Assembly: GCA_021740785.1 (NCBI GenBank) | Contig: JAIOZI010000001.1 | Location: 124,001-188,000 of the forward strand | Reading direction: 5' to 3' | Source of the DNA: Melioribacteraceae bacterium | Lineage (GTDB): Bacteria; Bacteroidota; Ignavibacteria; Ignavibacteriales; Melioribacteraceae | DNA: 64,000 bases | Shown: in pieces, positions 1 to 64,000 of the stretch | Numbering within the stretch: the stretch's first letter is position 1 | How the letters are laid out: each line of letters opens with the position of its first letter | Translations under genes and position numbers: made by a program | The notes under the pieces: generated by a model | Told to the model about the DNA's origin: nothing | Databases searched by the model: none | What the model saw: the letters and a program-made list of their open reading frames with translations, nothing else

Positions 1-1
1 A

Positions 2-397
2 ACTCAATGTGTGCTCCCACTATTAGATGGAGATTTTCTTGATTTATTATTTTCTACTGCTAATGGTAATATTAATGTAGATTCGATAAAGTATATTGCC
101 GGAGCATCCGTGTGCGTTGTAGCGGCTTCTGAGGGATATCCTGAGAAGTATGAAAAGGGTTTTGAAATATTCGGTTTAGACAATGATTATAAAGATGTGG
201 TTGTTTTTCATGCAGGTACAATAAAGAGAGGTGAAAAAATTATCACAAATGGCGGTCGTGTATTAGGTGTTACATCACACATAAATGATAATGATTTAAA
301 AGCGGCTAAAATAATAGCTTATGATGCCTTATCTAAGATAAATTATATGGGTAAAACATTCCGTATGGATATTGCAGATCGGGGGATAAACAAATAA
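2..397 (+). CDS. purD: Phosphoribosylamine-glycine ligase, 3' end (partial)
   Basis: This is the C-terminal end of PurD, the ATP-grasp enzyme that joins glycine to phosphoribosylamine in step two of purine synthesis. The frame is open from the window edge and begins with TQCVLPLL, which matches the conserved segment after the metal-binding RxGDPE region of the family. The rest is the PurD C-domain: AGASVCVVAASEGYP, the FHAGT motif and GGRVLGVT. About two thirds of the protein lies to the left of the window, so 2 is only the first in-frame base. It is convergent with the HIT gene, with about 30 bases between them. A second purine gene, purE, lies at 51435. Confidence 0.93.
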   Translation, partial: TQCVLPLLDGDFLDLLFSTANGNINVDSIKYIAGASVCVVAASEGYPEKYEKGFEIFGLDNDYKDVVVFHAGTIKRGEKIITNGGRVLGVTSHINDNDLKAAKIIAYDALSKINYMGKTFRMDIADRGINK

Positions 398-427
398 GGG
401 AGCACGTTTACAAACATCGACTTTAAA

Positions 428-775
428 TTAACCTGGAGGCCATTTCATTTGTCTGCCGCCAAGTAAATGCATGTGTAGATGGTAAACTTCTTGTCCTCCG
501 TGATCCCCACAATTAAAAACCAACCTAAATCCACTTTCTGAAATGTTTTCATTTCTTGCGATTATATTTGCAGCGTCAATCATTTCACCCAAGAGGGGAG
601 CATGATCTTTCCCGTTCAATTCTTTTACTGTTGGTATTTCAATTTTGGGAATAATCAAAATATGTGTCGGCGCTTGTGGATTGATATCTCGAAACGCTAA
701 TACATTTTTCGATTCATAAACAATTTCAGCAGGTATTTCTTTATTAATAATTTTCGAAAAGATTGTGTTACCCAT
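428..775 (-). CDS. HIT family protein (HinT-like nucleotide hydrolase)
   Basis: A 115-residue histidine-triad protein. The catalytic signature YHLHMHLLGG (H-x-H-x-H) sits near residues 98-107, and the N-terminal IFSKIINKEIPAEIVYE block is typical of the HinT/PKCI branch. Family members hydrolyse adenosine phosphoramidates and related nucleotides in the cytoplasm. The length is normal for HinT. It is the last gene of the minus-strand run: its ATG shares one base with the TAA of the upstream NtrC-type regulator, so translational coupling is likely. The biological substrate cannot be told from sequence. HIT genes sit in many unrelated operons, so no functional link to the regulator is implied. 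Confidence 0.9.
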   Translation of the reverse strand: MGNTIFSKIINKEIPAEIVYESKNVLAFRDINPQAPTHILIIPKIEIPTVKELNGKDHAPLLGEMIDAANIIARNENISESGFRLVFNCGDHGGQEVYHLHMHLLGGRQMKWPPG

Positions 776-2133
776 TATTCACTCCCTTTTTCTATTTCAT
801 ACTTTTTCATTTTACTGTATAAATGACTTCTTTGTATACCAAGAGTCTCAGCGGTTTTACTAATATTCCAACTATTTGCTTCAAGTTGTTTTTCAATAAA
901 TGCTTTTTCTGATTTTTCCTTAAACTCCTGAAATGAATTACTTATATCCAAAAGATCATCAAATTTGGATTCGGAAAAGGGAATTAATTTCTTTACATCT
1001 GAAATATTTATTTCAGTTTCCGGTACCATGATAACAATTCTCTCAATTAAATTCCTTAATTCGCGTACGTTACCTGTCCACTCCAAATTCATGAGGTATT
1101 CAACAGCTTGTTGACTTACATTCTTTGAGGGGAAGCCGTTTTTTCTACAAATATCATCGATGAAATAATTTATTAAAATTGGTATATCCTCAACTCTATC
1201 TCTGAGAGCTGGGACATGAATCGGTATTACATTAAGTCGATGATATAGATCTTCTCTAAAATTTCCGTTTTTTATTTCCTCTTTCAGATCTTTATTAGTA
1301 GCTGAAATTATTCTTACATCAACAGATATTTTTTCCGAACCTCCCACTCGTTCAATTTTACCATCTTCAATTGCACGCAGTACTTTAGCTTGTGCCTGTA
1401 AACTCATATCGCCGATTTCATCGAGGAACAAGGTACTGCCGTTTGCCTGCTCAAATTTTCCAATCCTTCTATTAGTAGCTCCAGTAAACGAACCTTTCTC
1501 ATGTCCAAACAATTCGGATTCAATCAATTCATTCGGAATTGCAGCACAATTAACCTCAACAAGTTCTTTATCAACTCTGTTGCTATGCTTGTGAATTGCC
1601 CTAGCTATTAATTCTTTCCCGGTTCCGTTTTCCCCGGTAATAAGAACCCGAGCTTCGGTTTTTGCAACACGTTCCGCGTTTTGGAGGATACTTTTAATAG
1701 CGCTGCTCTCTCCAATTATGGCGTCCTTTTTTGAGAGATTCTCTTTTAATTTTACATTCTCTCTTTTCAGATTTGTCTGTCCAACTGCATTCCTGATACT
1801 TATCAGCAATTTATCGCGGTCGATAGGTTTTTCAATAAAATCAAACGCTCCGAGTTTAGTCGCCTTGATTGCATTTTCAATACTGTTGTGAGCTGAAATC
1901 ATAATAACACTTATTTCAATATCGTTTTCACCGAGCCATTTCAAAACTTCAAATCCATTCATTCCCGGCATTTGGATATCGAGAAGCAGAGCATCGTAAT
2001 TTGAGAATTCTAATTTTGTTATGCCCTTAAGTGCATCCGTTTCGTATTCAACATGATAGTTCTCGTACTCAAGTATCATATTTATACTTTCGCAAATCTC
2101 TTTTTCGTCGTCAATTACTAATATCGATTTCAT
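775..2133 (-). CDS. NtrC-family sigma-54-dependent response regulator
   Basis: A 452-residue three-domain activator. The receiver domain covers about residues 1-120, with an acidic pair at D8/D9, phosphoacceptor D52 (LLLDIQMPG) and a KP motif near 102. The AAA+ sigma-54 interaction domain covers about 140-380, with Walker A GENGTGKE, the sigma-54 loop in the form GSFTGA, and Walker B LFLDEIGDM. A Fis-type helix-turn-helix ends the protein (NISKTAETLGIQRSHLYSK). It should activate sigma-54 promoters when phosphorylated. No histidine kinase gene is adjacent, so its partner is elsewhere; the kinase at 57334 is a remote candidate only. It overlaps the HIT gene by one base. Confidence 0.93.
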   Translation of the reverse strand: MKSILVIDDEKEICESINMILEYENYHVEYETDALKGITKLEFSNYDALLLDIQMPGMNGFEVLKWLGENDIEISVIMISAHNSIENAIKATKLGAFDFIEKPIDRDKLLISIRNAVGQTNLKRENVKLKENLSKKDAIIGESSAIKSILQNAERVAKTEARVLITGENGTGKELIARAIHKHSNRVDKELVEVNCAAIPNELIESELFGHEKGSFTGATNRRIGKFEQANGSTLFLDEIGDMSLQAQAKVLRAIEDGKIERVGGSEKISVDVRIISATNKDLKEEIKNGNFREDLYHRLNVIPIHVPALRDRVEDIPILINYFIDDICRKNGFPSKNVSQQAVEYLMNLEWTGNVRELRNLIERIVIMVPETEINISDVKKLIPFSESKFDDLLDISNSFQEFKEKSEKAFIEKQLEANSWNISKTAETLGIQRSHLYSKMKKYEIEKGSE

Positions 2134-2141
2134 AAATTAAC

Positions 2142-2822
2142 CTAGTTTATGTATCGGATGTAGGAAATACTGTATAGTTTAATTATATCTGAAGGTTTAG
2201 TGTCCGGATGATCATTTAGTATATCTCCGAATAACTCTCCAAATTGATTTATTAATAAATCGCGTCTATCTAATCCGCCGTGAACTTTAAATGATTCTTC
2301 AAATAACTCAACAAAAATACCCATAAATTTAGAAAGATTGAAGAATCTAATATTATAAGATAGAAATGCATTCCCGAAAAAATGCGCAAGTTTGTCCTGG
2401 TCGCCGTGACTATTTTTTGGTGAATCAAATAGGAAATGGCGGGGAAGATTTAAGAGTTTTTTTTCGAAGAGAGAATCATTTACCGAAGGTAGAGGAATAT
2501 CAAAGGCGAATGAGCTGATTTGTATCGGCATTTTCTGAAATGGGAGCACACCGAATGTAAGACTCAATAATGTTTCCGATATATTATGATTGTTTACAGT
2601 AAGTGCGTAAGAATAGATCGAATCGATTAATTGTAATTCACTCTTATTTCCGCTCTTCTTACTGAAATTCTCAGACGCGATAAATTCATTAATAAGTTGT
2701 ATCGATTCATTTAAATGCGGATTATTCTGAGGAATTATCTTTGCATGGAGCGATAGGTAACATATTATAAATAAATAACTTATGATATTTCTGTGCAAAT
2801 TATGTTTGAATAACTCCCACAT
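2142..2822 (-). CDS. Hypothetical exported or membrane-anchored protein with DKLAHFF motif
   Basis: A 226-residue protein I cannot assign with confidence. The N-terminus has one hydrophobic segment (about residues 13-27), suggesting a signal peptide or anchor. The central part is soluble and rich in Asn, Ser and Leu. The second half contains DKLAHFFGNAFLSY and later GGLDRRDLLINQFGELFGD. The DKxxHF plus DxxxNxxG arrangement recalls the DUF2279/YfiM-like family, but that is a loose resemblance. The ATG start overlaps the carboxylase gene by 23 bases; a TTG at 2798 is an alternative that would give a signal-peptide-like N-terminus. It lies in the minus-strand run, nine bases or fewer from its downstream neighbour. 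Confidence 0.6.
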   Translation of the reverse strand: MWELFKHNLHRNIISYLFIICYLSLHAKIIPQNNPHLNESIQLINEFIASENFSKKSGNKSELQLIDSIYSYALTVNNHNISETLLSLTFGVLPFQKMPIQISSFAFDIPLPSVNDSLFEKKLLNLPRHFLFDSPKNSHGDQDKLAHFFGNAFLSYNIRFFNLSKFMGIFVELFEESFKVHGGLDRRDLLINQFGELFGDILNDHPDTKPSDIIKLYSISYIRYIN

Positions 2823-4455
2823 TAAATTTTTTCATTTCCGGATTATTATTAGCGGTGGTAATTGCCATTGAAATATATTCGCGAGTCAATTTCGGATCAA
2901 TAATTTCATCAATCCAAAGTCTGGCAGCAGCATAATATGGTGAGCTTTGCGTGTCGTATGAATTTTGAATTAAAGCTAATTGTTTTTTTTTCTCTTCCTC
3001 ACTAAGAGTTTTCCCTTCTTTTTTCAACTGTTTCAATTTTATATCAAGGAGCACATTACTTGCTTGTGATCCACCCATCACGGCAATTTTAGCGTTTGGA
3101 TATGCGAAGATAAACCGCGGATCATAAGCTTTGCCGCACATTGCATAATTTCCGGCGCCGTAACTATTTCCAACTATAATTGTAATTTTAGGAACAACAG
3201 AATTTGCAACAGCATTCACCATTTTGGCGCCGTCTTTGATAATGCCGCCATGCTCGGCTTTACTGCCGACCATAAAGCCCGTTACGTCTTGAAAAAATAC
3301 GAGCGGGATTTTCTTTTGATTACAATTCATAATAAACCGTGTTGCTTTATCTGCGCTGTCTGAATAAATTACTCCGCCGATTTGCATTTCGCCCGCTTCC
3401 GTTTTAACGATACTTCTTTGATTTGCAACTATTCCAACCGACCACCCATCAATTCTGGCATAAGCTGTAATAATTGTTTTTCCGTAACCAGCTTTGTACT
3501 CATCGATTTCCGAATTATCAACAATGCGAGCAAGCAAATCATATGTATCGTATTGTTTAAGCGTATCTTCCGGTAAAATGCCGTAAACTTCCTTTGGATC
3601 AAATTTGGGGAGAATACTTTCCAACCTGTTAAAATTTGCTTTATCGCGTTCACCGTTTTTTGATACGATACTTCTAATTTGTTCTAAACATTCGGTATCA
3701 TCTTTCATCACATAATCTGTAACACCTGATATGTTGGATTGAACTACTGCACCGCCGAGTGATTCGTTGTCAATATTTTCACCAATCGCTGCACGTACTA
3801 AATGAGATCCTGCTAAAAAAACCGATCCTTCACCTTCCACGATTAGAGCTTCGTCACTCATTATCGGCAAGTATGCTCCGCCGGCAACACATGGACCCAT
3901 AATTGCGGCAATTTGCGGTATTCCCATTGCCGACATAACAGCATTATTTCTAAATATTCTACCGAAATGTTCTTTATCCGGGAAAATATCTTCCTGCAGC
4001 GGAAGAAATACACCGGCGCTGTCAACCAAATATATTATCGGCAATCGGTTCTCAATTGCAATTTCCTGTGCTCGCAGATTTTTTTTTGCTGTAATAGGAA
4101 ACCATGCTCCGGCTTTTACTGTGGCATCATTTGCAACTATTAAATGATCCTGATTGTGAATTTTACCAACGCCGAAAACTGTTCCGGCACAGGGCGCTCC
4201 GCCATACTCCTTATACATATCAAAAGCGGCAAGTGAATTAATTTCATAGAATTTGCTATTTTTATCTATCAATTTATTTATCCGCTCACGGGCAGTAAAT
4301 TTACCTTTTGAATGCTGTTTTTCAATTAGCTTTTCACCACCGCCGAGTGAAATTTTTTCCAGTACACCGTTTAATTTCCTAACCAGATTTTTTTGATAAT
4401 CTTCTTTTTTCAGATAACTTTCATTTTGCTGCAATTCTTTTCCAATTAATTTCAT
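2800..4455 (-). CDS. Acyl-CoA carboxylase carboxyltransferase (beta) subunit, methylcrotonyl-CoA type
   Basis: A 551-residue carboxyltransferase subunit of a biotin-dependent acyl-CoA carboxylase. It transfers carboxyl from carboxybiotin to an acyl-CoA. Both crotonase-like halves are present: YLVDSAGVFLPLQ, GPCVAGGAYLPIMSDEA and FLAGSHLVRAAIGE in the first, and FFQDVTGFMVG, GNSYGAGNYAMCGKAY and MGGSQASNVL in the second. The spacing and HFGRIFRNNAVMSAMGIPQ wording resemble methylcrotonyl-CoA carboxylase beta more than the propionyl-CoA type. I chose the ATG at 4455, preceded by AGGA at six bases, over a TTG two codons upstream. No biotin carboxylase or biotin carrier gene is in the window. The acyl-CoA dehydrogenase upstream suggests leucine or branched acyl-CoA breakdown. 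Confidence 0.88.
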   Translation of the reverse strand: MKLIGKELQQNESYLKKEDYQKNLVRKLNGVLEKISLGGGEKLIEKQHSKGKFTARERINKLIDKNSKFYEINSLAAFDMYKEYGGAPCAGTVFGVGKIHNQDHLIVANDATVKAGAWFPITAKKNLRAQEIAIENRLPIIYLVDSAGVFLPLQEDIFPDKEHFGRIFRNNAVMSAMGIPQIAAIMGPCVAGGAYLPIMSDEALIVEGEGSVFLAGSHLVRAAIGENIDNESLGGAVVQSNISGVTDYVMKDDTECLEQIRSIVSKNGERDKANFNRLESILPKFDPKEVYGILPEDTLKQYDTYDLLARIVDNSEIDEYKAGYGKTIITAYARIDGWSVGIVANQRSIVKTEAGEMQIGGVIYSDSADKATRFIMNCNQKKIPLVFFQDVTGFMVGSKAEHGGIIKDGAKMVNAVANSVVPKITIIVGNSYGAGNYAMCGKAYDPRFIFAYPNAKIAVMGGSQASNVLLDIKLKQLKKEGKTLSEEEKKKQLALIQNSYDTQSSPYYAAARLWIDEIIDPKLTREYISMAITTANNNPEMKKFNVGVIQT

Positions 4456-4473
4456 TAGCAATCCTATAAAATA

Positions 4474-5640
4474 TTAGTCCTTTAGAAGATTTCTTGCAAT
4501 TACCAATCGTTGAATTTCAGAAGTCCCTTCACCGATCGTTAGAAGTTTTACATCACGGTAGAATTTTTCAACCGGGTAATCTTTAACATAACCATAACCA
4601 CCGAATATTTGCACAGCTTCATTAGCCGCTTTGGTAGCAATCTCACTTGAAAACAATTTTGCCATTGAGGCAATTTGATTAATATCTTTACCCAGATCTT
4701 TTAAAGCAGCAGCTTTAAAAGTCAATAATCTGGCAGCCTCTAATTCTGTTGCCATTTCAGAAATTTTAAACTGTATTGCTTGAAATTCCGCAAGTGATTT
4801 CGAAAATTGTTTCCTTTCTTTTGAATAACTTGTAACTGCTTCGAGACATCCCATTGCAAGTCCCGTACTTAAAGCTGCAATTGAAATTCTGCCTCCGACT
4901 AAAATCTTCATGGCTTGAGCAAAACCTTCACCTTCAGCTCCAATTAAGTTGGAAGCGGGTACTTTACAATTCTCAAAAATCAATTGTGTCGTTTCGCTCG
5001 CACGCATTCCAAGTTTATTCTCTTTTTTCCCGACAGTAAAACCTTCCGTCCCTTTCTCGACAACGAAAGCTGAAACTCCTTTTGATCTTTTTTCTTTATC
5101 AGTTTTTGCCATTATAACAGCAGTTTTTCCAACACCGCCGTGAGTGATGAAACTTTTTGTTCCGTTTAATAAATAATAGTCGCCGGATTTTTCGGCAGAA
5201 GCAGTCATTCCTGCAGCATCACTTCCGGAACCTGGTTCAGTAAGTCCCCACGCACCGATTACTTTTCCGGATGCTAAACCGGGAAGATATTTTTCTTTCA
5301 ATTCTTCATTAGCAAATTGATTAATATGATTTGTGCACAAACCGTTGTGGGCTGCAACAGATAATGCAAATGAAGGATCAACACGAGCGATTTCTTCGAC
5401 AACTATTGCATATTCAGTGTAACCAAAACCAGCTCCGCCGAATTTTTCCGGAACAAGTATACCTAGAAAACCAAGCTCACCCAGTTGTTTCATTATTTCC
5501 ATCGGGAATTCCTGTGATTCATCAAATTCCATAATTCTCGGACGAATTATATTCTCGCTGAAATCACGAATTGTATCCCGGATTACTAATTGATCTTCAT
5601 TCAACTCAATTGATTGTGAGGCAATATTATTTTCACTCAT
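4474..5640 (-). CDS. Acyl-CoA dehydrogenase (short/branched-chain type)
   Basis: A 388-residue FAD flavoprotein that oxidises acyl-CoA to enoyl-CoA and passes electrons to ETF. All family blocks are visible: the N-terminal helical domain, the FAD-binding GAWGLTEPGSGSDA and SFITHGG strands, and the C-terminal four-helix part with QIFGGYGYVKDYPVEKFYRD. The GEGTSEIQRLV motif near residue 370 places the catalytic Glu where short- and branched-chain dehydrogenases carry it. It lies between meaB (14 bases upstream) and the carboxylase beta subunit (18 bases downstream), so the three likely form a transcription unit for branched-chain acyl-CoA breakdown. Substrate chain length is an inference. Confidence 0.93.
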   Translation of the reverse strand: MSENNIASQSIELNEDQLVIRDTIRDFSENIIRPRIMEFDESQEFPMEIMKQLGELGFLGILVPEKFGGAGFGYTEYAIVVEEIARVDPSFALSVAAHNGLCTNHINQFANEELKEKYLPGLASGKVIGAWGLTEPGSGSDAAGMTASAEKSGDYYLLNGTKSFITHGGVGKTAVIMAKTDKEKRSKGVSAFVVEKGTEGFTVGKKENKLGMRASETTQLIFENCKVPASNLIGAEGEGFAQAMKILVGGRISIAALSTGLAMGCLEAVTSYSKERKQFSKSLAEFQAIQFKISEMATELEAARLLTFKAAALKDLGKDINQIASMAKLFSSEIATKAANEAVQIFGGYGYVKDYPVEKFYRDVKLLTIGEGTSEIQRLVIARNLLKD

Positions 5641-5654
5641 ATTATTCCCTTAGG

Positions 5655-6608
5655 TTATTTTATTTCCAGTTTATAGTTAGTAATGATTTCCTCAGCCAAC
5701 TCATATGGTGATAATTTCCGAAATACAACGTGTTCAACATCATAATTAAGTTTTTCTTCTCTTGATGAGTCCCAAAGTTCTTTCCGGAATGTACTTTCTA
5801 CTATTTCCTTTATCCGTAATTTTAGGTTTTTCTCTCTAACTTTAAGCAGAAGATCATTTTCTAACAAATGATTTTTATGTTTTTCAATTTCACCTGCTAG
5901 ATTATCGATACCCTTATTTTCCGAAGCAATTGTTTTTACGATATTCGGGAACCAGCTTTTTTCATCATGATTTCTAAATGATAATATAGTTTTGATTGCG
6001 GTGATTGCATTATCTGAACCGGGTCTATCACTTTTGTTCAATACAAAAAAATCTGCTATTTCCATTAAACCGGCTTTCATAGCTTGAATTGAATCTCCGG
6101 ATTCAGGGACTAAAATCACTGCAGTTGTATCAGCGTTTCTCGCAATATCAAGTTCTGATTGACCAACTCCAACAGTTTCCAAAATTATATAATCGTAACC
6201 CGCAGCATCTAATACATCAGCCGCATCTGTTGTTTTTCTGCTCAGTCCGCCGAGACTTCCGCGAGTAGCCATACTTCTGATGTAAACATTTTTATCCATT
6301 CCAATTTCATTCATTCTTACCCTGTCACCTAGTAAAGCTCCGCCGGTAAACGGACTTGTAGGATCAACCGCAATAATTGCTACACTTTTTTCTTGTGATA
6401 AATAAAACTTAGTGAGTTGATTTGTGATTGTCGATTTACCCGCTCCGGGCGGACCTGTAATTCCGATTCGGTATGCATTGCCCGTCCGCGAATGTATTGA
6501 TTTTAAAATTTCTACAGATTCCTTCGTTCCGTATTCAACTTTTGTAATTAAACGTGATACTGAGCGTTTGTCTTCTTTAGTAAGATTATTTATGAGAATT
6601 TCAGTCAT
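5655..6608 (-). CDS. meaB: Methylmalonyl-CoA mutase-associated GTPase MeaB
   Basis: A G3E-type GTPase (317 residues) that protects and gates cofactor loading of B12-dependent acyl-CoA mutases. Visible motifs are the P-loop GITGPPGAGKSTITNQL, the base-sensing VDPTSPFTGGALLGDRVRM segment, switch-like ETVGVGQSE and the guanine motif NKSD. I placed the start at the ATG at 6608, four bases after the nadD stop. A TTG four codons upstream would overlap nadD by eight bases. The mutase itself is not in the window, but the neighbouring acyl-CoA dehydrogenase and carboxylase fit propionyl-CoA/methylmalonyl-CoA metabolism. The older name ArgK describes the same family. Confidence 0.93.
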   Translation of the reverse strand: MTEILINNLTKEDKRSVSRLITKVEYGTKESVEILKSIHSRTGNAYRIGITGPPGAGKSTITNQLTKFYLSQEKSVAIIAVDPTSPFTGGALLGDRVRMNEIGMDKNVYIRSMATRGSLGGLSRKTTDAADVLDAAGYDYIILETVGVGQSELDIARNADTTAVILVPESGDSIQAMKAGLMEIADFFVLNKSDRPGSDNAITAIKTILSFRNHDEKSWFPNIVKTIASENKGIDNLAGEIEKHKNHLLENDLLLKVREKNLKLRIKEIVESTFRKELWDSSREEKLNYDVEHVVFRKLSPYELAEEIITNYKLEIK

Positions 6609-6612
6609 AGTG

Positions 6613-7191
6613 TTAGTCAATATATAATTTATTTTTCAAAATGTACTCCTTTACGATTTCCGGAACAAGATAATCAATTGATTTCTTCTCTTTCACTCTA
6701 TCTCTTATCATAGTAGAAGAAATATCAATTTGAGGAGTATCTAAAATCAATGCAGATTTATCGTATCCATGAGTAATGTTAACTGTATTTTCGACACTTC
6801 GTTTTAGTACAGCTAATTGTGCGAGTTTAATAATCTCTTCCGGTTTATACCAACTATCAAAATCGATAAGATTATCATACCCGATTATCAGTTCCAAATT
6901 TTCATATTTTGTACGCAAGTATTTCAATGTATCGATTGTATGAGAAACTTTCTTTCTTTCAATTTCATAAGTGGATAAATCAAAATATGGATTACCGGAA
7001 ATCGCCAATTTTGTCATCTGTAAACGATGTTCAGTCGCTGAATTTTTCATTTCAATTTTATGCGGAGATATATAACATGGGATAAAAATTATTTTATCAT
7101 AGTTACGCTTTTCAAGTACGTATTGAGCTGTTATTAGATGACCGTTATGTATAGGGTCAAATGAGCCTCCAAATATCCCTACAATTGACAA
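6613..7191 (-). CDS. nadD: Nicotinate-nucleotide adenylyltransferase
   Basis: NadD transfers AMP from ATP to nicotinate mononucleotide in NAD synthesis. The protein begins with the nucleotidyltransferase motif GIFGGSFDPIHNGHL and ends with the SSTMIRDRV signature. I chose the TTG at 7191 because GGAGGG lies nine bases upstream (7201-7206) and because family members start within a few residues of GIFGG. That gives 192 residues. Another TTG at 7239 would add 16 residues with no ribosome binding site. The gene is followed by meaB after four bases. Confidence 0.94.
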   Translation of the reverse strand: MSIVGIFGGSFDPIHNGHLITAQYVLEKRNYDKIIFIPCYISPHKIEMKNSATEHRLQMTKLAISGNPYFDLSTYEIERKKVSHTIDTLKYLRTKYENLELIIGYDNLIDFDSWYKPEEIIKLAQLAVLKRSVENTVNITHGYDKSALILDTPQIDISSTMIRDRVKEKKSIDYLVPEIVKEYILKNKLYID

Positions 7192-7200
7192 GTTGTTAAA

Positions 7201-7206
7201 CCCTCC
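7201..7206 (-). promoter_or_regulatory. Ribosome binding site of nadD
   Basis: On the minus strand this reads GGAGGG, nine bases before the TTG at 7191. It decides the nadD start in favour of the shorter protein and shows that this organism uses Shine-Dalgarno sites with TTG starts. Confidence 0.75.
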
Positions 7207-7274
7207 GGTAATTTGTTCTCTGAGATATCTTAAAGTCAATTATAATAATATGTTTCAATATTACAAAGTAGTTA

Positions 7275-7967
7275 TTACTTCTCAACTTCAATTTGGGAAA
7301 AACAATTGAAAACTAATTTTAAAGTTATCAGCAAAAGAATGCAAATCAATAAGGAAATAATCCAAAAATTGAAAGTGAGTATTTCGAATTCCGACAATAA
7401 ATTCCAAAGTGAATGAATGACAACTGCACCGAGAAAGGAATTTATATACGCGGAAAAATTAGACTTATCTGAAGAATAATATCTATTGTACATAAGATAA
7501 AAAAATATAACGGTTGAGATGTGAATAACGACAAGCACAATGCCTCGGTAAATGATTGGTAAAGTCCACGAGACACTTGAAAAATCAAACAAAAATGAGT
7601 ATAAAATATTTTCTGTGATTGAAAACCCTAAACCAATTGAAAAAGGGATAAATAAAGAATATTTGCATGAGAGAACTTTTAATCGGTTCCAAATAAGAAT
7701 TATAAAAATTGTTTTTGAAAACTCCTCAACCATTGGTGATAAAATCATATTCTTAATTAAATGAATATCATTTAGACCGGCATAGCTTAGTGCAAGTAAA
7801 AAAATCCAGTTTATAAAAAAAGAAATTGTCACTGCCCCAATGGCGCCCCAGAGAAAACTGCTAATTATTACTTTTTTGTGCTTGGATGATTTTAAGAGAT
7901 AAATACTTATCAAAATAAATAAAAGGGAAGGGGTAAAAGTCGAAATGATTAACAGAAAACTATTCAT
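7275..7967 (-). CDS. PrsW-family intramembrane metalloprotease
   Basis: A 230-residue, very hydrophobic protein with about seven predicted membrane segments. It shows the four PrsW signatures: PMVEEFSK (E81-E82), GFSITEN (E119-N120), H149 in the IHIST segment, and IHSLWN (H185, N189). In Bacillus, PrsW performs site-1 cleavage of an anti-sigma factor; other members of the CPBP/PrsW superfamily have varied targets. The gene lies nine bases after an ABC-2 exporter pair, which hints at a role in export, stress sensing or processing of the exported product. That role is inference; no anti-sigma factor gene is nearby. Confidence 0.8.
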   Translation of the reverse strand: MNSFLLIISTFTPSLLFILISIYLLKSSKHKKVIISSFLWGAIGAVTISFFINWIFLLALSYAGLNDIHLIKNMILSPMVEEFSKTIFIILIWNRLKVLSCKYSLFIPFSIGLGFSITENILYSFLFDFSSVSWTLPIIYRGIVLVVIHISTVIFFYLMYNRYYSSDKSNFSAYINSFLGAVVIHSLWNLLSEFEILTFNFWIISLLICILLLITLKLVFNCFSQIEVEK

Positions 7968-7976
7968 AAAAATCGA

Positions 7977-9161
7977 TCAGTTTATAAGTAATGATCTTTT
8001 GAAATACTTTGATGTGATTAAAACCGTTACAATAAAATAGAGTACTTGTAATCCCAAATACAGCACTACGCTTGTAATTGTGAAAGTACCAGATGATATT
8101 TTCAATATAATTGTGGATGCAGAAGTCAGCGGGAAAAATGTTAAGAAAGATGTAAAAAGCGAACCGGGCTCATTAATAATGTGTGCAATAAATATCAACG
8201 GAAGAAGAATAAGGATTGTAAGATAACCGTTTATCTGCTGACTGTTCTGTTCCGATTTTACAAAGGAACCTGCGCTTATAAAAATTGTTACATTCAAAAA
8301 TATTCCGGTTACTAGAAAAAGTGTTTGATAGAAGAATTCGAGTGAAAAATCGTTTTTCATACCAAATTCATTCATTATGAAAAATCCAATTGCTCCCCAT
8401 ACAATTAATTGAGTTAATGCAAATAGAAATAATCCCAAGATTTTCCCCATCAGCAATTCACCCGCTTTAACTGAGGTTAGTAATATTTCGGCAAGCCTGT
8501 TTGTTTTTTCTTCGGACAGGCTTCTGATAAATAGACCGCCGGAAAATATAGTAATCGATGAAAGGAATAGGACAAAAATTAATCCAATTGTAAATTGAAT
8601 CATGTTTAATCCATTGTTAACTAAACTTGTGGTTTTAATTTTCCTCGATATTATATTAGGATTGATCGCAGATAAAAGTGAATCGCTTAAGTTACTTTTT
8701 GACAACAGCGATTTATTAACTGCTTTATTAATCATAAATTCCAATTGTATCAATTCCTCCGAGTTCAATAGAGAATTGTATGATACAACGATATTGTTTG
8801 AAGGAATATTGGACTCAAAGATTTGGATAAGCGCTGCTAAATCTTGATTGTCAAGCATCTCAACAATATCATTAATCCCGCTTAAATTTTTCGAGCCGAA
8901 GTTGATTAGAATAAATTCGGGTTGAAAATTATCATCGACATTTGAATCAAATTCATGTTTCAAATTATTAATATGTTCCCCGGAATAATCTATAAATCCG
9001 ACAGGAAGCGGAGTTTGGCTAACTTCATTTTTAGAGAGTAACTGCGGAAAATAAATTAATCCAAATCCAAATAGAGGAAACAGTAATAGGTATAAAATAA
9101 AACTAATCCGTTTTACCTTTTGAAAATATTCCCAACCGGCTATGTGGAAAATATTATTCAT
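7977..9161 (-). CDS. ABC-2 type exporter permease (NatB-like)
   Basis: A 394-residue permease. One N-terminal membrane segment (about residues 20-37) is followed by a large extracytoplasmic domain of roughly 140 residues and then five or six C-terminal membrane segments. The motif SLSEEKTNRLAEILLTS is the conserved cytoplasmic elbow of NatB/YhaP-type ABC-2 permeases, just after the second membrane helix. Its ATG overlaps the stop of the ATPase gene by four bases, so the pair forms one transporter. NatAB exporters have been linked to sodium or small-molecule efflux; the substrate here is not identifiable. A PrsW-type protease follows in the same run. Confidence 0.88.
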   Translation of the reverse strand: MNNIFHIAGWEYFQKVKRISFILYLLLFPLFGFGLIYFPQLLSKNEVSQTPLPVGFIDYSGEHINNLKHEFDSNVDDNFQPEFILINFGSKNLSGINDIVEMLDNQDLAALIQIFESNIPSNNIVVSYNSLLNSEELIQLEFMINKAVNKSLLSKSNLSDSLLSAINPNIISRKIKTTSLVNNGLNMIQFTIGLIFVLFLSSITIFSGGLFIRSLSEEKTNRLAEILLTSVKAGELLMGKILGLFLFALTQLIVWGAIGFFIMNEFGMKNDFSLEFFYQTLFLVTGIFLNVTIFISAGSFVKSEQNSQQINGYLTILILLPLIFIAHIINEPGSLFTSFLTFFPLTSASTIILKISSGTFTITSVVLYLGLQVLYFIVTVLITSKYFKRSLLIN

Positions 9162-10042
9162 TTATTTGAGATGTCCCTTAGAAAAATATCTTTAATAGTA
9201 GGCTCCACTTTTTTTACTTCATCAATAGTAATTGTTTCTGCGAGAAATTTTATTATCCCGGAAATATCATTTTTATTATTAATGTTAATTTTATATCCGT
9301 CATCAATTTTTATAAAATCATTCACATTAGGAACATCAAAAAAATCAAAATCATCTTTTGTTAAAATCTCATATTGATAAAATTCGAGATCATTCTTTAA
9401 TTCAGTTACAGCAGCATCGCGGATAAGTTTTCCATTATTTAGAAATATCACCCGGTCACAGAGAATTTCAGCAAAATCAATTAAATGAGTAGAGAGCAGA
9501 ATAATTCTATCAGGTGATCTTAAAGATTTTATAATATTGTTTACAATTTCAAGATTCACAATATCCAGCCCGGTAAATGGTTCATCCAAAATTAAGAGCA
9601 TTGGATTATGAACAATAGTAGAAAGAAGCTGAACTTTTTGCTGATTACCTTTTGAAAGAGTTCCTATATTTTGATCTAAATACCTATTAAGATTTAATTT
9701 TTCGATGAGTGGTTGAGAATAATAATAAAATTCTTGGGAAGTCAATCCTTTCAATTTAGAGAAATACTTTAAAAAATCCATCACCTTTGAATTTTTATAT
9801 AATCCTTTTTCTTCCGGGAGATAACCGATGTTATTATGAAAATTGCTTTTTAATGTTTGAGGATAAAGTACTTCACCTGAATCCGGATTAATTAATTTCA
9901 GCAGAATTCTTAGCAGCGTGGTTTTACCGGCACCGTTTGGACCGAGTACGCCAACAATGTTACCGGCTTCAATATCAACGCTGATATCATCGAGTGCTTT
10001 TATCTTCTTAAAAGATTTTGAAATGTGCTGAAATTTTATCAT
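9158..10042 (-). CDS. ABC transporter ATP-binding protein (NatA-like)
   Basis: A 294-residue ATPase with a full nucleotide-binding domain: Walker A GPNGAGKTT near residue 40, Q-loop area, signature LSKGNQQKVQLL, Walker B LLILDEPFTGLD and the switch His in STH. A C-terminal extension of about 80 residues resembles the DUF4162-type tail found in NatA/YhaQ ATPases. It overlaps the permease gene by four bases and is the first gene of the minus-strand run reaching to 428. A possible TATATTTG minus-seven element lies at 10065-10072. Confidence 0.92.
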   Translation of the reverse strand: MIKFQHISKSFKKIKALDDISVDIEAGNIVGVLGPNGAGKTTLLRILLKLINPDSGEVLYPQTLKSNFHNNIGYLPEEKGLYKNSKVMDFLKYFSKLKGLTSQEFYYYSQPLIEKLNLNRYLDQNIGTLSKGNQQKVQLLSTIVHNPMLLILDEPFTGLDIVNLEIVNNIIKSLRSPDRIILLSTHLIDFAEILCDRVIFLNNGKLIRDAAVTELKNDLEFYQYEILTKDDFDFFDVPNVNDFIKIDDGYKININNKNDISGIIKFLAETITIDEVKKVEPTIKDIFLRDISNK

Positions 10043-10064
10043 ACTCTATACATTATTGATTTAT

Positions 10065-10072
10065 CAAATATA
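10065..10072 (-). promoter_or_regulatory. Possible minus-7 promoter element for the ABC exporter run
   Basis: On the minus strand this reads TATATTTG, matching the Bacteroidota-type TAnnTTTG element, 22 bases upstream of the ATPase start. A well-spaced TTG minus-33 element is not obvious, so this is tentative. Confidence 0.35.
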
Positions 10073-10224
10073 AGAAATGTATTATTGCAATTTGACATCG
10101 TTAAAAATATTTTGTTAATATTGCATTATTAGTGCATCGTAACTCGTTGAATTTTAAGTATTTGTTTGCTTGATTTAGAGAAATCCTCTAATTATATTTC
10201 GAGATTAAATTTTACTGGAATCAT

Positions 10225-10731
10225 ATGCTAATCAAGATCTCAGATTATTCTGATGGAATTCATGATCTTGCGTTAGAGAAGAAAGCGGAAGAACTTGAAT
10301 TAGAAGAACCGTTCTTTGGAAAGGTGAAAGTAGATGGTAGGATGGATAAAGCATCACATCAAATTTATTTAGATTGTGAAGTTTTATCCGAAGCAAAATT
10401 TATTTGCGACAGATGCGCGGAAGAATACATCGAACACCTTGCAAATAATTTTCAACTGATTTATTTAATCAGTCGTTCCGAGGAAGAAAATGAAGATGAG
10501 AATGTTTATTTTATCAACCCGGAAACAACTAAGATTAATATTTCAGGCGATGTGATTGAATTTGTAAAGTTATCCGTTCCAATGAAAAAACTTTGCAGAG
10601 ATGATTGTAAAGGTTTATGTCCCAAATGCGGAACAAACCTAAATCACGGAACATGTGATTGTGAAAATGAATATGAAAACCCGGTCTGGGAAAAATTAAA
10701 AGAGATAAAAAAAGATTCAAATAAAAGTTAA
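10225..10731 (+). CDS. YceD/DUF177 family protein
   Basis: A 168-residue DUF177 protein. Homologues in many bacteria sit directly before rpmF and the plsX-fab cluster, as here, and have been linked to 23S rRNA maturation. It has the family's cysteine pairs: CDRC near residues 72-75 and a C-terminal CKGLCPKCG followed by CDC, likely a zinc-binding site. An acidic stretch (EEENEDEN) lies in the middle. The next gene, rpmF, starts 15 bases downstream. An upstream region of about 180 bases, shared with the divergent ABC operon, probably carries the promoter. Confidence 0.88.
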   Translation: MLIKISDYSDGIHDLALEKKAEELELEEPFFGKVKVDGRMDKASHQIYLDCEVLSEAKFICDRCAEEYIEHLANNFQLIYLISRSEEENEDENVYFINPETTKINISGDVIEFVKLSVPMKKLCRDDCKGLCPKCGTNLNHGTCDCENEYENPVWEKLKEIKKDSNKS

Positions 10732-10746
10732 GAGAGAAGGTTAAAA

Positions 10747-10926
10747 ATGGCTCATCCAAAACGTAAAATATCGAAAAGTAGACGAGATAAAAGAAGAACA
10801 CATTACAAAGCAAGTGCACCTACCTTAAGTAATTGTTCCAACTGCGGCGAAATGAAATTAAGCCACAGAGCTTGCCCGAACTGCGGCTACTATGCCGGCA
10901 GATCAATGTTTGTCCCTGAATCATAA
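10747..10926 (+). CDS. rpmF: 50S ribosomal protein L32
   Basis: A 59-residue ribosomal protein. The basic N-terminus [17 protein letters not shown] is the L32 hallmark, and two CxxC pairs (CSNC and CPNC) form the zinc ribbon. A purine-rich site (GAGAAGG) precedes the ATG. The zinc-binding form of L32 is kept here; no zinc-free paralogue is in the window. It lies between the YceD gene and plsX, which start 15 bases upstream and 11 bases downstream. Confidence 0.97.
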
Positions 10927-10937
10927 ACAGGAAAATC

Positions 10938-11963
10938 GTGAATCAAACGACGAATGAAAAATGCAGAATTGCCCTTGATGCAATGGGGGGTGATTTTGCT
11001 CCTCTTAATGAATTATTGGGAGCGGTCTCTGCAATTTCTGAAGATCCGAATTTTGATTTAATTCTTGTTGGTAGTAAAGATAAAATAATTTCTACCGCTG
11101 CTGAAAATAAAATTGAATTAGACAAATTCACAATTGTTGATGCTCCTGAAGTTATTACGATGAAAGACAGTCCTATGGCTGGTATAAAATCAAAACCGAA
11201 TTCTTCTATTGTAGTCGGTGCAAAACTTGTTAAGGAAAAAAAAGCGGATGCATTTGTAAGTGCAGGTAATACAGGCGCTGTCAGCGCTGCTTCAACTTTA
11301 ATAATCGGTAGAATTGAAGATGTTTCTCGTCCGACAATAATGGCTGCTTTTCCAAATGAAAAAGGGAAATTTACTTTCGTTGCAGATGTTGGCGCTTTTG
11401 TTGATTCAAAACCAAATCATTTATTTGATTTTGCAGTATTGGGATCAATATTTGTTAAGGAAATTTACGGCGTTTCAAATCCCACGATTGGTTTGATGAA
11501 TGTCGGTGAAGAGGAATCAAAAGGATATAAATTAACAACTGAAACCGCGGCGCTTTTTAGAAAATCGGAATTGAACTTTTACGGTAATGTAGAAGGAAAG
11601 GATGTTTTTAAAGGTACTGTTGATGTGATTGTCTGTGATGGTTTTGTTGGCAATATAATTCTAAAATTTGCAGAAAGTATTATTCCTTTTTTGAAGAGCA
11701 GTATTAAAGAATATGCAAATAAAAGTATTTTAAATAAAATAAGAGCATTAGCAGCAAGGGGAACTCTGAAAGAATCATTAAAGAATGCAGATTATCAGGT
11801 TCACGGCGGTGTTCCGTTATTAGGTTTGAATGGGATAAGTATAATCGGACACGGATCCAGTTCGCCTCTTGCAATAAAGAATATGATACTTAGAGCAAAA
11901 GAGATGTATGATAAAAATCTTATTCACAAATTTCAGGAATCAATAAAGCTTTATGCAGTCTAA
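10938..11963 (+). CDS. plsX: Phosphate acyltransferase PlsX
   Basis: A 341-residue enzyme that makes acyl-phosphate from acyl-ACP, feeding phospholipid synthesis. Family blocks visible are IALDAMGGDFAP at the N-terminus, the MKDSPMAGIKSKPNSS region, VSAGNTGA, DVGAFVDSKPNHL and VCDGFVGNI. The GTG start has a purine-rich AGGAAA site just before it. The gene overlaps fabH by 11 bases, linking phospholipid and fatty-acid initiation genes in one operon, the usual arrangement in many bacteria. Confidence 0.96.
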   Translation: MNQTTNEKCRIALDAMGGDFAPLNELLGAVSAISEDPNFDLILVGSKDKIISTAAENKIELDKFTIVDAPEVITMKDSPMAGIKSKPNSSIVVGAKLVKEKKADAFVSAGNTGAVSAASTLIIGRIEDVSRPTIMAAFPNEKGKFTFVADVGAFVDSKPNHLFDFAVLGSIFVKEIYGVSNPTIGLMNVGEEESKGYKLTTETAALFRKSELNFYGNVEGKDVFKGTVDVIVCDGFVGNIILKFAESIIPFLKSSIKEYANKSILNKIRALAARGTLKESLKNADYQVHGGVPLLGLNGISIIGHGSSSPLAIKNMILRAKEMYDKNLIHKFQESIKLYAV

Positions 11964-12963
11964 TAAAAAAAGATTAATAAACGCTAAGGTAACCGGAGTA
12001 GGGATGTACGTACCCGAAAAGGTTTTGGATAACAAATATTTTGAATCGATTATTGATACAAATGATGAATGGATTAGAACAAGAACCGGTATTCGAGAAA
12101 GAAGAATGCTTGAAAACGGTGCTACAAGTGATTTGGCAACAAAGGCGGTTGAAGATTTAATCAAAACATCGAATCTTGATCCTAAAGAAATCGATTGTAT
12201 CATAGTTGCGACCGTAACACCTGATATGTTTTTCCCAGCTACAGCTTGCTTAGTGCAAAACAACATTGGTGCTGATCATGCTTGGGGATATGATTTATCT
12301 GCAGCATGTTCTGGTTTTCTTTTTGCGCTGCAAAGTGGTGCAAGCCTAATCGAAGGCGGATCTTATAAGAAGGTAGTTGTTGTCGGTGCCGACAAAATGA
12401 GTTCAATTGTTGATTATACCGATAGAAATAACTGTATCCTTTTTGGTGATGGTGCAGCCGCTGTATTATTAGAACCGACCGAAAATATGGATGATGGTAT
12501 CAAAGATTCACTTCTGAGATGTGACGGATCGGGTAAAGAGAGTCTGCATATGCTCGGCGGAGGAAGTCTTAATCCACCTACCCACGATACAGTTGATAAT
12601 AAAATGCATTATTTATTCCAGGACGGTAAGGCTGTTTTTAAAGTAGCTGTAAAAGGTATGGCTGATGTATCCGTTGAGATGATGGAACAAAATGATTTAA
12701 AATCGGAAGATATTGCTTTTCTTGTGCCTCATCAGGCTAATCTAAGAATTATCGATGCAACTGCGAACAGAATGGGAATCACCAGAGATAAGGTTATGAT
12801 TAATATTGAAAAATACGGAAATACTACTGCTGCAACTATTCCTCTTTGTTTGGTTGAATATTACCGTGATGGAAAATTGAAAAAAGGTGATAAGCTTATT
12901 TTAGCTGCATTTGGTGCCGGATTTACATGGGGTTCAATGTACATGGTTTGGAGTATGGATTAA
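11953..12963 (+). CDS. fabH: Beta-ketoacyl-ACP synthase III
   Basis: FabH condenses acetyl-CoA (or another primer) with malonyl-ACP to start fatty-acid synthesis. The 336-residue protein has the catalytic triad: Cys in DLSAACSGFLF, His in VPHQANLRI and Asn in YGNTTAAT. It overlaps plsX by 11 bases and shares one base with fabD (TAATG). Compared with the E. coli enzyme (317 residues) it carries about ten extra N-terminal residues. Primer preference (straight or branched) cannot be read from sequence with certainty. Confidence 0.96.
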   Translation: MQSNKKRLINAKVTGVGMYVPEKVLDNKYFESIIDTNDEWIRTRTGIRERRMLENGATSDLATKAVEDLIKTSNLDPKEIDCIIVATVTPDMFFPATACLVQNNIGADHAWGYDLSAACSGFLFALQSGASLIEGGSYKKVVVVGADKMSSIVDYTDRNNCILFGDGAAAVLLEPTENMDDGIKDSLLRCDGSGKESLHMLGGGSLNPPTHDTVDNKMHYLFQDGKAVFKVAVKGMADVSVEMMEQNDLKSEDIAFLVPHQANLRIIDATANRMGITRDKVMINIEKYGNTTAATIPLCLVEYYRDGKLKKGDKLILAAFGAGFTWGSMYMVWSMD

Positions 12964-13877
12964 TGGGTAAGGTAGCTTTCTTATTTCCCGGGCAAGGTTC
13001 GCAATACGTCGGAATGGCAAAGGATTTGTACGATAATTCCGTCGAAGTGAAGGAGATGATTAAAACTGCCGAAGAAGCAACAGGTATTCAGCTTTCACAT
13101 ACTATGTTTAATGGTCCGGAAGATTCTCTCAAACAAACAGATATTACACAACCGGCAATATTTCTCCACAGTGTTGTATTAGCTGCAATAATAAGAACTC
13201 TTGAACCAAACGCAGTAGCCGGACATTCACTCGGTGAATATTCTGCACATGTTGCAGCAAAATCTTTACAGTTTTATGAAGCTGTTAAACTTGTACATCT
13301 TCGCGGATCAGCAATGAAAGAAGCCGGTATTCTAAATAAAGGAACAATGGCTGCGGTTATAGGATTGAATCAGGAAATATTGGAACAAATTTGCACTGAA
13401 GCATCTGAGGCAGGCATTGTGCAATGTGCAAATTTTAATTCTCCCGGACAGATTGTAATTTCCGGCACGGTTGATGGAGTACACAAAGCAATGGAAATTG
13501 CAAAAGGCAATGGCGCTAAACTTGTTAAAGAATTGGTTGTCAGTGGTGCTTTTCATTCACCATTGATGGAGCCCGCGAAAGAAAAATTATTATCCAAACT
13601 TGAATCGACAAATTTTTATGATGCTAAAATTCCGGTCTATGCCAATGTAACGGCAAAACCGGTAAGTTCAAAAGATCAGATTAAAAAATTGCTATACGAT
13701 CAACTTTCTCAACCCGTCCGATGGGAAGAAACTATTCGCAATATGATTGATGACGGAATTGACGAGTTTATTGAAGTTGGACCGGGGAAAGTATTACAAG
13801 GATTGGTTAAGAGAATTAATTCTGATGTAAAAGTCAGCGGGATTGATAAATATTCAGATGTGGAAAGGTACAAATAG
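12963..13877 (+). CDS. fabD: Malonyl-CoA:ACP transacylase
   Basis: FabD loads malonyl onto acyl carrier protein. It begins with the family start MGKVAFLFPGQGSQ. It has the nucleophile Ser in GHSLGEY, the Arg-containing LRGSAMKEAG segment and the catalytic His in SGAFHSPLM. I took the ATG at 12963, which overlaps the fabH stop by one base and has GGAG nine bases upstream. An in-frame ATG at 12927 lies inside fabH and adds 12 residues with no homology. The protein is 304 residues, the normal length. Confidence 0.95.
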   Translation: MGKVAFLFPGQGSQYVGMAKDLYDNSVEVKEMIKTAEEATGIQLSHTMFNGPEDSLKQTDITQPAIFLHSVVLAAIIRTLEPNAVAGHSLGEYSAHVAAKSLQFYEAVKLVHLRGSAMKEAGILNKGTMAAVIGLNQEILEQICTEASEAGIVQCANFNSPGQIVISGTVDGVHKAMEIAKGNGAKLVKELVVSGAFHSPLMEPAKEKLLSKLESTNFYDAKIPVYANVTAKPVSSKDQIKKLLYDQLSQPVRWEETIRNMIDDGIDEFIEVGPGKVLQGLVKRINSDVKVSGIDKYSDVERYK

Positions 13878-14476
13878 TGTCCGATTCTTTTGAAAAAGTT
13901 ATAAAAGGTTATTACATTGATCCGCTGATATTTACGCACAAATTTGTTAAAGAGTGTGATGTTTGTGTGTGTTCCGGTGAATGCTGTTATTACGGAGTGT
14001 ACACGGATAAAAAAGAATATGAAAATATTCTTTCGATGAAAAAACGAATTATTAAATCTATGGATGATTCACAAACTACTAATGTAGAAAAGTGGTTTGA
14101 AGAACCTGAAGAAGATGAAGATTTTGAATCAGGAATTGCAGTTGGCACTGAACTATATAATGGCAAGTGCGTTTTTCTTGATCGGCAGGGTTTTTGCACT
14201 CTGCAAAAAATTGCAATGGAGGATAAAGAATACAAGTGGAAATATAAACCATTATATTGTATATTATTCCCGCTTGTAATTTACGATGGGGCTATTACGG
14301 TAGATGATGAACATCTCGACAGAATGCATTACTGTAATAAAAAAGAAAATCAAACTTCTACAATTTTTGAGGCTTGTTCTGAAGAATTAGAATTTCTTCT
14401 GGGTAAAGACGGATTTTCGGAATTGACAAATTATAGGCAGGAATACTTAAAGAAAAATTCTAATGAGGTTAAGTAG
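13877..14476 (+). CDS. DUF3109 family cysteine-rich protein
   Basis: A 199-residue protein embedded in the fatty-acid operon. The N-terminal block CDVCVCSGECCYYGVY and later cysteines (CVFLDRQGFC and MHYCNK) match the DUF3109/YkgJ-like family, thought to bind a metal ion or Fe-S cluster. The gene starts with GTG, sharing one base with the fabD stop, and ends sharing one base with the GTG of fabG. The tight coupling suggests co-expression with fabD and fabG. No reaction is known for the family; a link to lipid synthesis here rests on position only. Confidence 0.8.
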   Translation: MSDSFEKVIKGYYIDPLIFTHKFVKECDVCVCSGECCYYGVYTDKKEYENILSMKKRIIKSMDDSQTTNVEKWFEEPEEDEDFESGIAVGTELYNGKCVFLDRQGFCTLQKIAMEDKEYKWKYKPLYCILFPLVIYDGAITVDDEHLDRMHYCNKKENQTSTIFEACSEELEFLLGKDGFSELTNYRQEYLKKNSNEVK

Positions 14477-15237
14477 TGAGTAATAAAACAAAAAGAGCTG
14501 TTGTAACTGGCGGTACAAGGGGAATTGGCAGAGCAATTGTAAAGGAATTAGCTGCAAGAAGCTGCTGCGGTGTGCTTTTTTCCGATGTTGTTTTTATTTA
14601 CAATAGTTGTGATGAATGTGCGCACGAAATTGAAGAAGAAATAGGCGAACTTGATATTAAAATTCATGGTTTTAAGGCTGATGCTTCATCATATGAAGAT
14701 GCTGAAGCTACTTTAAAATATGCGGCGGAAAAATTAGGTGGGATTGATATACTTGTTAATAATGCCGGTATAACTCGCGACAATTTATTGATGAGAATGT
14801 CAGAGGATGATTTTGATAAAGTAATTCAAATAAATCTGAAAAGCGTTTACAATTATTCGAAAGCTGCGTTAAAATATATGATGCCGCAGCGTTATGGGAG
14901 AATTATTAATATTGCTTCTGTGGTTGGAATAATCGGTAATGCAGGTCAGGCAAATTATGCAGCTTCAAAAGCCGGAGTAATAGGATTTACAAAATCTTTG
15001 GCTAAAGAAGTTGCTTCAAGAAATATTACTGTTAATGCAGTGGCTCCCGGTTTTATTGAAACCGATATGACCGCCACGCTTAATGAGAAACAAAAAGAAG
15101 TTTTGCTTTCACAAATTCCGATGAAACGTTTGGGTAAACCGGAAGATATTGCGAAAGTTGTTGGATTTTTAAGTAGTAATGATGCAGATTATATTACCGG
15201 ACAGGTAATTCCTGTTGACGGTGGTATGGTTATGTGA
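14476..15237 (+). CDS. fabG: 3-oxoacyl-ACP reductase
   Basis: FabG is the NADPH-dependent reductase of the elongation cycle. The 253-residue SDR has the cofactor motif TGGTRGIG, NNAGIT, the catalytic Ser in IASVVG, YAASK and the C-terminal GQVIPVDGGM. Odd point: between the first helix and second strand there is a nine-residue insertion (RSCCGVLFS) absent from typical FabG, adjacent to where NADP specificity is set. GTG start, overlapping the DUF3109 gene by one base; acpP follows after 45 bases. Confidence 0.94.
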   Translation: MSNKTKRAVVTGGTRGIGRAIVKELAARSCCGVLFSDVVFIYNSCDECAHEIEEEIGELDIKIHGFKADASSYEDAEATLKYAAEKLGGIDILVNNAGITRDNLLMRMSEDDFDKVIQINLKSVYNYSKAALKYMMPQRYGRIINIASVVGIIGNAGQANYAASKAGVIGFTKSLAKEVASRNITVNAVAPGFIETDMTATLNEKQKEVLLSQIPMKRLGKPEDIAKVVGFLSSNDADYITGQVIPVDGGMVM

Positions 15238-15282
15238 GTTTTAAATTCTTAATACAATCAATAATTATAAAAGGAGATAGTT

Positions 15283-15519
15283 ATGGATATTGAAGCAAAA
15301 GTAAAAGAAATTATTATGGATAAATTGGGTGTTGAAGACTCCCAGATTGCACATGAATCTTCTTTTACGAACGATTTAGGCGCTGATTCATTAGATATAG
15401 TTGAATTAGTAATGGGTTTTGAATCTGCATTCAATATATCAATTCCTGACGAAGACGCTGAAAAAATCTCCACTGTCGGCGATGCAGTAAAATATCTGCA
15501 GGAAAAGGTAGAAGGCTAA
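15283..15519 (+). CDS. acpP: Acyl carrier protein
   Basis: A 78-residue acidic carrier protein. The phosphopantetheine site is Ser36 in [13 protein letters not shown] strong AGGAG site lies just before the ATG, as expected for a highly expressed gene. It sits between fabG and fabF. A hairpin at 15530-15557 directly after the stop may end part of the transcripts and adjust the ratio to fabF. Confidence 0.97.
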
Positions 15520-15529
15520 TAATTTCATT

Positions 15530-15557
15530 AAAGATCACGGTTCTTGCCGTGGTCTTT
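15530..15557 (+). terminator. Hairpin after acpP, possible terminator or attenuator
   Basis: An 11-base stem (AAAGATCACGG pairing with CCGTGGTCTTT, one G-U pair) with a six-base loop follows acpP by ten bases. No U-run follows, so it is not a classical intrinsic terminator. It may be a transcript-end stabiliser. Confidence 0.5.
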
Positions 15558-15696
15558 AGGGTGTGGAATAGAATAGCATATTCATGATCCGGAAATGAAG
15601 GATTATTATTAAATGCATTTTGTGATGTAAAATGTATGACTTATTTTATTCCACTCCCTTAATTGCACCAAATTAACAATTCTAGGGAGAATCTGA

Positions 15697-16941
15697 ATGG
15701 ATAAAAGAAGGGTTGTAATAACCGGTATGGGTACAGTTAACCCAATTGGTAATTCCGTAAAAGAATACTGGGAAGGTTTGAAAAATGGCAGGAATGGCGC
15801 CGGACCAATTACGAAGTTCGACGCATCAGACTTTGCAACTCAATTTGCTTGTGAGGTAAAAAATTTCGATCCATCCATGTACTTGGATAAAAAGGCTATC
15901 AGAAGAATGGACCCCTATACAGTTCTCGCAATGGCAGCCGCAACACAAGCCGTCCAAGATTCTCAAATTAATTTCGATGATGTTGATACCGAAAGAGCTG
16001 GTGTAATTTTCGGTAGTGGAATTGGTGGAATGGACACCTTTGAAACTCAACATAGAATATTTATTGAACAAGGTCCGAGAAGAATTAGTCCGTTTTTTGT
16101 TCCAATGATGATCTCCGATATTGCAGCAGGCCAAATATCAATGCAGTGGGGATTAAAAGGTCCCAATTATGCAACAACTTCAGCTTGTGCCACATCATCT
16201 CACGCAATTGCCGATGCCTTTATTCACATTCAGAGAGGATCAGCTGATATAATTTTGTGCGGAGGCGCAGAAGCAGCTATCACTCCGATGGCTGTCGGAG
16301 GCTTTAATGCAGCTAGAGCCATTTCTACATGGAATGATAAATATTTACAGGCATCAAGACCTTTCGATAAAGATCGAAATGGATTTGTAATGGCAGAAGG
16401 TGCAGGAGTTATTGTGCTTGAGGATTATGAATCAGCAATAAAAAGAGGTGCTGTAATTCATGCTGAAATAATAGGTGTCGGCTTAACCGGTGATGCTTTT
16501 CATTTAACAGCACCGGCACCGGAAGGTGATGGCGCCAGAAGATCGATGAGAGACGCATTGCGTGATGGAGGAATAAACCCTGAACAGATAGACTATATTA
16601 ATGCTCATGGAACTTCAACAGAACTAAATGATTTAAATGAAACCAAAGCTATTAAAAATCTTTTCAAAGAACATGCTTATAAACTCGCAGTAAGTTCAAC
16701 TAAATCTATGACAGGTCATTTACTTGGTGCAGCAGGAGTTATTGAATCTATCGCTACAATTCTAGCAATTAATAACAGTTTAATTCCACCGACAATAAAC
16801 TTGGATACTCCAGATCCGGAGTGTGATTTAGATTATACACCAAAAGTTGCTAAAGAATTGAATGTCGATTTTGCACTCAGTAATACATTTGGATTCGGAG
16901 GTCATAATGCCTCTTTATTGTTTAAGAAATTTAGCGGGTAG
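15697..16941 (+). CDS. fabF: Beta-ketoacyl-ACP synthase II
   Basis: FabF is the elongating condensing enzyme of fatty-acid synthesis. The 414-residue thiolase-fold protein has the Cys-His-His triad: C164 in TTSACATSSHA, His in NAHGTSTELND and His in SMTGHLLGAAG. The ending SNTFGFGGHNASLLFKK is typical. An AGGGAG site precedes the ATG. It lies 177 bases after acpP, long enough for its own promoter, and 12 bases before rnc. Confidence 0.96.
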   Translation: MDKRRVVITGMGTVNPIGNSVKEYWEGLKNGRNGAGPITKFDASDFATQFACEVKNFDPSMYLDKKAIRRMDPYTVLAMAAATQAVQDSQINFDDVDTERAGVIFGSGIGGMDTFETQHRIFIEQGPRRISPFFVPMMISDIAAGQISMQWGLKGPNYATTSACATSSHAIADAFIHIQRGSADIILCGGAEAAITPMAVGGFNAARAISTWNDKYLQASRPFDKDRNGFVMAEGAGVIVLEDYESAIKRGAVIHAEIIGVGLTGDAFHLTAPAPEGDGARRSMRDALRDGGINPEQIDYINAHGTSTELNDLNETKAIKNLFKEHAYKLAVSSTKSMTGHLLGAAGVIESIATILAINNSLIPPTINLDTPDPECDLDYTPKVAKELNVDFALSNTFGFGGHNASLLFKKFSG

Positions 16942-16953
16942 ATATTTTCAATT

Positions 16954-17721
16954 GTGAACCTTTTTTCGTGGCTAAAAAAAATCACAGGCAAGTCTAAGAA
17001 TAACTCTTTTGAGGAATTCAGCGGATTAAAATTATCTAAACTTATCAGTTTGCTTGGTTACAAGCCTGAGAATCTTTCTTTGTACATAAAAGCATTCACA
17101 CACAAATCTTATCTTGACATTTCCGACAACTTGACAAAATCGAATCAAAGATTGGAATATTTGGGTGATTCTGTTCTTAATTTGGTCATCGGTGAATATT
17201 TATTTTTACACTACCCGGAATCGGATGAAGGCTTCTTAACAAAAAAGAGGTCGCTCCTTGTCAATAAAGATGCCCTGTCAACAGCCGCTGACAAAATGAA
17301 TTTACATGAACTGATTTTGTATGATACTCGCTACATCAATTCATGGGATGACGGAATGATCGGAATTAGTGCCGATTGTGTTGAATCATTAATCGGTGCA
17401 ATCTATTTAGATAAAGGTTTAATGAGCGCTCATCAATTTATTACTAAGTGGATGATTCCCATCAACCTGGATGAATTAATCTTTCCCGAGGATAAAAATT
17501 ATAAAGGGAAACTACTGGAACTTGCACATCTGAATAAAATGGGAAATCCAATTTATAATATGATAAGTGAAGAAGGACCTGATCATAGAAAATGGTTTAC
17601 AATAGAAGTAATGATTAACAATAAGAAAATGGGAACGGGGCAGGGGAAGAACAAAAAAATAGCAGAACAGAAAGCAGCACAGAAAGCATTTTCTAAATTA
17701 TCCAACCTATTAAAATCATAA
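16954..17721 (+). CDS. rnc: Ribonuclease III
   Basis: A 255-residue double-stranded RNA endonuclease that processes rRNA precursors. The nuclease domain carries the signature NQRLEYLGDSVLNLVIGEYL with the catalytic acidic residues, and a second acidic site in DCVESLIGAIYLDKG. The last 70 residues form the dsRNA-binding domain, ending GQGKNKKIAEQKAAQKAF. GTG start 12 bases after fabF. An N-terminal extension of about 20 residues precedes the domain. The fabF-rnc pairing is common in Bacteroidota and elsewhere. Confidence 0.94.
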   Translation: MNLFSWLKKITGKSKNNSFEEFSGLKLSKLISLLGYKPENLSLYIKAFTHKSYLDISDNLTKSNQRLEYLGDSVLNLVIGEYLFLHYPESDEGFLTKKRSLLVNKDALSTAADKMNLHELILYDTRYINSWDDGMIGISADCVESLIGAIYLDKGLMSAHQFITKWMIPINLDELIFPEDKNYKGKLLELAHLNKMGNPIYNMISEEGPDHRKWFTIEVMINNKKMGTGQGKNKKIAEQKAAQKAFSKLSNLLKS

Positions 17722-17844
17722 GAATTTATTTTTCCCACAGTTTTCGGAATTTGTTTCTTATACTTTTATGTATATTTAAAATTGTATTTGTTTTAAATAT
17801 ATTCAAAATACTTATTGTGAAATTTCTTTAAAACGAGGAAAATC

Positions 17845-20733
17845 ATGACCAAATTTGAGTTTACCGACAAGTTGTTAAATCGACATATTGGACCAAGAGA
17901 AGATCATATTGCAGAGATGCTGAGAGACCTTGATGTTAATTCGGTGGATGAACTGATTGATAAAACAATTCCGAAAGAAATTAGGTTAAAGGAAAATCTT
18001 AATCTCGATGTACCTGAAAATGAGTTTGAATTCATCAATGATTTAAAAGAGATTGCAAACAAAAACAAAGTATTCGATAGTTATATAGGAATGGGATATT
18101 ATCCTACAATAACTCCGGCGGTTATTCAAAGGAACATTCTTGAGAATCCGGGTTGGTACACACAATATACACCTTACCAGGCTGAAATCTCACAAGGACG
18201 ATTAGAAGCATTATTAAATTTCCAAACCGCAATAATTGATCTAACCGGGTTGCCGATTGCAAATGCATCTTTGTTAGATGAAGGGACCGCTGCAGCAGAA
18301 GCAATGGGAATGTTTTATTCATCAAGAAAAGGCTCAAAAAAATCAGCCAATAAATTTTTTGTCGATAAATCAGTTTTCCCTCAAACAATTGATATTCTTA
18401 AAACACGTGCAATTCCAATTGGTATTGAACTAGTTATAGAAGATTTCAAGAATATCAAATTGGATGATACATATTTCGGGCTGCTTGTGCAGTATCCTAA
18501 TGCCAATGGTGAAATAGTCGATTACCGTGAATTCTTTTCAGAGGCAATCGCAAATAATATTTTCATTACAGTTTCCGCAGATTTACTAAGTTTAGCAATA
18601 TTAACCCCGCCCGGAGAATTCGGCGCCGATGCAGTAGTCGGTTCAACTCAAAGATTTGGCGTACCTATGGGATACGGCGGACCGCATGCAGCATTTTTTT
18701 CTACGAAGGAAGAGTTTAAAAGACAAATTCCCGGGAGAATTATCGGCGTTTCAGTAGATGCTAATGGTAATCGAGCATTGAGAATGGCTCTTCAGACTCG
18801 CGAACAGCATATTAAAAGGGAAAAAGCTACAAGCAATATTTGTACTGCCCAAGTTTTACTCGCAATCATGGCGGGGATGTATGCAGTTTATCATGGACCG
18901 GATGGACTGAGAAATATCGCGAAACGTATTCATAACTTGACTAAATTATTAGAATCTGCTCTGAATGAATTAGGATATAAACAAGCAAATAAAAACTACT
19001 TTGATACACTAGAATTCAAAATTGATGATCAAAATGAATTAGCAACAATTAGAAAATATTCTGAAGAAGCAAATATCAACCTCAATTATTTGGTTGAAGG
19101 AACAATCAGAATTTCAGTACATGAAAAGACTACATTGAACGACTTGATGAAAATTGTAGGAATATTTGAAAAAATTAAAAACTCGAAAATTAATGATGAC
19201 ACTTGGAAGGTGCTCTTTGATAAAGTTGAATTGGATTTACCTGATTTTTTGATTAGAAAAAGTGAGTTTCTCAATCACCCCGTATTCAATTCGTATCACT
19301 CAGAAACAGAAATGCTCCGTTATATTAAAAGACTTGAAAAGAAAGATATTTCATTAACAACATCAATGATACCGCTTGGATCATGCACAATGAAATTAAA
19401 TGCATCTTCCGAAATGCTTGGAATTACTTGGCCTGAATTTTCTTCGATTCATCCATTTGCTCCTGCTGACCAAGTGGAAGGTTACACGGAATTAATTTCA
19501 AAATTAGAGAAGCAATTAGCTGTAATAACAGGGCTCCCCGCAATTTCACTACAGCCAAATTCAGGTGCACAGGGAGAGTTTACTGGTTTAATGGTTATCA
19601 GGGCTTATCAAAAAAGCATTGGAGAAGGGAATAGGAATATTGTTCTAATCCCTTCATCTGCGCATGGTACTAATCCGGCAAGCGCTGTTATGGCAGGCGG
19701 AAAAGTTATAGTAGTTAGATGTGATGAAAAAGGAAACATTGATGTTGATGACCTTAAAATGAAAGCAGAAGAAAATAAAGAAAATCTTTCTTCATTGATG
19801 GTTACATATCCCTCAACACACGGTGTGTTTGAAGAGAGTATAAAAGAGATCTGTAGCATTATTCATGCAAACGGCGGACTCGTTTACATGGATGGCGCCA
19901 ACATGAATGCGCAGGTTGGATTGACATCACCTGAAAGTATTGGCGCGGATGTATGTCACTTAAACCTTCACAAAACATTCACTATTCCGCATGGCGGCGG
20001 CGGACCTGGAGTTGGACCGATTGCAGTGAATCAAAAACTTGCAGATTTTCTTCCCGGTCATTCGATTATTGATATCAATCGGAAAAATTCTATTCACTCA
20101 GTATCTGCGGCGCCTTGGGGCAGCGCATCGATTCTTCCAATTTCTTATGCCTATATACAAATGATGGGTGAAGCCGGACTTAGAAAAGCAACTGAAGTTG
20201 CAATTCTAAATGCAAATTATATTATGGCAAAATTAAAAGATCATTACAAAGCTTTGTATAAAGGAGTTAATGGATTTGTTGCTCACGAATTAATTTTTGA
20301 TCTAAGGGAATTTAAACATAGTGCAAATGTTGAGGTTGAAGATATTTCCAAAAGACTTGCTGACTATAGTTTTCATGCCCCCACTGTTTCTTTCCCAGTG
20401 CCCGGAACAATTATGGTCGAACCGACTGAAAGTGAATCAAAGGAAGAACTTGACAGGTTTTGTGAAGCAATGATTGAAATTAGGAAAGAAATTGCAGAGA
20501 TTGAAAACGGCATTGCCGATAAAGAGAACAACTTGTTAAAAAATTCTCCCCACACGGCGGCAACAATGATTGATGATAATTGGAATAAACCTTATTCCAG
20601 AGAGCGAGCTGCTTTTCCTTTGCCTTGGGTAAAAGAACGGAAGTTCTGGCTGCCTGTTGGACGTGTTGATAATGCTTACGGTGATAGAAATCTAGTTTGC
20701 AGTTGTTTACCGATTTCAGATTATGAAGAGTAA
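17845..20733 (+). CDS. gcvP: Glycine dehydrogenase (decarboxylating), P-protein
   Basis: The 962-residue single-chain P-protein of the glycine cleavage system, a PLP enzyme that decarboxylates glycine and passes the aminomethyl group to the lipoyl H-protein. Both halves fused in this form are present. The N-terminal half starts [14 protein letters not shown]. The C-terminal half has the PLP lysine at K710 in [21 protein letters not shown] precedes the ATG. No gcvT or gcvH is adjacent, and I saw no glycine riboswitch in the 123-base upstream gap. The next gene begins three bases downstream. Confidence 0.96.
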
Positions 20734-20736
20734 TAA

Positions 20737-21126
20737 ATGAATATTTGTGAAATATTAGAAACTTATAAAAATATTGCAGTTGTCGGAATCTCTCATAAGG
20801 AATATCGACCAAGTAGAGATATCGTAAATTTTTTAGTTGCTAATGATTTTAATGTTGCCGGAATAAATCCCGCGATAAAAACAGCGGGAGATATTCCGGT
20901 TTATAAATCCTTAAAAGATGTTCCTTTTGAGATCGATATTGTGAATGTATTCAGAAGATCGGAAAAGATTGGAGAAATTGTACCCGACGTTTTAGAAGTT
21001 AAACCAAAAGTTTTATGGCTGCAATTAGGTATTAGAAATGATGACGCAGTTCAACCGGTGATTGATGCCGGAATTCAAACAATCCAGGACCGCTGTATAA
21101 AAATAGAACACAAGAAGTGTTTTTAA
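20737..21126 (+). CDS. CoA-binding domain protein (YccU-like)
   Basis: A 129-residue Rossmann-fold protein of the CoA-binding family. It has KNIAVVGISHKEYRPS, a phosphate-binding loop for the CoA nucleotide, then DIPVYKSLKDVPFEIDIVNVFRR split in the usual order, and the end IQDRCIKIEHKK. Family members such as YccU have no established reaction; some bind CoA in vitro. It starts three bases after gcvP and so is probably co-transcribed with it. The link to glycine cleavage is positional only. Confidence 0.85.
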   Translation: MNICEILETYKNIAVVGISHKEYRPSRDIVNFLVANDFNVAGINPAIKTAGDIPVYKSLKDVPFEIDIVNVFRRSEKIGEIVPDVLEVKPKVLWLQLGIRNDDAVQPVIDAGIQTIQDRCIKIEHKKCF

Positions 21127-21157
21127 TAATTTTTACCTTTCCAAAAATAAGTATATA

Positions 21158-22489
21158 ATGCGAATATTTTTCATTACCGTAATCTTATTAATTGTATCCC
21201 AATTCATTTATGGTGAAAATGCCGATACATTGAAACTTGGTGTAAATGATCAGTATGTTGTTGATTCATTAAAAATAATAGGAAATGATATTACCGAAGA
21301 ATTTATTATTCTACGTGAAATGACTTTTTCGGAAGGTGATACCGTTGATGCAAAGTTGTTAAAATATAATCGAGAAAGAATTTACAGCTTGGGGTTGTTC
21401 AATTTCGTTAATCTTTATCTCAGGGAATATAATAACAAAATATTTTGTCATATCGAGGTGAAAGAAAGCTGGTATATTTACCCAATCCCTTTCATTGATT
21501 TGAATGATAGGACTTCCTTTGAAAGAGCATCATACGGGATTAATGTTCTATATAAAAATTTTCGCGGAAGGGATGAAACAATAAATTTTATTTTTTCCTT
21601 TGGATACGACCCCAAATATTTACTGGCATACTACATTCCGGTTTTAATTGAATCACATGATATTAGTTTTCAGTTCTCGGTTTCATACGGAACGATTGCA
21701 AATAAAAGTCAATTGGCAGAATATTATTATGGAGAGGAATTTTCGTACAAAGTGATGGGTTCTACTATTTCTTTCGGAAAGAGATTTGATCAGTTTAACA
21801 ATCTGTTTGTTCATTCAGGATTTGATTATATCACCGCGCCCGAGGATGCAGTTAACTTTAGTACCGGTTCTAATATTAATATTGATAGATCAATTAAACT
21901 TGGACTGGATTATGTGTATGATTCCAGAGATTTGAAGCAATTTCCAAGCGATGGTATTTATTTCACATCCGGAATAACTCACAAAGGATTTGGTTTGGAC
22001 GGATTGAATTATAATGTATTTAGAATTGATTTTAGAGAGTATAGAAAAATAATAGATAAAATAACCGCTAAATGGAGAACTACATATCGGCATACATTCG
22101 GTGCGGTTGTCCCAACTTATGATTATTCATATTTTGGATTTAATGAATATGTAAGAGGTCATCAAGTAAATCAGCGAGAGGGAAATAATTATATTTTATC
22201 ATCTGTTGAGCTGAGTTATCCTTTACTTAAAGAATGGAATTTTAGTATTGATCTGCCGTTACTGCCTAAGAGATTAACTTCGTCAAGAATTGGAATAAAT
22301 ATTAACTCTTTCTTTGATACAGGAATTGTTTATTTTAATGGTGAGCCGATTCATTTTGATAAATTTAACTCAGGATGGGGTTTGGGTCTTACAATACTTT
22401 TTCTTCCGTATAATTCAGTGAGACTCGAATATGCCTTTAACGAAAATTGGAAAGGAGAAATATTACTTGGCACCGGATTTTCTTTCTAA
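21158..22489 (+). CDS. BamA/TamA-like outer-membrane protein
   Basis: A 443-residue outer-membrane beta-barrel protein. A signal peptide (about residues 1-20) is followed by one POTRA domain (about 33-110, with IIGNDITEEFIILREM and YSLGLFNFVNL), then a barrel of about 330 residues in the surface-antigen family. GLDYVYDSRDLKQFPSDGIY matches the conserved barrel motif of the Omp85 superfamily and the chain ends in Phe, as usual for barrel proteins. With one POTRA it is shorter than BamA (five POTRAs), so it is probably an accessory Omp85 member. Its role in assembly or secretion is undetermined. Its 3' end overlaps rsmE. Confidence 0.85.
   Translation: MRIFFITVILLIVSQFIYGENADTLKLGVNDQYVVDSLKIIGNDITEEFIILREMTFSEGDTVDAKLLKYNRERIYSLGLFNFVNLYLREYNNKIFCHIEVKESWYIYPIPFIDLNDRTSFERASYGINVLYKNFRGRDETINFIFSFGYDPKYLLAYYIPVLIESHDISFQFSVSYGTIANKSQLAEYYYGEEFSYKVMGSTISFGKRFDQFNNLFVHSGFDYITAPEDAVNFSTGSNINIDRSIKLGLDYVYDSRDLKQFPSDGIYFTSGITHKGFGLDGLNYNVFRIDFREYRKIIDKITAKWRTTYRHTFGAVVPTYDYSYFGFNEYVRGHQVNQREGNNYILSSVELSYPLLKEWNFSIDLPLLPKRLTSSRIGININSFFDTGIVYFNGEPIHFDKFNSGWGLGLTILFLPYNSVRLEYAFNENWKGEILLGTGFSF
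22452..22457 (+). promoter_or_regulatory. Ribosome binding site of rsmE
   Basis: AAGGAG lies nine bases before a TTG at 22467, inside the end of the upstream gene. It supports that TTG over the ATG at 22431 as the rsmE start. Confidence 0.7.
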
Positions 22490-23192
22490 TATTGAATTAT
22501 ATTATTCACCACCGGAATCAATTAATAATGATGCGATTGATATAACAGGTGATGAAGCAAAACATATAATCAACGTTATGAGACATAAAATCGGTGAGAA
22601 AATATATGTTACAGACGGTGTCGGAAATATTTATCAGACTAATATTACTAACATCGATAAAGAATTAATTCGCTTATCAATTACCTCTACATCATCACAT
22701 CACAATGTACTTGAAAATATTACCTTTTGTTTACCTCGATTAAAAAGCAGCGACCGGTTTGAGTTTGCACTTGAAAAATCAATAGAGTTAGGCATTTCAA
22801 ATTTTTTAGTGATTCCGACTAAGCGCGATGTTACAAAAGGAACCAAAATTGATAGATGGAATAAAATCGCAGTATCAGCTATGAAACAGTCAATCAGAAG
22901 TTACAGACCAAAAATTGAAGTCCTCACAAAATATACTGACCTAAATAAATTTAGTGGTTCCAAAATTATTTTTGAACAAAAATCAAAAATCTCAATTCAG
23001 GATTATATTGGACAGGATAAACTAATAAATAAAAAAGTTTATTTTATCTTCGGACCGGAAGGCGGGTTGACTGACGAAGAAATTGATGTTATTGACAATG
23101 CTGTTAAGTTAAGATTAACAACAAACAGGCTGCGTTCAGAAACCGCAATTGCTACGGCGGCATCAATCTTATCTATTTATTTTAAATCCTAG
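22467..23192 (+). CDS. rsmE: 16S rRNA (uracil-1498-N3)-methyltransferase
   Basis: RsmE methylates U1498 of 16S rRNA. The 241-residue SPOUT enzyme has the N-terminal PUA-like part (ITGDEAKHIINVMRHKIGE) and the knot region with FIFGPEGGLTDEEID, LRLTTNRLRSETA. It is started here at TTG 22467, which has AAGGAG at nine bases; the ATG at 22431 would add 12 residues inside the barrel gene. It overlaps the upstream gene by 23 bases and its 3' end overlaps the convergent nucleoside phosphorylase gene by four bases. Confidence 0.92.
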   Translation: MAPDFLSNIELYYSPPESINNDAIDITGDEAKHIINVMRHKIGEKIYVTDGVGNIYQTNITNIDKELIRLSITSTSSHHNVLENITFCLPRLKSSDRFEFALEKSIELGISNFLVIPTKRDVTKGTKIDRWNKIAVSAMKQSIRSYRPKIEVLTKYTDLNKFSGSKIIFEQKSKISIQDYIGQDKLINKKVYFIFGPEGGLTDEEIDVIDNAVKLRLTTNRLRSETAIATAASILSIYFKS

Positions 23193-24013
23193 ATCAGTTC
23201 AATTACTCTTTTTATCAATCTTTCAAAGTTTTCTTTTACTTCATTTGCCGTATCCATAACTTCCTGATGTGATAACTTTTGCCTAGAAATTCCTGCCGCA
23301 TAATTGGTTATGCATGATATAGCCGCGACTCTAATGCCCTTTGTTGCCGCAAAAATCGCTTCATGAACAGTTGACATCCCGACAGCATCTCCAAAATTAT
23401 TCGCAACCAATTTAATTTCAGCCGGTGTTTCATAACTTGGACCTTTCCCGATCCAGTAACTTCCTTCTTTTAGAAAAATTCCTTCCATTAAGGAAGCTTT
23501 TCTAACAAGACTGTTCAATTGTTCGTCAGGTAATTTAATTAGATTATCATGTGCCTCTATTGAAGAAATTCCGATCAACTCGGAAATTTCTTTTTTCATA
23601 TAGAAAGAATTAAATGAAGTGTTTAACATCAGATCCCCGGGGTTTAACCCGGTATTCACTCCTCCTGCCGCATTTGTTATTATTAATCGCGGACAGCCTA
23701 AATTTAGTGTAATAAATACAGGAAGGATGCACTCATTCAATTTATATCCTTCGTAGAAATGAATTCTGCCTTGAAAAGCAATTACATTTTTTCCCTTATA
23801 TTCTGCAAAATGAATAAATCCCTCATGACCTTCAACAGTTGATTTTGGATAACCGGGTAATTCTGTTGTTGAGATAGATTTTATTTTATCAATCGAGTTT
23901 GCAAAATCACCTAAACCGCTGCCGAGAATAAGAGCAATATCCGGTTTGAAAGGTGCTTCATGATTTAGAATATCGAGTAAGTCTTTATATTTATAATTAA
24001 GATCTATTTTCAA
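23189..24013 (-). CDS. Purine-nucleoside phosphorylase (PNP, inosine/guanosine type)
   Basis: A 274-residue trimeric-type PNP that splits purine nucleosides with phosphate. Blocks visible are ILGSGLGDF, PGYPKSTVEGHEGF, FQGRIHFYEG, ITNAAGGVN and GPSYETPAEI, all of the class I low-molecular-weight family. It is the last gene of a four-gene salvage operon whose members overlap or nearly touch (cdd-tdk-nupC-pnp), giving import and breakdown of nucleosides. Its start overlaps the nupC stop by four bases. Confidence 0.93.
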   Translation of the reverse strand: MKIDLNYKYKDLLDILNHEAPFKPDIALILGSGLGDFANSIDKIKSISTTELPGYPKSTVEGHEGFIHFAEYKGKNVIAFQGRIHFYEGYKLNECILPVFITLNLGCPRLIITNAAGGVNTGLNPGDLMLNTSFNSFYMKKEISELIGISSIEAHDNLIKLPDEQLNSLVRKASLMEGIFLKEGSYWIGKGPSYETPAEIKLVANNFGDAVGMSTVHEAIFAATKGIRVAAISCITNYAAGISRQKLSHQEVMDTANEVKENFERLIKRVIELI

Positions 24014-25362
24014 AATAATATTCCCGCTAAAGTTGCTGTCATTAATGTAGCTAAAGTTCCGCCGATCACTGCTTTAATTCCCAACTGTGCTAAATCTGTT
24101 CCTCTTGTCGGTGCAAGTGGAGTAATTCCGCCGATCTGTATTGCAATCGAGCTGAAATTAGCAAAACCGCATAATGCGTAAGTCGCCATCAATATTGCTT
24201 TTTCGGAAACCATTTCTTTTGTTGACATGAGTGTTCCCAAATCCAAATAAGCAACAAACTCGTTTAGCACAACTTTTGTTCCGATTAAGCTTCCAAAATT
24301 CAATGCGCTTTCCCAGGGAACACCAATACCATAAGCAAGAAACTGCAGTACTAATCCAAATATAAGCTGCATATTCAAAGGCTTTCCGAATTCATTAATA
24401 AAATATTCATTAATTCCAAGCAGTCCGCCAAATCCTTCCAATAAATAATTTACCAGGGCAATTAATGCAATAAAAGCTATAAGCATAGCACCGACATTCA
24501 GTGCCAATTTTAATCCGTCGCCGGCTCCCACTGCAGCAGATTCAATAACATTTGATGCATTTTTTTCAATATTAATTTTTACATTGCCTTTGGTTTCCGG
24601 TTCTTGAGTTTCAGGAAAAATAATTTTTGAAATCACTAAAGCTGCCGGCGCAGCCATAACGCTTGCTCCAAGTAGATGTGTAGCAAAAATTAGTTGAGCC
24701 TCTCTCAGTGGGATTCCCAATGTTTCAGCGTAAGAATTACCGAGTATCTGAATATAAGCCGCCATCACACCGCCCGCTATTGTTGCCATTCCTCCGGTCA
24801 TAATTGTCAACAATTCACTTTTTGTCATTCCTTTTAAGAAAGGTTTTATCATTAACGGCGCTTCAGTTTGACCCACAAATATATTTGCGGTACATGATAA
24901 AGATTCGGCTCCGCTGGTTCCCATTATTCTCGCCATAATCCAGGCCATTGCTTGAACAATCCGCTGCATAATTCCCAAGTAATATAAAATAGACATTAGA
25001 CTGGCAAAGAAAATTATTGTGGGCAAAACCTGAAATGCAAAAAACATTCCAAGACTTCCTTCATGACCGGGAGAAATAGCTAAAGTACCGAAGACAAACT
25101 CGGCGCCCTCACTTGTAAAATTTAGTATCAGAACAAAAAATCCGCTGATCCATTCAAATAATGCTTTCGGCCAGCCAAGCGGGGCGAAAAATTCAGACAT
25201 TGCCTTTCCTTTTAATATGAGGATAGCAAAGAAGAATTGGAGTCCCAGACCACTTGTTACTAAACGCCAATTAATATTTTTTCTATTATTAGAAAGCAGC
25301 AGTGATATTCCAATTAAAAGTGAAATACCTATTAATCCTCTGAAAATTGAAATAAAATCCAT
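24010..25362 (-). CDS. nupC: NupC-type concentrative nucleoside transporter
   Basis: A 450-residue membrane protein of the CNT family, which imports nucleosides with Na+ or H+. Features are many membrane helices and the family blocks GTSGAESLSCTANIFVGQTE and FLKGMTKSELLTIMTGG, and the C-terminal CGFANFSSIAIQIGGITPL. I chose the ATG at 25362, which has AAAAGG five bases upstream, over a GTG two codons earlier. It lies nine bases after tdk and overlaps the phosphorylase start by four bases. It provides the import step for the salvage operon. Ion coupling is not assigned. Confidence 0.92.
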   Translation of the reverse strand: MDFISIFRGLIGISLLIGISLLLSNNRKNINWRLVTSGLGLQFFFAILILKGKAMSEFFAPLGWPKALFEWISGFFVLILNFTSEGAEFVFGTLAISPGHEGSLGMFFAFQVLPTIIFFASLMSILYYLGIMQRIVQAMAWIMARIMGTSGAESLSCTANIFVGQTEAPLMIKPFLKGMTKSELLTIMTGGMATIAGGVMAAYIQILGNSYAETLGIPLREAQLIFATHLLGASVMAAPAALVISKIIFPETQEPETKGNVKINIEKNASNVIESAAVGAGDGLKLALNVGAMLIAFIALIALVNYLLEGFGGLLGINEYFINEFGKPLNMQLIFGLVLQFLAYGIGVPWESALNFGSLIGTKVVLNEFVAYLDLGTLMSTKEMVSEKAILMATYALCGFANFSSIAIQIGGITPLAPTRGTDLAQLGIKAVIGGTLATLMTATLAGILF

Positions 25363-25371
25363 GGGCACCTT

Positions 25372-25950
25372 TTACTCAGATTTGGGAATATAATGACATT
25401 TTCTACAACGAGCTTCATATGAATCGGATGCACCCACTAAAACCCTTTCATCAGAGTGAATCTTCCTTTGTGTTTTATCAGCAGGGTTTCCACATTCAAC
25501 ACAAATAGCTAAGGTTTTTGTAATGTATTCAGCAATTGCAAGTAACTGCGGCATCGGTTCAAAAGGAACACCTTTATAATCTTGATCCAGACCGGCAACA
25601 ATAACTCTCTTGCCTTCATTTGCTAATTCGTTGCATATATCTATCAATTCAATTCCAAAAAATTGGGCTTCATCAATTCCTATCACATGTGCGTTTTTGG
25701 ATTTAAGCAAAATTTCTTCTGATGATTCAATAATTTCTGACGGCAGAGTTTGAGCACTATGAGATACAATTTCATTTGAGGAATACCTGTTATCAATCAT
25801 AGGTTTGAACACGATAACTTTTTGCTTGGCGATCTGAGCTCTTCTTAATCTCCTGATGAGTTCTTCAGTTTTTCCGCTGAACATACAACCAGCGATTACC
25901 TCAATCCAGCCAGTGTCTTGTGGAGTGGCGTGCGGCATAAATTCCATCAT
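25372..25950 (-). CDS. tdk: Thymidine kinase
   Basis: A 192-residue type II thymidine kinase. It shows the P-loop [17 protein letters not shown], the catalytic Glu in IGIDEAQFF and the zinc ribbon with [10 protein letters not shown] and CRKCHYIP. It phosphorylates thymidine (and deoxyuridine) with ATP. Its start overlaps the cdd stop by four bases (ATGA), and nupC follows within ten bases. Two tandem ATGs leave the start uncertain by one codon. Confidence 0.95.
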
Positions 25951-26345
25951 TTATTCAGAAACTCCTGGTTGAATGAGAAGGGGAGAAGCTCTTCCAACTG
26001 CATAACTTTTTGATCATTCGCTTTATTAACCATTATAACTTCCAACTCGGGTCCGCAAATTTCCATCATCACCTGCCTGCATGTTCCGCACGGTGGAATA
26101 TATTTGTCTGAATCACTGGCAATTGTAATTGATTCGAACTCTCTATGCCCGGCAATGTAGGCGGTAAAAACTGCTGTTCGCTCTGCGCATATTGTGCAAC
26201 TGTATCCGGCATTTTCAATATTCGAACCCAGTATAACTTGTCCATCTTTTGTTTTAAGCGCAGCTCCAACTTTAAAATTTGAATACTTTTGATAACCTTT
26301 TGATTTTGCTTCGATTGCTAATTTTACTAACTCTTCTTTCGTCAT
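25947..26345 (-). CDS. cdd: Cytidine deaminase
   Basis: A 132-residue homotetrameric-type cytidine deaminase converting cytidine and deoxycytidine to the uridine forms. It has the zinc/catalytic pair CAERTAVF and [10 protein letters not shown], and the [12 protein letters not shown] and GSNIENAGY substrate blocks. It is the first gene of the nucleoside salvage operon. The 220-base region upstream, shared with the divergent peptidase gene, should carry its promoter. Confidence 0.95.
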
Positions 26346-26565
26346 TTTCTCAACCAGTTTTTAGATCAAAAAATAACCTTTACTAGATTTATATCAAAAG
26401 AACATTTGCGATTTTTATTCTAAAATCAAATACGATTTTCCTTTTGAAAAATATAAGCGCCTTCGGAAGAAAGAAATAAAAGCAAAAAAAACATACATGA
26501 ATTATGAAAAGAATAATCAATTGATTAATTTTATCCGGTTAATAAAAACAAAAGATCACGGCATC

Positions 26566-28584
26566 ATGAAATCAATTACATTTATAGTACTTTTACTCGT
26601 AGTATTTGTCAGCCCGGTTTTCCCGCAGTCCAATCTAAATGAAATATTTGGTGAAAAGGGAGAAATTTATTTCCAAGTAAGTTTAGATGATTACAAAAAC
26701 ATATATGAACTCAGCAAGATTATTTCGATTGATAATGTAAAAGACGGCTACATTTTTGCTTATGCTAATAAAAAAGAATTTCCAAAATTCTTGCAGAAGA
26801 ATATTTCATATCAACTATTAGAACATCCCGGTGATGTTAATGTTGAAATGAGTAATGATCTGAATCAGATAACTGAATGGGATGTTTATCCAACATACTC
26901 TGCTTATGTTAATCTAATGTACGAATTCGAAAGCAGCTATCCTGATCTTTGCAGAATTGTTGATGCCGGGAATACAACCGACGGAAGAAAGATATTATTT
27001 GCCGTAATCTCGGACAGCGTCAATGTTAGAGAAGCGGAGCCTCAATTCATGTATACTTCATCGATGCATGGTGATGAAATTACAGGTTACGTTAACATGC
27101 TTAGATTAATTGATTCGCTGTTAACATCTTATGGGAATGATCAAAGAATTACTGAGCTTGTTGATGGGATAGAAATATGGATTAATCCATTGGCAAATCC
27201 TGACGGAACATATACGAACAACGATAATACAGTTACAGGCGCTACAAGAGGCAATGCAAATTACATTGACTTAAATAGAAACTTCCCGGACCCGGATGAC
27301 GGTCCGCATCCCGATGGTAATTCATGGCAGGCTGAAACTTTAGTAATGATGGATATTGCAAGCGAAAATCATTTTGTAATGTCTGCGAATTTTCACGGCG
27401 GAGCTGAAGTATTAAATTATCCTTGGGATACATGGGTTAAAAGACATCCGGATGATGCTTGGTGGCAGTATGTTTCGCGTGAGTACGCCGATACATGTCA
27501 TGAATACAGTCCCAACGGTTACATGACGGATCTCAATGACGGCATCACGAACGGTTATGATTGGTATACAATATCCGGCGGCAGACAGGATTTTATGAAT
27601 TATTTTCATTACTGCAGAGAAGTAACAATAGAAATCTCAGATATTAAACTTCCTTCGGCAAACACTCTTCCAAATTATTGGGAATATAATAAGAGGTCCT
27701 TTTTAAATTATTTAGAACAGGTGAGTTTCGGAATACGCGGAATTGTTACGGATAATGATGGGAATCCGCTGAATGCCAAAATAACAATTCTCGATCATGA
27801 TGAAGATAACAGCGAGGTATATACAGATTCATCTAAAGGAAATTATCACCGGTTAATTGCCGATGGAAATTATTTTGTGTTTATTGAGTCAGAAGGTTTT
27901 CTTCCGAAAATGTATAATGGAATTCGAGTTACAAACCGGCATGCAAGAACTTTGAATGCAGTATTAGATCCCATTGATACAAATGAGCCTCCTTATTTTG
28001 TTGATCTTCCCGATACAATAAGATTTAATAACGATACTAGCTATGCATTAAATCTTTGGGAATACATTGAGGATGATAATTTAGAAGACTCCTTATTATC
28101 AGTCTCATTTACAGTTGGAAATGATTCATTATCTTATGTTTATGAAGACTCTACAGGGGTAATCGTTTTTGTATCAGATTATTATTATTCAGGTTCAACA
28201 ACATTTAAAATATCGATTGATGATTCTGTTAATGACCCGGTCTCTCAGACAATTGATGTTCTAATAGACAAGGTAACCGGAATCAATGATGATGAAGTGA
28301 TTGTAAATAATTTTAAGTTGTATCAAAATTACCCGAACCCGTTTAACCCGGCAACAAAAATTAAGTTCTCACTTCCGAATTCTAAAAGCAATTTGTCATA
28401 CAATACTGTACTTACGGTTTACGATATACTTGGGAATAAAATAATTCAGTTGGTTAATAAACCGCTTTCATCCGGTATTTATGAAGTTGAATTCAACGGT
28501 TCAGAGCTTCCTTCCGGAATTTATTTCTATACATTAAAATCCGGGGAATACATACAAACTAAGAAAGCCCTATTGTTAAAATGA
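26566..28584 (+). CDS. Secreted M14-family zinc carboxypeptidase with type IX sorting domain
   Basis: A 672-residue secreted metallopeptidase. Order of parts: signal peptide (MKSITFIVLLLVVFVSPVFP); a short pro-region; M14 catalytic domain with zinc ligands in TSSMHGDEITGY and FHGGAEVLNYPWDTW, and the catalytic Glu in REVTIEISD; a carboxypeptidase regulatory-like domain (IRGIVTDNDGNPLNAKITI); a cadherin-like region; and a C-terminal type IX sorting domain with LYQNYPNPFNPATKI. I chose the ATG at 26566 because it places the signal peptide first; an ATG at 26497 adds 23 residues. It is probably released or anchored at the cell surface. Confidence 0.9.
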   Translation: MKSITFIVLLLVVFVSPVFPQSNLNEIFGEKGEIYFQVSLDDYKNIYELSKIISIDNVKDGYIFAYANKKEFPKFLQKNISYQLLEHPGDVNVEMSNDLNQITEWDVYPTYSAYVNLMYEFESSYPDLCRIVDAGNTTDGRKILFAVISDSVNVREAEPQFMYTSSMHGDEITGYVNMLRLIDSLLTSYGNDQRITELVDGIEIWINPLANPDGTYTNNDNTVTGATRGNANYIDLNRNFPDPDDGPHPDGNSWQAETLVMMDIASENHFVMSANFHGGAEVLNYPWDTWVKRHPDDAWWQYVSREYADTCHEYSPNGYMTDLNDGITNGYDWYTISGGRQDFMNYFHYCREVTIEISDIKLPSANTLPNYWEYNKRSFLNYLEQVSFGIRGIVTDNDGNPLNAKITILDHDEDNSEVYTDSSKGNYHRLIADGNYFVFIESEGFLPKMYNGIRVTNRHARTLNAVLDPIDTNEPPYFVDLPDTIRFNNDTSYALNLWEYIEDDNLEDSLLSVSFTVGNDSLSYVYEDSTGVIVFVSDYYYSGSTTFKISIDDSVNDPVSQTIDVLIDKVTGINDDEVIVNNFKLYQNYPNPFNPATKIKFSLPNSKSNLSYNTVLTVYDILGNKIIQLVNKPLSSGIYEVEFNGSELPSGIYFYTLKSGEYIQTKKALLLK

Positions 28585-28637
28585 TTTGCTTAAGATTGGT
28601 GGATAAGTTTTTAAAAAATACCTTGGAATGAGTTGAG

Positions 28638-30644
28638 TTAATTTTCTTCTTCAAGCAGCCATTCTTCGGCAAGTTCTTCATTAATTCCATGAATGAATCT
28701 AGAAGGCTTCGATAATGTTACACCTTGGTACCTGTCAAATATATTCATAGGGTATGAGACGTATAAATTGTTTTTTGCTCTTGTAGCCGCTACGTACATT
28801 AATCTTCTTTCTTCTTCGAGCGCTTCAGTATTTTCAAATGATTGACTTGAAGGAAAAAATCCCTCCATAGCATGAATAATAAATACCGTGTGCCACTCGA
28901 GTCCTTTCGCCGAATGAATCGTTGATAAGGTAACAAATTCATTCTCTTTATCTTCAGCTTCAACATCAATCACCGTATCCTGCGGAGGTTCCAGCGCCAT
29001 ATCAGCCAGAAAATTCTCAATTGCAGAATAATTCTCGGAGATATTCATAAATATTTCAATATCTTTTTTACGTTTATTGTAATCGTCATATTTATCAATA
29101 AATAAAGGTTCATAGTAGTTAAAAATTATTTCCGCCATCTCGGATGGAGTTCTTTTCTTCTTCTGGATATCATGTAAAGTTAAAAATAATTTGTAAATCT
29201 TATCGCTGTATTTATTATCGGAAAGAGCAGAATCCGGGTGTACTTTGATTGAAATTTTTGAAATTGATAATTCATCTATAATTTGCTGAGCTTTTTTCGG
29301 ACCGATGCCTTCATGCAGCAGTAAAATTCTGTACCAGCTTACAAAATCAAATTGATTAATCGATACACGCATGAAGGCGAGCATATCTTTTATATGCGCC
29401 GATTCAATGAATTTCATTCCGCCAAATTTAATAAACGGGATATCCGCTTTATTCAATTCAATTTCAAGATCAAAAGAGAAGAAAGATGATCTGAACAAGA
29501 CTGCAATTTCGGAGAGGGGAACACCTTCTTCACGCAATTCAAGTATTCTTTCAGTAATAAAACGAGACTGCATATTTTCATTTGCAGCAGAAATGATTGC
29601 AGGCAATTCGCCGCCGTTTTTCCTTGTGAATAAAAACTTCGTATATTTTTCTATTGCTGATTCAATAATATGATTTGCGAAATTTAATACCTCTTGAGTG
29701 CTTCTATAATTTTCTTCCAGTTTAATAATTTCCACATTATTGAATAGATTCGGGAAATCCATTATGTTTTTAAAATTCGCTCCCCGGAAAGAGTAAATAG
29801 ATTGTGAATCATCACCAACAACCATAACATTTTGATTTACCTGGGCTAAACCGCGCACGATATCGGCTTGCAATTTATTTGTATCCTGATATTCATCAAC
29901 CATCGTGAAATTAATTTGTGAAAGAAATTGCTTTGCGGAAGGGGAGAGATCGAGCAAAAAACGTCTGAGATAAATCAACAAATCATCATAATCTAATAAA
30001 TTATTTTTCTTTTTATACGCGGTGAAAATCTTAAAAATATCCATTATTTGCGGAAGATAATCTGCGAAGTGAGGATAATCATCTTCAATTAATTTTTCAA
30101 TAGTAATCCCGGTATTTACACTTAAACTAAAGACTTTGAAAAGTGTTTTTTTGTTTGGAAACCTTTTCTTTTCCTTCGGAAGATTCATTTGTCCGCGTAT
30201 CAAGTTTACTACATCTTCACTATCACCCTGATCCAATATAGTGAATGAATTTTCCAACCCTACTATTTTTGCATATTTACGTAAAGTAATATTTGCAAAT
30301 GAATGAAAAGTGCCGCCGTTAATTTTTGAACACCGGTTATCGAGCAGAAGTGCTGCCCTGTTCATCATTTCACGAGCTGCTTTTCGTGTAAAAGTAAGAA
30401 GCAAAATCGACTTTGGTTCATAGCCCATTTCAACTAAACGGGCAACGCGATAAACTAGTGTACGTGTTTTCCCTGTCCCGGCGCCTGCAATTACAAGGTA
30501 CACACCCTCAACAGCCTTTGCTGCATCATACTGGGCGGCATTCAATTGATTACGATAATTAATTTGAAACTGGGATTCATCAAAAGCAGGTTTTTGTAAT
30601 GCTTGATTACTATTTATTCTCTTTAAAACGTATTTTTTTGCCAT
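28638..30644 (-). CDS. UvrD/Rep-family superfamily 1 DNA helicase
   Basis: A 668-residue ATP-dependent 3'-5' helicase. Motifs in order: Q motif (LNAAQYDAAK), Walker A AGAGTGKTRTL, Ia TFTRKAAREMM, Walker B VDEYQDTNKLQ, III VVGDDSQSIYSFRGA, IV LEENYRSTQEVL, V STIHSAKGLEW and VI RRLMYVAATRAKNNL. It resembles PcrA/UvrD/Rep in layout, with no nuclease domain, so it should act in repair or replication restart. Which of the three it corresponds to is not certain. Its start touches the stop of the upstream anchored-protein gene by one base. Confidence 0.92.
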   Translation of the reverse strand: MAKKYVLKRINSNQALQKPAFDESQFQINYRNQLNAAQYDAAKAVEGVYLVIAGAGTGKTRTLVYRVARLVEMGYEPKSILLLTFTRKAAREMMNRAALLLDNRCSKINGGTFHSFANITLRKYAKIVGLENSFTILDQGDSEDVVNLIRGQMNLPKEKKRFPNKKTLFKVFSLSVNTGITIEKLIEDDYPHFADYLPQIMDIFKIFTAYKKKNNLLDYDDLLIYLRRFLLDLSPSAKQFLSQINFTMVDEYQDTNKLQADIVRGLAQVNQNVMVVGDDSQSIYSFRGANFKNIMDFPNLFNNVEIIKLEENYRSTQEVLNFANHIIESAIEKYTKFLFTRKNGGELPAIISAANENMQSRFITERILELREEGVPLSEIAVLFRSSFFSFDLEIELNKADIPFIKFGGMKFIESAHIKDMLAFMRVSINQFDFVSWYRILLLHEGIGPKKAQQIIDELSISKISIKVHPDSALSDNKYSDKIYKLFLTLHDIQKKKRTPSEMAEIIFNYYEPLFIDKYDDYNKRKKDIEIFMNISENYSAIENFLADMALEPPQDTVIDVEAEDKENEFVTLSTIHSAKGLEWHTVFIIHAMEGFFPSSQSFENTEALEEERRLMYVAATRAKNNLYVSYPMNIFDRYQGVTLSKPSRFIHGINEELAEEWLLEEEN

Positions 30645-31201
30645 TACCTGCGAAGTGCTTTTGGTTTATTCAATATTTCACTAAAAACAATATATTCTTG
30701 AAGAGAGGTAGGATTATTAATTTTATTTATGTTGAATGCTGGCGCTTCTTTTTTACTTATATCTATTACCTTAAGAGTATCTTTGAAAGGATCCTTCCCG
30801 GATTTTCTTGATAAAACCTGTTCCGCCAATTTATCGTAATGACTCATTTTATCTTTTTGCTCTTTGAGTGGCGCTGACGATGTATCAGCGGACAATTTAT
30901 TTTCAAACTCATCTTCAGGATTCCAGGATTCCGCAGATTCATTTCTCATCTGATGCGGAGTAGTTTGCTGCCGGGTTTGTTCCTGCGGCAACTTCAAACC
31001 AAACAGTTCTTCTAATAAATCTTTTGGCTTTTCCTTTTGCGGAGCATGCTGATTTTGCGGAACATTGCCAAAAGTACCGCTCCTTTCAGATTTAGGAGCG
31101 GTATCTTTCTGTTTTTTCTTCTTGAATAACGGTAATAATAGACTGAAAATAAAAAACAATATGATTATATAATCGAATAAATTATCCATTATCGTTATCA
31201 T
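30644..31201 (-). CDS. Hypothetical membrane-anchored protein downstream of floA
   Basis: A 185-residue protein with one N-terminal membrane segment (about residues 8-25) followed by a KKKKQK positive patch and a long, low-complexity cytoplasmic tail rich in Gln, Pro, Glu and Lys. I do not recognise a family. An internal ATG at 31189 would begin MDNLFDYII and is also plausible. It overlaps the floA stop by 20 bases, so it is likely translated with floA and could be a flotillin-associated scaffold or helper. That role is inference from position. Confidence 0.6.
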
Positions 31202-32180
31202 CTTTTTTCTGTTGTTCCGGGTTGGCTATTTTATTTCTCATATCGGTATCAGCTTGAACATTTCTCAAATTATAATAATCCATAATTCCTAAATTACCTT
31301 CACGGAAGGCTTCGGCAATTGCCAACGGAATTTCCGCTTCAGCTTCAACAACCTTTGCGCGCATTCTTGCAACTTCCGCAACCATTTCTTGTTCGGAAGC
31401 AACTGCGGCTGCTCGTCTTTCCTCGGCTTTTGCTCGTGCAACTTTTAGATCGGCTTCTGCTTGATCAGCCTGCAAAATAGCGCCTATATTAGTCCCAACG
31501 TCAACATCGGCAATATCAATCGATAATATTTCAAACGCTGTACCTGCATCGAGTCCTTTTTTCAAAACGCCTTTAGAAATACTGTCGGGATTTTCTAGAA
31601 CAGCTTTATGAGTATCACTTGAGCCGATTGTTGAAACAATTCCCTCACCGACACGGGCAAGAATAGTGGCTTCGCCGGCACCTCCGACAAGCCTCTCAAT
31701 ATTTGCTCGAACCGTAATTCTTGCAATCGCTTTCAACTGAATACCATCTTTAGCAACTGCGGCAACCATTGGTGTTTCAATAACTTTCGGGAGCACGGAC
31801 ATTTTCACGGCTTCCAAAACATCACGACCTGCTAAATCAATAGCAGCAGCTCTTTCAAATGTTAAATCCAAATCGGCTTTATTTGCCGATATAAGTGCTT
31901 TTACAACATTTATTACATTTCCGCCAGCTAAATAGTGAGCTTCAAGTTTACCAACATCAACTATAAGACCTGCTTTTGTTGCAGTAATTTTACTTCTAAC
32001 TATTATGTTTGGTGGGACTTTTCGCAATCTCATACCGACAAGATCTTTCAAGATTTTTAATTTCACACCCGAGAAATAAGCGGTAATAAAGAGTCCTATT
32101 GGAACTAAGTAAAGAAATAGGAATATTAGGATGACTACGCCAATAATAATAAAAATTGAGAATCCTGTTAATGCTTCCAT
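31182..32180 (-). CDS. floA: Flotillin-like protein FloA
   Basis: A 332-residue FloA (YqfA) homologue that organises functional membrane microdomains. N-terminal hydrophobic hairpin (about residues 8-40), then the SPFH-like core with [26 protein letters not shown] and [20 protein letters not shown]. Next comes a coiled coil rich in Ala and Glu ([20 protein letters not shown]) and the end [17 protein letters not shown]. The length matches the Bacillus protein. In Bacillus it is often next to a NfeD-like gene; none is seen here. A hypothetical anchored protein follows with a 20-base overlap. Confidence 0.94.
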
Positions 32181-32377
32181 TTTATCTCCAAAATTTGTTT
32201 CAAGTTCAATTTACAGGAGTAAATATTAATAATCAAATATAAGTAAAAATCAATAAAGAATAATATTTACAGCCCGTACATTTACTTCAGAATAATAACT
32301 TAAATTACGTAAAAATTTCATTGGAATGGCATTATCAATTAAATAAATCGTAAATGTTGCTACAATGTCTTATATCC

Positions 32378-32408
32378 TTGATTAGCCATTACCCAAATTG
32401 TATATTTG
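32378..32408 (+). promoter_or_regulatory. Bacteroidota-type promoter of clpC
   Basis: A TTG at 32378-32380 and TATATTTG at 32401-32408 are separated by 20 bases, matching the TTTG-N19/20-TAnnTTTG consensus known for Bacteroidota sigma-ABfr promoters. It is 63 bases upstream of the clpC ATG and points toward clpC. Activity is predicted, not shown. Confidence 0.6.
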
Positions 32409-32471
32409 ATGAACCTTTTGATAACAAATTTTTGTTCTAATGTTGAAAATTAAATTTTGGGGAAGATAAGT

Positions 32472-35042
32472 ATGGATGGTAATTTTTCTGAAAGAGTTCA
32501 AGAAGTTATTCGGTTGAGCAGAGAAGAAGCTTTACGCTTAGGACACGATTATATAGGCACTGAACATTTACTGTTAGGAATAATTCGTGAAGGTCAGGGC
32601 GTAGCCGTTAAGATACTACGAAACCTTGATGTTGATTTAGTAAAATTAAAAAAAGCAATTGAAGATACTGTAAGAGCCTCAGGCGGAACGCTTACAATTG
32701 GGAATATCCCGCTTACAAAGCAAGCCGAAAAGGTTCTAAAGATAACTCAGATTGAATCAAAAATATATAAATCCGATGTTATCGGAACAGAACATATTTT
32801 ACTTTCGCTTTTAAGAGATGAGGATAATATTGCTACACAAATCATGCATCAGTTTAATGTTACTTACGAAAGCGCACGCGCAGAATTAAATAGCATTCTA
32901 AGTAGTAAAGGTCCCAGCGGAAAGCAGTCTGTTCCACCTCCGCAAACCAAAAAGTCCGAAAAAACAAAAACTCCGGTTTTAGATAATTTTGGGCGAGACC
33001 TGACAAAACTAGCATCGGAAGATAAACTTGATCCTGTAATAGGCAGAGAAAAGGAAATTGAACGTGTAGCACAGGTTTTAAGCAGAAGGAAGAAAAATAA
33101 TCCTGTATTAATCGGCGAACCTGGTGTTGGTAAGACTGCTATCGCAGAAGGACTTGCTCTTAGAATGATTAACAGAAAAGTACCGAGAATATTGCAGGAT
33201 AAAAGAGTTGTTACTTTGGATCTTGCAGGATTAGTTGCTGGAACAAAATACCGCGGACAGTTTGAAGAGAGAATGAAAGCTTTGATGAATGAACTAGAAA
33301 AAGCAAATGATGTTATTCTTTTTATTGACGAACTCCATACTATCGTAGGTGCAGGCGGAGCTTCGGGTTCACTTGATGCTTCAAACATGTTTAAACCTGC
33401 ATTGGCTCGAGGCGATATTCAATGCATAGGCGCTACCACGCTTGATGAATACCGTAAATATATCGAAACAGACGGGGCACTGGATAGAAGATTTCAGAAA
33501 GTAATGATTGATCCGCCTACAGTTGATGAGACTATTGAAATTCTTGATAACATTAAATTCAAGTACGAGGAACATCATCACGTAAAATACTCTACTGAAG
33601 CAATTGATTCTGCAGTAAAGTTAAGTGATCGATATATCACAGATAGATATTTGCCGGATAAAGCAATTGATGTTTTAGATGAAGCCGGCTCGCGCGTTCA
33701 CATGGGAAACTTCACCGTTTCGGAAGAGATACTTCATCTTGAGGAAGAAATTGAAAAAATAAAAAAAGCAAAAATTGAAGTCGTTAAACAGCAGGATTAT
33801 GAGGAAGCAGCGAGACTTAGGGATACTGAAAGAACTCTTCAATCCGATCTTGAGATTGCAAAACGAGAGTGGGATGAGAAAACAAGAAATATCATTTACG
33901 ATGTGAGTGAAGAAGATATCGGTACAGTTGTTTCTATGATGACGGGTATCCCGGTTACTCGTGTTGTACAGGCTGAATCTGAAAAGTTGATGAAAATGGA
34001 AGATGCGTTAAGGAAGCGAATCGTGGGTCAGGATGAAGCGGTAATAAAATTATCAAAAGCAATAAGAAGAACTAGAGCGGGATTAAAAAGTCCTAATAAA
34101 CCAATTGGAAGTTTCATCTTTCTTGGTCCTACCGGTGTTGGTAAAACCGAATTGGCAAAAGAATTAGCAAGATATTTATTCGATTCTGAAAATGCTTTGG
34201 TTAGAATAGATATGAGTGAGTATATGGAGAAATTTGCCGTCTCTCGTTTGGTTGGCGCACCTCCGGGATACGTTGGTTACGAAGAAGGGGGACAATTAAC
34301 TGAAAAGGTAAGACGCAAACCTTATTCCGTTGTTTTATTCGATGAGATAGAGAAAGCGCATCCCGATGTATTCAGCATCATGCTGCAGGTGCTTGACGAT
34401 GGGGTATTAACCGATTCACTCGGACGAAAAGTTGATTTTAAGAATACGATTATAATAATGACAACGAACGTCGGTACAAAAGAAATTAAGGCAACCGGGT
34501 CATTTGGTTTCGGTGGGGAATCAGCTTCGGATAAATATTCCTCCCTAAAAAGCACAGTTGAAGACGCAATGAAAAAGTTATTCAACCCGGAATTCTTAAA
34601 CCGGATTGATGAAACAATTGTGTTCAGAAATCTCGAAATTGAAGATATAAAACAAATTATCAGTATTGAAATGAAAGATTTAATCAATAATATTCATTCC
34701 AATAAGATGGAAATTGAATTAGATGCTACTGCGGAATCATTTTTAGCTGAAAAAGGATTTGATCCGAAATTCGGGGCTAGACCGTTAAAACGCGCGATTC
34801 AGAAATATGTTGAGGATCCGCTGGCAGAAGAATTGCTCATCGGTAACATTAAAGAAGGTGATAAAATAATTGTTAAACATAAGTTAGATACTGAAGAAAT
34901 CTATTTTAATACTGAAAAAATAGAAGAGCAAAAGAATACAAAGGAAAAATCTAAAAGTAAAAAAGATAATAAAGCTGAACAGAAACCAGATGAAGATATA
35001 GAAGATCAGGAAAATAAAGAAACAAAGAAAGTTGATGACTAG
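32472..35042 (+). CDS. clpC: Clp protease ATP-binding subunit ClpC
   Basis: An 856-residue Hsp100 unfoldase partnering ClpP. Parts in order: two N-terminal Clp repeats (about 1-145); AAA1 with Walker A GEPGVGKTAIAEG and Walker B VILFIDELH; a UVR/middle coiled coil (QQDYEEAARLRDTER); AAA2 with GPTGVGKTELAKELA; the ClpP-binding-type loop in the GSFGFGGE area; and a C-terminal acidic, lysine-rich tail of about 50 residues. I used the ATG at 32472, preceded by GGGGAAG, rather than an upstream TTG at 32457. No clpP, mcsA or mcsB is adjacent. It probably degrades damaged or regulatory proteins. Confidence 0.95.
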   Translation: MDGNFSERVQEVIRLSREEALRLGHDYIGTEHLLLGIIREGQGVAVKILRNLDVDLVKLKKAIEDTVRASGGTLTIGNIPLTKQAEKVLKITQIESKIYKSDVIGTEHILLSLLRDEDNIATQIMHQFNVTYESARAELNSILSSKGPSGKQSVPPPQTKKSEKTKTPVLDNFGRDLTKLASEDKLDPVIGREKEIERVAQVLSRRKKNNPVLIGEPGVGKTAIAEGLALRMINRKVPRILQDKRVVTLDLAGLVAGTKYRGQFEERMKALMNELEKANDVILFIDELHTIVGAGGASGSLDASNMFKPALARGDIQCIGATTLDEYRKYIETDGALDRRFQKVMIDPPTVDETIEILDNIKFKYEEHHHVKYSTEAIDSAVKLSDRYITDRYLPDKAIDVLDEAGSRVHMGNFTVSEEILHLEEEIEKIKKAKIEVVKQQDYEEAARLRDTERTLQSDLEIAKREWDEKTRNIIYDVSEEDIGTVVSMMTGIPVTRVVQAESEKLMKMEDALRKRIVGQDEAVIKLSKAIRRTRAGLKSPNKPIGSFIFLGPTGVGKTELAKELARYLFDSENALVRIDMSEYMEKFAVSRLVGAPPGYVGYEEGGQLTEKVRRKPYSVVLFDEIEKAHPDVFSIMLQVLDDGVLTDSLGRKVDFKNTIIIMTTNVGTKEIKATGSFGFGGESASDKYSSLKSTVEDAMKKLFNPEFLNRIDETIVFRNLEIEDIKQIISIEMKDLINNIHSNKMEIELDATAESFLAEKGFDPKFGARPLKRAIQKYVEDPLAEELLIGNIKEGDKIIVKHKLDTEEIYFNTEKIEEQKNTKEKSKSKKDNKAEQKPDEDIEDQENKETKKVDD

Positions 35043-35055
35043 AGAGGAGATAAGA

Positions 35056-35334
35056 ATGAGTTTACTGAGTAATGATGAAATTAAAGATAAAATAGGAAAT
35101 TTGAACGATTGGAAATTAGTTGAGAACTCGATTGAAAAGGAATATGAATTAGATTCCTTCACTTATGCGATGGGGTTTGTAACTAAGATTGGAATCCAGG
35201 CAGAAAAGATGGATCATCATCCGGATATTTTTATACATTCTTGGAATAAAGTTCGAATTACACTCACAACTCACTGTGAAGGCGGACTAACTGATAATGA
35301 TCTGAAACTTGCAGAGATTATTGATAATTTATAG
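35056..35334 (+). CDS. phhB: 4a-hydroxytetrahydrobiopterin dehydratase
   Basis: A 92-residue pterin-4a-carbinolamine dehydratase, which recycles the pterin cofactor of aromatic amino acid hydroxylases. The signature [19 protein letters not shown] followed by LTTH contains the active-site histidines. The ATG at 35056 has AGGAG six bases upstream; an in-frame start at 35032 lies inside clpC. No phenylalanine hydroxylase is nearby; standalone family members also occur in bacteria with unknown roles. It is 13 bases after clpC and eight before pyrE. Confidence 0.88.
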
Positions 35335-35342
35335 AGAATAAA

Positions 35343-35918
35343 ATGGAAGAAAACAAAATTTTAGAAATCTTTTTAAAAACAAATGCCCTTTTGAGAGGGC
35401 ATTTTTTATTAACATCGGGAAGACACAGCGACCAATATTTTCAGTGTGCAAAAGTTCTTCAATACCCCGAACATACGGAATTTATTTGTTCGAAGATAAC
35501 AGGTTATTTCAAAAATCATGAAATTGATACCGTGATATCTCCAGCAATAGGGGGAATAGTTGTCGGTCAGGAAGTCGCCCGTCAATTGAATAAAAGATTT
35601 ATTTTTACAGAAAGAGAAAACGGAAAAATGACGCTCCGCAGAGGTTTTACAATTGAAAAAGGTGAGAGGGTTCTAATCTGCGAAGATGTTGTAACAACAG
35701 GCGGTTCGGTATTTGAAGTAATTGAGAATGCTAAGGAAAACGGCGCAGAAATAGTTGGTGTAGGGATGATCGTTGATAGAAGTAATGGTAAGGTTGACTT
35801 TGGTGTACCGCAGATCAGTACATTTCAAACAGAAGTTATCAGCTATTCGCATGATGAATGTCCGTTATGTAAAGAAAACATCCCGGTAGTTAAACCAGGC
35901 TCCAGAAAAATTAAATAA
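35343..35918 (+). CDS. pyrE: Orotate phosphoribosyltransferase
   Basis: A 191-residue enzyme making OMP from orotate and PRPP. PRPP-binding motif [16 protein letters not shown] near residues 117-132; N-terminal [16 protein letters not shown] is the orotate-binding block. The C-terminal [17 protein letters not shown] end marks the longer PyrE subgroup, with a possible Cys pair. It begins eight bases after the pterin dehydratase. No other pyrimidine synthesis gene lies in the window. Confidence 0.94.
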
Positions 35919-35943
35919 ATTAACGAATTCTCAAGGTGATCAA

Positions 35944-37212
35944 ATGAAATTTATTGTTTTATTGCTTCTTGCAACAAGTGTATCCGTTTCTCAAGTTAAT
36001 TTTGATGATTATTTTCTCAACAAATCATTAAGAGTGGATTTCTACCACACGGGCGATGCACAAATAGAAATTATTTCGTTCGATGAAATGATTGAAGAAC
36101 CTTACTGGGGAGGTTCACACGTAAACTTGATCGATGATTTTAAGTACGGAAATTATTTTTTAGAAGTGTATGATTTTGAATCAAACCGGTTAATATATTC
36201 GAGAGGATTTTCTACTTTATTTCAAGAATGGCAGACGACTGCACAATCAAAGAAATTAGATATGAGTTTCAGCGGTTCTGTCTCTTTTCCATTTCCCAAA
36301 AATAAAATTGTAATGAAATTATTCAGGAGAGACAGAAAGAATAATTTTAATGAAATCTTTGATTTGGAAATATCCCCGGATGATTATTTTATTAAAAATG
36401 ATAACAGGAAACAGTTTGAGAATTTTAAAATTCATTTCTCAGGTGATTCCAAAGAGAAATTGGATATTGTATTCATACCGGATGGATATACAAAAGAAGA
36501 AATGGATAAATTCAGAAATGACTGTAAAAGATTTTCGGATTATCTTTTCAACTACGAGCCTTTCAAATCTAGCCCTGCCATGATAAATACTTGGGGTATT
36601 GCCGCCCCGTCTGATGAGAGCGGTACTGATATTCCCGGTGAAGATATTTGGGTCAACACTTTACTCAATTCATCTTTCTATACATTCGATAGTGAAAGAT
36701 ACTTGATGACAACCGATTATAAATCAGTAAAAGATTTAGCAGCTAATGCTCCTTATGATCAAATTATAATATTAGTCAATACTGATAAGTACGGCGGTGG
36801 AGGGATTTATAATTTTTATCTTACAACTGCGGCAGATCACCCGGTTTCGGAAAAAATATTTATTCATGAATTTGGACACAGTTTCGCAGGATTAGCTGAT
36901 GAATATTATACGTCTGATGTTTCTTATGAAGATTTTTATCCCCTTGATGTTGAACCTTGGGAGCCGAATATAACCACGATGGTTGATTTTGAATCCAAAT
37001 GGAAAAACATCATTAACTCGGAAACTCCAATTCCAACACCTAATGAAGATAGCTTCAAGGATGTGATTGGTGCATTTGAAGGAGCCGGTTATATGGCTAA
37101 GGGAATATATCGTTCCAGCCTATCAAGTATAATGATAACTTTATCTGCAGAAAGTTTTAATGAAGTAAGTAAAGATGTTTTGGGAAAACTCATTAAGTTT
37201 TATGCCGAGTAA
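35944..37212 (+). CDS. Secreted M64-family (IgA peptidase-like) metallopeptidase
   Basis: A 422-residue exported peptidase. A signal peptide (about residues 1-17) precedes an N-terminal beta-rich domain. The peptidase domain contains the core DIVFIPDGYTKEEMDKF and the zinc site HEFGHSFAGLADEYY (H308, E309, H312, then D318), the HExxH-xxG-x-xDEY pattern of M64 enzymes. No type IX sorting domain is present, so it is likely periplasmic or lipid-free extracellular by another path. Name-giving IgA cleavage is known for a Clostridium member only. The DUF4032 gene follows two bases after the stop. Confidence 0.88.
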   Translation: MKFIVLLLLATSVSVSQVNFDDYFLNKSLRVDFYHTGDAQIEIISFDEMIEEPYWGGSHVNLIDDFKYGNYFLEVYDFESNRLIYSRGFSTLFQEWQTTAQSKKLDMSFSGSVSFPFPKNKIVMKLFRRDRKNNFNEIFDLEISPDDYFIKNDNRKQFENFKIHFSGDSKEKLDIVFIPDGYTKEEMDKFRNDCKRFSDYLFNYEPFKSSPAMINTWGIAAPSDESGTDIPGEDIWVNTLLNSSFYTFDSERYLMTTDYKSVKDLAANAPYDQIIILVNTDKYGGGGIYNFYLTTAADHPVSEKIFIHEFGHSFAGLADEYYTSDVSYEDFYPLDVEPWEPNITTMVDFESKWKNIINSETPIPTPNEDSFKDVIGAFEGAGYMAKGIYRSSLSSIMITLSAESFNEVSKDVLGKLIKFYAE

Positions 37213-37214
37213 AA

Positions 37215-38429
37215 ATGAATAATAAAAATTTGGTTTTCAACTTTCATGATGAATACTCCGAGGAATTAAAAACTCTGCCTTGGGAAACGCCTTTAGAACA
37301 TTGGCAGGATAAGGGTGTTGAGATTATTGATTTACGTAAAGCACATTCCAGGCACTTGGTGCGTTTTATAAAAACAAAATCTTACTCGTTTGCAATCAAA
37401 CAAACTACTCCGCTTGCAGCTTATTTTGAATATGAAACTTACGGCAAACTTTTGATTAAAGGGATTCATACACTCATTCCCGCGGGTTATGTGATTTTTA
37501 AAGATCATCTTTTTTCAAAAAAGAAAGATGATAAAATTAATCAGAATGAATTTGCTTTTGTTATCACTGTTGTTGAAAGTAAATCAATTCCGCATTCCAT
37601 ACTGTTCAGTTGGGATTTTACCGATGAAAATAGAAGGGTAATTTTTAAAGCTGTAGCAGAACTGCTGGCTACACTTCATAATAAAAATATTTTTTGGGGT
37701 GATGCATCTCTTTCAAATATTCTTATAAAATTTATAAAAATAGTAGATGAGTGGGGTAGAACAAAAACAGAACTGAAAGCATTTTTAGCTGATGCTGAAA
37801 CAGTCCAGTTTTTTGATAATTTGAACGATCAATTTAAAGAAGATGAACTGAATTATTTTTTTAGTTCGTTAGATTGGTTTAATGATAAGTTTATTGAAGA
37901 TCGTGTAAAGCGAAAAATAATTAATGCCAAGTCGGACTTCCAATATTTGAAGGAGAAATACAATAATAAAATTGACCTGTTCAATAAAATAGATGATTTT
38001 GAAAAAGAAACGGGGCTTAATGTCAAGGAGCATTTTTATCAAGTTGAGGACAAAAATTCTCTTGAATCCATACTAAAGCAAATTGAAGAACATAAATGGT
38101 ATTTGAATGAAAATTGTGAAGACGAGATTTCATTAGTAGAGGCTGCAAAAGACTGGGTGGAGATTATTTATCACCCGATCATAAATGAATTTGAAAAATT
38201 TGATTCACCTAATTTATTCCCGTATACAAATTCAGTAAGTTTATATGTTCAAATTATGGCTCATAAATACTATCTCAGTATTGAAAAGGGTAAAGATGTA
38301 GGTATTAAAACAGCAATCCTAAGTTATAGTGAAAAGTATGCAGAAAAGGACGAATCAGTTGTAACGGCTATAAAAAATTTAATAAACAGAATAATTAAGA
38401 TTTTCCCTTATAAAAATATTTTGGAATAA
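37215..38429 (+). CDS. DUF4032 kinase-like protein
   Basis: A 404-residue protein of the DUF4032 group, related to lipopolysaccharide kinases. N-terminal LPWETPLEHW and HSRHLVRFI match the family. A protein-kinase-like core shows SFAIKQ (ATP lysine candidate), LHNKNIFWGDASLSNILI (catalytic-loop-like Asp and Asn) and FLADAET (metal-binding DFG-like Asp). A C-terminal helical domain of about 180 residues follows. Substrate is unknown. It lies two bases after an M64 peptidase gene and three before a SpoIIE-type phosphatase, so the two may act as an opposing pair. Confidence 0.72.
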   Translation: MNNKNLVFNFHDEYSEELKTLPWETPLEHWQDKGVEIIDLRKAHSRHLVRFIKTKSYSFAIKQTTPLAAYFEYETYGKLLIKGIHTLIPAGYVIFKDHLFSKKKDDKINQNEFAFVITVVESKSIPHSILFSWDFTDENRRVIFKAVAELLATLHNKNIFWGDASLSNILIKFIKIVDEWGRTKTELKAFLADAETVQFFDNLNDQFKEDELNYFFSSLDWFNDKFIEDRVKRKIINAKSDFQYLKEKYNNKIDLFNKIDDFEKETGLNVKEHFYQVEDKNSLESILKQIEEHKWYLNENCEDEISLVEAAKDWVEIIYHPIINEFEKFDSPNLFPYTNSVSLYVQIMAHKYYLSIEKGKDVGIKTAILSYSEKYAEKDESVVTAIKNLINRIIKIFPYKNILE

Positions 38430-38432
38430 ATA

Positions 38433-39671
38433 ATGCAGCATAAAAAAATACTCAGAACTATTGAAACAGTTGCTTCAAAAAAGTTTTCTTCAGAAAAAGA
38501 ACTTCTTACAGAAGTATTGAATTTAATTGTAAAAGATGATCAATTTAGTGTAACTGGCGGAAGACTTTGGAAACTTGATACTCAACTAAAAGCATATAGA
38601 TTAGTTTATCAATTAGGAAATGTTCAGCATATTGAAGATGATTTTATTTTAAAAGTTGACGACTACCCGGTATTTAATATAATCACAAGAGAACGTACTG
38701 TGCTGGCTAATGAAACAAATCAGCAGCTTATAGAAAAAGGTATTTTTAGATATTCGGCATCAGGTATTGGTTATAAAACTAAAATTGACGGGAAATATTT
38801 ATACCAGTACTTATTGGCTGTCAATAGTGAAGAAATTGATGATGATCTTCGGTATACGCTTAATATTGTTGCGACTGTTGTTACATCAAAAATTAAAGAA
38901 AGAAGTATTTCCGATTCACGTAAAAACTTAATAATGGATCTTGACAAAGCAAAGCATTTAATCAGAAGCATTTTACCGGAACATGAATATCATTTTCATA
39001 ATTATGTCTTATTCGGAATAACTATTCCGGCTCAAATATTAGGTGGTGATTTTTATGATTATCTTAAAATTGGTGATGATGAAAGTAGAATTGCAATTGC
39101 AGTTGGAGATGCTGCCTCAAAGGGAGTAAGCGCTGCTGCAGAAGCTATGTATATTTCAGGTGCGCTGAGAATGGCGAGTACATTCCAAATGAAGATATCT
39201 CCTATGATGTACAGGATGAACGAATTAATAAATAAAATATTTAGCGATGATAGATTTGCTTCACTATTTTATTGTGAATTATCAAATGATAAAAAAGGTA
39301 TTTGCTTATACGCTAATGCCGGTCATAATCCCCCGATATTATTTTCGAATAAAGATAAATCGATATCGTATTTACAGCCTACGGGACCCTTATTAGGACC
39401 TGCCCCGCACTCAAAATATGATACAGATAGTATGATTTTTGAAAAAGGTGATATTTTGATCATCTATTCGGACGGTGTAACTGAAGCTGCAAATGATGAT
39501 TTCGATTTCTATGAGGAAGAAAGATTGGAAAAAGTAATTCGCAAAGTTACCGATCTTTCCCCAAAAGAAATTGCTTTAACTATATTGGATGATGTTGAAA
39601 AGTTTTCTACTTCCAACAGTAAATATCAAGATGATAAAACGATTGTCGTAATAAAGCGAAAGGATAATTAA
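38433..39671 (+). CDS. SpoIIE/RsbU-type PP2C phosphatase with GAF-like sensor
   Basis: A 412-residue serine/threonine phosphatase. A GAF-like sensory N-terminus (about 1-165) and a short coiled link precede the PPM domain: ILGGDFYDYLKIG, VGDAASKGVSAAAEA, ANAGHNPP, YSDGVTEAAND and DDKTIVV carry the metal-binding Asp residues. Such proteins dephosphorylate anti-sigma antagonist or other Ser/Thr substrates. It starts three bases after the DUF4032 kinase-like gene and shares one base with the PduS-like gene (TAATG), so all are probably one transcript. Confidence 0.87.
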   Translation: MQHKKILRTIETVASKKFSSEKELLTEVLNLIVKDDQFSVTGGRLWKLDTQLKAYRLVYQLGNVQHIEDDFILKVDDYPVFNIITRERTVLANETNQQLIEKGIFRYSASGIGYKTKIDGKYLYQYLLAVNSEEIDDDLRYTLNIVATVVTSKIKERSISDSRKNLIMDLDKAKHLIRSILPEHEYHFHNYVLFGITIPAQILGGDFYDYLKIGDDESRIAIAVGDAASKGVSAAAEAMYISGALRMASTFQMKISPMMYRMNELINKIFSDDRFASLFYCELSNDKKGICLYANAGHNPPILFSNKDKSISYLQPTGPLLGPAPHSKYDTDSMIFEKGDILIIYSDGVTEAANDDFDFYEEERLEKVIRKVTDLSPKEIALTILDDVEKFSTSNSKYQDDKTIVVIKRKDN

Positions 39672-40987
39672 TGAGTTTATCCGATAAGATTTTTGAAGCC
39701 GGTGTTGTCGGTGCCGGTGGAGCAGGATTTCCGACTCATATAAAAGCAAATTCACAAGTTGAATTTATGCTTGCAAATGGTGCGGAATGCGAACCGCTGA
39801 TCCATAAAGATTTTGAAATAATGGTGAATTTTCCGAAAGAAATAATTCGCGGAATGGAGATAATGCTGGAACAGACTAAAGCTAAGCGCGGTTATTTCGG
39901 AATTAAATCAAAGAATGCGGCAGCAGTTGATGCGATAAGTGCAAATCTCGAAAACGGTAAAATTGAAATGTGTTTTTTGGGTGATTTTTATCCATCCGGT
40001 GATGAGTATGAACTCGTATACGCTGCTACAAAAAGATTAATACCTCCGCACGGATTACCGTTGGATGTTGGTTGTGTTGTTAATAATGTTGAAACACTTT
40101 ACAATGTGGCAATGGCATCAGAAGGAAAACCTGTTACTAAAAAATTTGTAAGTATTGCGGGCGCTGTAAAAACACCATGCTCGTTTTGGGCGCCAATCGG
40201 TACAAGTTTTAAAGAGCTTATTAAAATGGCAGGCGGTGCTACAACGAAAGATTACGGTTTATTTGTCAGCGGATTAATGATGGGTACATTAACGTTTGAT
40301 GAAAACGAGGTTGTAACAAAAACTACTGCCGGTTTAATCATTCTTCCCTCCGATCATTATTTGATCGACAGGATGAACCGACCGATGAAAGACATGAATA
40401 GAATAGGAAAATCTGCTTGTGATCAATGTAGTTATTGCACTGAATTTTGTCCCCGATACCTGCTTGGATATGATGTTCAGCCTCACAAAGTGATGCGGTC
40501 TCTTGAGTTTACGAAAACAGGTGAATCGGTTTGGAATCAATATGCGGATCTTTGCTGCATGTGCGGGTTATGTTCATTGTATGCATGTCCCGAAGATTTG
40601 TATCCGCGTGAAGCCTGCGGGCAGGGGAAAGAGCATTTGAGAGAGATCGGCGAAAAATATGAACAGAAAAAACCGGTAAAAGTACACCCGATAAAAGAGG
40701 GAAGAAGAGTTCCACTAAAACAACTAATGAAAAGACTTGATGTTTTAAAGTATAATGTGGACACACCATTTACCGATAAAAAATTAATCCCGCAGAATGT
40801 AACTATTAAATTGAAACAGCATGTCGGAGTTCCGGCTCGTGCGGTTGTTGCAATCGGAGACGAAGTTTCTGAAGGAGATTTAATAGGAAGAATTGATGAA
40901 GGCAAATTAGGGACAAATGTGCATTCATCGATTAGCGGAATTGTTACGCAGGTTTCTGATGAGTATATAAAAATTGCATCAAATTAA
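39671..40987 (+). CDS. PduS-like flavin/iron-sulfur electron-transfer protein (RnfC family)
   Basis: A 438-residue RnfC/PduS homologue. In microcompartments PduS moves electrons from NADH to reduce cobalamin. N-terminal flavin/NADH loop GVVGAGGAGFPTHIK, NADH-dehydrogenase-like core ANGAECEPLIHKD, SLBB domain (APIGTSFKELIKMAGG), and two 4Fe-4S sites: CDQCSYCTEFCP and CCMCGLCSLYACP. A C-terminal barrel-sandwich region (GVPARAVVAIGDEVSEGDL) follows. Together with the adjacent PduT-like shell gene it points to a microcompartment electron-transfer module. It overlaps the phosphatase gene by one base. Confidence 0.86.
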   Translation: MSLSDKIFEAGVVGAGGAGFPTHIKANSQVEFMLANGAECEPLIHKDFEIMVNFPKEIIRGMEIMLEQTKAKRGYFGIKSKNAAAVDAISANLENGKIEMCFLGDFYPSGDEYELVYAATKRLIPPHGLPLDVGCVVNNVETLYNVAMASEGKPVTKKFVSIAGAVKTPCSFWAPIGTSFKELIKMAGGATTKDYGLFVSGLMMGTLTFDENEVVTKTTAGLIILPSDHYLIDRMNRPMKDMNRIGKSACDQCSYCTEFCPRYLLGYDVQPHKVMRSLEFTKTGESVWNQYADLCCMCGLCSLYACPEDLYPREACGQGKEHLREIGEKYEQKKPVKVHPIKEGRRVPLKQLMKRLDVLKYNVDTPFTDKKLIPQNVTIKLKQHVGVPARAVVAIGDEVSEGDLIGRIDEGKLGTNVHSSISGIVTQVSDEYIKIASN

Positions 40988-41008
40988 TTTTCTGAAAGGA
41001 AAAATATT

Positions 41009-41560
41009 ATGGAAATGAATTCAATTGGATTAATAGAAATGACCAGCATTGCATCCGGTATGGAAGCGGCTGATATAATGTTAAAAACATCCGAGGTCGA
41101 ATTACTAATTTCACGGACAATATGTTCCGGTAAGTATATGGTTTTAATTGGAGGAGATGTTGCAGCTGTTCAAACTGCAGTTGATGCAGCAGCCGAAACG
41201 ATCGAATATGCGGTAATAGATACTTTCGTAATTCCGAATGTTCACCCGGATATTTTTCCGGCACTTTCAGGTCACAGCGGAATTGAGCAGTTGGAAGCTC
41301 TTGGAATTCTTGAATCTTTCTCCGTTGCATCTTTAATCGAAGGTGCGGATGCAGCTGTAAAAGCAGCGACTGTTAAAATAATAGAAATTCGTCTTGCAAT
41401 GGCATTAGGCGGAAAAGCATTCTGTACTATTACCGGTGAGGTTGCGGCAGTGAGAAGTGCGGTCGATTCCGGGGCTCAGGTGATTGCAGATAAAGGATTA
41501 CTAGTTAATAAAGTAGTAATTGCTCAACCGCGTCCAGAATTGCTTAGTGAAATGATTTAA
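41009..41560 (+). CDS. Tandem-BMC microcompartment shell protein, PduT-like
   Basis: A 183-residue shell protein with two BMC domains (about residues 4-90 and 95-182). It has the PduT pattern: GLIEMTSIASGMEAADIML at the start, the RTICSGKY segment with C39, the residue equivalent to the cysteine that binds a 4Fe-4S cluster in the pore of PduT trimers. The second domain starts EALGILESFSVASLIEGAD. It fits electron transfer across a shell, served by the PduS-like protein encoded 21 bases upstream. No other shell, enzyme or encapsulation gene is in the window. AAAGGA lies before the ATG. Confidence 0.92.
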   Translation: MEMNSIGLIEMTSIASGMEAADIMLKTSEVELLISRTICSGKYMVLIGGDVAAVQTAVDAAAETIEYAVIDTFVIPNVHPDIFPALSGHSGIEQLEALGILESFSVASLIEGADAAVKAATVKIIEIRLAMALGGKAFCTITGEVAAVRSAVDSGAQVIADKGLLVNKVVIAQPRPELLSEMI

Positions 41561-41565
41561 TTTTA

Positions 41566-41590
41566 GGGAGACGCTTTAATCGCGTCTCCC
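41566..41590 (+). terminator. Perfect hairpin between PduT-like gene and C69 dipeptidase
   Basis: A nine-base perfect stem (GGGAGACGC/GCGTCTCCC) with a seven-base loop lies between convergent genes, six bases after the PduT-like stop. Neither side has a strong U-run, so it may act as a weak bidirectional terminator. Confidence 0.6.
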
Positions 41591-41625
41591 AATCAAATTA
41601 AACCCAGATTTATGATTTTTATGAG

Positions 41626-43218
41626 TTAAAATTTTTCGTCATATTTTGTCCAAAGATAATCACCCAGTTCCCACGCTTTCTTTACAACTTTATCTCCCCA
41701 TTTTATTCCGTATCGTGTTGTCATTTTGCTAACATTATCCGGATTGTTTTTATGCACTTCTAACAATTCCTTTTCGAAATTATCTGTATCGCTGAATACT
41801 TTTTTTTGCAAAGGACTCCAAACAGCTTTTACATCTTTAATCATATCACCCCATCTTTGTGCAGTTAAAGTTCCGAGGCGGTTAAATGCCCACCATGCTG
41901 ATTGGCGATTAAATCCGTTAATTCTTCCCTGAGTTTTAAAGGATTCAGCCACATCGGAAACCGAGCAGTAGACCGGAACATAAATTGATGTTGCAACATT
42001 ATCCCATGCAAGCCACACAACACCACCAATTTCATCGGGCAGCCATTCACGTGATTGAGTTATCGTTGCATACATTGTATACCATTGTGCAATCGAACGT
42101 TCTCCTCTCCAGCCCCAGCCGCCGTTAATATTAAAAATACCTCTCATATCATAAGGCATAAATGGATTTGCAAATGGAGATAATACTGTTCTCCCGCTGT
42201 CATCCGTTGTAGTAATGTTTTTGGTTAATAGGAAATCAGTATCCTGATAATAATCCTGAAATATTTCCACCAATTTTTCTTTTGTTATTAATGAATCTGG
42301 TTTAACAGAGAAAGGGAAATTTTCAGAATCCGGGTGTAATCCTAAAGACGGCGCTGCTAAACTTAAAACACGCCACTCTCTTCTTCGGCAGGCATACGAT
42401 GTTCTTCCTCCCGGAGCATATGCATAACAAAATTCAAATGGTCCATCCGATTCACTCCACCAACTGCTGTCCTGTGCAACTGAATAAATATTATCTGAAG
42501 CAATGAAATAATCGGAATTGTGAAGATCAATTTGACGAATTCTACTTGCATTAGCAGTAACGGAAATGTGATCATCGGGAATTCTTTGAGCAGCCCAAAC
42601 TGCACCGATTTTATTTTTTCCGGGACCCACAATTTCCAGCATCCAAACTTCATTTTTATCTGCAATCGTTAAAGTTTCACCATAGTCATTCCATCCGTAT
42701 TCAGCTAATAGATCACCGGCTAATTGAATTGCTTCTCGGGCAGTTTTACATCTTTCCAACATTAAGCGGCATAATTGCTGGCAGTCAATCAATCCTTTAT
42801 CTGATTTCAGTGATGATCTTCCGCCGAAAGTAGATTCGCCGATCGCTAATTGATATTGATTCATACTGGGATAAGCTGTATTTATATATCCGAATGTATT
42901 TTCTACCTGTGGAATTTCTCCGACCGGAATATGTTTATAAGCCGGCATTGCTAATGAATCATTGGTTGTCCTTTTCTTCATTGTAACCATTTCACCTTCG
43001 TTGTAATTTTTTGCCGGCATGATGTCAAAATAGCCCCTTGTTCTGTGACTATCGCAAGTATGTGAAGTAATAACCGATCCATCCGATGTAGCAGACTTCC
43101 CAACAGTAATTGAAGTACAACCGTCGGGAATTCCTCCCTCCCAATCGGGAATATTTTGCGAATACAAATTATATGTGATAAATAAAAAGACTATTGCTGA
43201 AATTTTTCGAAACTTCAT
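41626..43218 (-). CDS. Secreted C69-family dipeptidase
   Basis: A 530-residue N-terminal nucleophile dipeptidase of family C69 (PepD/acid-ceramidase-like fold). The signal peptide MKFRKISAIVFLFITYNLYS is followed by DGCTSITVGKSA, whose Cys becomes the N-terminal nucleophile after processing. Other landmarks are DGSVITSHTCD and AIGESTFGGR. I chose the ATG at 43218 because AGGAG lies five bases upstream and the signal peptide then starts the protein; a longer form from 43275 adds 19 residues. It is predicted to act on short peptides outside the cytoplasm. It is convergent with the PduT-like gene. Confidence 0.87.
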   Translation of the reverse strand: MKFRKISAIVFLFITYNLYSQNIPDWEGGIPDGCTSITVGKSATSDGSVITSHTCDSHRTRGYFDIMPAKNYNEGEMVTMKKRTTNDSLAMPAYKHIPVGEIPQVENTFGYINTAYPSMNQYQLAIGESTFGGRSSLKSDKGLIDCQQLCRLMLERCKTAREAIQLAGDLLAEYGWNDYGETLTIADKNEVWMLEIVGPGKNKIGAVWAAQRIPDDHISVTANASRIRQIDLHNSDYFIASDNIYSVAQDSSWWSESDGPFEFCYAYAPGGRTSYACRRREWRVLSLAAPSLGLHPDSENFPFSVKPDSLITKEKLVEIFQDYYQDTDFLLTKNITTTDDSGRTVLSPFANPFMPYDMRGIFNINGGWGWRGERSIAQWYTMYATITQSREWLPDEIGGVVWLAWDNVATSIYVPVYCSVSDVAESFKTQGRINGFNRQSAWWAFNRLGTLTAQRWGDMIKDVKAVWSPLQKKVFSDTDNFEKELLEVHKNNPDNVSKMTTRYGIKWGDKVVKKAWELGDYLWTKYDEKF

Positions 43219-43223
43219 TTTTA

Positions 43224-43228
43224 CTCCT
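43224..43228 (-). promoter_or_regulatory. Ribosome binding site of the C69 dipeptidase
   Basis: On the minus strand this reads AGGAG, five bases before the ATG at 43218. It decides the start so that a signal peptide begins the protein. Confidence 0.65.
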
Positions 43229-43320
43229 GCATCTGATTTGAGATAAGAAAAAATATTAAGCACTTCTGATTGCATAAGTTAATAAATATATTTGATAATC
43301 ATAAAATTTGCAGAGAAAAA

Positions 43321-44097
43321 ATGAAAAAATATGGTGAATGGGCTTTAATAACCGGCGCTTCATCAGGAATCGGTGAAGAGTTTGCAAAAAGATTAGCGAA
43401 AGAAAATTATAACTTAGTTTTAGTTGCAAGAAGAATTGATCGGTTAAATTCATTGGCGGAAGAATTAAAGAACAAATACAAAATTAATATAAAAACAATA
43501 CAAGCGGATTTGAGTAAAAGTAATTTTTTAGAATCAATTATACCGGTAACCGAGAAATTGGATATCGGAATGTTGATTAATAATGCTGGTTTCGGCTCAA
43601 CTGGAAAATTTACTGAAACTAATTCTCAACATGAAATTGATATGGTTCATGTTAATTGTGTTGCACCGACAATCTTAACTCATCATTTTGTAAAAGAAAT
43701 GAAATTAAAAAAACGAGGAGCTGTTATATTTTTAGGCTCAGTGGTTGGATATCAACCTACACCATATATGGCTGCTTATTCAGCTACGAAAGTATTTAAT
43801 TCATATTTGGGTGAAGCCTTAGCTAATGAGTTGAAAGAATATAATATTGATGTCTTATCCATTAATCCCGGAAGTACAAATACTGAATTTCACGGTATTG
43901 CAAATGTAGGGAAGGCGCCTTTTATCAGAACTGCAGAGAATGTAGTGAATACTGCTTTAAATTCACTTGGTAGAAAATACTCGGTTGTGGATGGATTGAT
44001 GAATAAAATTATTGCAATTTCCGGCAGGTTAATACCACGCAGATATTTAGTAAACATAACCGGGAGAATTACTAAAAAATTAATAAACGCATCATAA
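43321..44097 (+). CDS. Short-chain dehydrogenase/reductase
   Basis: A 258-residue SDR. Cofactor motif TGASSGIGEEFAKRLA, with an Arg-rich VARRIDRL after strand two suggesting NADPH use; NNAGFG; catalytic Ser in FLGSVVG; and YSATK. The NPGSTNTEFHG segment is typical of the DltE/YqjQ-like classical SDR group. I used the ATG at 43321 beginning MKKYGEWALITGAS; an earlier in-frame ATG at 43270 runs against the divergent dipeptidase gene. The substrate cannot be assigned. Confidence 0.88.
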   Translation: MKKYGEWALITGASSGIGEEFAKRLAKENYNLVLVARRIDRLNSLAEELKNKYKINIKTIQADLSKSNFLESIIPVTEKLDIGMLINNAGFGSTGKFTETNSQHEIDMVHVNCVAPTILTHHFVKEMKLKKRGAVIFLGSVVGYQPTPYMAAYSATKVFNSYLGEALANELKEYNIDVLSINPGSTNTEFHGIANVGKAPFIRTAENVVNTALNSLGRKYSVVDGLMNKIIAISGRLIPRRYLVNITGRITKKLINAS

Positions 44098-44103
44098 GTA
44101 AAA

Positions 44104-45795
44104 TCAAAAATCTTTTTTCAAAGAAGTATAACCAACCTGGTAAAACAATCCGGTAATTACTATAGAAATCAAAATGATTACTATTACCGGCGATGTGAAA
44201 TATGAATAACTTTCTATTTTATTTATCATCAAGCTGTAAAAGTAATTGCTGACCGGTATAAATAGAAATATTAGTACAAATAACATATATATCATGCACA
44301 ATAGAAATGTTAAAGAGGCTCCTTGCGAAGACGCAATTCTAATCGGATTCTTTTCTCTATAAACTGAAAATAACCCGCCCATACCAAAGTTTAATGCAAC
44401 AAGTGATGTTGTAATGAAAAAATTTACCAGGATGTTTACAAATATTAGATTAATACTAAAATCACGACTCGTAAAAAAAGCTAACAACTCGGAAATAAAT
44501 AATATAATTAGAAAAAACGGAAGCAGTTTAGCACGGATATATTTTGATAGACCAACCGGTGCAGATCTGATTTTCCATGAGGCAAGCCCTTCCAAACTAA
44601 TTAATGGAAATACAAATCGAAGCGATAAAGTAGATATTAAAAGTGCATTGAATATAAATAAAATTAAATAGATGATTGACTGAAGGTAAACATTACTCCC
44701 CGCGATAAGCGCAACACCGGAAATACTAAACATAAATACAAAGATTAATACCATTAATACAATGAAATGAACAATTTGGCTAGGTTCTCTGATAAATAAT
44801 AAAAAATCCTTTTTGATTAGTGAATCGTTAAACGGTGATAAAAAAAATGATTTTGTTAATATTGATTTAGTCCCATCCAATTCACGCATTTTGCGCATTT
44901 TACTTCTTAGTTTGAGCGAAACAAACCATGACTTCTGATACCATTTATGTCCCAAATAAACTGCAAGTGAAAATAAGAAAACGGAAACACCGCATTGAAT
45001 AGCGAAGAATTTTATAGATTCATTAATCTCACCTTTTGATATCCAATACAGTGAACGGGACAACCAATAGTTCGGTAAGAATTTCATCTCGGGAGGAATT
45101 AAATTACCAAAATACTCATTCACGTTAGGGTAATGTTTAAATACTTCATTCACTAAATCAACAGGAGAAGAGATATTAAAAAATAGGAATACAATTGTTA
45201 AATATCCGCCCACAATTGTATATAATATTTTTTTTACACCGAAACGCTCAGCTAATTTTAGAATTATCATTAATATAATTACACCTAAAGAAGCAGCGCT
45301 GAACATAAACGGGAAGAAGTTTAATCCGATTAAGGAGATAAATTCCAACAGACTTAAATCAAAGTAAACGGAATAACCCGCTAGCACCGCAAATAAAATT
45401 AGAAGAAGAGTAGATGAACTGTAGAAGAAATTATCTAAAAATTTTATAACAAATATTTTTGTCGGAAAGATCGGTTTGGTTAATAAATAAGCTACCTCTT
45501 CCGATTTGAATAAAGTGGAATAGGAGACAATTATATTTCCAACGTTAATTGAAATGAAGAAAATGAAAAGAATCATTGATATAAACTCATGGAGCAGGAA
45601 GTCACCCAACCTCATATTTACAAGTAAATAACCAATCACGCGTTGAGCAAAAACGAAAGAGCCCAATGCAAAAGCTCCATAAACAATAAAACTGCCTAAA
45701 TTCTTGAACAGTGATTCAAAAGTAAAACTGGATGAAATTTTAAAAAATGTAATAAGTTTATATTTAAGAATGAGAATGATCTGATTCATATTCAC
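44104..45795 (-). CDS. ABC transporter permease (ABC-2-like, 563 residues)
   Basis: A large membrane protein with about 12 hydrophobic segments in two halves (about 30-280 and 325-560), separated by a charged linker (KLRSKMRKMRELDGTKS). It resembles putative ABC exporter permeases of the PUF-type 500-600-residue group found in Bacteroidota and Firmicutes. Its start overlaps the ATPase gene by 32 bases, so it pairs with it. Substrate is unknown; a possible second start is at 45789. Confidence 0.75.
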   Translation of the reverse strand: MNMNQIILILKYKLITFFKISSSFTFESLFKNLGSFIVYGAFALGSFVFAQRVIGYLLVNMRLGDFLLHEFISMILFIFFISINVGNIIVSYSTLFKSEEVAYLLTKPIFPTKIFVIKFLDNFFYSSSTLLLILFAVLAGYSVYFDLSLLEFISLIGLNFFPFMFSAASLGVIILMIILKLAERFGVKKILYTIVGGYLTIVFLFFNISSPVDLVNEVFKHYPNVNEYFGNLIPPEMKFLPNYWLSRSLYWISKGEINESIKFFAIQCGVSVFLFSLAVYLGHKWYQKSWFVSLKLRSKMRKMRELDGTKSILTKSFFLSPFNDSLIKKDFLLFIREPSQIVHFIVLMVLIFVFMFSISGVALIAGSNVYLQSIIYLILFIFNALLISTLSLRFVFPLISLEGLASWKIRSAPVGLSKYIRAKLLPFFLIILFISELLAFFTSRDFSINLIFVNILVNFFITTSLVALNFGMGGLFSVYREKNPIRIASSQGASLTFLLCMIYMLFVLIFLFIPVSNYFYSLMINKIESYSYFTSPVIVIILISIVITGLFYQVGYTSLKKDF

Positions 45796-46510
45796 TGGTT
45801 AATTGTATGAATAATTGTTCAAGATTATTATTTTTTTCCTCTTTCAACCTGTGTAATTCTTCAATGGAGTTATCAAAAATCAATTTGCCTTTCATAATTA
45901 TGCCTACACGGTTACATATTTCTTCAACAACATTCAAACTGTGTGTGGACATTAAAACAGTTATCCCCTCAGATACTTTTTGCTTCAAAGTATTTTTAAT
46001 TATGAAAGCACTCTGCGGATCAAGCCCAACCATTGGCTCGTCTATTACAATTAATTCAGGATCATGCAGAAATGCCGAAGCTATTGTTATTCTCTGCCGC
46101 ATTCCTTGCGAATATTCTTCTGTTCTTTTGTACAGCCATTCCTGAATTTTTAAATCTTCAACAAGAGCTTCGATTTTATTTTTTAAATAACTTTTTGACA
46201 AGTTGTACAAACCTCCGGAGAAATAGAGGAATTCCATACCTGTTAATTTATCATAAAGGAAAGGTTGATCGGGAATGTATCCGATTTTCATTTTACTTTC
46301 AATCGGATTTTCAAAAGCATTCACACCATTAATGCTAATCGATCCTGAGGTAGGGGAATAAAGACCGGTAATCATTTTGATTGTAGTAGTTTTGCCTGCA
46401 CCGTTTGGACCTAAAAATCCAAATAGATCACCTTTATTAATATTCAGATCAAGTGAATCTACTGCAACGAAATCGCCAAAACTTTTTGTTAATTTTTCGA
46501 TTCTGAGCAT
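45764..46510 (-). CDS. ABC transporter ATP-binding protein
   Basis: A 248-residue ATPase of the ABC-2/DRA exporter class: Walker A GPNGAGKTTTIKMI, signature YSQGMRQRITIA, Walker B LIVIDEPMVGLD and STHSLNVVEEICNR at the switch. It lacks the long C-terminal domain of the NatA-like ATPase at 9158. It overlaps its permease by 32 bases. The upstream triple AAA+ gene ends 33 bases away, so the three may share a transcript. Confidence 0.92.
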   Translation of the reverse strand: MLRIEKLTKSFGDFVAVDSLDLNINKGDLFGFLGPNGAGKTTTIKMITGLYSPTSGSISINGVNAFENPIESKMKIGYIPDQPFLYDKLTGMEFLYFSGGLYNLSKSYLKNKIEALVEDLKIQEWLYKRTEEYSQGMRQRITIASAFLHDPELIVIDEPMVGLDPQSAFIIKNTLKQKVSEGITVLMSTHSLNVVEEICNRVGIIMKGKLIFDNSIEELHRLKEEKNNNLEQLFIQLTSEYESDHSHS

Positions 46511-46543
46511 TTTCTATAATTTTATTGTGTAGAATAATTTTAA

Positions 46544-49500
46544 TTAGGATTGTTCTTGAAGATTTGCGACGTCTTCGAACGTAATTGTCATTAAGTCTTC
46601 ATCTGCGAGATCGTATAAACTTGAAATCCGTTCTTCCTGATTACTAATTGCTTTGTAGAGTGTATTTCTCGCAGTACGTGCATTTCCGAAATTTGAATCA
46701 CGCTTGTTGTAAAGTTCGGTAAATAATTCCAATAATCCCTGAAGTGCACCTTCATCTAATTTGTACCCGTTATCTACTGCAATGTTGTGAGCGATTTCCA
46801 GCAATTGTCTCGGTTCGTAATCTTCGAATGTAAAGGTATTTGTGAAACGTGATGTTAATCCAGGATTTGATTCGAGGAACTGTTTCATCTCATTTGTATA
46901 ACCGGCAACTATTACAACGAATTGACCTTTATAATCTTCCATCCTTTTCAGGAGTGTATCGATAGCCTCCTGTCCAAAATCATTGCCTCCACGGGATAAC
47001 GTATAAGCCTCATCAATAAATAAAGTTCCACCCAATGCCTGTGTAATTACTTGATCTGTTTTTGTAGCAGTTTGTCCTTGATAACCTGCAACCAGAGCAG
47101 CTCTGTCAACTTCAACAAGATGACCTTTTTCAAGCATTCCCATTTCTTTATATATATCACTAATCAATCTGGCAACAGTCGTTTTACCTGTCCCGGGATT
47201 TCCAAGAAATACCGAATGAAGGTTTTTATCGATTACGCGCAGACCGCGTTCCTTCCGAAGTTTTGCAACTTTAAGACTGCTTATTAATTTATCTACACCT
47301 CTTTTAACCGAATCCAACCCGGTAAGATTTCTGAGTTTTTTGATATGCGCTTCTAATTTTTCGGGATCGCCTTTAACCTCTGCTTTTGCTTTCTTCTCCG
47401 CTTTGCCAACAATATCTTTTATATCTTCTACTATAATTGTTTTACGTTCCGATCGTTCTTCAGAAGGTGTGTCAGCCAGACGAAGAAGCATTTTTTGCTG
47501 AGCTTTATCGATTAGATTTCTTACAATTCTAGCATTTCCAAAATTCTTATCCCTATTTCTATATAAATCATTAAAGTGTTTCTCGACTTCATATTTTGCA
47601 TCATCTGAGAATGCGACTTCTTTTGATTTCAAAATTCTATCTGCGATTTCCATCATTTCATCAGGAGTATAATCCTCGAATGTAAACGATTTTGTGAATC
47701 TCGACTGCATTCCCGGGTTACTTTCGATAAAATCTTTCATTTCATTTGTATAGCCTGCTGCTATACAAACAAACTTCCCACGGTCGTCTTCCATACGTTT
47801 AAGCAGTGTATCAATTGCTTCTTTCCCGAAATCATTTTCACCGCCGCCTTTTTTAACCAACGCGTACGCTTCATCAATAAAAAGCGTTCCGCCCATAGCT
47901 TTTTCTATCATAGCAGTTGTTTTTTCCGCGGTTTGACCTACATAACTTGCAACCAAACCTTGACGATCAGTTTCTACCAAATGTCCTTTTGGAATAATTC
48001 CGAGAGCAGAATAAATTTTACCCATTATTCTTGCTACAGTTGTTTTTCCGGTGCCGGGATTTCCGAGGAATAAAACGTGTGCGGCAAATTTACTTCTCAC
48101 ATCTTCGCCCTGTTCAATGAAATACCTGGCAAGTTTAATCATGTCTTGAACATCTTTCTTTACTGATCCAAGACCTATTAAATTATCAAATTCTTTTTGA
48201 GCTTCTTCAAGAAGTTCTTCATTTATCGGAAGTTTTACATCCTTTTCTTCGTCTTTTTTAAACGTCTCTGTTATATCTTCCGGCATTATTGTTATCATTG
48301 CTTCTTTGGATCTTTCATCGCCGGTTAGTTGAAGATACCGTTTGCTTAAAGACATTTTAACATCATCAAATATTTTCCTTACCTCTCGTGCATTTCCAAA
48401 GTTTTCATCTCTTGCCCGATACAGTCTTAAAAGTTCTTTCTTTAATAGTTCTTTGGCATCATCTGAAATTTCATATTGTTCATTTTTGATCATCATTTCA
48501 AAAATTTGATATAGCTCATCCGGGTCGTAATCTTCAAATACAAAAGTATGGGTGAATCGAGATTTCATCCCGGGATTTGCAGATAGAAATGTTTCCATTT
48601 CATTGGGATAACCTGCAGCTATGACAGAAAACTGTCCTTTCTTATCCTCCATACGTTTTAGCAAAATATCAACTGCTTCTTGACCAAAATCCTGACCGCC
48701 GCCTTTTTTTATAAGTGTGTATGCTTCATCAACAAATAAAACTCCGCCCATAGCTTCTTCAACTAACTTATCTGTTTTTTGAGCGGTCTGACCCACATAC
48801 TCGCCAACCATTGCAGAACGGTCAACTTCAACAACGTGACCTTTTTCAAGAATTCCCATCGCCTTATAAATATTACCCATTATTCTGGCAATTGTTGTTT
48901 TGCCAGTTCCGGGGTTACCAAGGAAAACAGCATTAATTGCTAAACCTTCTTTGGATTTTAATCCAAGCCGTTTCCTTTCTTTTTGATATTCAAGGTAATC
49001 TATAAATTCTTTAACTGCTTTTTTTACAGACCCTAGACCAATAAACTTGTTTAATTCTTCAACACATTCCTCTAGTGATTTTTCACTTTCTTCTTTGTGA
49101 ACCTGGTAATCTTTTTCAGCTTTTTCATCTTGTTTTTCCGGTTGATCTGCAGGTTCATCTTCTGGTGGTGGTTTTTTAATTTCCTCTTTCTGAATTATTT
49201 TTTTATCTGAAATACTAAAGGATTTTTCAGCAACTTTTTCCTGGTTGAAATACAGTTCAACTTTCCCGGTTCCTTCAAAAAGCGATTCAACAGCATCACG
49301 TGTAATAGTCTGTGTAAATATTACCGAATCCCAATCATTTCTGACTTTTAGATTAAAATTGTTCGTCCCGATAGTATTACCATTCAAATACCAAACAGCT
49401 TGCCCGTCAAGCGTAACGTCTTCTTTTTTAAAGAAAGGATTATTAAATATTATTTCCACCCCAATTTCTTCAATATCTTCTAGCGCAAAAGATGAATAAA

Positions 49501-50503
49501 ACTGGCGGGATCCTTCTTCCATTTCTTCAACCGGGTCATAAACATTGATTGAAAAAACTTCGGCAAAATCGTTATCATAAAATTGTTGGTCTGAACCGTT
49601 ATTCGATTTTAATGGTTTTGATTTAGGCGGGGGAGATTCGATCTTTTCATCTTTCGATTTATATTCCGGTTTCTTGATTATTTCAATTTTTTGGTCTTCT
49701 GAAACTTCTTCGGGTTCGTCATCATCAAATACATCATCCATATATTTTTGAAGACCTTTATAGATACTCTGGAACTTTTTATCACCCTCAAAATTACTCT
49801 TCATATTTTTTGCTTTTTCACATGCTGGTCTAAACTGAAACATGTTGTACATTGCTTCTAATTCTACTACAGCAGCCTGAGGATATTCTCTACTGAGTTT
49901 TTTATCTGCCAAAACCAATTTTGATACATATAGAGCAAACCAATATTCCTTAGCTTTTATAGCTTCACTACATTCCATTAATAATTGTTCGGCTGCTTTG
50001 CCTTTTAATTTTATTTTACCGTTGTGAAGATCCAGAGCTTGTTGATACCACTTAAAAGAATTACTCCAATTGGAATGTTTACCGCCATCCATTTTGAGTC
50101 CAAGTTCAAAAGCGGCATAAGCTTCTTCCAGTTTTTGCATTCCTCCCAGAGCACGGGCTTTATTTATATAAGTGAATGCGAGGAATTCTTTTTGCTTATC
50201 AATAGCAGTTTCAAAATCTGAAATAGCGCCTTCGTAAATACTCATTCTCATTAAAAGGTATCCTCTGTATAGCCTTGCCTTGGCAGAGTCTCCTTTTAAT
50301 TCAACGGCAAGGTTGGCGTACTCCATAGCTTTCGCGGGATTACCATTTTCGAGAAGCGCCCATGCTAAACAAATCGCAGCTTCACTATCATCATTGCGCT
50401 CCTTGAAAACCTTTTGAGCAGCGGTTAATGCCATTCTGAAACGACCGTTCCAAAGGTGGTCGTAAGCATCGGATTGTAATTTGTTTAGTTCTTCTTTATT
50501 CAA
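46544..50503 (-). CDS. Giant TPR protein with three tandem CbbX/SpoVK-type AAA+ modules
   Basis: A 1319-residue cytoplasmic protein. Residues 1-270 form TPR-like helical repeats (ARLYRGYLLMRMSIYEGAIS). Residues 310-430 form a beta-rich domain without a family I know. Then come three CbbX/CfxQ-type AAA+ domains at about 478-755, 758-1040 and 1053-1319. Each has Walker A GNPGTGKTT (near 529, 814 and 1101) and a DEAY Walker B, plus the GQTA pore-loop region, NPGMxSRF sensor and FGNAR arginine-finger signature. Family relatives remodel Rubisco (CbbX), act in sporulation (SpoVK) or in type VII secretion (EccA). Three copies in one chain are unusual. TTG start, with no strong ribosome site seen. 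Confidence 0.85.
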   Translation of the reverse strand: MNKEELNKLQSDAYDHLWNGRFRMALTAAQKVFKERNDDSEAAICLAWALLENGNPAKAMEYANLAVELKGDSAKARLYRGYLLMRMSIYEGAISDFETAIDKQKEFLAFTYINKARALGGMQKLEEAYAAFELGLKMDGGKHSNWSNSFKWYQQALDLHNGKIKLKGKAAEQLLMECSEAIKAKEYWFALYVSKLVLADKKLSREYPQAAVVELEAMYNMFQFRPACEKAKNMKSNFEGDKKFQSIYKGLQKYMDDVFDDDEPEEVSEDQKIEIIKKPEYKSKDEKIESPPPKSKPLKSNNGSDQQFYDNDFAEVFSINVYDPVEEMEEGSRQFYSSFALEDIEEIGVEIIFNNPFFKKEDVTLDGQAVWYLNGNTIGTNNFNLKVRNDWDSVIFTQTITRDAVESLFEGTGKVELYFNQEKVAEKSFSISDKKIIQKEEIKKPPPEDEPADQPEKQDEKAEKDYQVHKEESEKSLEECVEELNKFIGLGSVKKAVKEFIDYLEYQKERKRLGLKSKEGLAINAVFLGNPGTGKTTIARIMGNIYKAMGILEKGHVVEVDRSAMVGEYVGQTAQKTDKLVEEAMGGVLFVDEAYTLIKKGGGQDFGQEAVDILLKRMEDKKGQFSVIAAGYPNEMETFLSANPGMKSRFTHTFVFEDYDPDELYQIFEMMIKNEQYEISDDAKELLKKELLRLYRARDENFGNAREVRKIFDDVKMSLSKRYLQLTGDERSKEAMITIMPEDITETFKKDEEKDVKLPINEELLEEAQKEFDNLIGLGSVKKDVQDMIKLARYFIEQGEDVRSKFAAHVLFLGNPGTGKTTVARIMGKIYSALGIIPKGHLVETDRQGLVASYVGQTAEKTTAMIEKAMGGTLFIDEAYALVKKGGGENDFGKEAIDTLLKRMEDDRGKFVCIAAGYTNEMKDFIESNPGMQSRFTKSFTFEDYTPDEMMEIADRILKSKEVAFSDDAKYEVEKHFNDLYRNRDKNFGNARIVRNLIDKAQQKMLLRLADTPSEERSERKTIIVEDIKDIVGKAEKKAKAEVKGDPEKLEAHIKKLRNLTGLDSVKRGVDKLISSLKVAKLRKERGLRVIDKNLHSVFLGNPGTGKTTVARLISDIYKEMGMLEKGHLVEVDRAALVAGYQGQTATKTDQVITQALGGTLFIDEAYTLSRGGNDFGQEAIDTLLKRMEDYKGQFVVIVAGYTNEMKQFLESNPGLTSRFTNTFTFEDYEPRQLLEIAHNIAVDNGYKLDEGALQGLLELFTELYNKRDSNFGNARTARNTLYKAISNQEERISSLYDLADEDLMTITFEDVANLQEQS

Positions 50504-50631
50504 TTGGGTAATTCGACCTGTTACAATAATTTATTTTTTGCTACAACCTATAAGCAATTGTCGAGTCAAAATATAAAAAAATATTGAATTATTCATAGCA
50601 TTACTTTTCTTTCAAAATTAAATGTTGTTTC

Positions 50632-50639
50632 TAACTTTG
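50632..50639 (+). promoter_or_regulatory. Possible minus-7 element for the DUF2807 lipoprotein gene
   Basis: TAACTTTG matches TAnnTTTG and lies 41 bases before the ATG at 50681. No clear TTG at the matching minus-33 distance was found, so it is tentative. Confidence 0.4.
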
Positions 50640-50680
50640 CGATTTGTTTTGCGTCTAAAATCAAAATTAGCGGAGGAATA

Positions 50681-51328
50681 ATGAAAAGGAATATGTTTTT
50701 AATTGTAATTTTAGTGTTTGTCTCCCTTACCGGCTGTAGGGGATTTGGAATTAAGGGTAATGGTGATCTTAAAGAAGAAACCAGATCAATTTCTGAATTT
50801 ACTGATTTGGAAGTAAGCGGAGCATTTACAGTAAAGGTAATTGTAGGTGAAAGTGTAAGCCTTAAAGTCCGTGCTGAAGAAAATTTATTAAAATATATCC
50901 GGACAGAGGTGAGAGGGGATCGGTTGGAAATTTATTCGGAAAGAAATATTTCACCAAAACATGATATGGAAATCTTTTTAACCGTTACTTCTTTGGAAAA
51001 TGTAGAAGCATCCGGAGCAAATAATGTGAAAATAAAAAATGTTGAGACGGGAGATTTTACAATTGATCTCAGCGGAGCATGCAATTTGGATGTTGCCGGG
51101 AAATGTGATTATTTAAAGGTCGGCATATCCGGTGCAACCAATCTTGATGCAAAAGAGTTAATTGCAAAGGAAGTTAAAATATCTGCAAGCGGCGCTTCAA
51201 ATGCTGATGTTTATGCATCAGAAAAATTGGACGCGGATGTTTCAGGAGTAGGCAATATTGATTTTTACGGAGATCCGGATGATGTACGGTCTGATGTTTC
51301 AGGCATCAGCTCCATTGAGCGAAAGTAA
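50681..51328 (+). CDS. DUF2807 (GIN-domain) lipoprotein
   Basis: A 215-residue lipoprotein. A hydrophobic signal ends in the lipobox LTGC (Cys19), then the DUF2807 domain begins with TRSISEFTDLEVSGAFTVKV. The rest is a repetitive beta-helix-like series with recurring SGA motifs (VEASGANN, IDLSGACN, VGISGATN, KISASGASN). Such proteins are frequent in Bacteroidota and may sit in the outer membrane; none has a known reaction. It ends with a clear terminator before purE, so it is probably a single-gene transcript. Confidence 0.9.
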   Translation: MKRNMFLIVILVFVSLTGCRGFGIKGNGDLKEETRSISEFTDLEVSGAFTVKVIVGESVSLKVRAEENLLKYIRTEVRGDRLEIYSERNISPKHDMEIFLTVTSLENVEASGANNVKIKNVETGDFTIDLSGACNLDVAGKCDYLKVGISGATNLDAKELIAKEVKISASGASNADVYASEKLDADVSGVGNIDFYGDPDDVRSDVSGISSIERK

Positions 51329-51344
51329 CTGTTAACTTTTCATT

Positions 51345-51380
51345 AAATCCGTAATTAGTAAGGATTGCGGATTTTTTTTA
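51345..51380 (+). terminator. Intrinsic terminator after DUF2807 gene
   Basis: An 11-base stem (AAATCCGTAAT paired with ATTGCGGATTT, with one G-U pair) and an eight-base loop is followed by a run of T. It ends the lipoprotein transcript 17 bases after the stop. Confidence 0.85.
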
Positions 51381-51434
51381 TTTTCGTTTCATTATTATCT
51401 TTACATCATATATCATAAATGATAAAGGTAAAAG

Positions 51435-51926
51435 ATGAACAACAATATTCGAATTTCAATTATAATGGGAAGTGATTCGGACCTGCCGGTCATGCAGAAA
51501 GCAATAGATGTTTGCAGTGAGTTTAATATCAATTGTGAAGTTAAAATTCTTTCAGCTCACCGCACACCGGATCAACATGCTGAATTTGCAAAAAGTGCAC
51601 GTAAAAGAGGTATAAAGGTGATTATCGCAGCCGCTGGCGGTGCAGCCCATTTACCCGGTGTAACCGCCGGTCATACAACACTGCCGGTCATCGGCGTTCC
51701 TATAAAATCAAGTTCACTCGATGGTTTGGATTCACTTCTGTCAATTGTACAAATGCCGAGCGGAGTGCCTGTTGCAACTGTTGCAATTAACGGTGCAAAG
51801 AATGCCGCACTTCTTGCACTTCAAATAATTGGTGTTGCAGATGAAGCAATTGCAAAAAAACTGGATGATTATAAAATCACTATGGCTGAACAATCAATGA
51901 AGAAAAATGAAGTTATAGATTCATAG
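51435..51926 (+). CDS. purE: 5-(carboxyamino)imidazole ribonucleotide mutase
   Basis: A 163-residue class I PurE that converts N5-CAIR to CAIR in purine synthesis. It shows [13 protein letters not shown] at the N-terminus, SAHRTPDQ with the catalytic His, and [14 protein letters not shown]. No purK follows. Instead a 1.3-kb gap with few genes begins right after. A terminator separates it from the lipoprotein gene, so it should have its own promoter; a TATCTTTA resembling the minus-7 element lies between the terminator and the ATG. Confidence 0.96.
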
Positions 51927-52089
51927 ATGATTTGTGATTACTAAATCTTTACAATATTTTATCAATATAATTTAATCCACCTAACCTGGACAGGCCAGAA
52001 TCAAATTATTTGATTAACATAGTATCCTCAACCATATTTTATTTTTTTTTGTAAAGATTTTAAAATGAAACATTGTTCGCATCTCAAGA

Positions 52090-52134
52090 GATTGAATGAT
52101 TGGTTGAATGGATGATTGTGAAAGACATTCAATC
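52090..52134 (+). repeat. Imperfect inverted repeat
   Basis: GATTGAATG (52090-52098) is matched by its reverse complement CATTCAATC (52126-52134); a TGGTTGAATG between them also pairs partly with the right arm. A related TTCAACCATTCATC stretch occurs at 52353-52366 in the other orientation. It may be a mobile-element remnant or an intergenic repeat; no transposase is seen. Confidence 0.45.
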
Positions 52135-52157
52135 AACCAGCCAAAATATCTCGGCGC

Positions 52158-52215
52158 CTGTCCGCCGACCTGTCCTTAGTAGTTGTTTTTCAAACGAGGG
52201 AGGCTTGTCCACCGA
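52158..52215 (+). repeat. Pair of TGTCC-CCGA motifs
   Basis: CTGTCCGCCGA at 52158-52168 and TTGTCCACCGA at 52205-52215 differ at two positions. They are more GC-rich than the surroundings and may be part of a dispersed intergenic repeat; two copies are too few to be sure. Confidence 0.35.
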
Positions 52216-52881
52216 AATTGTATATTAATGAAGGTGGGAAGTCGATTTACAGATGAAGGAGGGAAGTAAAGTTGAGATCGATCATCCACTCGTTTTTAGT
52301 TGCAAGCTATGCCGCGCTCTGATTGAAGGACTGTATGACTTAATGAAAAACGTTCAACCATTCATCTTCATTCAGTCATTCTCATTTTATCTATCTCATT
52401 AAACTGCCTTTCGCAGTACCTGTGATTGAATTGCCCCGACATTTAGTGACTATTCAAAAAAATATTTTGCGTAAGGTCACTCATTAATATTCTGCCATAT
52501 AGTACACAAACTTTTCTGAAAAGGTACTAAAACATATTCGTAATACAATTCAGAAAAAAGAAATATTTTTTCAAGCTGAATGCAATTTTGGAGCAGCTCA
52601 GTTATATTCATTAAAATCTTTTCCCATTTATGAATAATCCTTGCTAGTATAAAGGAAGATATTTAATCCGTATATCTTATCTCAATAAAGCTAATAATAT
52701 TCTTACCATTAGGAAATTCTTTTCAAAATGTGCTCAATTTTTATAAAAAACATCGATTAAATAAAAAATATATGAATAAGACTTTGGCATGTTATTTGGA
52801 AATATGGAAATGTCTTAACTAATGGAGTAAAAATGCATTCAGAGATTTTTGAAAAATACACAGCAATGAAAGAGGTAATTT

Positions 52882-53070
52882 AATCCCAATGCTACCGCAT
52901 ATAGTGATAAGTCTAATTTTAGGGTCGTACAAAATACCCCGGCAGAAAGAACAACATTGGGTGAAGAAGACAATCTTCCTCTTGGAACAAATGTTACGTG
53001 TAAGCTGGTAACTGCATTAAGAAGACAAGGATTCAAAAAAGTATTCGACAGAAATTTTGCGGCAGAATAG
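52882..53070 (+). pseudogene. Fragment of an [FeFe]-hydrogenase H-domain (decayed)
   Basis: A 62-codon frame between stops reads NFRVVQNTPAERTTLGEED, then GTNVTCKLVTALRRQGF, then KKVFDRNFAAE and TAG. This matches the H-domain start of [FeFe]-hydrogenases: the intact hydA in this window has HVVIQTAPSPRAAIGEEFGL and NTALRRIGFDAVFDTNFTAD. The fragment has no start codon, no 4Fe-4S sites before it and no H-cluster motifs, and a stop follows where the protein should continue with DLTI. After TAG the same frame gives TEL and LLPRM, a possible further remnant. It differs from hydA enough to come from a second paralogue rather than a recent duplication. Confidence 0.75.
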
Positions 53071-53211
53071 TGGAAGTAGCTGGTGAACATATCGACAGAA
53101 TTGAAGGTAAGAAACACTTCCAATGTTCACAAGCTGCTGCCAAGGATGAGTTAATTATTTTATTTACTATTATAAAATCATATAAAATCAATAAAACAGC
53201 AGGAGAGAAAA

Positions 53212-53583
53212 ATGGCACTAATCGCAATTATTGACGATGATCTAGATATCATCGAAGCCAGTACTTTAGTATTAAAATCAAAGGGGTATGAGATTGTTAC
53301 TGCTAGCAATCCGGAAGATGGTTATAAAACTGTTCTTGAAAAACATCCGGATTTAATAATTCTTGATGTGATGATGGATGAACCCGATGATGGATTTTTC
53401 CTTGCACAGAAGTTTAGGAAGAATGACATAACTACACCGATACTTATGTATACATCGGTTTCAAAAACTATTGGATTTGAATACGGCGCTGGAGATATGG
53501 TTCCAGTAGATGATTTTGTAGAGAAGCCAATTTCACCGGATGAGTTAATCGAGAAAGTTGAAAACTTACTGAAAGAAAAATAA
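53212..53583 (+). CDS. Stand-alone response regulator receiver protein
   Basis: A 123-residue single receiver domain with no output domain. Acidic pocket DDD at residues 8-10, phosphoacceptor D52 in LIILDVMMDEP, Thr/Ser in MYTSVSK and KP near 107. It has a good AGGAG site. It is 12 bases from hydC, so it is transcribed with the hydrogenase genes and may relay a signal to them or act as a phosphate sink. The kinase at 57334 is a candidate partner. Confidence 0.9.
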   Translation: MALIAIIDDDLDIIEASTLVLKSKGYEIVTASNPEDGYKTVLEKHPDLIILDVMMDEPDDGFFLAQKFRKNDITTPILMYTSVSKTIGFEYGAGDMVPVDDFVEKPISPDELIEKVENLLKEK

Positions 53584-53595
53584 GGAGCAGCCGAA

Positions 53596-54069
53596 ATGTT
53601 AGTATTAGAAAAAAATGCGTTGACTGCTGAGATTGAAATTCTTGTTGAAAAATACGGCAATGATAGATCGGCATTGCTCTCGATACTTCAAGAAATACAG
53701 AAGAATCACAACCACGTTTCAGATTTTGCACAGCAGGAAATTGCCAGATTATTAGATATTCACCCTGTTGAAGTCTTCAGTGTTATTTCCTTTTACGCTT
53801 TTTTAAATACAAAACCGAAAGGAAGAAATATCGTTAGACTTTGTCAGACTATCACATGTGATTTGATGGGAAAAGAGGCAGTAGCAAAAGCTATTGAGAG
53901 AGAATTGGGAATTGAATTCGGAGATACGACTAAGGACAAAAAATGCACTCTTGAATATGCAAATTGTTTAGGGATGTGTGATCAGGGTCCGGCTATGATT
54001 GTGAATGATAAAGTGTATTCACATTTAACACCGGAAAAAGCAGTTGAAATATTAAACGAGATCAAATAG
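53596..54069 (+). CDS. hydC: NAD-dependent [FeFe]-hydrogenase subunit, NuoE-like (HydC)
   Basis: A 157-residue thioredoxin-like 2Fe-2S protein of the NuoE/HndA family, the small electron-transfer subunit of multimeric hydrogenases. Ligands are CQTITC and, further on, CLGMC, the C-x4-C and C-x3-C pattern. A strong AAGGAG site is eight bases before the ATG. It comes first in the hydC-hydB-hydA order, as in Thermotoga-type operons. It is nine bases from hydB. Confidence 0.9.
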   Translation: MLVLEKNALTAEIEILVEKYGNDRSALLSILQEIQKNHNHVSDFAQQEIARLLDIHPVEVFSVISFYAFLNTKPKGRNIVRLCQTITCDLMGKEAVAKAIERELGIEFGDTTKDKKCTLEYANCLGMCDQGPAMIVNDKVYSHLTPEKAVEILNEIK

Positions 54070-54077
54070 AGGTTATA

Positions 54078-55283
54078 ATGGTTACTACTAAAATTAAAAG
54101 AGAAGGCGCTGTACTCTTTTCCGAATACTATCGAGGAGATGGAATAAGAAAAGCATTCACAATGTCTCGCCAGGATATTTTAGCTGAAATAAAAGAATCT
54201 AAGTTAAAGGGAAGAGGCGGTGCTGGATTTCCAACAGCAACAAAATGGATGTTGACAGCAGCAGCCAAATCAGATGTAAAATATGTTATATGCAATGCAG
54301 ATGAAGGTGAACCGGGAACATTTAAAGACAGGGTTTTATTACTTGAATATCCTGAAGTTGTGTTTGACGGTATGGTTATCGGCGGATATACGATTGGAGC
54401 AAAAGAAGGAATTGTTTATTTGAGAGGAGAATATTCTTATATGTATGAATGGCTTCAAGTTTATTTGGAAGAAATGAGAAAAGAAAATCTCCTTGGCAAA
54501 AATATTCTTGATTCAGGTGTTGATTTCGATATTACAATTAAGATGGGTTCCGGGGCTTATGTATGCGGAGAAGAAACAGCTCTGATTGAATCGCTCGAAG
54601 GTCACCGCGGTGAAGCAAGAAATCGTCCGCCCTTCCCGGTAAGTACAGGATACAAACAAAAACCTACCACTGTAAATAATGTCGAAACATTCGCTGCGGT
54701 TGCACATATTGTAATGAAAGGCGGCGATTGGTACAAACAGCATGGGACAGATAAATCGACCGGATCAAAATTATTTTCAGTCTCAGGTGACTGTAAAAAC
54801 CCCGGAGTTTATGAACTTCCTTGGGGAACATCAATTAATGAGCTATTGGAAATTGTTGGAGCAGAAAATACTAAAGCCGTTCAAGTCGGTGGTGCATCCG
54901 GTGTTTGTTTACCAAAGTCACAATTCGATAGGACACTCGGTTATGAGGATTTACCAACCGGTGGTTCAATTATGATTTTTAATGAAAACAGAAATATGTT
55001 GAAAGTACTCAAAAACTTTATGGAGTTTTTTGTTGAAGAATCGTGCGGACAGTGTACACCATGTAGAATTGGTAATACTAAACTATTGGAAGGTGTGGAA
55101 ATGATTGGAAGAGGTGCATTTACATTTGGTTATATAAATAAGTTAAAAGAGCTCGGACAAACAATGCAGGTTTCATCAAAATGCGGTTTGGGACAATCAT
55201 CACCGAATTCTTTCATATCAATTTTAAACAATTTCAAAGATGAGATTTTCAACAATGGTTTCGGAGGTAGAAATGGAAAATAA
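54078..55283 (+). CDS. hydB: NADH-binding hydrogenase subunit, NuoF-like (HydB)
   Basis: A 401-residue FMN and NADH-binding subunit. It carries the FMN loop GRGGAGFPTATKWM, NADEGEPGTFKDR, GSGAYVCGEETALIESLEG, an SLBB segment (PGVYELPWGTSINELLEI) and the 4Fe-4S ligands ESCGQCTPCR with a distal CGLGQSS. Unlike Thermotoga HydB and HndC it has neither an N-terminal 2Fe-2S domain nor a C-terminal ferredoxin-like domain, so it is the minimal NuoF form. It overlaps hydA by 11 bases. Confidence 0.92.
   Translation: MVTTKIKREGAVLFSEYYRGDGIRKAFTMSRQDILAEIKESKLKGRGGAGFPTATKWMLTAAAKSDVKYVICNADEGEPGTFKDRVLLLEYPEVVFDGMVIGGYTIGAKEGIVYLRGEYSYMYEWLQVYLEEMRKENLLGKNILDSGVDFDITIKMGSGAYVCGEETALIESLEGHRGEARNRPPFPVSTGYKQKPTTVNNVETFAAVAHIVMKGGDWYKQHGTDKSTGSKLFSVSGDCKNPGVYELPWGTSINELLEIVGAENTKAVQVGGASGVCLPKSQFDRTLGYEDLPTGGSIMIFNENRNMLKVLKNFMEFFVEESCGQCTPCRIGNTKLLEGVEMIGRGAFTFGYINKLKELGQTMQVSSKCGLGQSSPNSFISILNNFKDEIFNNGFGGRNGK
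55263..55267 (+). promoter_or_regulatory. Ribosome binding site of hydA
   Basis: GGAGG lies five bases before the ATG at 55273, inside the end of hydB. It decides the hydA start over the in-frame ATG at 55240. Confidence 0.75.
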
Positions 55284-57192
55284 AAAATCGCAGCGTGCAC
55301 CTGTTAGTCAGAAACCTCATGTTGTTGAAAAACCTACAAGAGTGGGAACAATAGGTGGTAAAGTAAGTATTGAAATTAATGAGAAAAAAGTTTCGGTACC
55401 TTTGGGCACAACAATTTTGGAAGCATGCAGAGATAATCATATTCATATCCCAACTTTGTGTCATCATGATGATCTGTGTATTGCCGGTGTTTGCAGGTTG
55501 TGTCTTGTAGAAGTAGAAGGTATGCGAACTTTGCAAGCATCATGTGCTTTCCCAATCACATCATCATTAAAAATCAAAACGTCGACCCCGATGGTGCGAA
55601 AAGCACGCAGACATATAATTGATTTGATGCTAAGCGAGCATTACGGTGAATGTTATTCATGTGTTCGAAATAATAATTGTGAGCTTCAATCTTTAGCTAA
55701 AGAGTATGGTGTTGATCATTATACTTTCGGGCATGTAAAAGAATCAATTTATCCTGTTGATAATTCTTCGTACTCAGTTATTCGGGATATGGATAAATGT
55801 ATTCTTTGCAAAAGATGTGTTAGAACGTGTATTGATCTTCAGGAAGTTGGAGTACTTGAAGCTATTAATCGTGGTGATAAGACAAAGATAGCTACATTCC
55901 GTGATAAACCTTTGGCTGATGTTGTATGCATTAATTGCGGTCAGTGTATAAATCGCTGCCCGACCGGAGCGCTTCACGCAAACGATCCATCCGATGATAT
56001 TTGGAATGCAATAGATGACCCGGATAAACATGTTGTGATTCAAACAGCACCTTCGCCTCGTGCAGCAATAGGGGAGGAGTTTGGATTGGAACCCGGACAC
56101 TCAATGACGCAGGAAATGAATACAGCGCTTCGCCGCATTGGATTTGATGCCGTGTTTGATACAAATTTCACTGCTGACCTAACGATTATTGAAGAGGGAA
56201 CTGAGTTAATCAGCCGTTTATTTAAAGCGCTTGTTGAAAAAGATGAATCTGTAAAACTTCCTCAATTTACATCGTGTTCACCGGGATGGGTTAAATACAT
56301 TGAACATTTTTATCCTGATTACTTGGATAATCTCAGCTCAGCAAAATCACCGCAGCAAATGTTTGGTGCTTTGATAAAAACTTTTTACGCTCAGAAAATA
56401 AAGATCGATCCTGAAAATATAGTCAGTGTTGCAGTTATGCCTTGTTCGGCGAAAAAATTTGAATGCAATCGACCCGAAATGTGGGATTCAGGATTTAAAG
56501 ATGTTGATTACGGTTTAACAACTCGTGAAATGGCAAAAATGATAAAGGAAGCTGGAATTCATTTACCAGAAATGCCTAAATCACATTTCGATAGTCCGTT
56601 TGGCGATGCATCCGGTGCCGGACTAATTTTCGGCGCTACCGGCGGCGTTATGGAAGCTGCAATTAGAACCGTTGTTGAATTTGTAACCGGAAGCAAAACG
56701 GAGGATGTTTTTGAGAATGCCAATGTTCAGCAGGTGAGAGGATTTGAAGGAATAAAATATTTTGAAATTCCTATCGGAGACAAGGTCGGTCCGGTTCCTG
56801 AATTGATTCAGCACTTAATACCTAACTGGGATTGGTTAAAAGGTGCGGTTCTGAAAGTAGCAGTCTGCCATGGTACAGCCAATGCCAAAAAGGTGATGGA
56901 TGATATAAAAGCCGGCGGAAAATTCAGCGAGTGCCACTTTATTGAATTTATGGCATGCCCGGGCGGATGTCTTGGCGGCGGCGGTCAACCGATTCCTACA
57001 AATGAAGAAATCAGAATGAAACGTGCTCAAGCGATTTATGCAGAGGATGAATCATTGGAGATTAGAAAATCTCATGAAAATTCTCATGTTATAAAGCTTT
57101 ATGAGGAATTCTTGAAAGATGGTCCAAGTGGACATTTATCGCACAAATTATTACACACTGGTTATACTAAACGCGGCAAATACATCGCTTAG
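55273..57192 (+). CDS. hydA: [FeFe]-hydrogenase catalytic subunit (HydA)
   Basis: A 639-residue hydrogenase. In order: 2Fe-2S ferredoxin domain (cysteines from C52); HYGECYSC...C site (His-Cys3 4Fe-4S); two 4Fe-4S sites (CILCKRC, CINCGQC); then the H-domain with L1 FTSCSPGW (C335, S336), L2 MPCSAKKFE (C391) and L3 EFMACPGGCLGGGGQP (C562, C566). L1 differs from the common TSCCPxW by Ser in place of the second Cys. With HydC and HydB it should form an NAD-linked, possibly electron-bifurcating hydrogenase; ferredoxin as second partner is inference. Started at 55273 on the GGAGG site. Confidence 0.95.
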   Translation: MENKKSQRAPVSQKPHVVEKPTRVGTIGGKVSIEINEKKVSVPLGTTILEACRDNHIHIPTLCHHDDLCIAGVCRLCLVEVEGMRTLQASCAFPITSSLKIKTSTPMVRKARRHIIDLMLSEHYGECYSCVRNNNCELQSLAKEYGVDHYTFGHVKESIYPVDNSSYSVIRDMDKCILCKRCVRTCIDLQEVGVLEAINRGDKTKIATFRDKPLADVVCINCGQCINRCPTGALHANDPSDDIWNAIDDPDKHVVIQTAPSPRAAIGEEFGLEPGHSMTQEMNTALRRIGFDAVFDTNFTADLTIIEEGTELISRLFKALVEKDESVKLPQFTSCSPGWVKYIEHFYPDYLDNLSSAKSPQQMFGALIKTFYAQKIKIDPENIVSVAVMPCSAKKFECNRPEMWDSGFKDVDYGLTTREMAKMIKEAGIHLPEMPKSHFDSPFGDASGAGLIFGATGGVMEAAIRTVVEFVTGSKTEDVFENANVQQVRGFEGIKYFEIPIGDKVGPVPELIQHLIPNWDWLKGAVLKVAVCHGTANAKKVMDDIKAGGKFSECHFIEFMACPGGCLGGGGQPIPTNEEIRMKRAQAIYAEDESLEIRKSHENSHVIKLYEEFLKDGPSGHLSHKLLHTGYTKRGKYIA

Positions 57193-57211
57193 TAATTGAT
57201 TTAATTTAATC

Positions 57212-57243
57212 TGCCGGGTACTTCAACATGCCCGGCATTTTTT
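57212..57243 (+). terminator. Intrinsic terminator of the hydrogenase operon
   Basis: A seven-base perfect stem (TGCCGGG/CCCGGCA) with a 12-base loop is followed directly by six T. It lies 20 bases after hydA and should separate it from the histidine kinase gene. Confidence 0.9.
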
Positions 57244-57333
57244 CTATTTTGCTGATAAAAGTATTTATTTACTTTATATAATATTCTTTCTATTTTTATC
57301 ATTGTGTCGATAATAATAACCATACTATAAATT

Positions 57334-58764
57334 ATGATCATATTGGTTCCGAGTTGGGCACACAATTATGATGAGTTTTGGCAGGCCATAAGACGCAGAA
57401 ATTTATGGTTTATTAAGCTCAGATATACTTTCGCCGCTTTACTTTTAATGTTTCTCCTTAGCGGTGAGTACATTCTAAATTTTAATTTTACATCCACGCA
57501 GATTCAAGCAATTTTAATAATAAACGCCGGTATTCTTCTTTATAATGTTATTATTCATACCGCTAGAAAGCACGTTGTATCAAAGCCCGGTAAATTTAAT
57601 GCGCTGCATCTATCTTTAGTTCAATCACTTCTTGATTTAACATCGCTTTTATTTCTAATATATTTTACAGGTACTATCAATTCTCCTCTTTATATGTTCT
57701 TTATCTTTCAAATGATAATCGGCAGTTTGATTTTACCCGGGTATGTTGTTTATACAGTAGCCGCTTTATTCGCAGCTATTTTTTCCTTAATGATAATCAT
57801 GCAGTATTTTGAGTTGCTGCATTCTCACCTTATAGCTGGAATATATTTAGTTCAGCCCACTCATAATCTAAGTTACGTCATATTATTTATTTTGGTATTT
57901 GTTTCACTAACATTTGTGAGTGTTTATCTCGCAAATTCAATAGCAAGAAGACTTTACAAAAGGGAACAGGAAGCAAGAGAAAGATTGGAAGCTTTAAATC
58001 AAGCAGAAATTGCGAAACAAAAATATATAATGGGTGTCGTGCACGAAATTAAATCACCTATTACTGCAGTGCAATCTTTATTGGATCTTATTCTAAATAA
58101 ATATGTTGGTCCGGTTGATAAAGCAATTGAAGATAAACTCTCTCGTGCACGCATTAGAACTGATGAATCACTTCATTTGATTAATAATATTTTGCGGATT
58201 TCGAAATTGAAACTTCTAAATATTACAACTACCGAAGAACTTGACATAATTGAGATCGTTCAGACAATAATGGATACTCGTAATGAAACCGCGAAAGCTA
58301 AAAATATTGATTTTACTTATACCGATAATAGAAAAAGTAAAAAAGTAGTTTCAGGAGACAGAATATTAATTGAATTAGCAATATCAAATGTTGTGAGTAA
58401 TGCGCTTAAATATACTAACGAAAATGGGACTGTTATTATTGAAATTAATGATTCAGACGGATTTTTGGAAATTGAAATAAGCGATAACGGAATCGGCATT
58501 CCCCCAAATGAATTGAATACTATATTCGAACAATTTTATCGTGCTTCCAATATTAAGAAGTTTAAATCCGAGGGAAGCGGGCTGGGTCTGTCCCTAGTGA
58601 AAGAAGTTGTTGAAAGACATGCAGGTAAAGTGGAAGTTAAAAGTCCTTCTAAGATTGGTAATAGAAAACAACCCGGGACAACAATTATGATTAAAATACC
58701 TTACCCGGAACGAGTAAAGAAGTTTAAAAAAGTATCAACGGACACACTTAGTCAAGGGATATAA
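57334..58764 (+). CDS. Membrane sensor histidine kinase
   Basis: A 476-residue kinase. About six N-terminal membrane segments (residues 30-205) form the sensor, followed by a coiled linker and HisKA with phosphoacceptor H237 (VVHEIKSPITAVQ). The HATPase domain has NVVSNALKYTN, ISDNGIGIPPNEL and GSGLGLSLVKEV. It lacks a periplasmic domain, so a membrane or intracellular signal is likely. It follows the hydrogenase operon after a terminator and may pair with the stand-alone receiver at 53212; this pairing is a hypothesis. Confidence 0.92.
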   Translation: MIILVPSWAHNYDEFWQAIRRRNLWFIKLRYTFAALLLMFLLSGEYILNFNFTSTQIQAILIINAGILLYNVIIHTARKHVVSKPGKFNALHLSLVQSLLDLTSLLFLIYFTGTINSPLYMFFIFQMIIGSLILPGYVVYTVAALFAAIFSLMIIMQYFELLHSHLIAGIYLVQPTHNLSYVILFILVFVSLTFVSVYLANSIARRLYKREQEARERLEALNQAEIAKQKYIMGVVHEIKSPITAVQSLLDLILNKYVGPVDKAIEDKLSRARIRTDESLHLINNILRISKLKLLNITTTEELDIIEIVQTIMDTRNETAKAKNIDFTYTDNRKSKKVVSGDRILIELAISNVVSNALKYTNENGTVIIEINDSDGFLEIEISDNGIGIPPNELNTIFEQFYRASNIKKFKSEGSGLGLSLVKEVVERHAGKVEVKSPSKIGNRKQPGTTIMIKIPYPERVKKFKKVSTDTLSQGI

Positions 58765-58852
58765 ATGAGCCTGCTCTAAACTAGTAAAATTACTACAACA
58801 ATTCTTTGATCTTACAATAAAATCGAAATCAAAAATATTCAAATTGGGCTTT

Positions 58853-59689
58853 TTAGATTCGGCTCATAAATCTAAAATAATCTGCCGGTAGATTATCAGA
58901 TATTCTTTGCGCATCCTCTTTTGAATCAAAAAAACCATATACTGTTGAACCGCTTCCTGACATTAGCGAAAATACCGCTCCATTTGTATACATTTCTTTT
59001 TTAATAGACATTACTTCCGGGTATTCGGTAAAAACATATGATTCAAAATCATTTACCAAAATTTTCTCAGCTAATTGGTAATTCAGTTTCCCGTTTTCTA
59101 TCAGAGATCTGAAATCGATATTTGATTGTTCCGGGGATATATTTGCGAATGCTTCTTTCGTTGAAATGTGAATACCGGGATTGACAATTAAAATGGTCTT
59201 GTCAATTTCCAGATTGATATATTCAAGAATTTCTCCCCTTGACATAGCGATTGCAGGCTGGGGTTTTATAAAAAAAGGAACATCCGAACCAAGTTCAAGA
59301 GCATATCTAATCATTGTATCGTGATCAATATTCAGATTAAACATATCATTCAGAGATAATAACGTAACGGCTGCATTTGAACTTCCACCTCCGAGACCTG
59401 CACCGATAGGAATTACTTTTTCTAAATGAATATCGACATCCATCCTTTTTCCTAATTTACGTTCAAGTAATTTCTTTGCATCAAGAATTAAATTACTATT
59501 CCAATTTTTTATCGAATCAATATTCGAAGTAAACTTTGTTGTATCCGATTTTTTAATTATTAGCGTGTCTGCTAAATCCCGGATAGGGTAGAAGAGAGTT
59601 ATCAAATTATGAAATCCATCATGACGTTTTGAAACAATCTTTAACCCGATATTTATTTTTGCACATGATTTAATTTCGATATAATTCAA
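58853..59689 (-). CDS. ispE: 4-diphosphocytidyl-2-C-methyl-D-erythritol kinase
   Basis: A 278-residue GHMP kinase of the methylerythritol phosphate pathway. N-terminal CAKINIGLKI, the ATP motif PIGAGLGGGSSNAAVTLLSL and the C-terminal LMSGSGSTVYGFF are the three GHMP motifs. It starts with TTG behind AAGGAA at seven bases, overlapping the methyltransferase gene by 20 bases. It supplies isoprenoid precursors. No other isoprenoid gene is in the window. Confidence 0.94.
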   Translation of the reverse strand: MNYIEIKSCAKINIGLKIVSKRHDGFHNLITLFYPIRDLADTLIIKKSDTTKFTSNIDSIKNWNSNLILDAKKLLERKLGKRMDVDIHLEKVIPIGAGLGGGSSNAAVTLLSLNDMFNLNIDHDTMIRYALELGSDVPFFIKPQPAIAMSRGEILEYINLEIDKTILIVNPGIHISTKEAFANISPEQSNIDFRSLIENGKLNYQLAEKILVNDFESYVFTEYPEVMSIKKEMYTNGAVFSLMSGSGSTVYGFFDSKEDAQRISDNLPADYFRFMSRI

Positions 59690-60590
59690 TCAAATATTCC
59701 TTAATTATTTTTATATGTTCAGGTGTGGAACCACAGCATCCGCCGACAAAAATCGTGTTATCTTTTATTAAAGGTTCGATCTGATCAATATAATCATTTG
59801 GTGATATTGCACATTCAATGCGTTCATCCGTTGGTTCACCTGAACCGCAATTAAAATATAATCCGAAATTAAATTCATTATCAAAAGAGTAATTTCTTAA
59901 AACATTCGGATGGATACAATTTATTCCAATTGCTGCCGGTTTATAATCTTTAATTAATTCAACAGCTTCGCTTAGACTTTCACCGCTTAATAATTTCATA
60001 TCATTTGTTATGTACAAACTTAGAACGAAAGGGATTTCATTTAATGAACAATGCTTACATATAATTTCAATTTCATCTCGATGACTCTGAGTTTCGTTCA
60101 GTATAAAATCAACACCGGATTCCCACAAATAATCTATATGATTTTTATGGTTATACTCCAGCTTCATTTTCGAAATTGTTCTTTCAACCTGGTAGCAGTC
60201 TTCTGCCGGTGCATTCGATCCGGCTATAATAATTTCCTTTCCCATAGCAGCTTTTATAACAAGTTCAATGCTTTTCTGTACTAAGTTCCGCGAAGAAAAT
60301 GTTTTGCCTGATAACTCAACAGCATGAGGATTTGTTCTAAAAGTGTTTGTTGTTATTATTTCCGCACCGGCTTTTATGTATTCTTTATGGACTTGCAATA
60401 CGCTGTAGGGCGAATTAATAATAGCGATACTCGTCCACATCGAACTTTTACTTTCCACTCCCATTTGCTGCAATAGACTTCCAACAGCACCATCTAGAAT
60501 TAAAGGTCTTTTTAGATGCTTAAATATTTTTAATAAATCTTTTCTATTTCTTCCCGGTTTTTTCAAAATATTTAACAGCCTCTTCCTCAA
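59670..60590 (-). CDS. Homocysteine S-methyltransferase family protein
   Basis: A 306-residue protein of the homocysteine S-methyltransferase barrel family: RPLILDGAVGSLLQQMGV, TTNTFRTNP, and zinc cysteines in GINCIHP and VGGCCGSTPEHI. That zinc site binds the thiol of homocysteine in MetH, BHMT and MmuM. Only the Hcy domain is present; no folate or B12 domain follows. The annotated TTG start overlaps the glycosyltransferase by 47 bases; another TTG at 60566 is possible. The natural methyl donor is not known. Confidence 0.82.
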   Translation of the reverse strand: MRKRLLNILKKPGRNRKDLLKIFKHLKRPLILDGAVGSLLQQMGVESKSSMWTSIAIINSPYSVLQVHKEYIKAGAEIITTNTFRTNPHAVELSGKTFSSRNLVQKSIELVIKAAMGKEIIIAGSNAPAEDCYQVERTISKMKLEYNHKNHIDYLWESGVDFILNETQSHRDEIEIICKHCSLNEIPFVLSLYITNDMKLLSGESLSEAVELIKDYKPAAIGINCIHPNVLRNYSFDNEFNFGLYFNCGSGEPTDERIECAISPNDYIDQIEPLIKDNTIFVGGCCGSTPEHIKIIKEYLIELYRN

Positions 60591-61674
60591 TTTTTTTCAA
60601 ATCAATCATTTGTATACATTCAAGATTGTATGGACATTCTTTCTTCCAGCAAGGCGCACAGAATAATCCATCCGGAAATAATTTAATCCCTCTATCATAC
60701 AAATCTATCTCCGTCCAGCAACTCAAACCAAACCACGCAATCACATATTTTTTCATCGCAATTGCTAAGTGCATTCCGAAAGAATCACCAGTAATAATAA
60801 GCTGAGGGATTGATTCGTAACACGCACCTCTTCTAACGCCTTCACTTGTGGGTGTGTTAATTATTTTATCTCCGAAATGCTCCGCGATAGCTTCATTTCT
60901 TTCCGAATCTTCGGGTCCGCCTAAAAGAACAATTTTGAACTTGCTGTACGATAGAAATCTTTCAATTAAGACAACATGCTGTTCAATTGTCATTTTTTTA
61001 TTTGGGAATGTATTCGAACAACCGGTATTGAATCCAATAACCATATCATTATTAGTAATTCCGGTTTTATTTTTATATTTCTCGATAAAAATTAATTCTT
61101 CTTCTGTAAAGTTGAATACATAATCATTTCGTTTATATTTCAGATCAAAAGTTTCAGCAAGGTATTCCTGTCCTTTTACTGTATTGACCTTAAACTTCAG
61201 ATGATTATCCATACCTAGTCTGTAATTATATTCTGCGCCCTCATTGAGAGGAATAATTTTACCATCTTCATTAATACCAAAACCTAACCGTTCGTCAGCA
61301 TCAACAGACATTGCAAGAGCGCCCGATCTCTGCGATTTATCAACATTCATTACAATATCAAATTTCATCTGGTTTAAAATCGATAACGATTCATAATTAT
61401 ATTCCCAAGTTTTATCGATGAAGGGATTATTATCAAGAAGCGGTTTTGCTATTTTTAGCGTAATCCAATGAATGGTTGATTCAGGATATTTAATTTTTAT
61501 AGACTCAAGCTGGGCGGTTGTCATCAACACATCACCCATTGCATCTAAATTTATTATTAGGATTTTTTTTCCGATTGGTATATTGTTTTTGCACCCGTCA
61601 TCCCAACAATTATGATCTTCAAAGCAGGGTTTGTATCCATTAAAATTTTTACAGGAAGGTATTGGTTTTAGCAT
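60544..61674 (-). CDS. Glycosyltransferase family 9 (heptosyltransferase-like)
   Basis: A 376-residue GT-B enzyme of family 9, which adds heptose or related sugars in envelope glycans. It has a Cys-rich N-terminal extension before ILIINLDAMGDVLMTTAQL, the GFNTGCSN loop and the C-terminal motif ITGDSFGMHLAIAMKK. Near the end, CAPCWKKECPYNLEC is a four-cysteine cluster seen in WaaF-like enzymes. The acceptor and donor are not assigned. It is the first gene of a short minus-strand run with the methyltransferase and ispE. Confidence 0.87.
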   Translation of the reverse strand: MLKPIPSCKNFNGYKPCFEDHNCWDDGCKNNIPIGKKILIINLDAMGDVLMTTAQLESIKIKYPESTIHWITLKIAKPLLDNNPFIDKTWEYNYESLSILNQMKFDIVMNVDKSQRSGALAMSVDADERLGFGINEDGKIIPLNEGAEYNYRLGMDNHLKFKVNTVKGQEYLAETFDLKYKRNDYVFNFTEEELIFIEKYKNKTGITNNDMVIGFNTGCSNTFPNKKMTIEQHVVLIERFLSYSKFKIVLLGGPEDSERNEAIAEHFGDKIINTPTSEGVRRGACYESIPQLIITGDSFGMHLAIAMKKYVIAWFGLSCWTEIDLYDRGIKLFPDGLFCAPCWKKECPYNLECIQMIDLKKIEEEAVKYFEKTGKK

Positions 61675-61771
61675 TTATTCATTTCCGAAAATTCTTTTAA
61701 AAAAGTGTTTGATTAAGAGTGAAAATTAATCAATTTTTAGTTGGAATAAAAAACACTACTAGGTAATTATT

Positions 61772-62857
61772 TTGTCTGAGTTAATTGTACTGCAATTTAG
61801 TTTTGGAGAAGGCTATTCGGGAAGTGCAAAAGTTGCATTGGAAATCTCGAAGATATTGGAAAATGAAGGATTCAAAACAGTGATTTGTGTATCGAAAGAT
61901 TCATTAACAGAAAAGCGTGCGCTCGAAAGCGGAAGCAGCATTGCCGCTTATGATACCCGCAAGGATAAGAAATCACTTTTTGATGAAATTTATAAAGATG
62001 TTCTTGAATTAAAACCGGATTTCATTATATCCCATCATTCACTGGATAGAAAAGTAGGCGCATATTTGAAGAAAAAATTAAAAAAGGAAATAATCAATAT
62101 CGGTTACAGGCATAATGAAACTAAAAGCTTTCCTATAATCGGCGCATTGAAATATAATATGTATTTCGATTCTTTAATTGCGTGCAGCGGGGGAGTTGAA
62201 AGAAGTTTGATAAAATCCGGAATCAAAAGAAAAAAAGTTAAGTTGATTTACAATGGAATAAATATCCCGGATAATATCAATGAGATATCCGGTGATTCCA
62301 TTCGAAAGGAATTCAATCTTGAAGGTAAATATGTGTTGGGAACAACTTCATGGTTCCATAAAGAAAGGAAAGGATTTGATATTCTTTTTCATAATTTCAC
62401 AAAACTTAGCTATGAGTATGTTTTGCTTTTGGCAGGTATTGTGCAGAAAGAAGAAGTTTATGATTTTGCTGCCGAATACGGTATTTCAAAAGATCGAATA
62501 ATTATGCCGGGATATATTGACAATATCTGGGAATATTATAAAGCTTTCGATCTCTTCCTGCTGCCCTCGCGTTCAGAAGGTTTTCCACTTGTTCTGCTTG
62601 AAGCCGCGGCTGCAAAAACTCCGATTATTGCTTCCAACATTTCGGGATCGAATGAATTTATTTCGAATATGAAAAACGGTTTACTTTTTGATTTGAATGA
62701 TGATTTTGGTTTGAAAGATAAAATAACCGAGTTGATTGAGAACAGTGAATTAAAAGAAAAATTTGTAAATGCTGCATATGAAAAAGTAATGAGTAATTTC
62801 ACTGTGAAGCATTACCAAAAGAACTTATCAGATTTTTTATTAAGTCTTAAAAACTAA
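61772..62857 (+). CDS. Glycosyltransferase family 4
   Basis: A 361-residue GT-B glycosyltransferase. N-terminal FSFGEGYSGSAKVALEIS and the donor-binding C-terminal half with LLPSRSEGFPLVLLEAAAAK (the E-x7-E motif) identify family 4. It starts with TTG, with AGG eight bases before, and lies between two GT9 genes on the other strand. It is probably part of the same envelope glycan cluster. The sugar is unknown. It converges on the next GT9 gene with an 18-base gap. Confidence 0.87.
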   Translation: MSELIVLQFSFGEGYSGSAKVALEISKILENEGFKTVICVSKDSLTEKRALESGSSIAAYDTRKDKKSLFDEIYKDVLELKPDFIISHHSLDRKVGAYLKKKLKKEIINIGYRHNETKSFPIIGALKYNMYFDSLIACSGGVERSLIKSGIKRKKVKLIYNGINIPDNINEISGDSIRKEFNLEGKYVLGTTSWFHKERKGFDILFHNFTKLSYEYVLLLAGIVQKEEVYDFAAEYGISKDRIIMPGYIDNIWEYYKAFDLFLLPSRSEGFPLVLLEAAAAKTPIIASNISGSNEFISNMKNGLLFDLNDDFGLKDKITELIENSELKEKFVNAAYEKVMSNFTVKHYQKNLSDFLLSLKN

Positions 62858-62875
62858 TTCATACATTTTATTCAC

Positions 62876-63898
62876 CTAACTCCGAAGTATTTCTCCGGCA
62901 ATCTGATCAATTTTTGCGAGTATCTTTTCATTCGGCAATTCAAGCATGCATTCATGATTATAAGGACAATCAAATTTATTACACTTCAAACAATGCAATC
63001 CATTGTTGGCAACAAAATCTGAATTATCTGCATAAGGTCCGTGATAATTTCCATCGGTTGGTCCAAATATTCCAAGGGTTGGAATTCCAATAGCTGCGGC
63101 AGCGTGCATCGGACCAGAATCATTTGCAATTATCAAATCGCAATTTTTAATATATCCAGTCATTTCCTGAAATGATGTTTTCGGAATTAGTGCAGAATCA
63201 TTAGGAATATTTTCAACTATGAAATTTGCATCATCTTCATCACCGGGTCCCCACAATACAAGAACTTTGCAATTATAGTTTTTCAATAAATCATGTACAA
63301 TATCAACCCACTTTACGGCATCAACTCTTTTTGATGCCCATCCTCCGGCAGGAATAATACCAACTATTTTTTGATTGGCTCCAAATATATGTGCAATAAA
63401 TTCTTTTGCTTTTATAAAACTGATATCTTCAACTTTATAGTGAATGTTTTTAGAAATGATCGGAATTGACAATGCGTTCAATAATTCTAGGTTATGTTCT
63501 GCTGTGTGTGTTGTTCCGCGTTCTGAAGTGGCTTTTATATTATATGCATAGCTGCGTCCCCTGTATGCGTAACCAACCCTGTATTTTACTCCGGAAAAAA
63601 ATGTGATCTGAGCGGTTCGAGGATTAGACCACATATCAATTATCATATCATATTTTTCTTTCCTTACACTGCATACAGCCATAAGAAAAAATTCACTCTT
63701 TTTCATTGTTAGAACTTTATTAACCTGCGGCAGGAATTCAACTGCCGTAACAGCGTACGGTTCAGTAAGATAATCAATTAAAACATTTTGAAAATAACCC
63801 TTCAGGTTATCAAGGACAATTGTCGATAAAATCACATCACCGATACCGCGTGGTTTTATCAATAATATTTTTTTAATCTCTTCCGGTTTAAATTTCAT
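62876..63898 (-). CDS. Glycosyltransferase family 9 (ADP-heptose:LPS heptosyltransferase-like)
   Basis: A 340-residue GT9 enzyme. N-terminal ILLIKPRGIGDVILSTIVL, AGGWASKR, DLIIANDSGPMHAAAAIG and GPTDGNYHGPY are the standard heptosyltransferase blocks. Near the end it has the four-cysteine motif CLKCNKFDCPYNHEC, the same layout as in the GT9 protein at 60544. It overlaps the partial gene upstream by four bases, so the two are co-translated. Exact step in lipopolysaccharide core synthesis is not assigned. Confidence 0.9.
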   Translation of the reverse strand: MKFKPEEIKKILLIKPRGIGDVILSTIVLDNLKGYFQNVLIDYLTEPYAVTAVEFLPQVNKVLTMKKSEFFLMAVCSVRKEKYDMIIDMWSNPRTAQITFFSGVKYRVGYAYRGRSYAYNIKATSERGTTHTAEHNLELLNALSIPIISKNIHYKVEDISFIKAKEFIAHIFGANQKIVGIIPAGGWASKRVDAVKWVDIVHDLLKNYNCKVLVLWGPGDEDDANFIVENIPNDSALIPKTSFQEMTGYIKNCDLIIANDSGPMHAAAAIGIPTLGIFGPTDGNYHGPYADNSDFVANNGLHCLKCNKFDCPYNHECMLELPNEKILAKIDQIAGEILRS

Positions 63899-63999
63899 TG
63901 GAGATTTTCAATTTTATATAGTTTTTGTGAATAGTATCTCATTAAAATTATCCCGGAAATTAAAAGCAGTAAATTTTCAGTGATTTTTTGGATACCGAC
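63895..63999 (-). CDS. 3' end of an unknown gene (partial)
   Basis: The last 34 codons of a frame that runs in from the right edge, ending NLLLLISGIILMRYYSQKL and a short polar tail before TGA. The stop overlaps the ATG of the GT9 gene by four bases, which makes it a likely real gene, probably part of the glycan cluster. Too little is visible for a function; the hydrophobic stretch suggests a membrane end. Confidence 0.45.
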   Translation of the reverse strand, partial: VGIQKITENLLLLISGIILMRYYSQKLYKIENLQ

Positions 64000-64000
64000 T

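Follow-up and report, generated by a model that had tools for sequence, protein, structure and literature searches.

The window analysed here is a stretch of 64,000 nucleotides (positions 124,001 to 188,000 of the forward strand) of contig C34 of the Melioribacteraceae bacterium assembly GCA_021740785.1, which comprises 4.85 Mb in 115 contigs and is 99.9% complete. Between positions 37215 and 41560 of the window four genes follow one another on the + strand, encoding a kinase-like DUF4032 protein, a PP2C phosphatase, a PduS-like oxidoreductase and a tandem-BMC PduT-like shell protein. Together with the peptidase gene directly upstream, the features are:

35944..37212, + strand: M64 peptidase gene, upstream neighbour (Pfam PF09471/PF16217)
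37215..38429, + strand: DUF4032 protein, kinase-like (PF13224 above the cut-off, Pkinase below it)
38433..39671, + strand: SpoIIE/RsbU-type PP2C phosphatase (PF07228) with an N-terminal alpha/beta domain, possibly GAF-like
39671..40987, + strand: PduS-like putative NADH/FMN/4Fe-4S oxidoreductase, RnfC-like (Complex1_51K, SLBB, Fer4_17, RnfC_N)
41009..41560, + strand: PduT-like tandem-BMC shell protein with pore cysteine C39 (BMC in two stretches)

The locus is real and well conserved, and the first-pass annotation of this DNA had described its spacing exactly: 3 bases separate the kinase-like and phosphatase genes, the phosphatase and PduS genes overlap by 1 base, and 21 bases lie between PduS and PduT. 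The string of genes is longer than that annotation had it. The M64 gene stops 2 bases before the kinase gene and is preceded by clpC-like, pterin-4a and pyrE-like genes (from Pfam matches, the names clpC and pyrE being our own reading), so that the full order reads clpC-like, pterin-4a, pyrE-like, M64, (kinase), phosphatase, PduS, PduT. M64 is found upstream of the phosphatase in many relatives, both with and without PduS-PduT. The surroundings were also as first described, with no hexameric shell or vertex gene nearby, no further PF00936 or PF03319 gene being found on the contig of the window, and with no diol dehydratase among the Pfam matches of the 9 genes scanned (about 35.0 to 44.1 kb). 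A promoter scan returned 19 sites, against 27 expected by chance.

The PduS-like protein combines Complex1_51K, SLBB, Fer4 and RnfC_N domains with two tetracysteine motifs, C250/253/256/260 and C295/298/301/306, which were kept in 72 of the 72 aligned rows scoring above 500 bits, that of the window included. The PduT-like protein is a tandem BMC with a pore cysteine and aligns to PduT-type structures such as 3pac and 3n79; its C39, in the motif RTICSGKY, is a cysteine in all 73 rows above 240 bits (window included). The best NCBIfam model for PduS was rnfC, with 240.8 bits against a cut-off of 245.95, and PduT stayed below the cut-off of the eut_PduT equivalog (121.1 bits vs 250.3). The names PduS-like and PduT-like are used because these curated scores fall under their cut-offs; for brevity the proteins are called PduS and PduT below. 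Identity to other PduT proteins was 73-87% across the 17 rows of the order that were compared, and 59% in a single row taken from an ethanolamine-like locus of the clustered kind. Outside the order, PduT proteins 66-73% identical to that of the window were found in Acidobacteriota, next to PduS and with no other shell gene in the stretch read, and also in Desulfuromusa and relatives, there within an ethanolamine-like locus (our own reading) with a dehydrogenase, BMC-H and BMC-P.

In the account of PDU-type systems given in PMC6325248, PduS carries FMN and two Fe-S clusters, oxidizes NADH and interacts with PduT, the trimer of which binds a 4Fe-4S cluster by a conserved cysteine that each subunit contributes, in the motif C-P/S/A-G-K/R/S-Y/F; electron transfer at the shell was proposed there for the PduS-PduT pairs of PDU and GRM compartments. 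The present pair shares with them the adjacency of the genes, the four domains of PduS, its two tetracysteine motifs and the pore motif C-S-G-K-Y. Since PduS retains its eight cluster cysteines and PduT its C39, the same role as an electron port is our best guess for the pair studied here.

The phosphatase matched the SpoIIE domain PF07228 with 153 bits and has the conserved metal-binding aspartates, D206, D226, D347 and D401, which we take to be the metal ligands. The predicted model (mean pLDDT 85) had as its top Foldseek match the RsbU/RsbW structure 3ke6 (E 9e-14), and nearly all of the best 50 matches listed were PP2C-type phosphatases. The label GAF-like for the N-terminal alpha/beta domain follows the order of predicted helices and strands, and is put forward with caution because the Foldseek matches were nearly all to PP2C. 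The protein thus has the PF07228 domain and PP2C fold in common with RsbU/SpoIIE-type phosphatases; it differs from those systems in that no STAS partner was found by Pfam among the 9 neighbouring genes scanned. It is encoded throughout the order, in 144 of 164 genomes.

The kinase-like protein scored 43.7 bits against DUF4032 (PF13224, cut-off 23.8), and its Pkinase match was below the cut-off. K62, E72, D163, N168 and D193, presumably the catalytic Lys, Glu, Asp and Asn and the metal-binding Asp with roles as in protein kinases, did not vary across 21 aligned rows, which come from 20 genomes. A profile built from 14 kinase rows gave no credible relative in the PDB, and the AlphaFold model was too poor (pLDDT 55) to be used. 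The gene occurs in 19 of 395 genomes of the phylum and in 3 of the 38 near genomes (own genome included in both counts; one further weak match, broken by stops, is omitted from the latter). Among the 19 it adjoins the phosphatase in G000, G020 and G362, a fourth case being locus L118; most other kinase genomes were seen with flanks of 1.5 kb, and G034 with about 8 kb per side. In the PduS tree G000, G020 (locus L136) and L118 group together in a supported clade, and L118 is the row closest to the PduS of the window. In G362, of family f3 (families of the order are numbered here), M64, kinase and phosphatase follow one another, and PduS is on a different contig. The kinase is a rare and patchy passenger between M64 and the phosphatase.

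Further shell genes were sought in the same genome with PF00936 and PF03319, as the first-pass annotation had proposed, and were present on three other contigs, C51 carrying two BMC-H genes, C77 a pair of BMC-P genes and C25 a single BMC-P gene. No locus holding both BMC-H and BMC-P was found in this genome. Among the near genomes, own genome included, PF00936 was found in 37 of 38 and PF03319 in 33 of 38, many having equal numbers of genes at separate places. The BMC-H pair and the single BMC-P gene occupied the same sites across the 10 and 11 loci compared, respectively: the second BMC-H was found in 10/10 loci, with ruvX-, ybbR- and tmk-like neighbours (own reading) in nine of them, and a dprA-like gene adjoined the single BMC-P in 11/11, the latter gene having been called in ten and placed in the eleventh, G032, by the PF03319 search, as calling of the longest ORF had missed it. 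The BMC-P pair was followed by a sigma-factor gene (own reading) in the two loci examined in full. These other sites of shell genes also lie amid genes of housekeeping look. The tail of the second BMC-H gave sub-cut-off Pfam matches to Rho_N, SAP and FANC_SAP in two Desulfuromusa rows and an unrelated PDH_C match in one other row; the row of the own genome was without a match.

Such dispersal is characteristic of the FRAG microcompartments, which were reported in 2021 in Ignavibacteriae among others and the function of which was left unexplained (Sutter et al. 2021, PMC8217296). As far as the text of that survey describes them, FRAG compartments and the present genome share dispersed shell genes, a count of three BMC-P genes and the location of most shell genes far from known enzymes. 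Here shell genes stand at four separate sites (C34, C51, C77 and C25), with the same sites in the relatives compared, and the three BMC-P genes, compared by number and not by clade of the published tree, may correspond to the FRAG triplet; the likeness concerns dispersal and gene content, whereas the published assignment uses type-specific shell HMMs. The main text of the survey has no mention of PduS, kinase or phosphatase, and its supplementary gene lists may have PduS. For Melioribacter roseus, seven BMC-P genes were reported, distributed over five loci of which four are satellite or satellite-like (Axen et al. 2014, PMC4207490); the species shares scattered BMC-P genes with the present genome, probably as a member of the same family. 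It differs in that the same report also assigns to it a PVM-like locus containing a class II aldolase, whereas in the present genome a locus with BMC-H and BMC-P was not found. The term satellite locus, as used by Axen et al. (2014) and Sutter et al. (2021), implies a partial shell set in a genome that has a main BMC-H and BMC-P locus elsewhere. The tandem-BMC gene, alone on its contig, is such a partial set, and no main locus was found; "fragment" fits better than "satellite" because C51 has BMC-H only and C77 and C25 have BMC-P only.

The usual aldehyde core of such compartments was not found. PduL (PF06130) had no match in this genome and was not found in 35 of 38 genomes; in the three that have it (G006, G008 and G030) it lies inside a clustered PVM-like locus (own label). 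No close PduP/EutE-like CoA-acylating dehydrogenase was found in this genome at E <= 1e-20, the sole match, in a frame of 539 aa with 31% identity, being probably a housekeeping dehydrogenase. The PduL and PduP-type aldehyde dehydrogenase pair that marks PDU compartments is thus not detected here, which sets this genome apart from the PDU/GRM systems of PMC6325248, as does the fact that Pfam matched none of the 9 genes scanned at the locus to a diol dehydratase, a glycyl radical enzyme or a B12 gene. A class II aldolase gene located a few genes from the single BMC-P was considered as cargo and rejected as not specific to the shell: matches at E <= 1e-35 occur in 147 of 164 genomes, including 28 of the 32 without BMC-P (counted by eye, weaker paralogues included).

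Over the order, PduS follows the vertex genes. In tallies that all include the own genome, PduS of this type was present in 105 of 164 genomes and BMC-P in 132, and PduS was found in 101 of the 132 genomes with BMC-P vs 4 of the 32 without (Fisher p 2e-11, kinship ignored). PduS had been found in 112 genomes, of which 7 were dropped as their sole match, of 384-422 bits, was eut/PVM-like; G434 was kept on the strength of two fragments (365 and 389 bits, 66-74% identity). PduS is absent from 31 of the 132 BMC-P genomes. The four genomes with PduS and no detected BMC-P comprise three incomplete ones (75 to 87%) and G428, which is 99% complete. Presence of the phosphatase, by comparison, is independent of BMC-P (115/132 with it vs 29/32 without, Fisher p 0.77, kinship again ignored). 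The phosphatase occurs in 51 genomes that lack this PduS, 12 genomes have PduS and no detected phosphatase, and 26 genomes without BMC-P and PduS (4 of f1, 1 of f2 and 21 of f3, several of them incomplete) have kept the phosphatase.

The linkage of the two genes follows family lines. They adjoin in 67 of the 67 f1 and f2 genomes in which both were found (64 of f1, 3 of f2) and lie apart in 26 of the 26 such genomes of f3. In 40 of 74 PduS loci (of 80 examined) the phosphatase gene comes immediately before PduS, in most cases with an overlap or a gap of a few bases, and the gene before the phosphatase in those 40 is M64 in 29, the kinase in 2, pyrE in 1 and another gene in 6, with a contig edge in 2. 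The gene calls at these loci keep the longest ORF, and in some (e.g. L043, L086, L161) an antisense ORF masked PduT. In loci L078 and L083 the phosphatase-PduS pair, with PduT, stands in a different neighbourhood. On a PduS tree of 79 rows only 3 changes of the phosphatase-linked state were needed, against a mean of 25.9 after shuffling. Because unlinked rows (L166, L170) nest within a linked clade and a linked row (L169) branches near the Acidobacteriota rows, the linkage may be either ancestral with a loss in f3 or a gain in f1 and f2. Chance alone does not account for so close a linkage in f1/f2. Since the pair mostly overlaps or nearly touches, and stays together while the upstream genes change, co-translation of phosphatase and PduS is likely in these families; an overlapping start can also be a mere borrowing of expression.

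Twelve loci were examined from genomes whose phosphatase does not adjoin PduS, and six of these belong to f1/f2 genomes that lack this PduS and have kept the phosphatase (G007, G022, G477, G478, G480 and G030, the last having a more divergent PduS elsewhere, within a clustered locus). M64 is directly upstream of the phosphatase in five of the six, that is, in all where the upstream side was covered (G478 being the sixth). The next gene downstream of the phosphatase is the aspartokinase of a thr-type cluster (own reading) in three of them (G007, G477 and G478), an SDR gene in two (G022 and G030) and a different one in G480; in several relatives it is PduT that has thr-type or SDR genes after it. 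The phosphatase, and with it the rare kinase, belongs to a housekeeping neighbourhood that remains where the compartment has been lost.

These data bear on the two interpretations offered in the first-pass annotation, of a satellite locus feeding electrons into a microcompartment encoded elsewhere, or of a shell-less electron-transfer unit under Ser/Thr phosphorylation control. As regards the compartment the former is supported, to the extent that genomes can tell, the shell genes being present in the genome and PduS following BMC-P, and only the word satellite has to give way to fragment. The shell-less unit, with PduT as a free Fe-S trimer, could claim the absence of an adjoining shell gene and the 99% complete genome G428 with PduS and no detected BMC-P; the BMC-H and BMC-P genes of this genome and the co-occurrence over the order speak against it, and it is extremely improbable. 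The view of PduS-PduT as a relic in decay, left over from a pdu or eut locus since lost, is hardly easier to credit and is regarded as very improbable: it would agree with an orphan pair without adjoining signature enzymes and with the PduS of G008, which is broken by a stop and split over two ORFs, but not with a PduT 73-87% identical in the 17 rows of the order with all cofactor cysteines kept, or with the presence of this PduS in 105 of 164 genomes.

Control of PduS-PduT, or of the compartment, by Ser/Thr phosphorylation through the phosphatase and, where present, the kinase, as a dedicated regulatory operon of f1/f2, was the default reading and was demoted to a rival by the order-wide counts and the PduS-less loci. 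It draws on the adjacency in all 67 f1/f2 genomes, on a pair that stays intact behind changing upstream genes in the 40 loci and in the foreign neighbourhood of L078 and L083, and on the conserved active-site residues of the kinase. It is nonetheless unlikely, as the phosphatase is present irrespective of BMC-P, is apart from PduS in all 26 f3 genomes having both and is kept where PduS is gone, and as the kinase is found in 3 of 38 near genomes and, in one f3 genome, beside a phosphatase remote from PduS. The annotation had named a lack of linkage of the two genes to pduST in relatives, or separate promoters with no co-expression, as what would speak against its view, and the comparison of PduS-PduT neighbourhoods across relatives, which it had suggested as a check, gave most of this: the kinase is present in only 2 of the 37 other near genomes, and the phosphatase is apart from PduS throughout f3 and survives the loss of PduS and shell. 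Beyond gene adjacency the regulatory reading is unsupported, and special phosphorylation control is not needed to explain the neighbours, because the phosphatase neighbourhood persists when the compartment is lost. A more elaborate proposal is a constitutive microcompartment without the usual aldehyde core, with a redox reaction driven by way of PduS-PduT and that electron port switched through Ser/Thr phosphorylation by a sensor-PP2C phosphatase, joined in one small clade by the DUF4032 kinase; this is speculative and quite unlikely.

The explanation that we consider very probable is that PduS-PduT is the redox fragment of a FRAG-type microcompartment, the other shell genes of which lie in separate clusters and the products of which would assemble with PduT into one shell. 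PduS would oxidize NADH and lead the electrons over FMN and two 4Fe-4S clusters, and the PduT trimer, holding a 4Fe-4S cluster in its pore by means of C39, would pass them across the shell, to or from a cargo enzyme. The cassette sits behind what appears to be an old string of clpC-like, pterin-4a, pyrE-like, M64 and phosphatase genes and would probably be expressed by read-through and translational coupling, the kinase and phosphatase being neighbours that presumably have a separate job of their own.

Literature searches found no publication joining microcompartments with a SpoIIE-type phosphatase and none on DUF4032, and a search on FRAG shell proteins gave nothing beyond the 2021 survey (PMC8217296). 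The gene combination was thus not met in the searches made, and no claim is laid to its being unpublished.

Most likely, then, the locus is one fragment of a microcompartment of a class already described but still unexplained. Its neighbourhood carries a caution that the gene neighbours of scattered shell genes need not mean regulation. According to the survey of 2021 the function of FRAG is unknown, and one is expected to emerge as further genomes become available (PMC8217296). The association of PduS with BMC-P over the whole order, together with the rarity of PduL (3 of 38 genomes), points to a redox cargo, and the genomes in which it may be sought are now in hand.

The gap that separates the PduT-like gene from the C69 peptidase gene, which runs towards it, holds an inverted repeat directly 3' of the PduT-like gene; judged from the sequence, this repeat may mark the end of the operon, and it is absent from the list returned by the terminator scan of the window.

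Window 41566-41590: perfect inverted repeat GGGAGACGC...GCGTCTCCC, read from the sequence.

Among the relatives, one single-contig genome (G008), which also contains a clustered PVM-like locus, carries an interrupted PduS.

L041:8646-9958: PduS of G008, broken by an in-frame stop.

In family f3, in which the phosphatase stands apart from PduS, an aldehyde dehydrogenase-like gene of 454-456 aa follows the phosphatase in all seven loci read (L222, L228-L232 and L234), an arrangement seen in genomes both with and without the shell gene BMC-P. In two f3-type loci, dehydrogenase-like genes directly precede PduS-PduT and are a possible lead to the cargo; in L046 the label of the second gene is our own reading.

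L046:6153-9860, and L174: short-chain dehydrogenase-like and aldehyde dehydrogenase-like genes directly upstream of PduS-PduT.

The second BMC-H shell gene of the own genome encodes a protein with a long linker and a C-terminal tail.

L037:10186-10962, contig C51: second BMC-H, with linker and tail; likewise L216, L217, L218, L219 and L220.

In these six loci the linker is long and often acidic, and the C-terminal part of the protein carries a conserved motif of about 40 residues, LNVHxLRxLAR...FPIxGREISxANR. The likeness of the tail to SAP/Rho_N is weak and under the cut-off. A related tail is borne by a BMC-H of Desulfuromusa (L168, L177), within an ethanolamine-like microcompartment locus that also holds close relatives of PduS-PduT from outside the phylum. 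The second BMC-H with linker and motif was found in all 14 genomes examined, the own genome included; these 14 take in G018, G027 and G034, which are without BMC-P and in which its BMC domain is low-scoring. The second BMC-H with its conserved tail may have a role independent of the shell.
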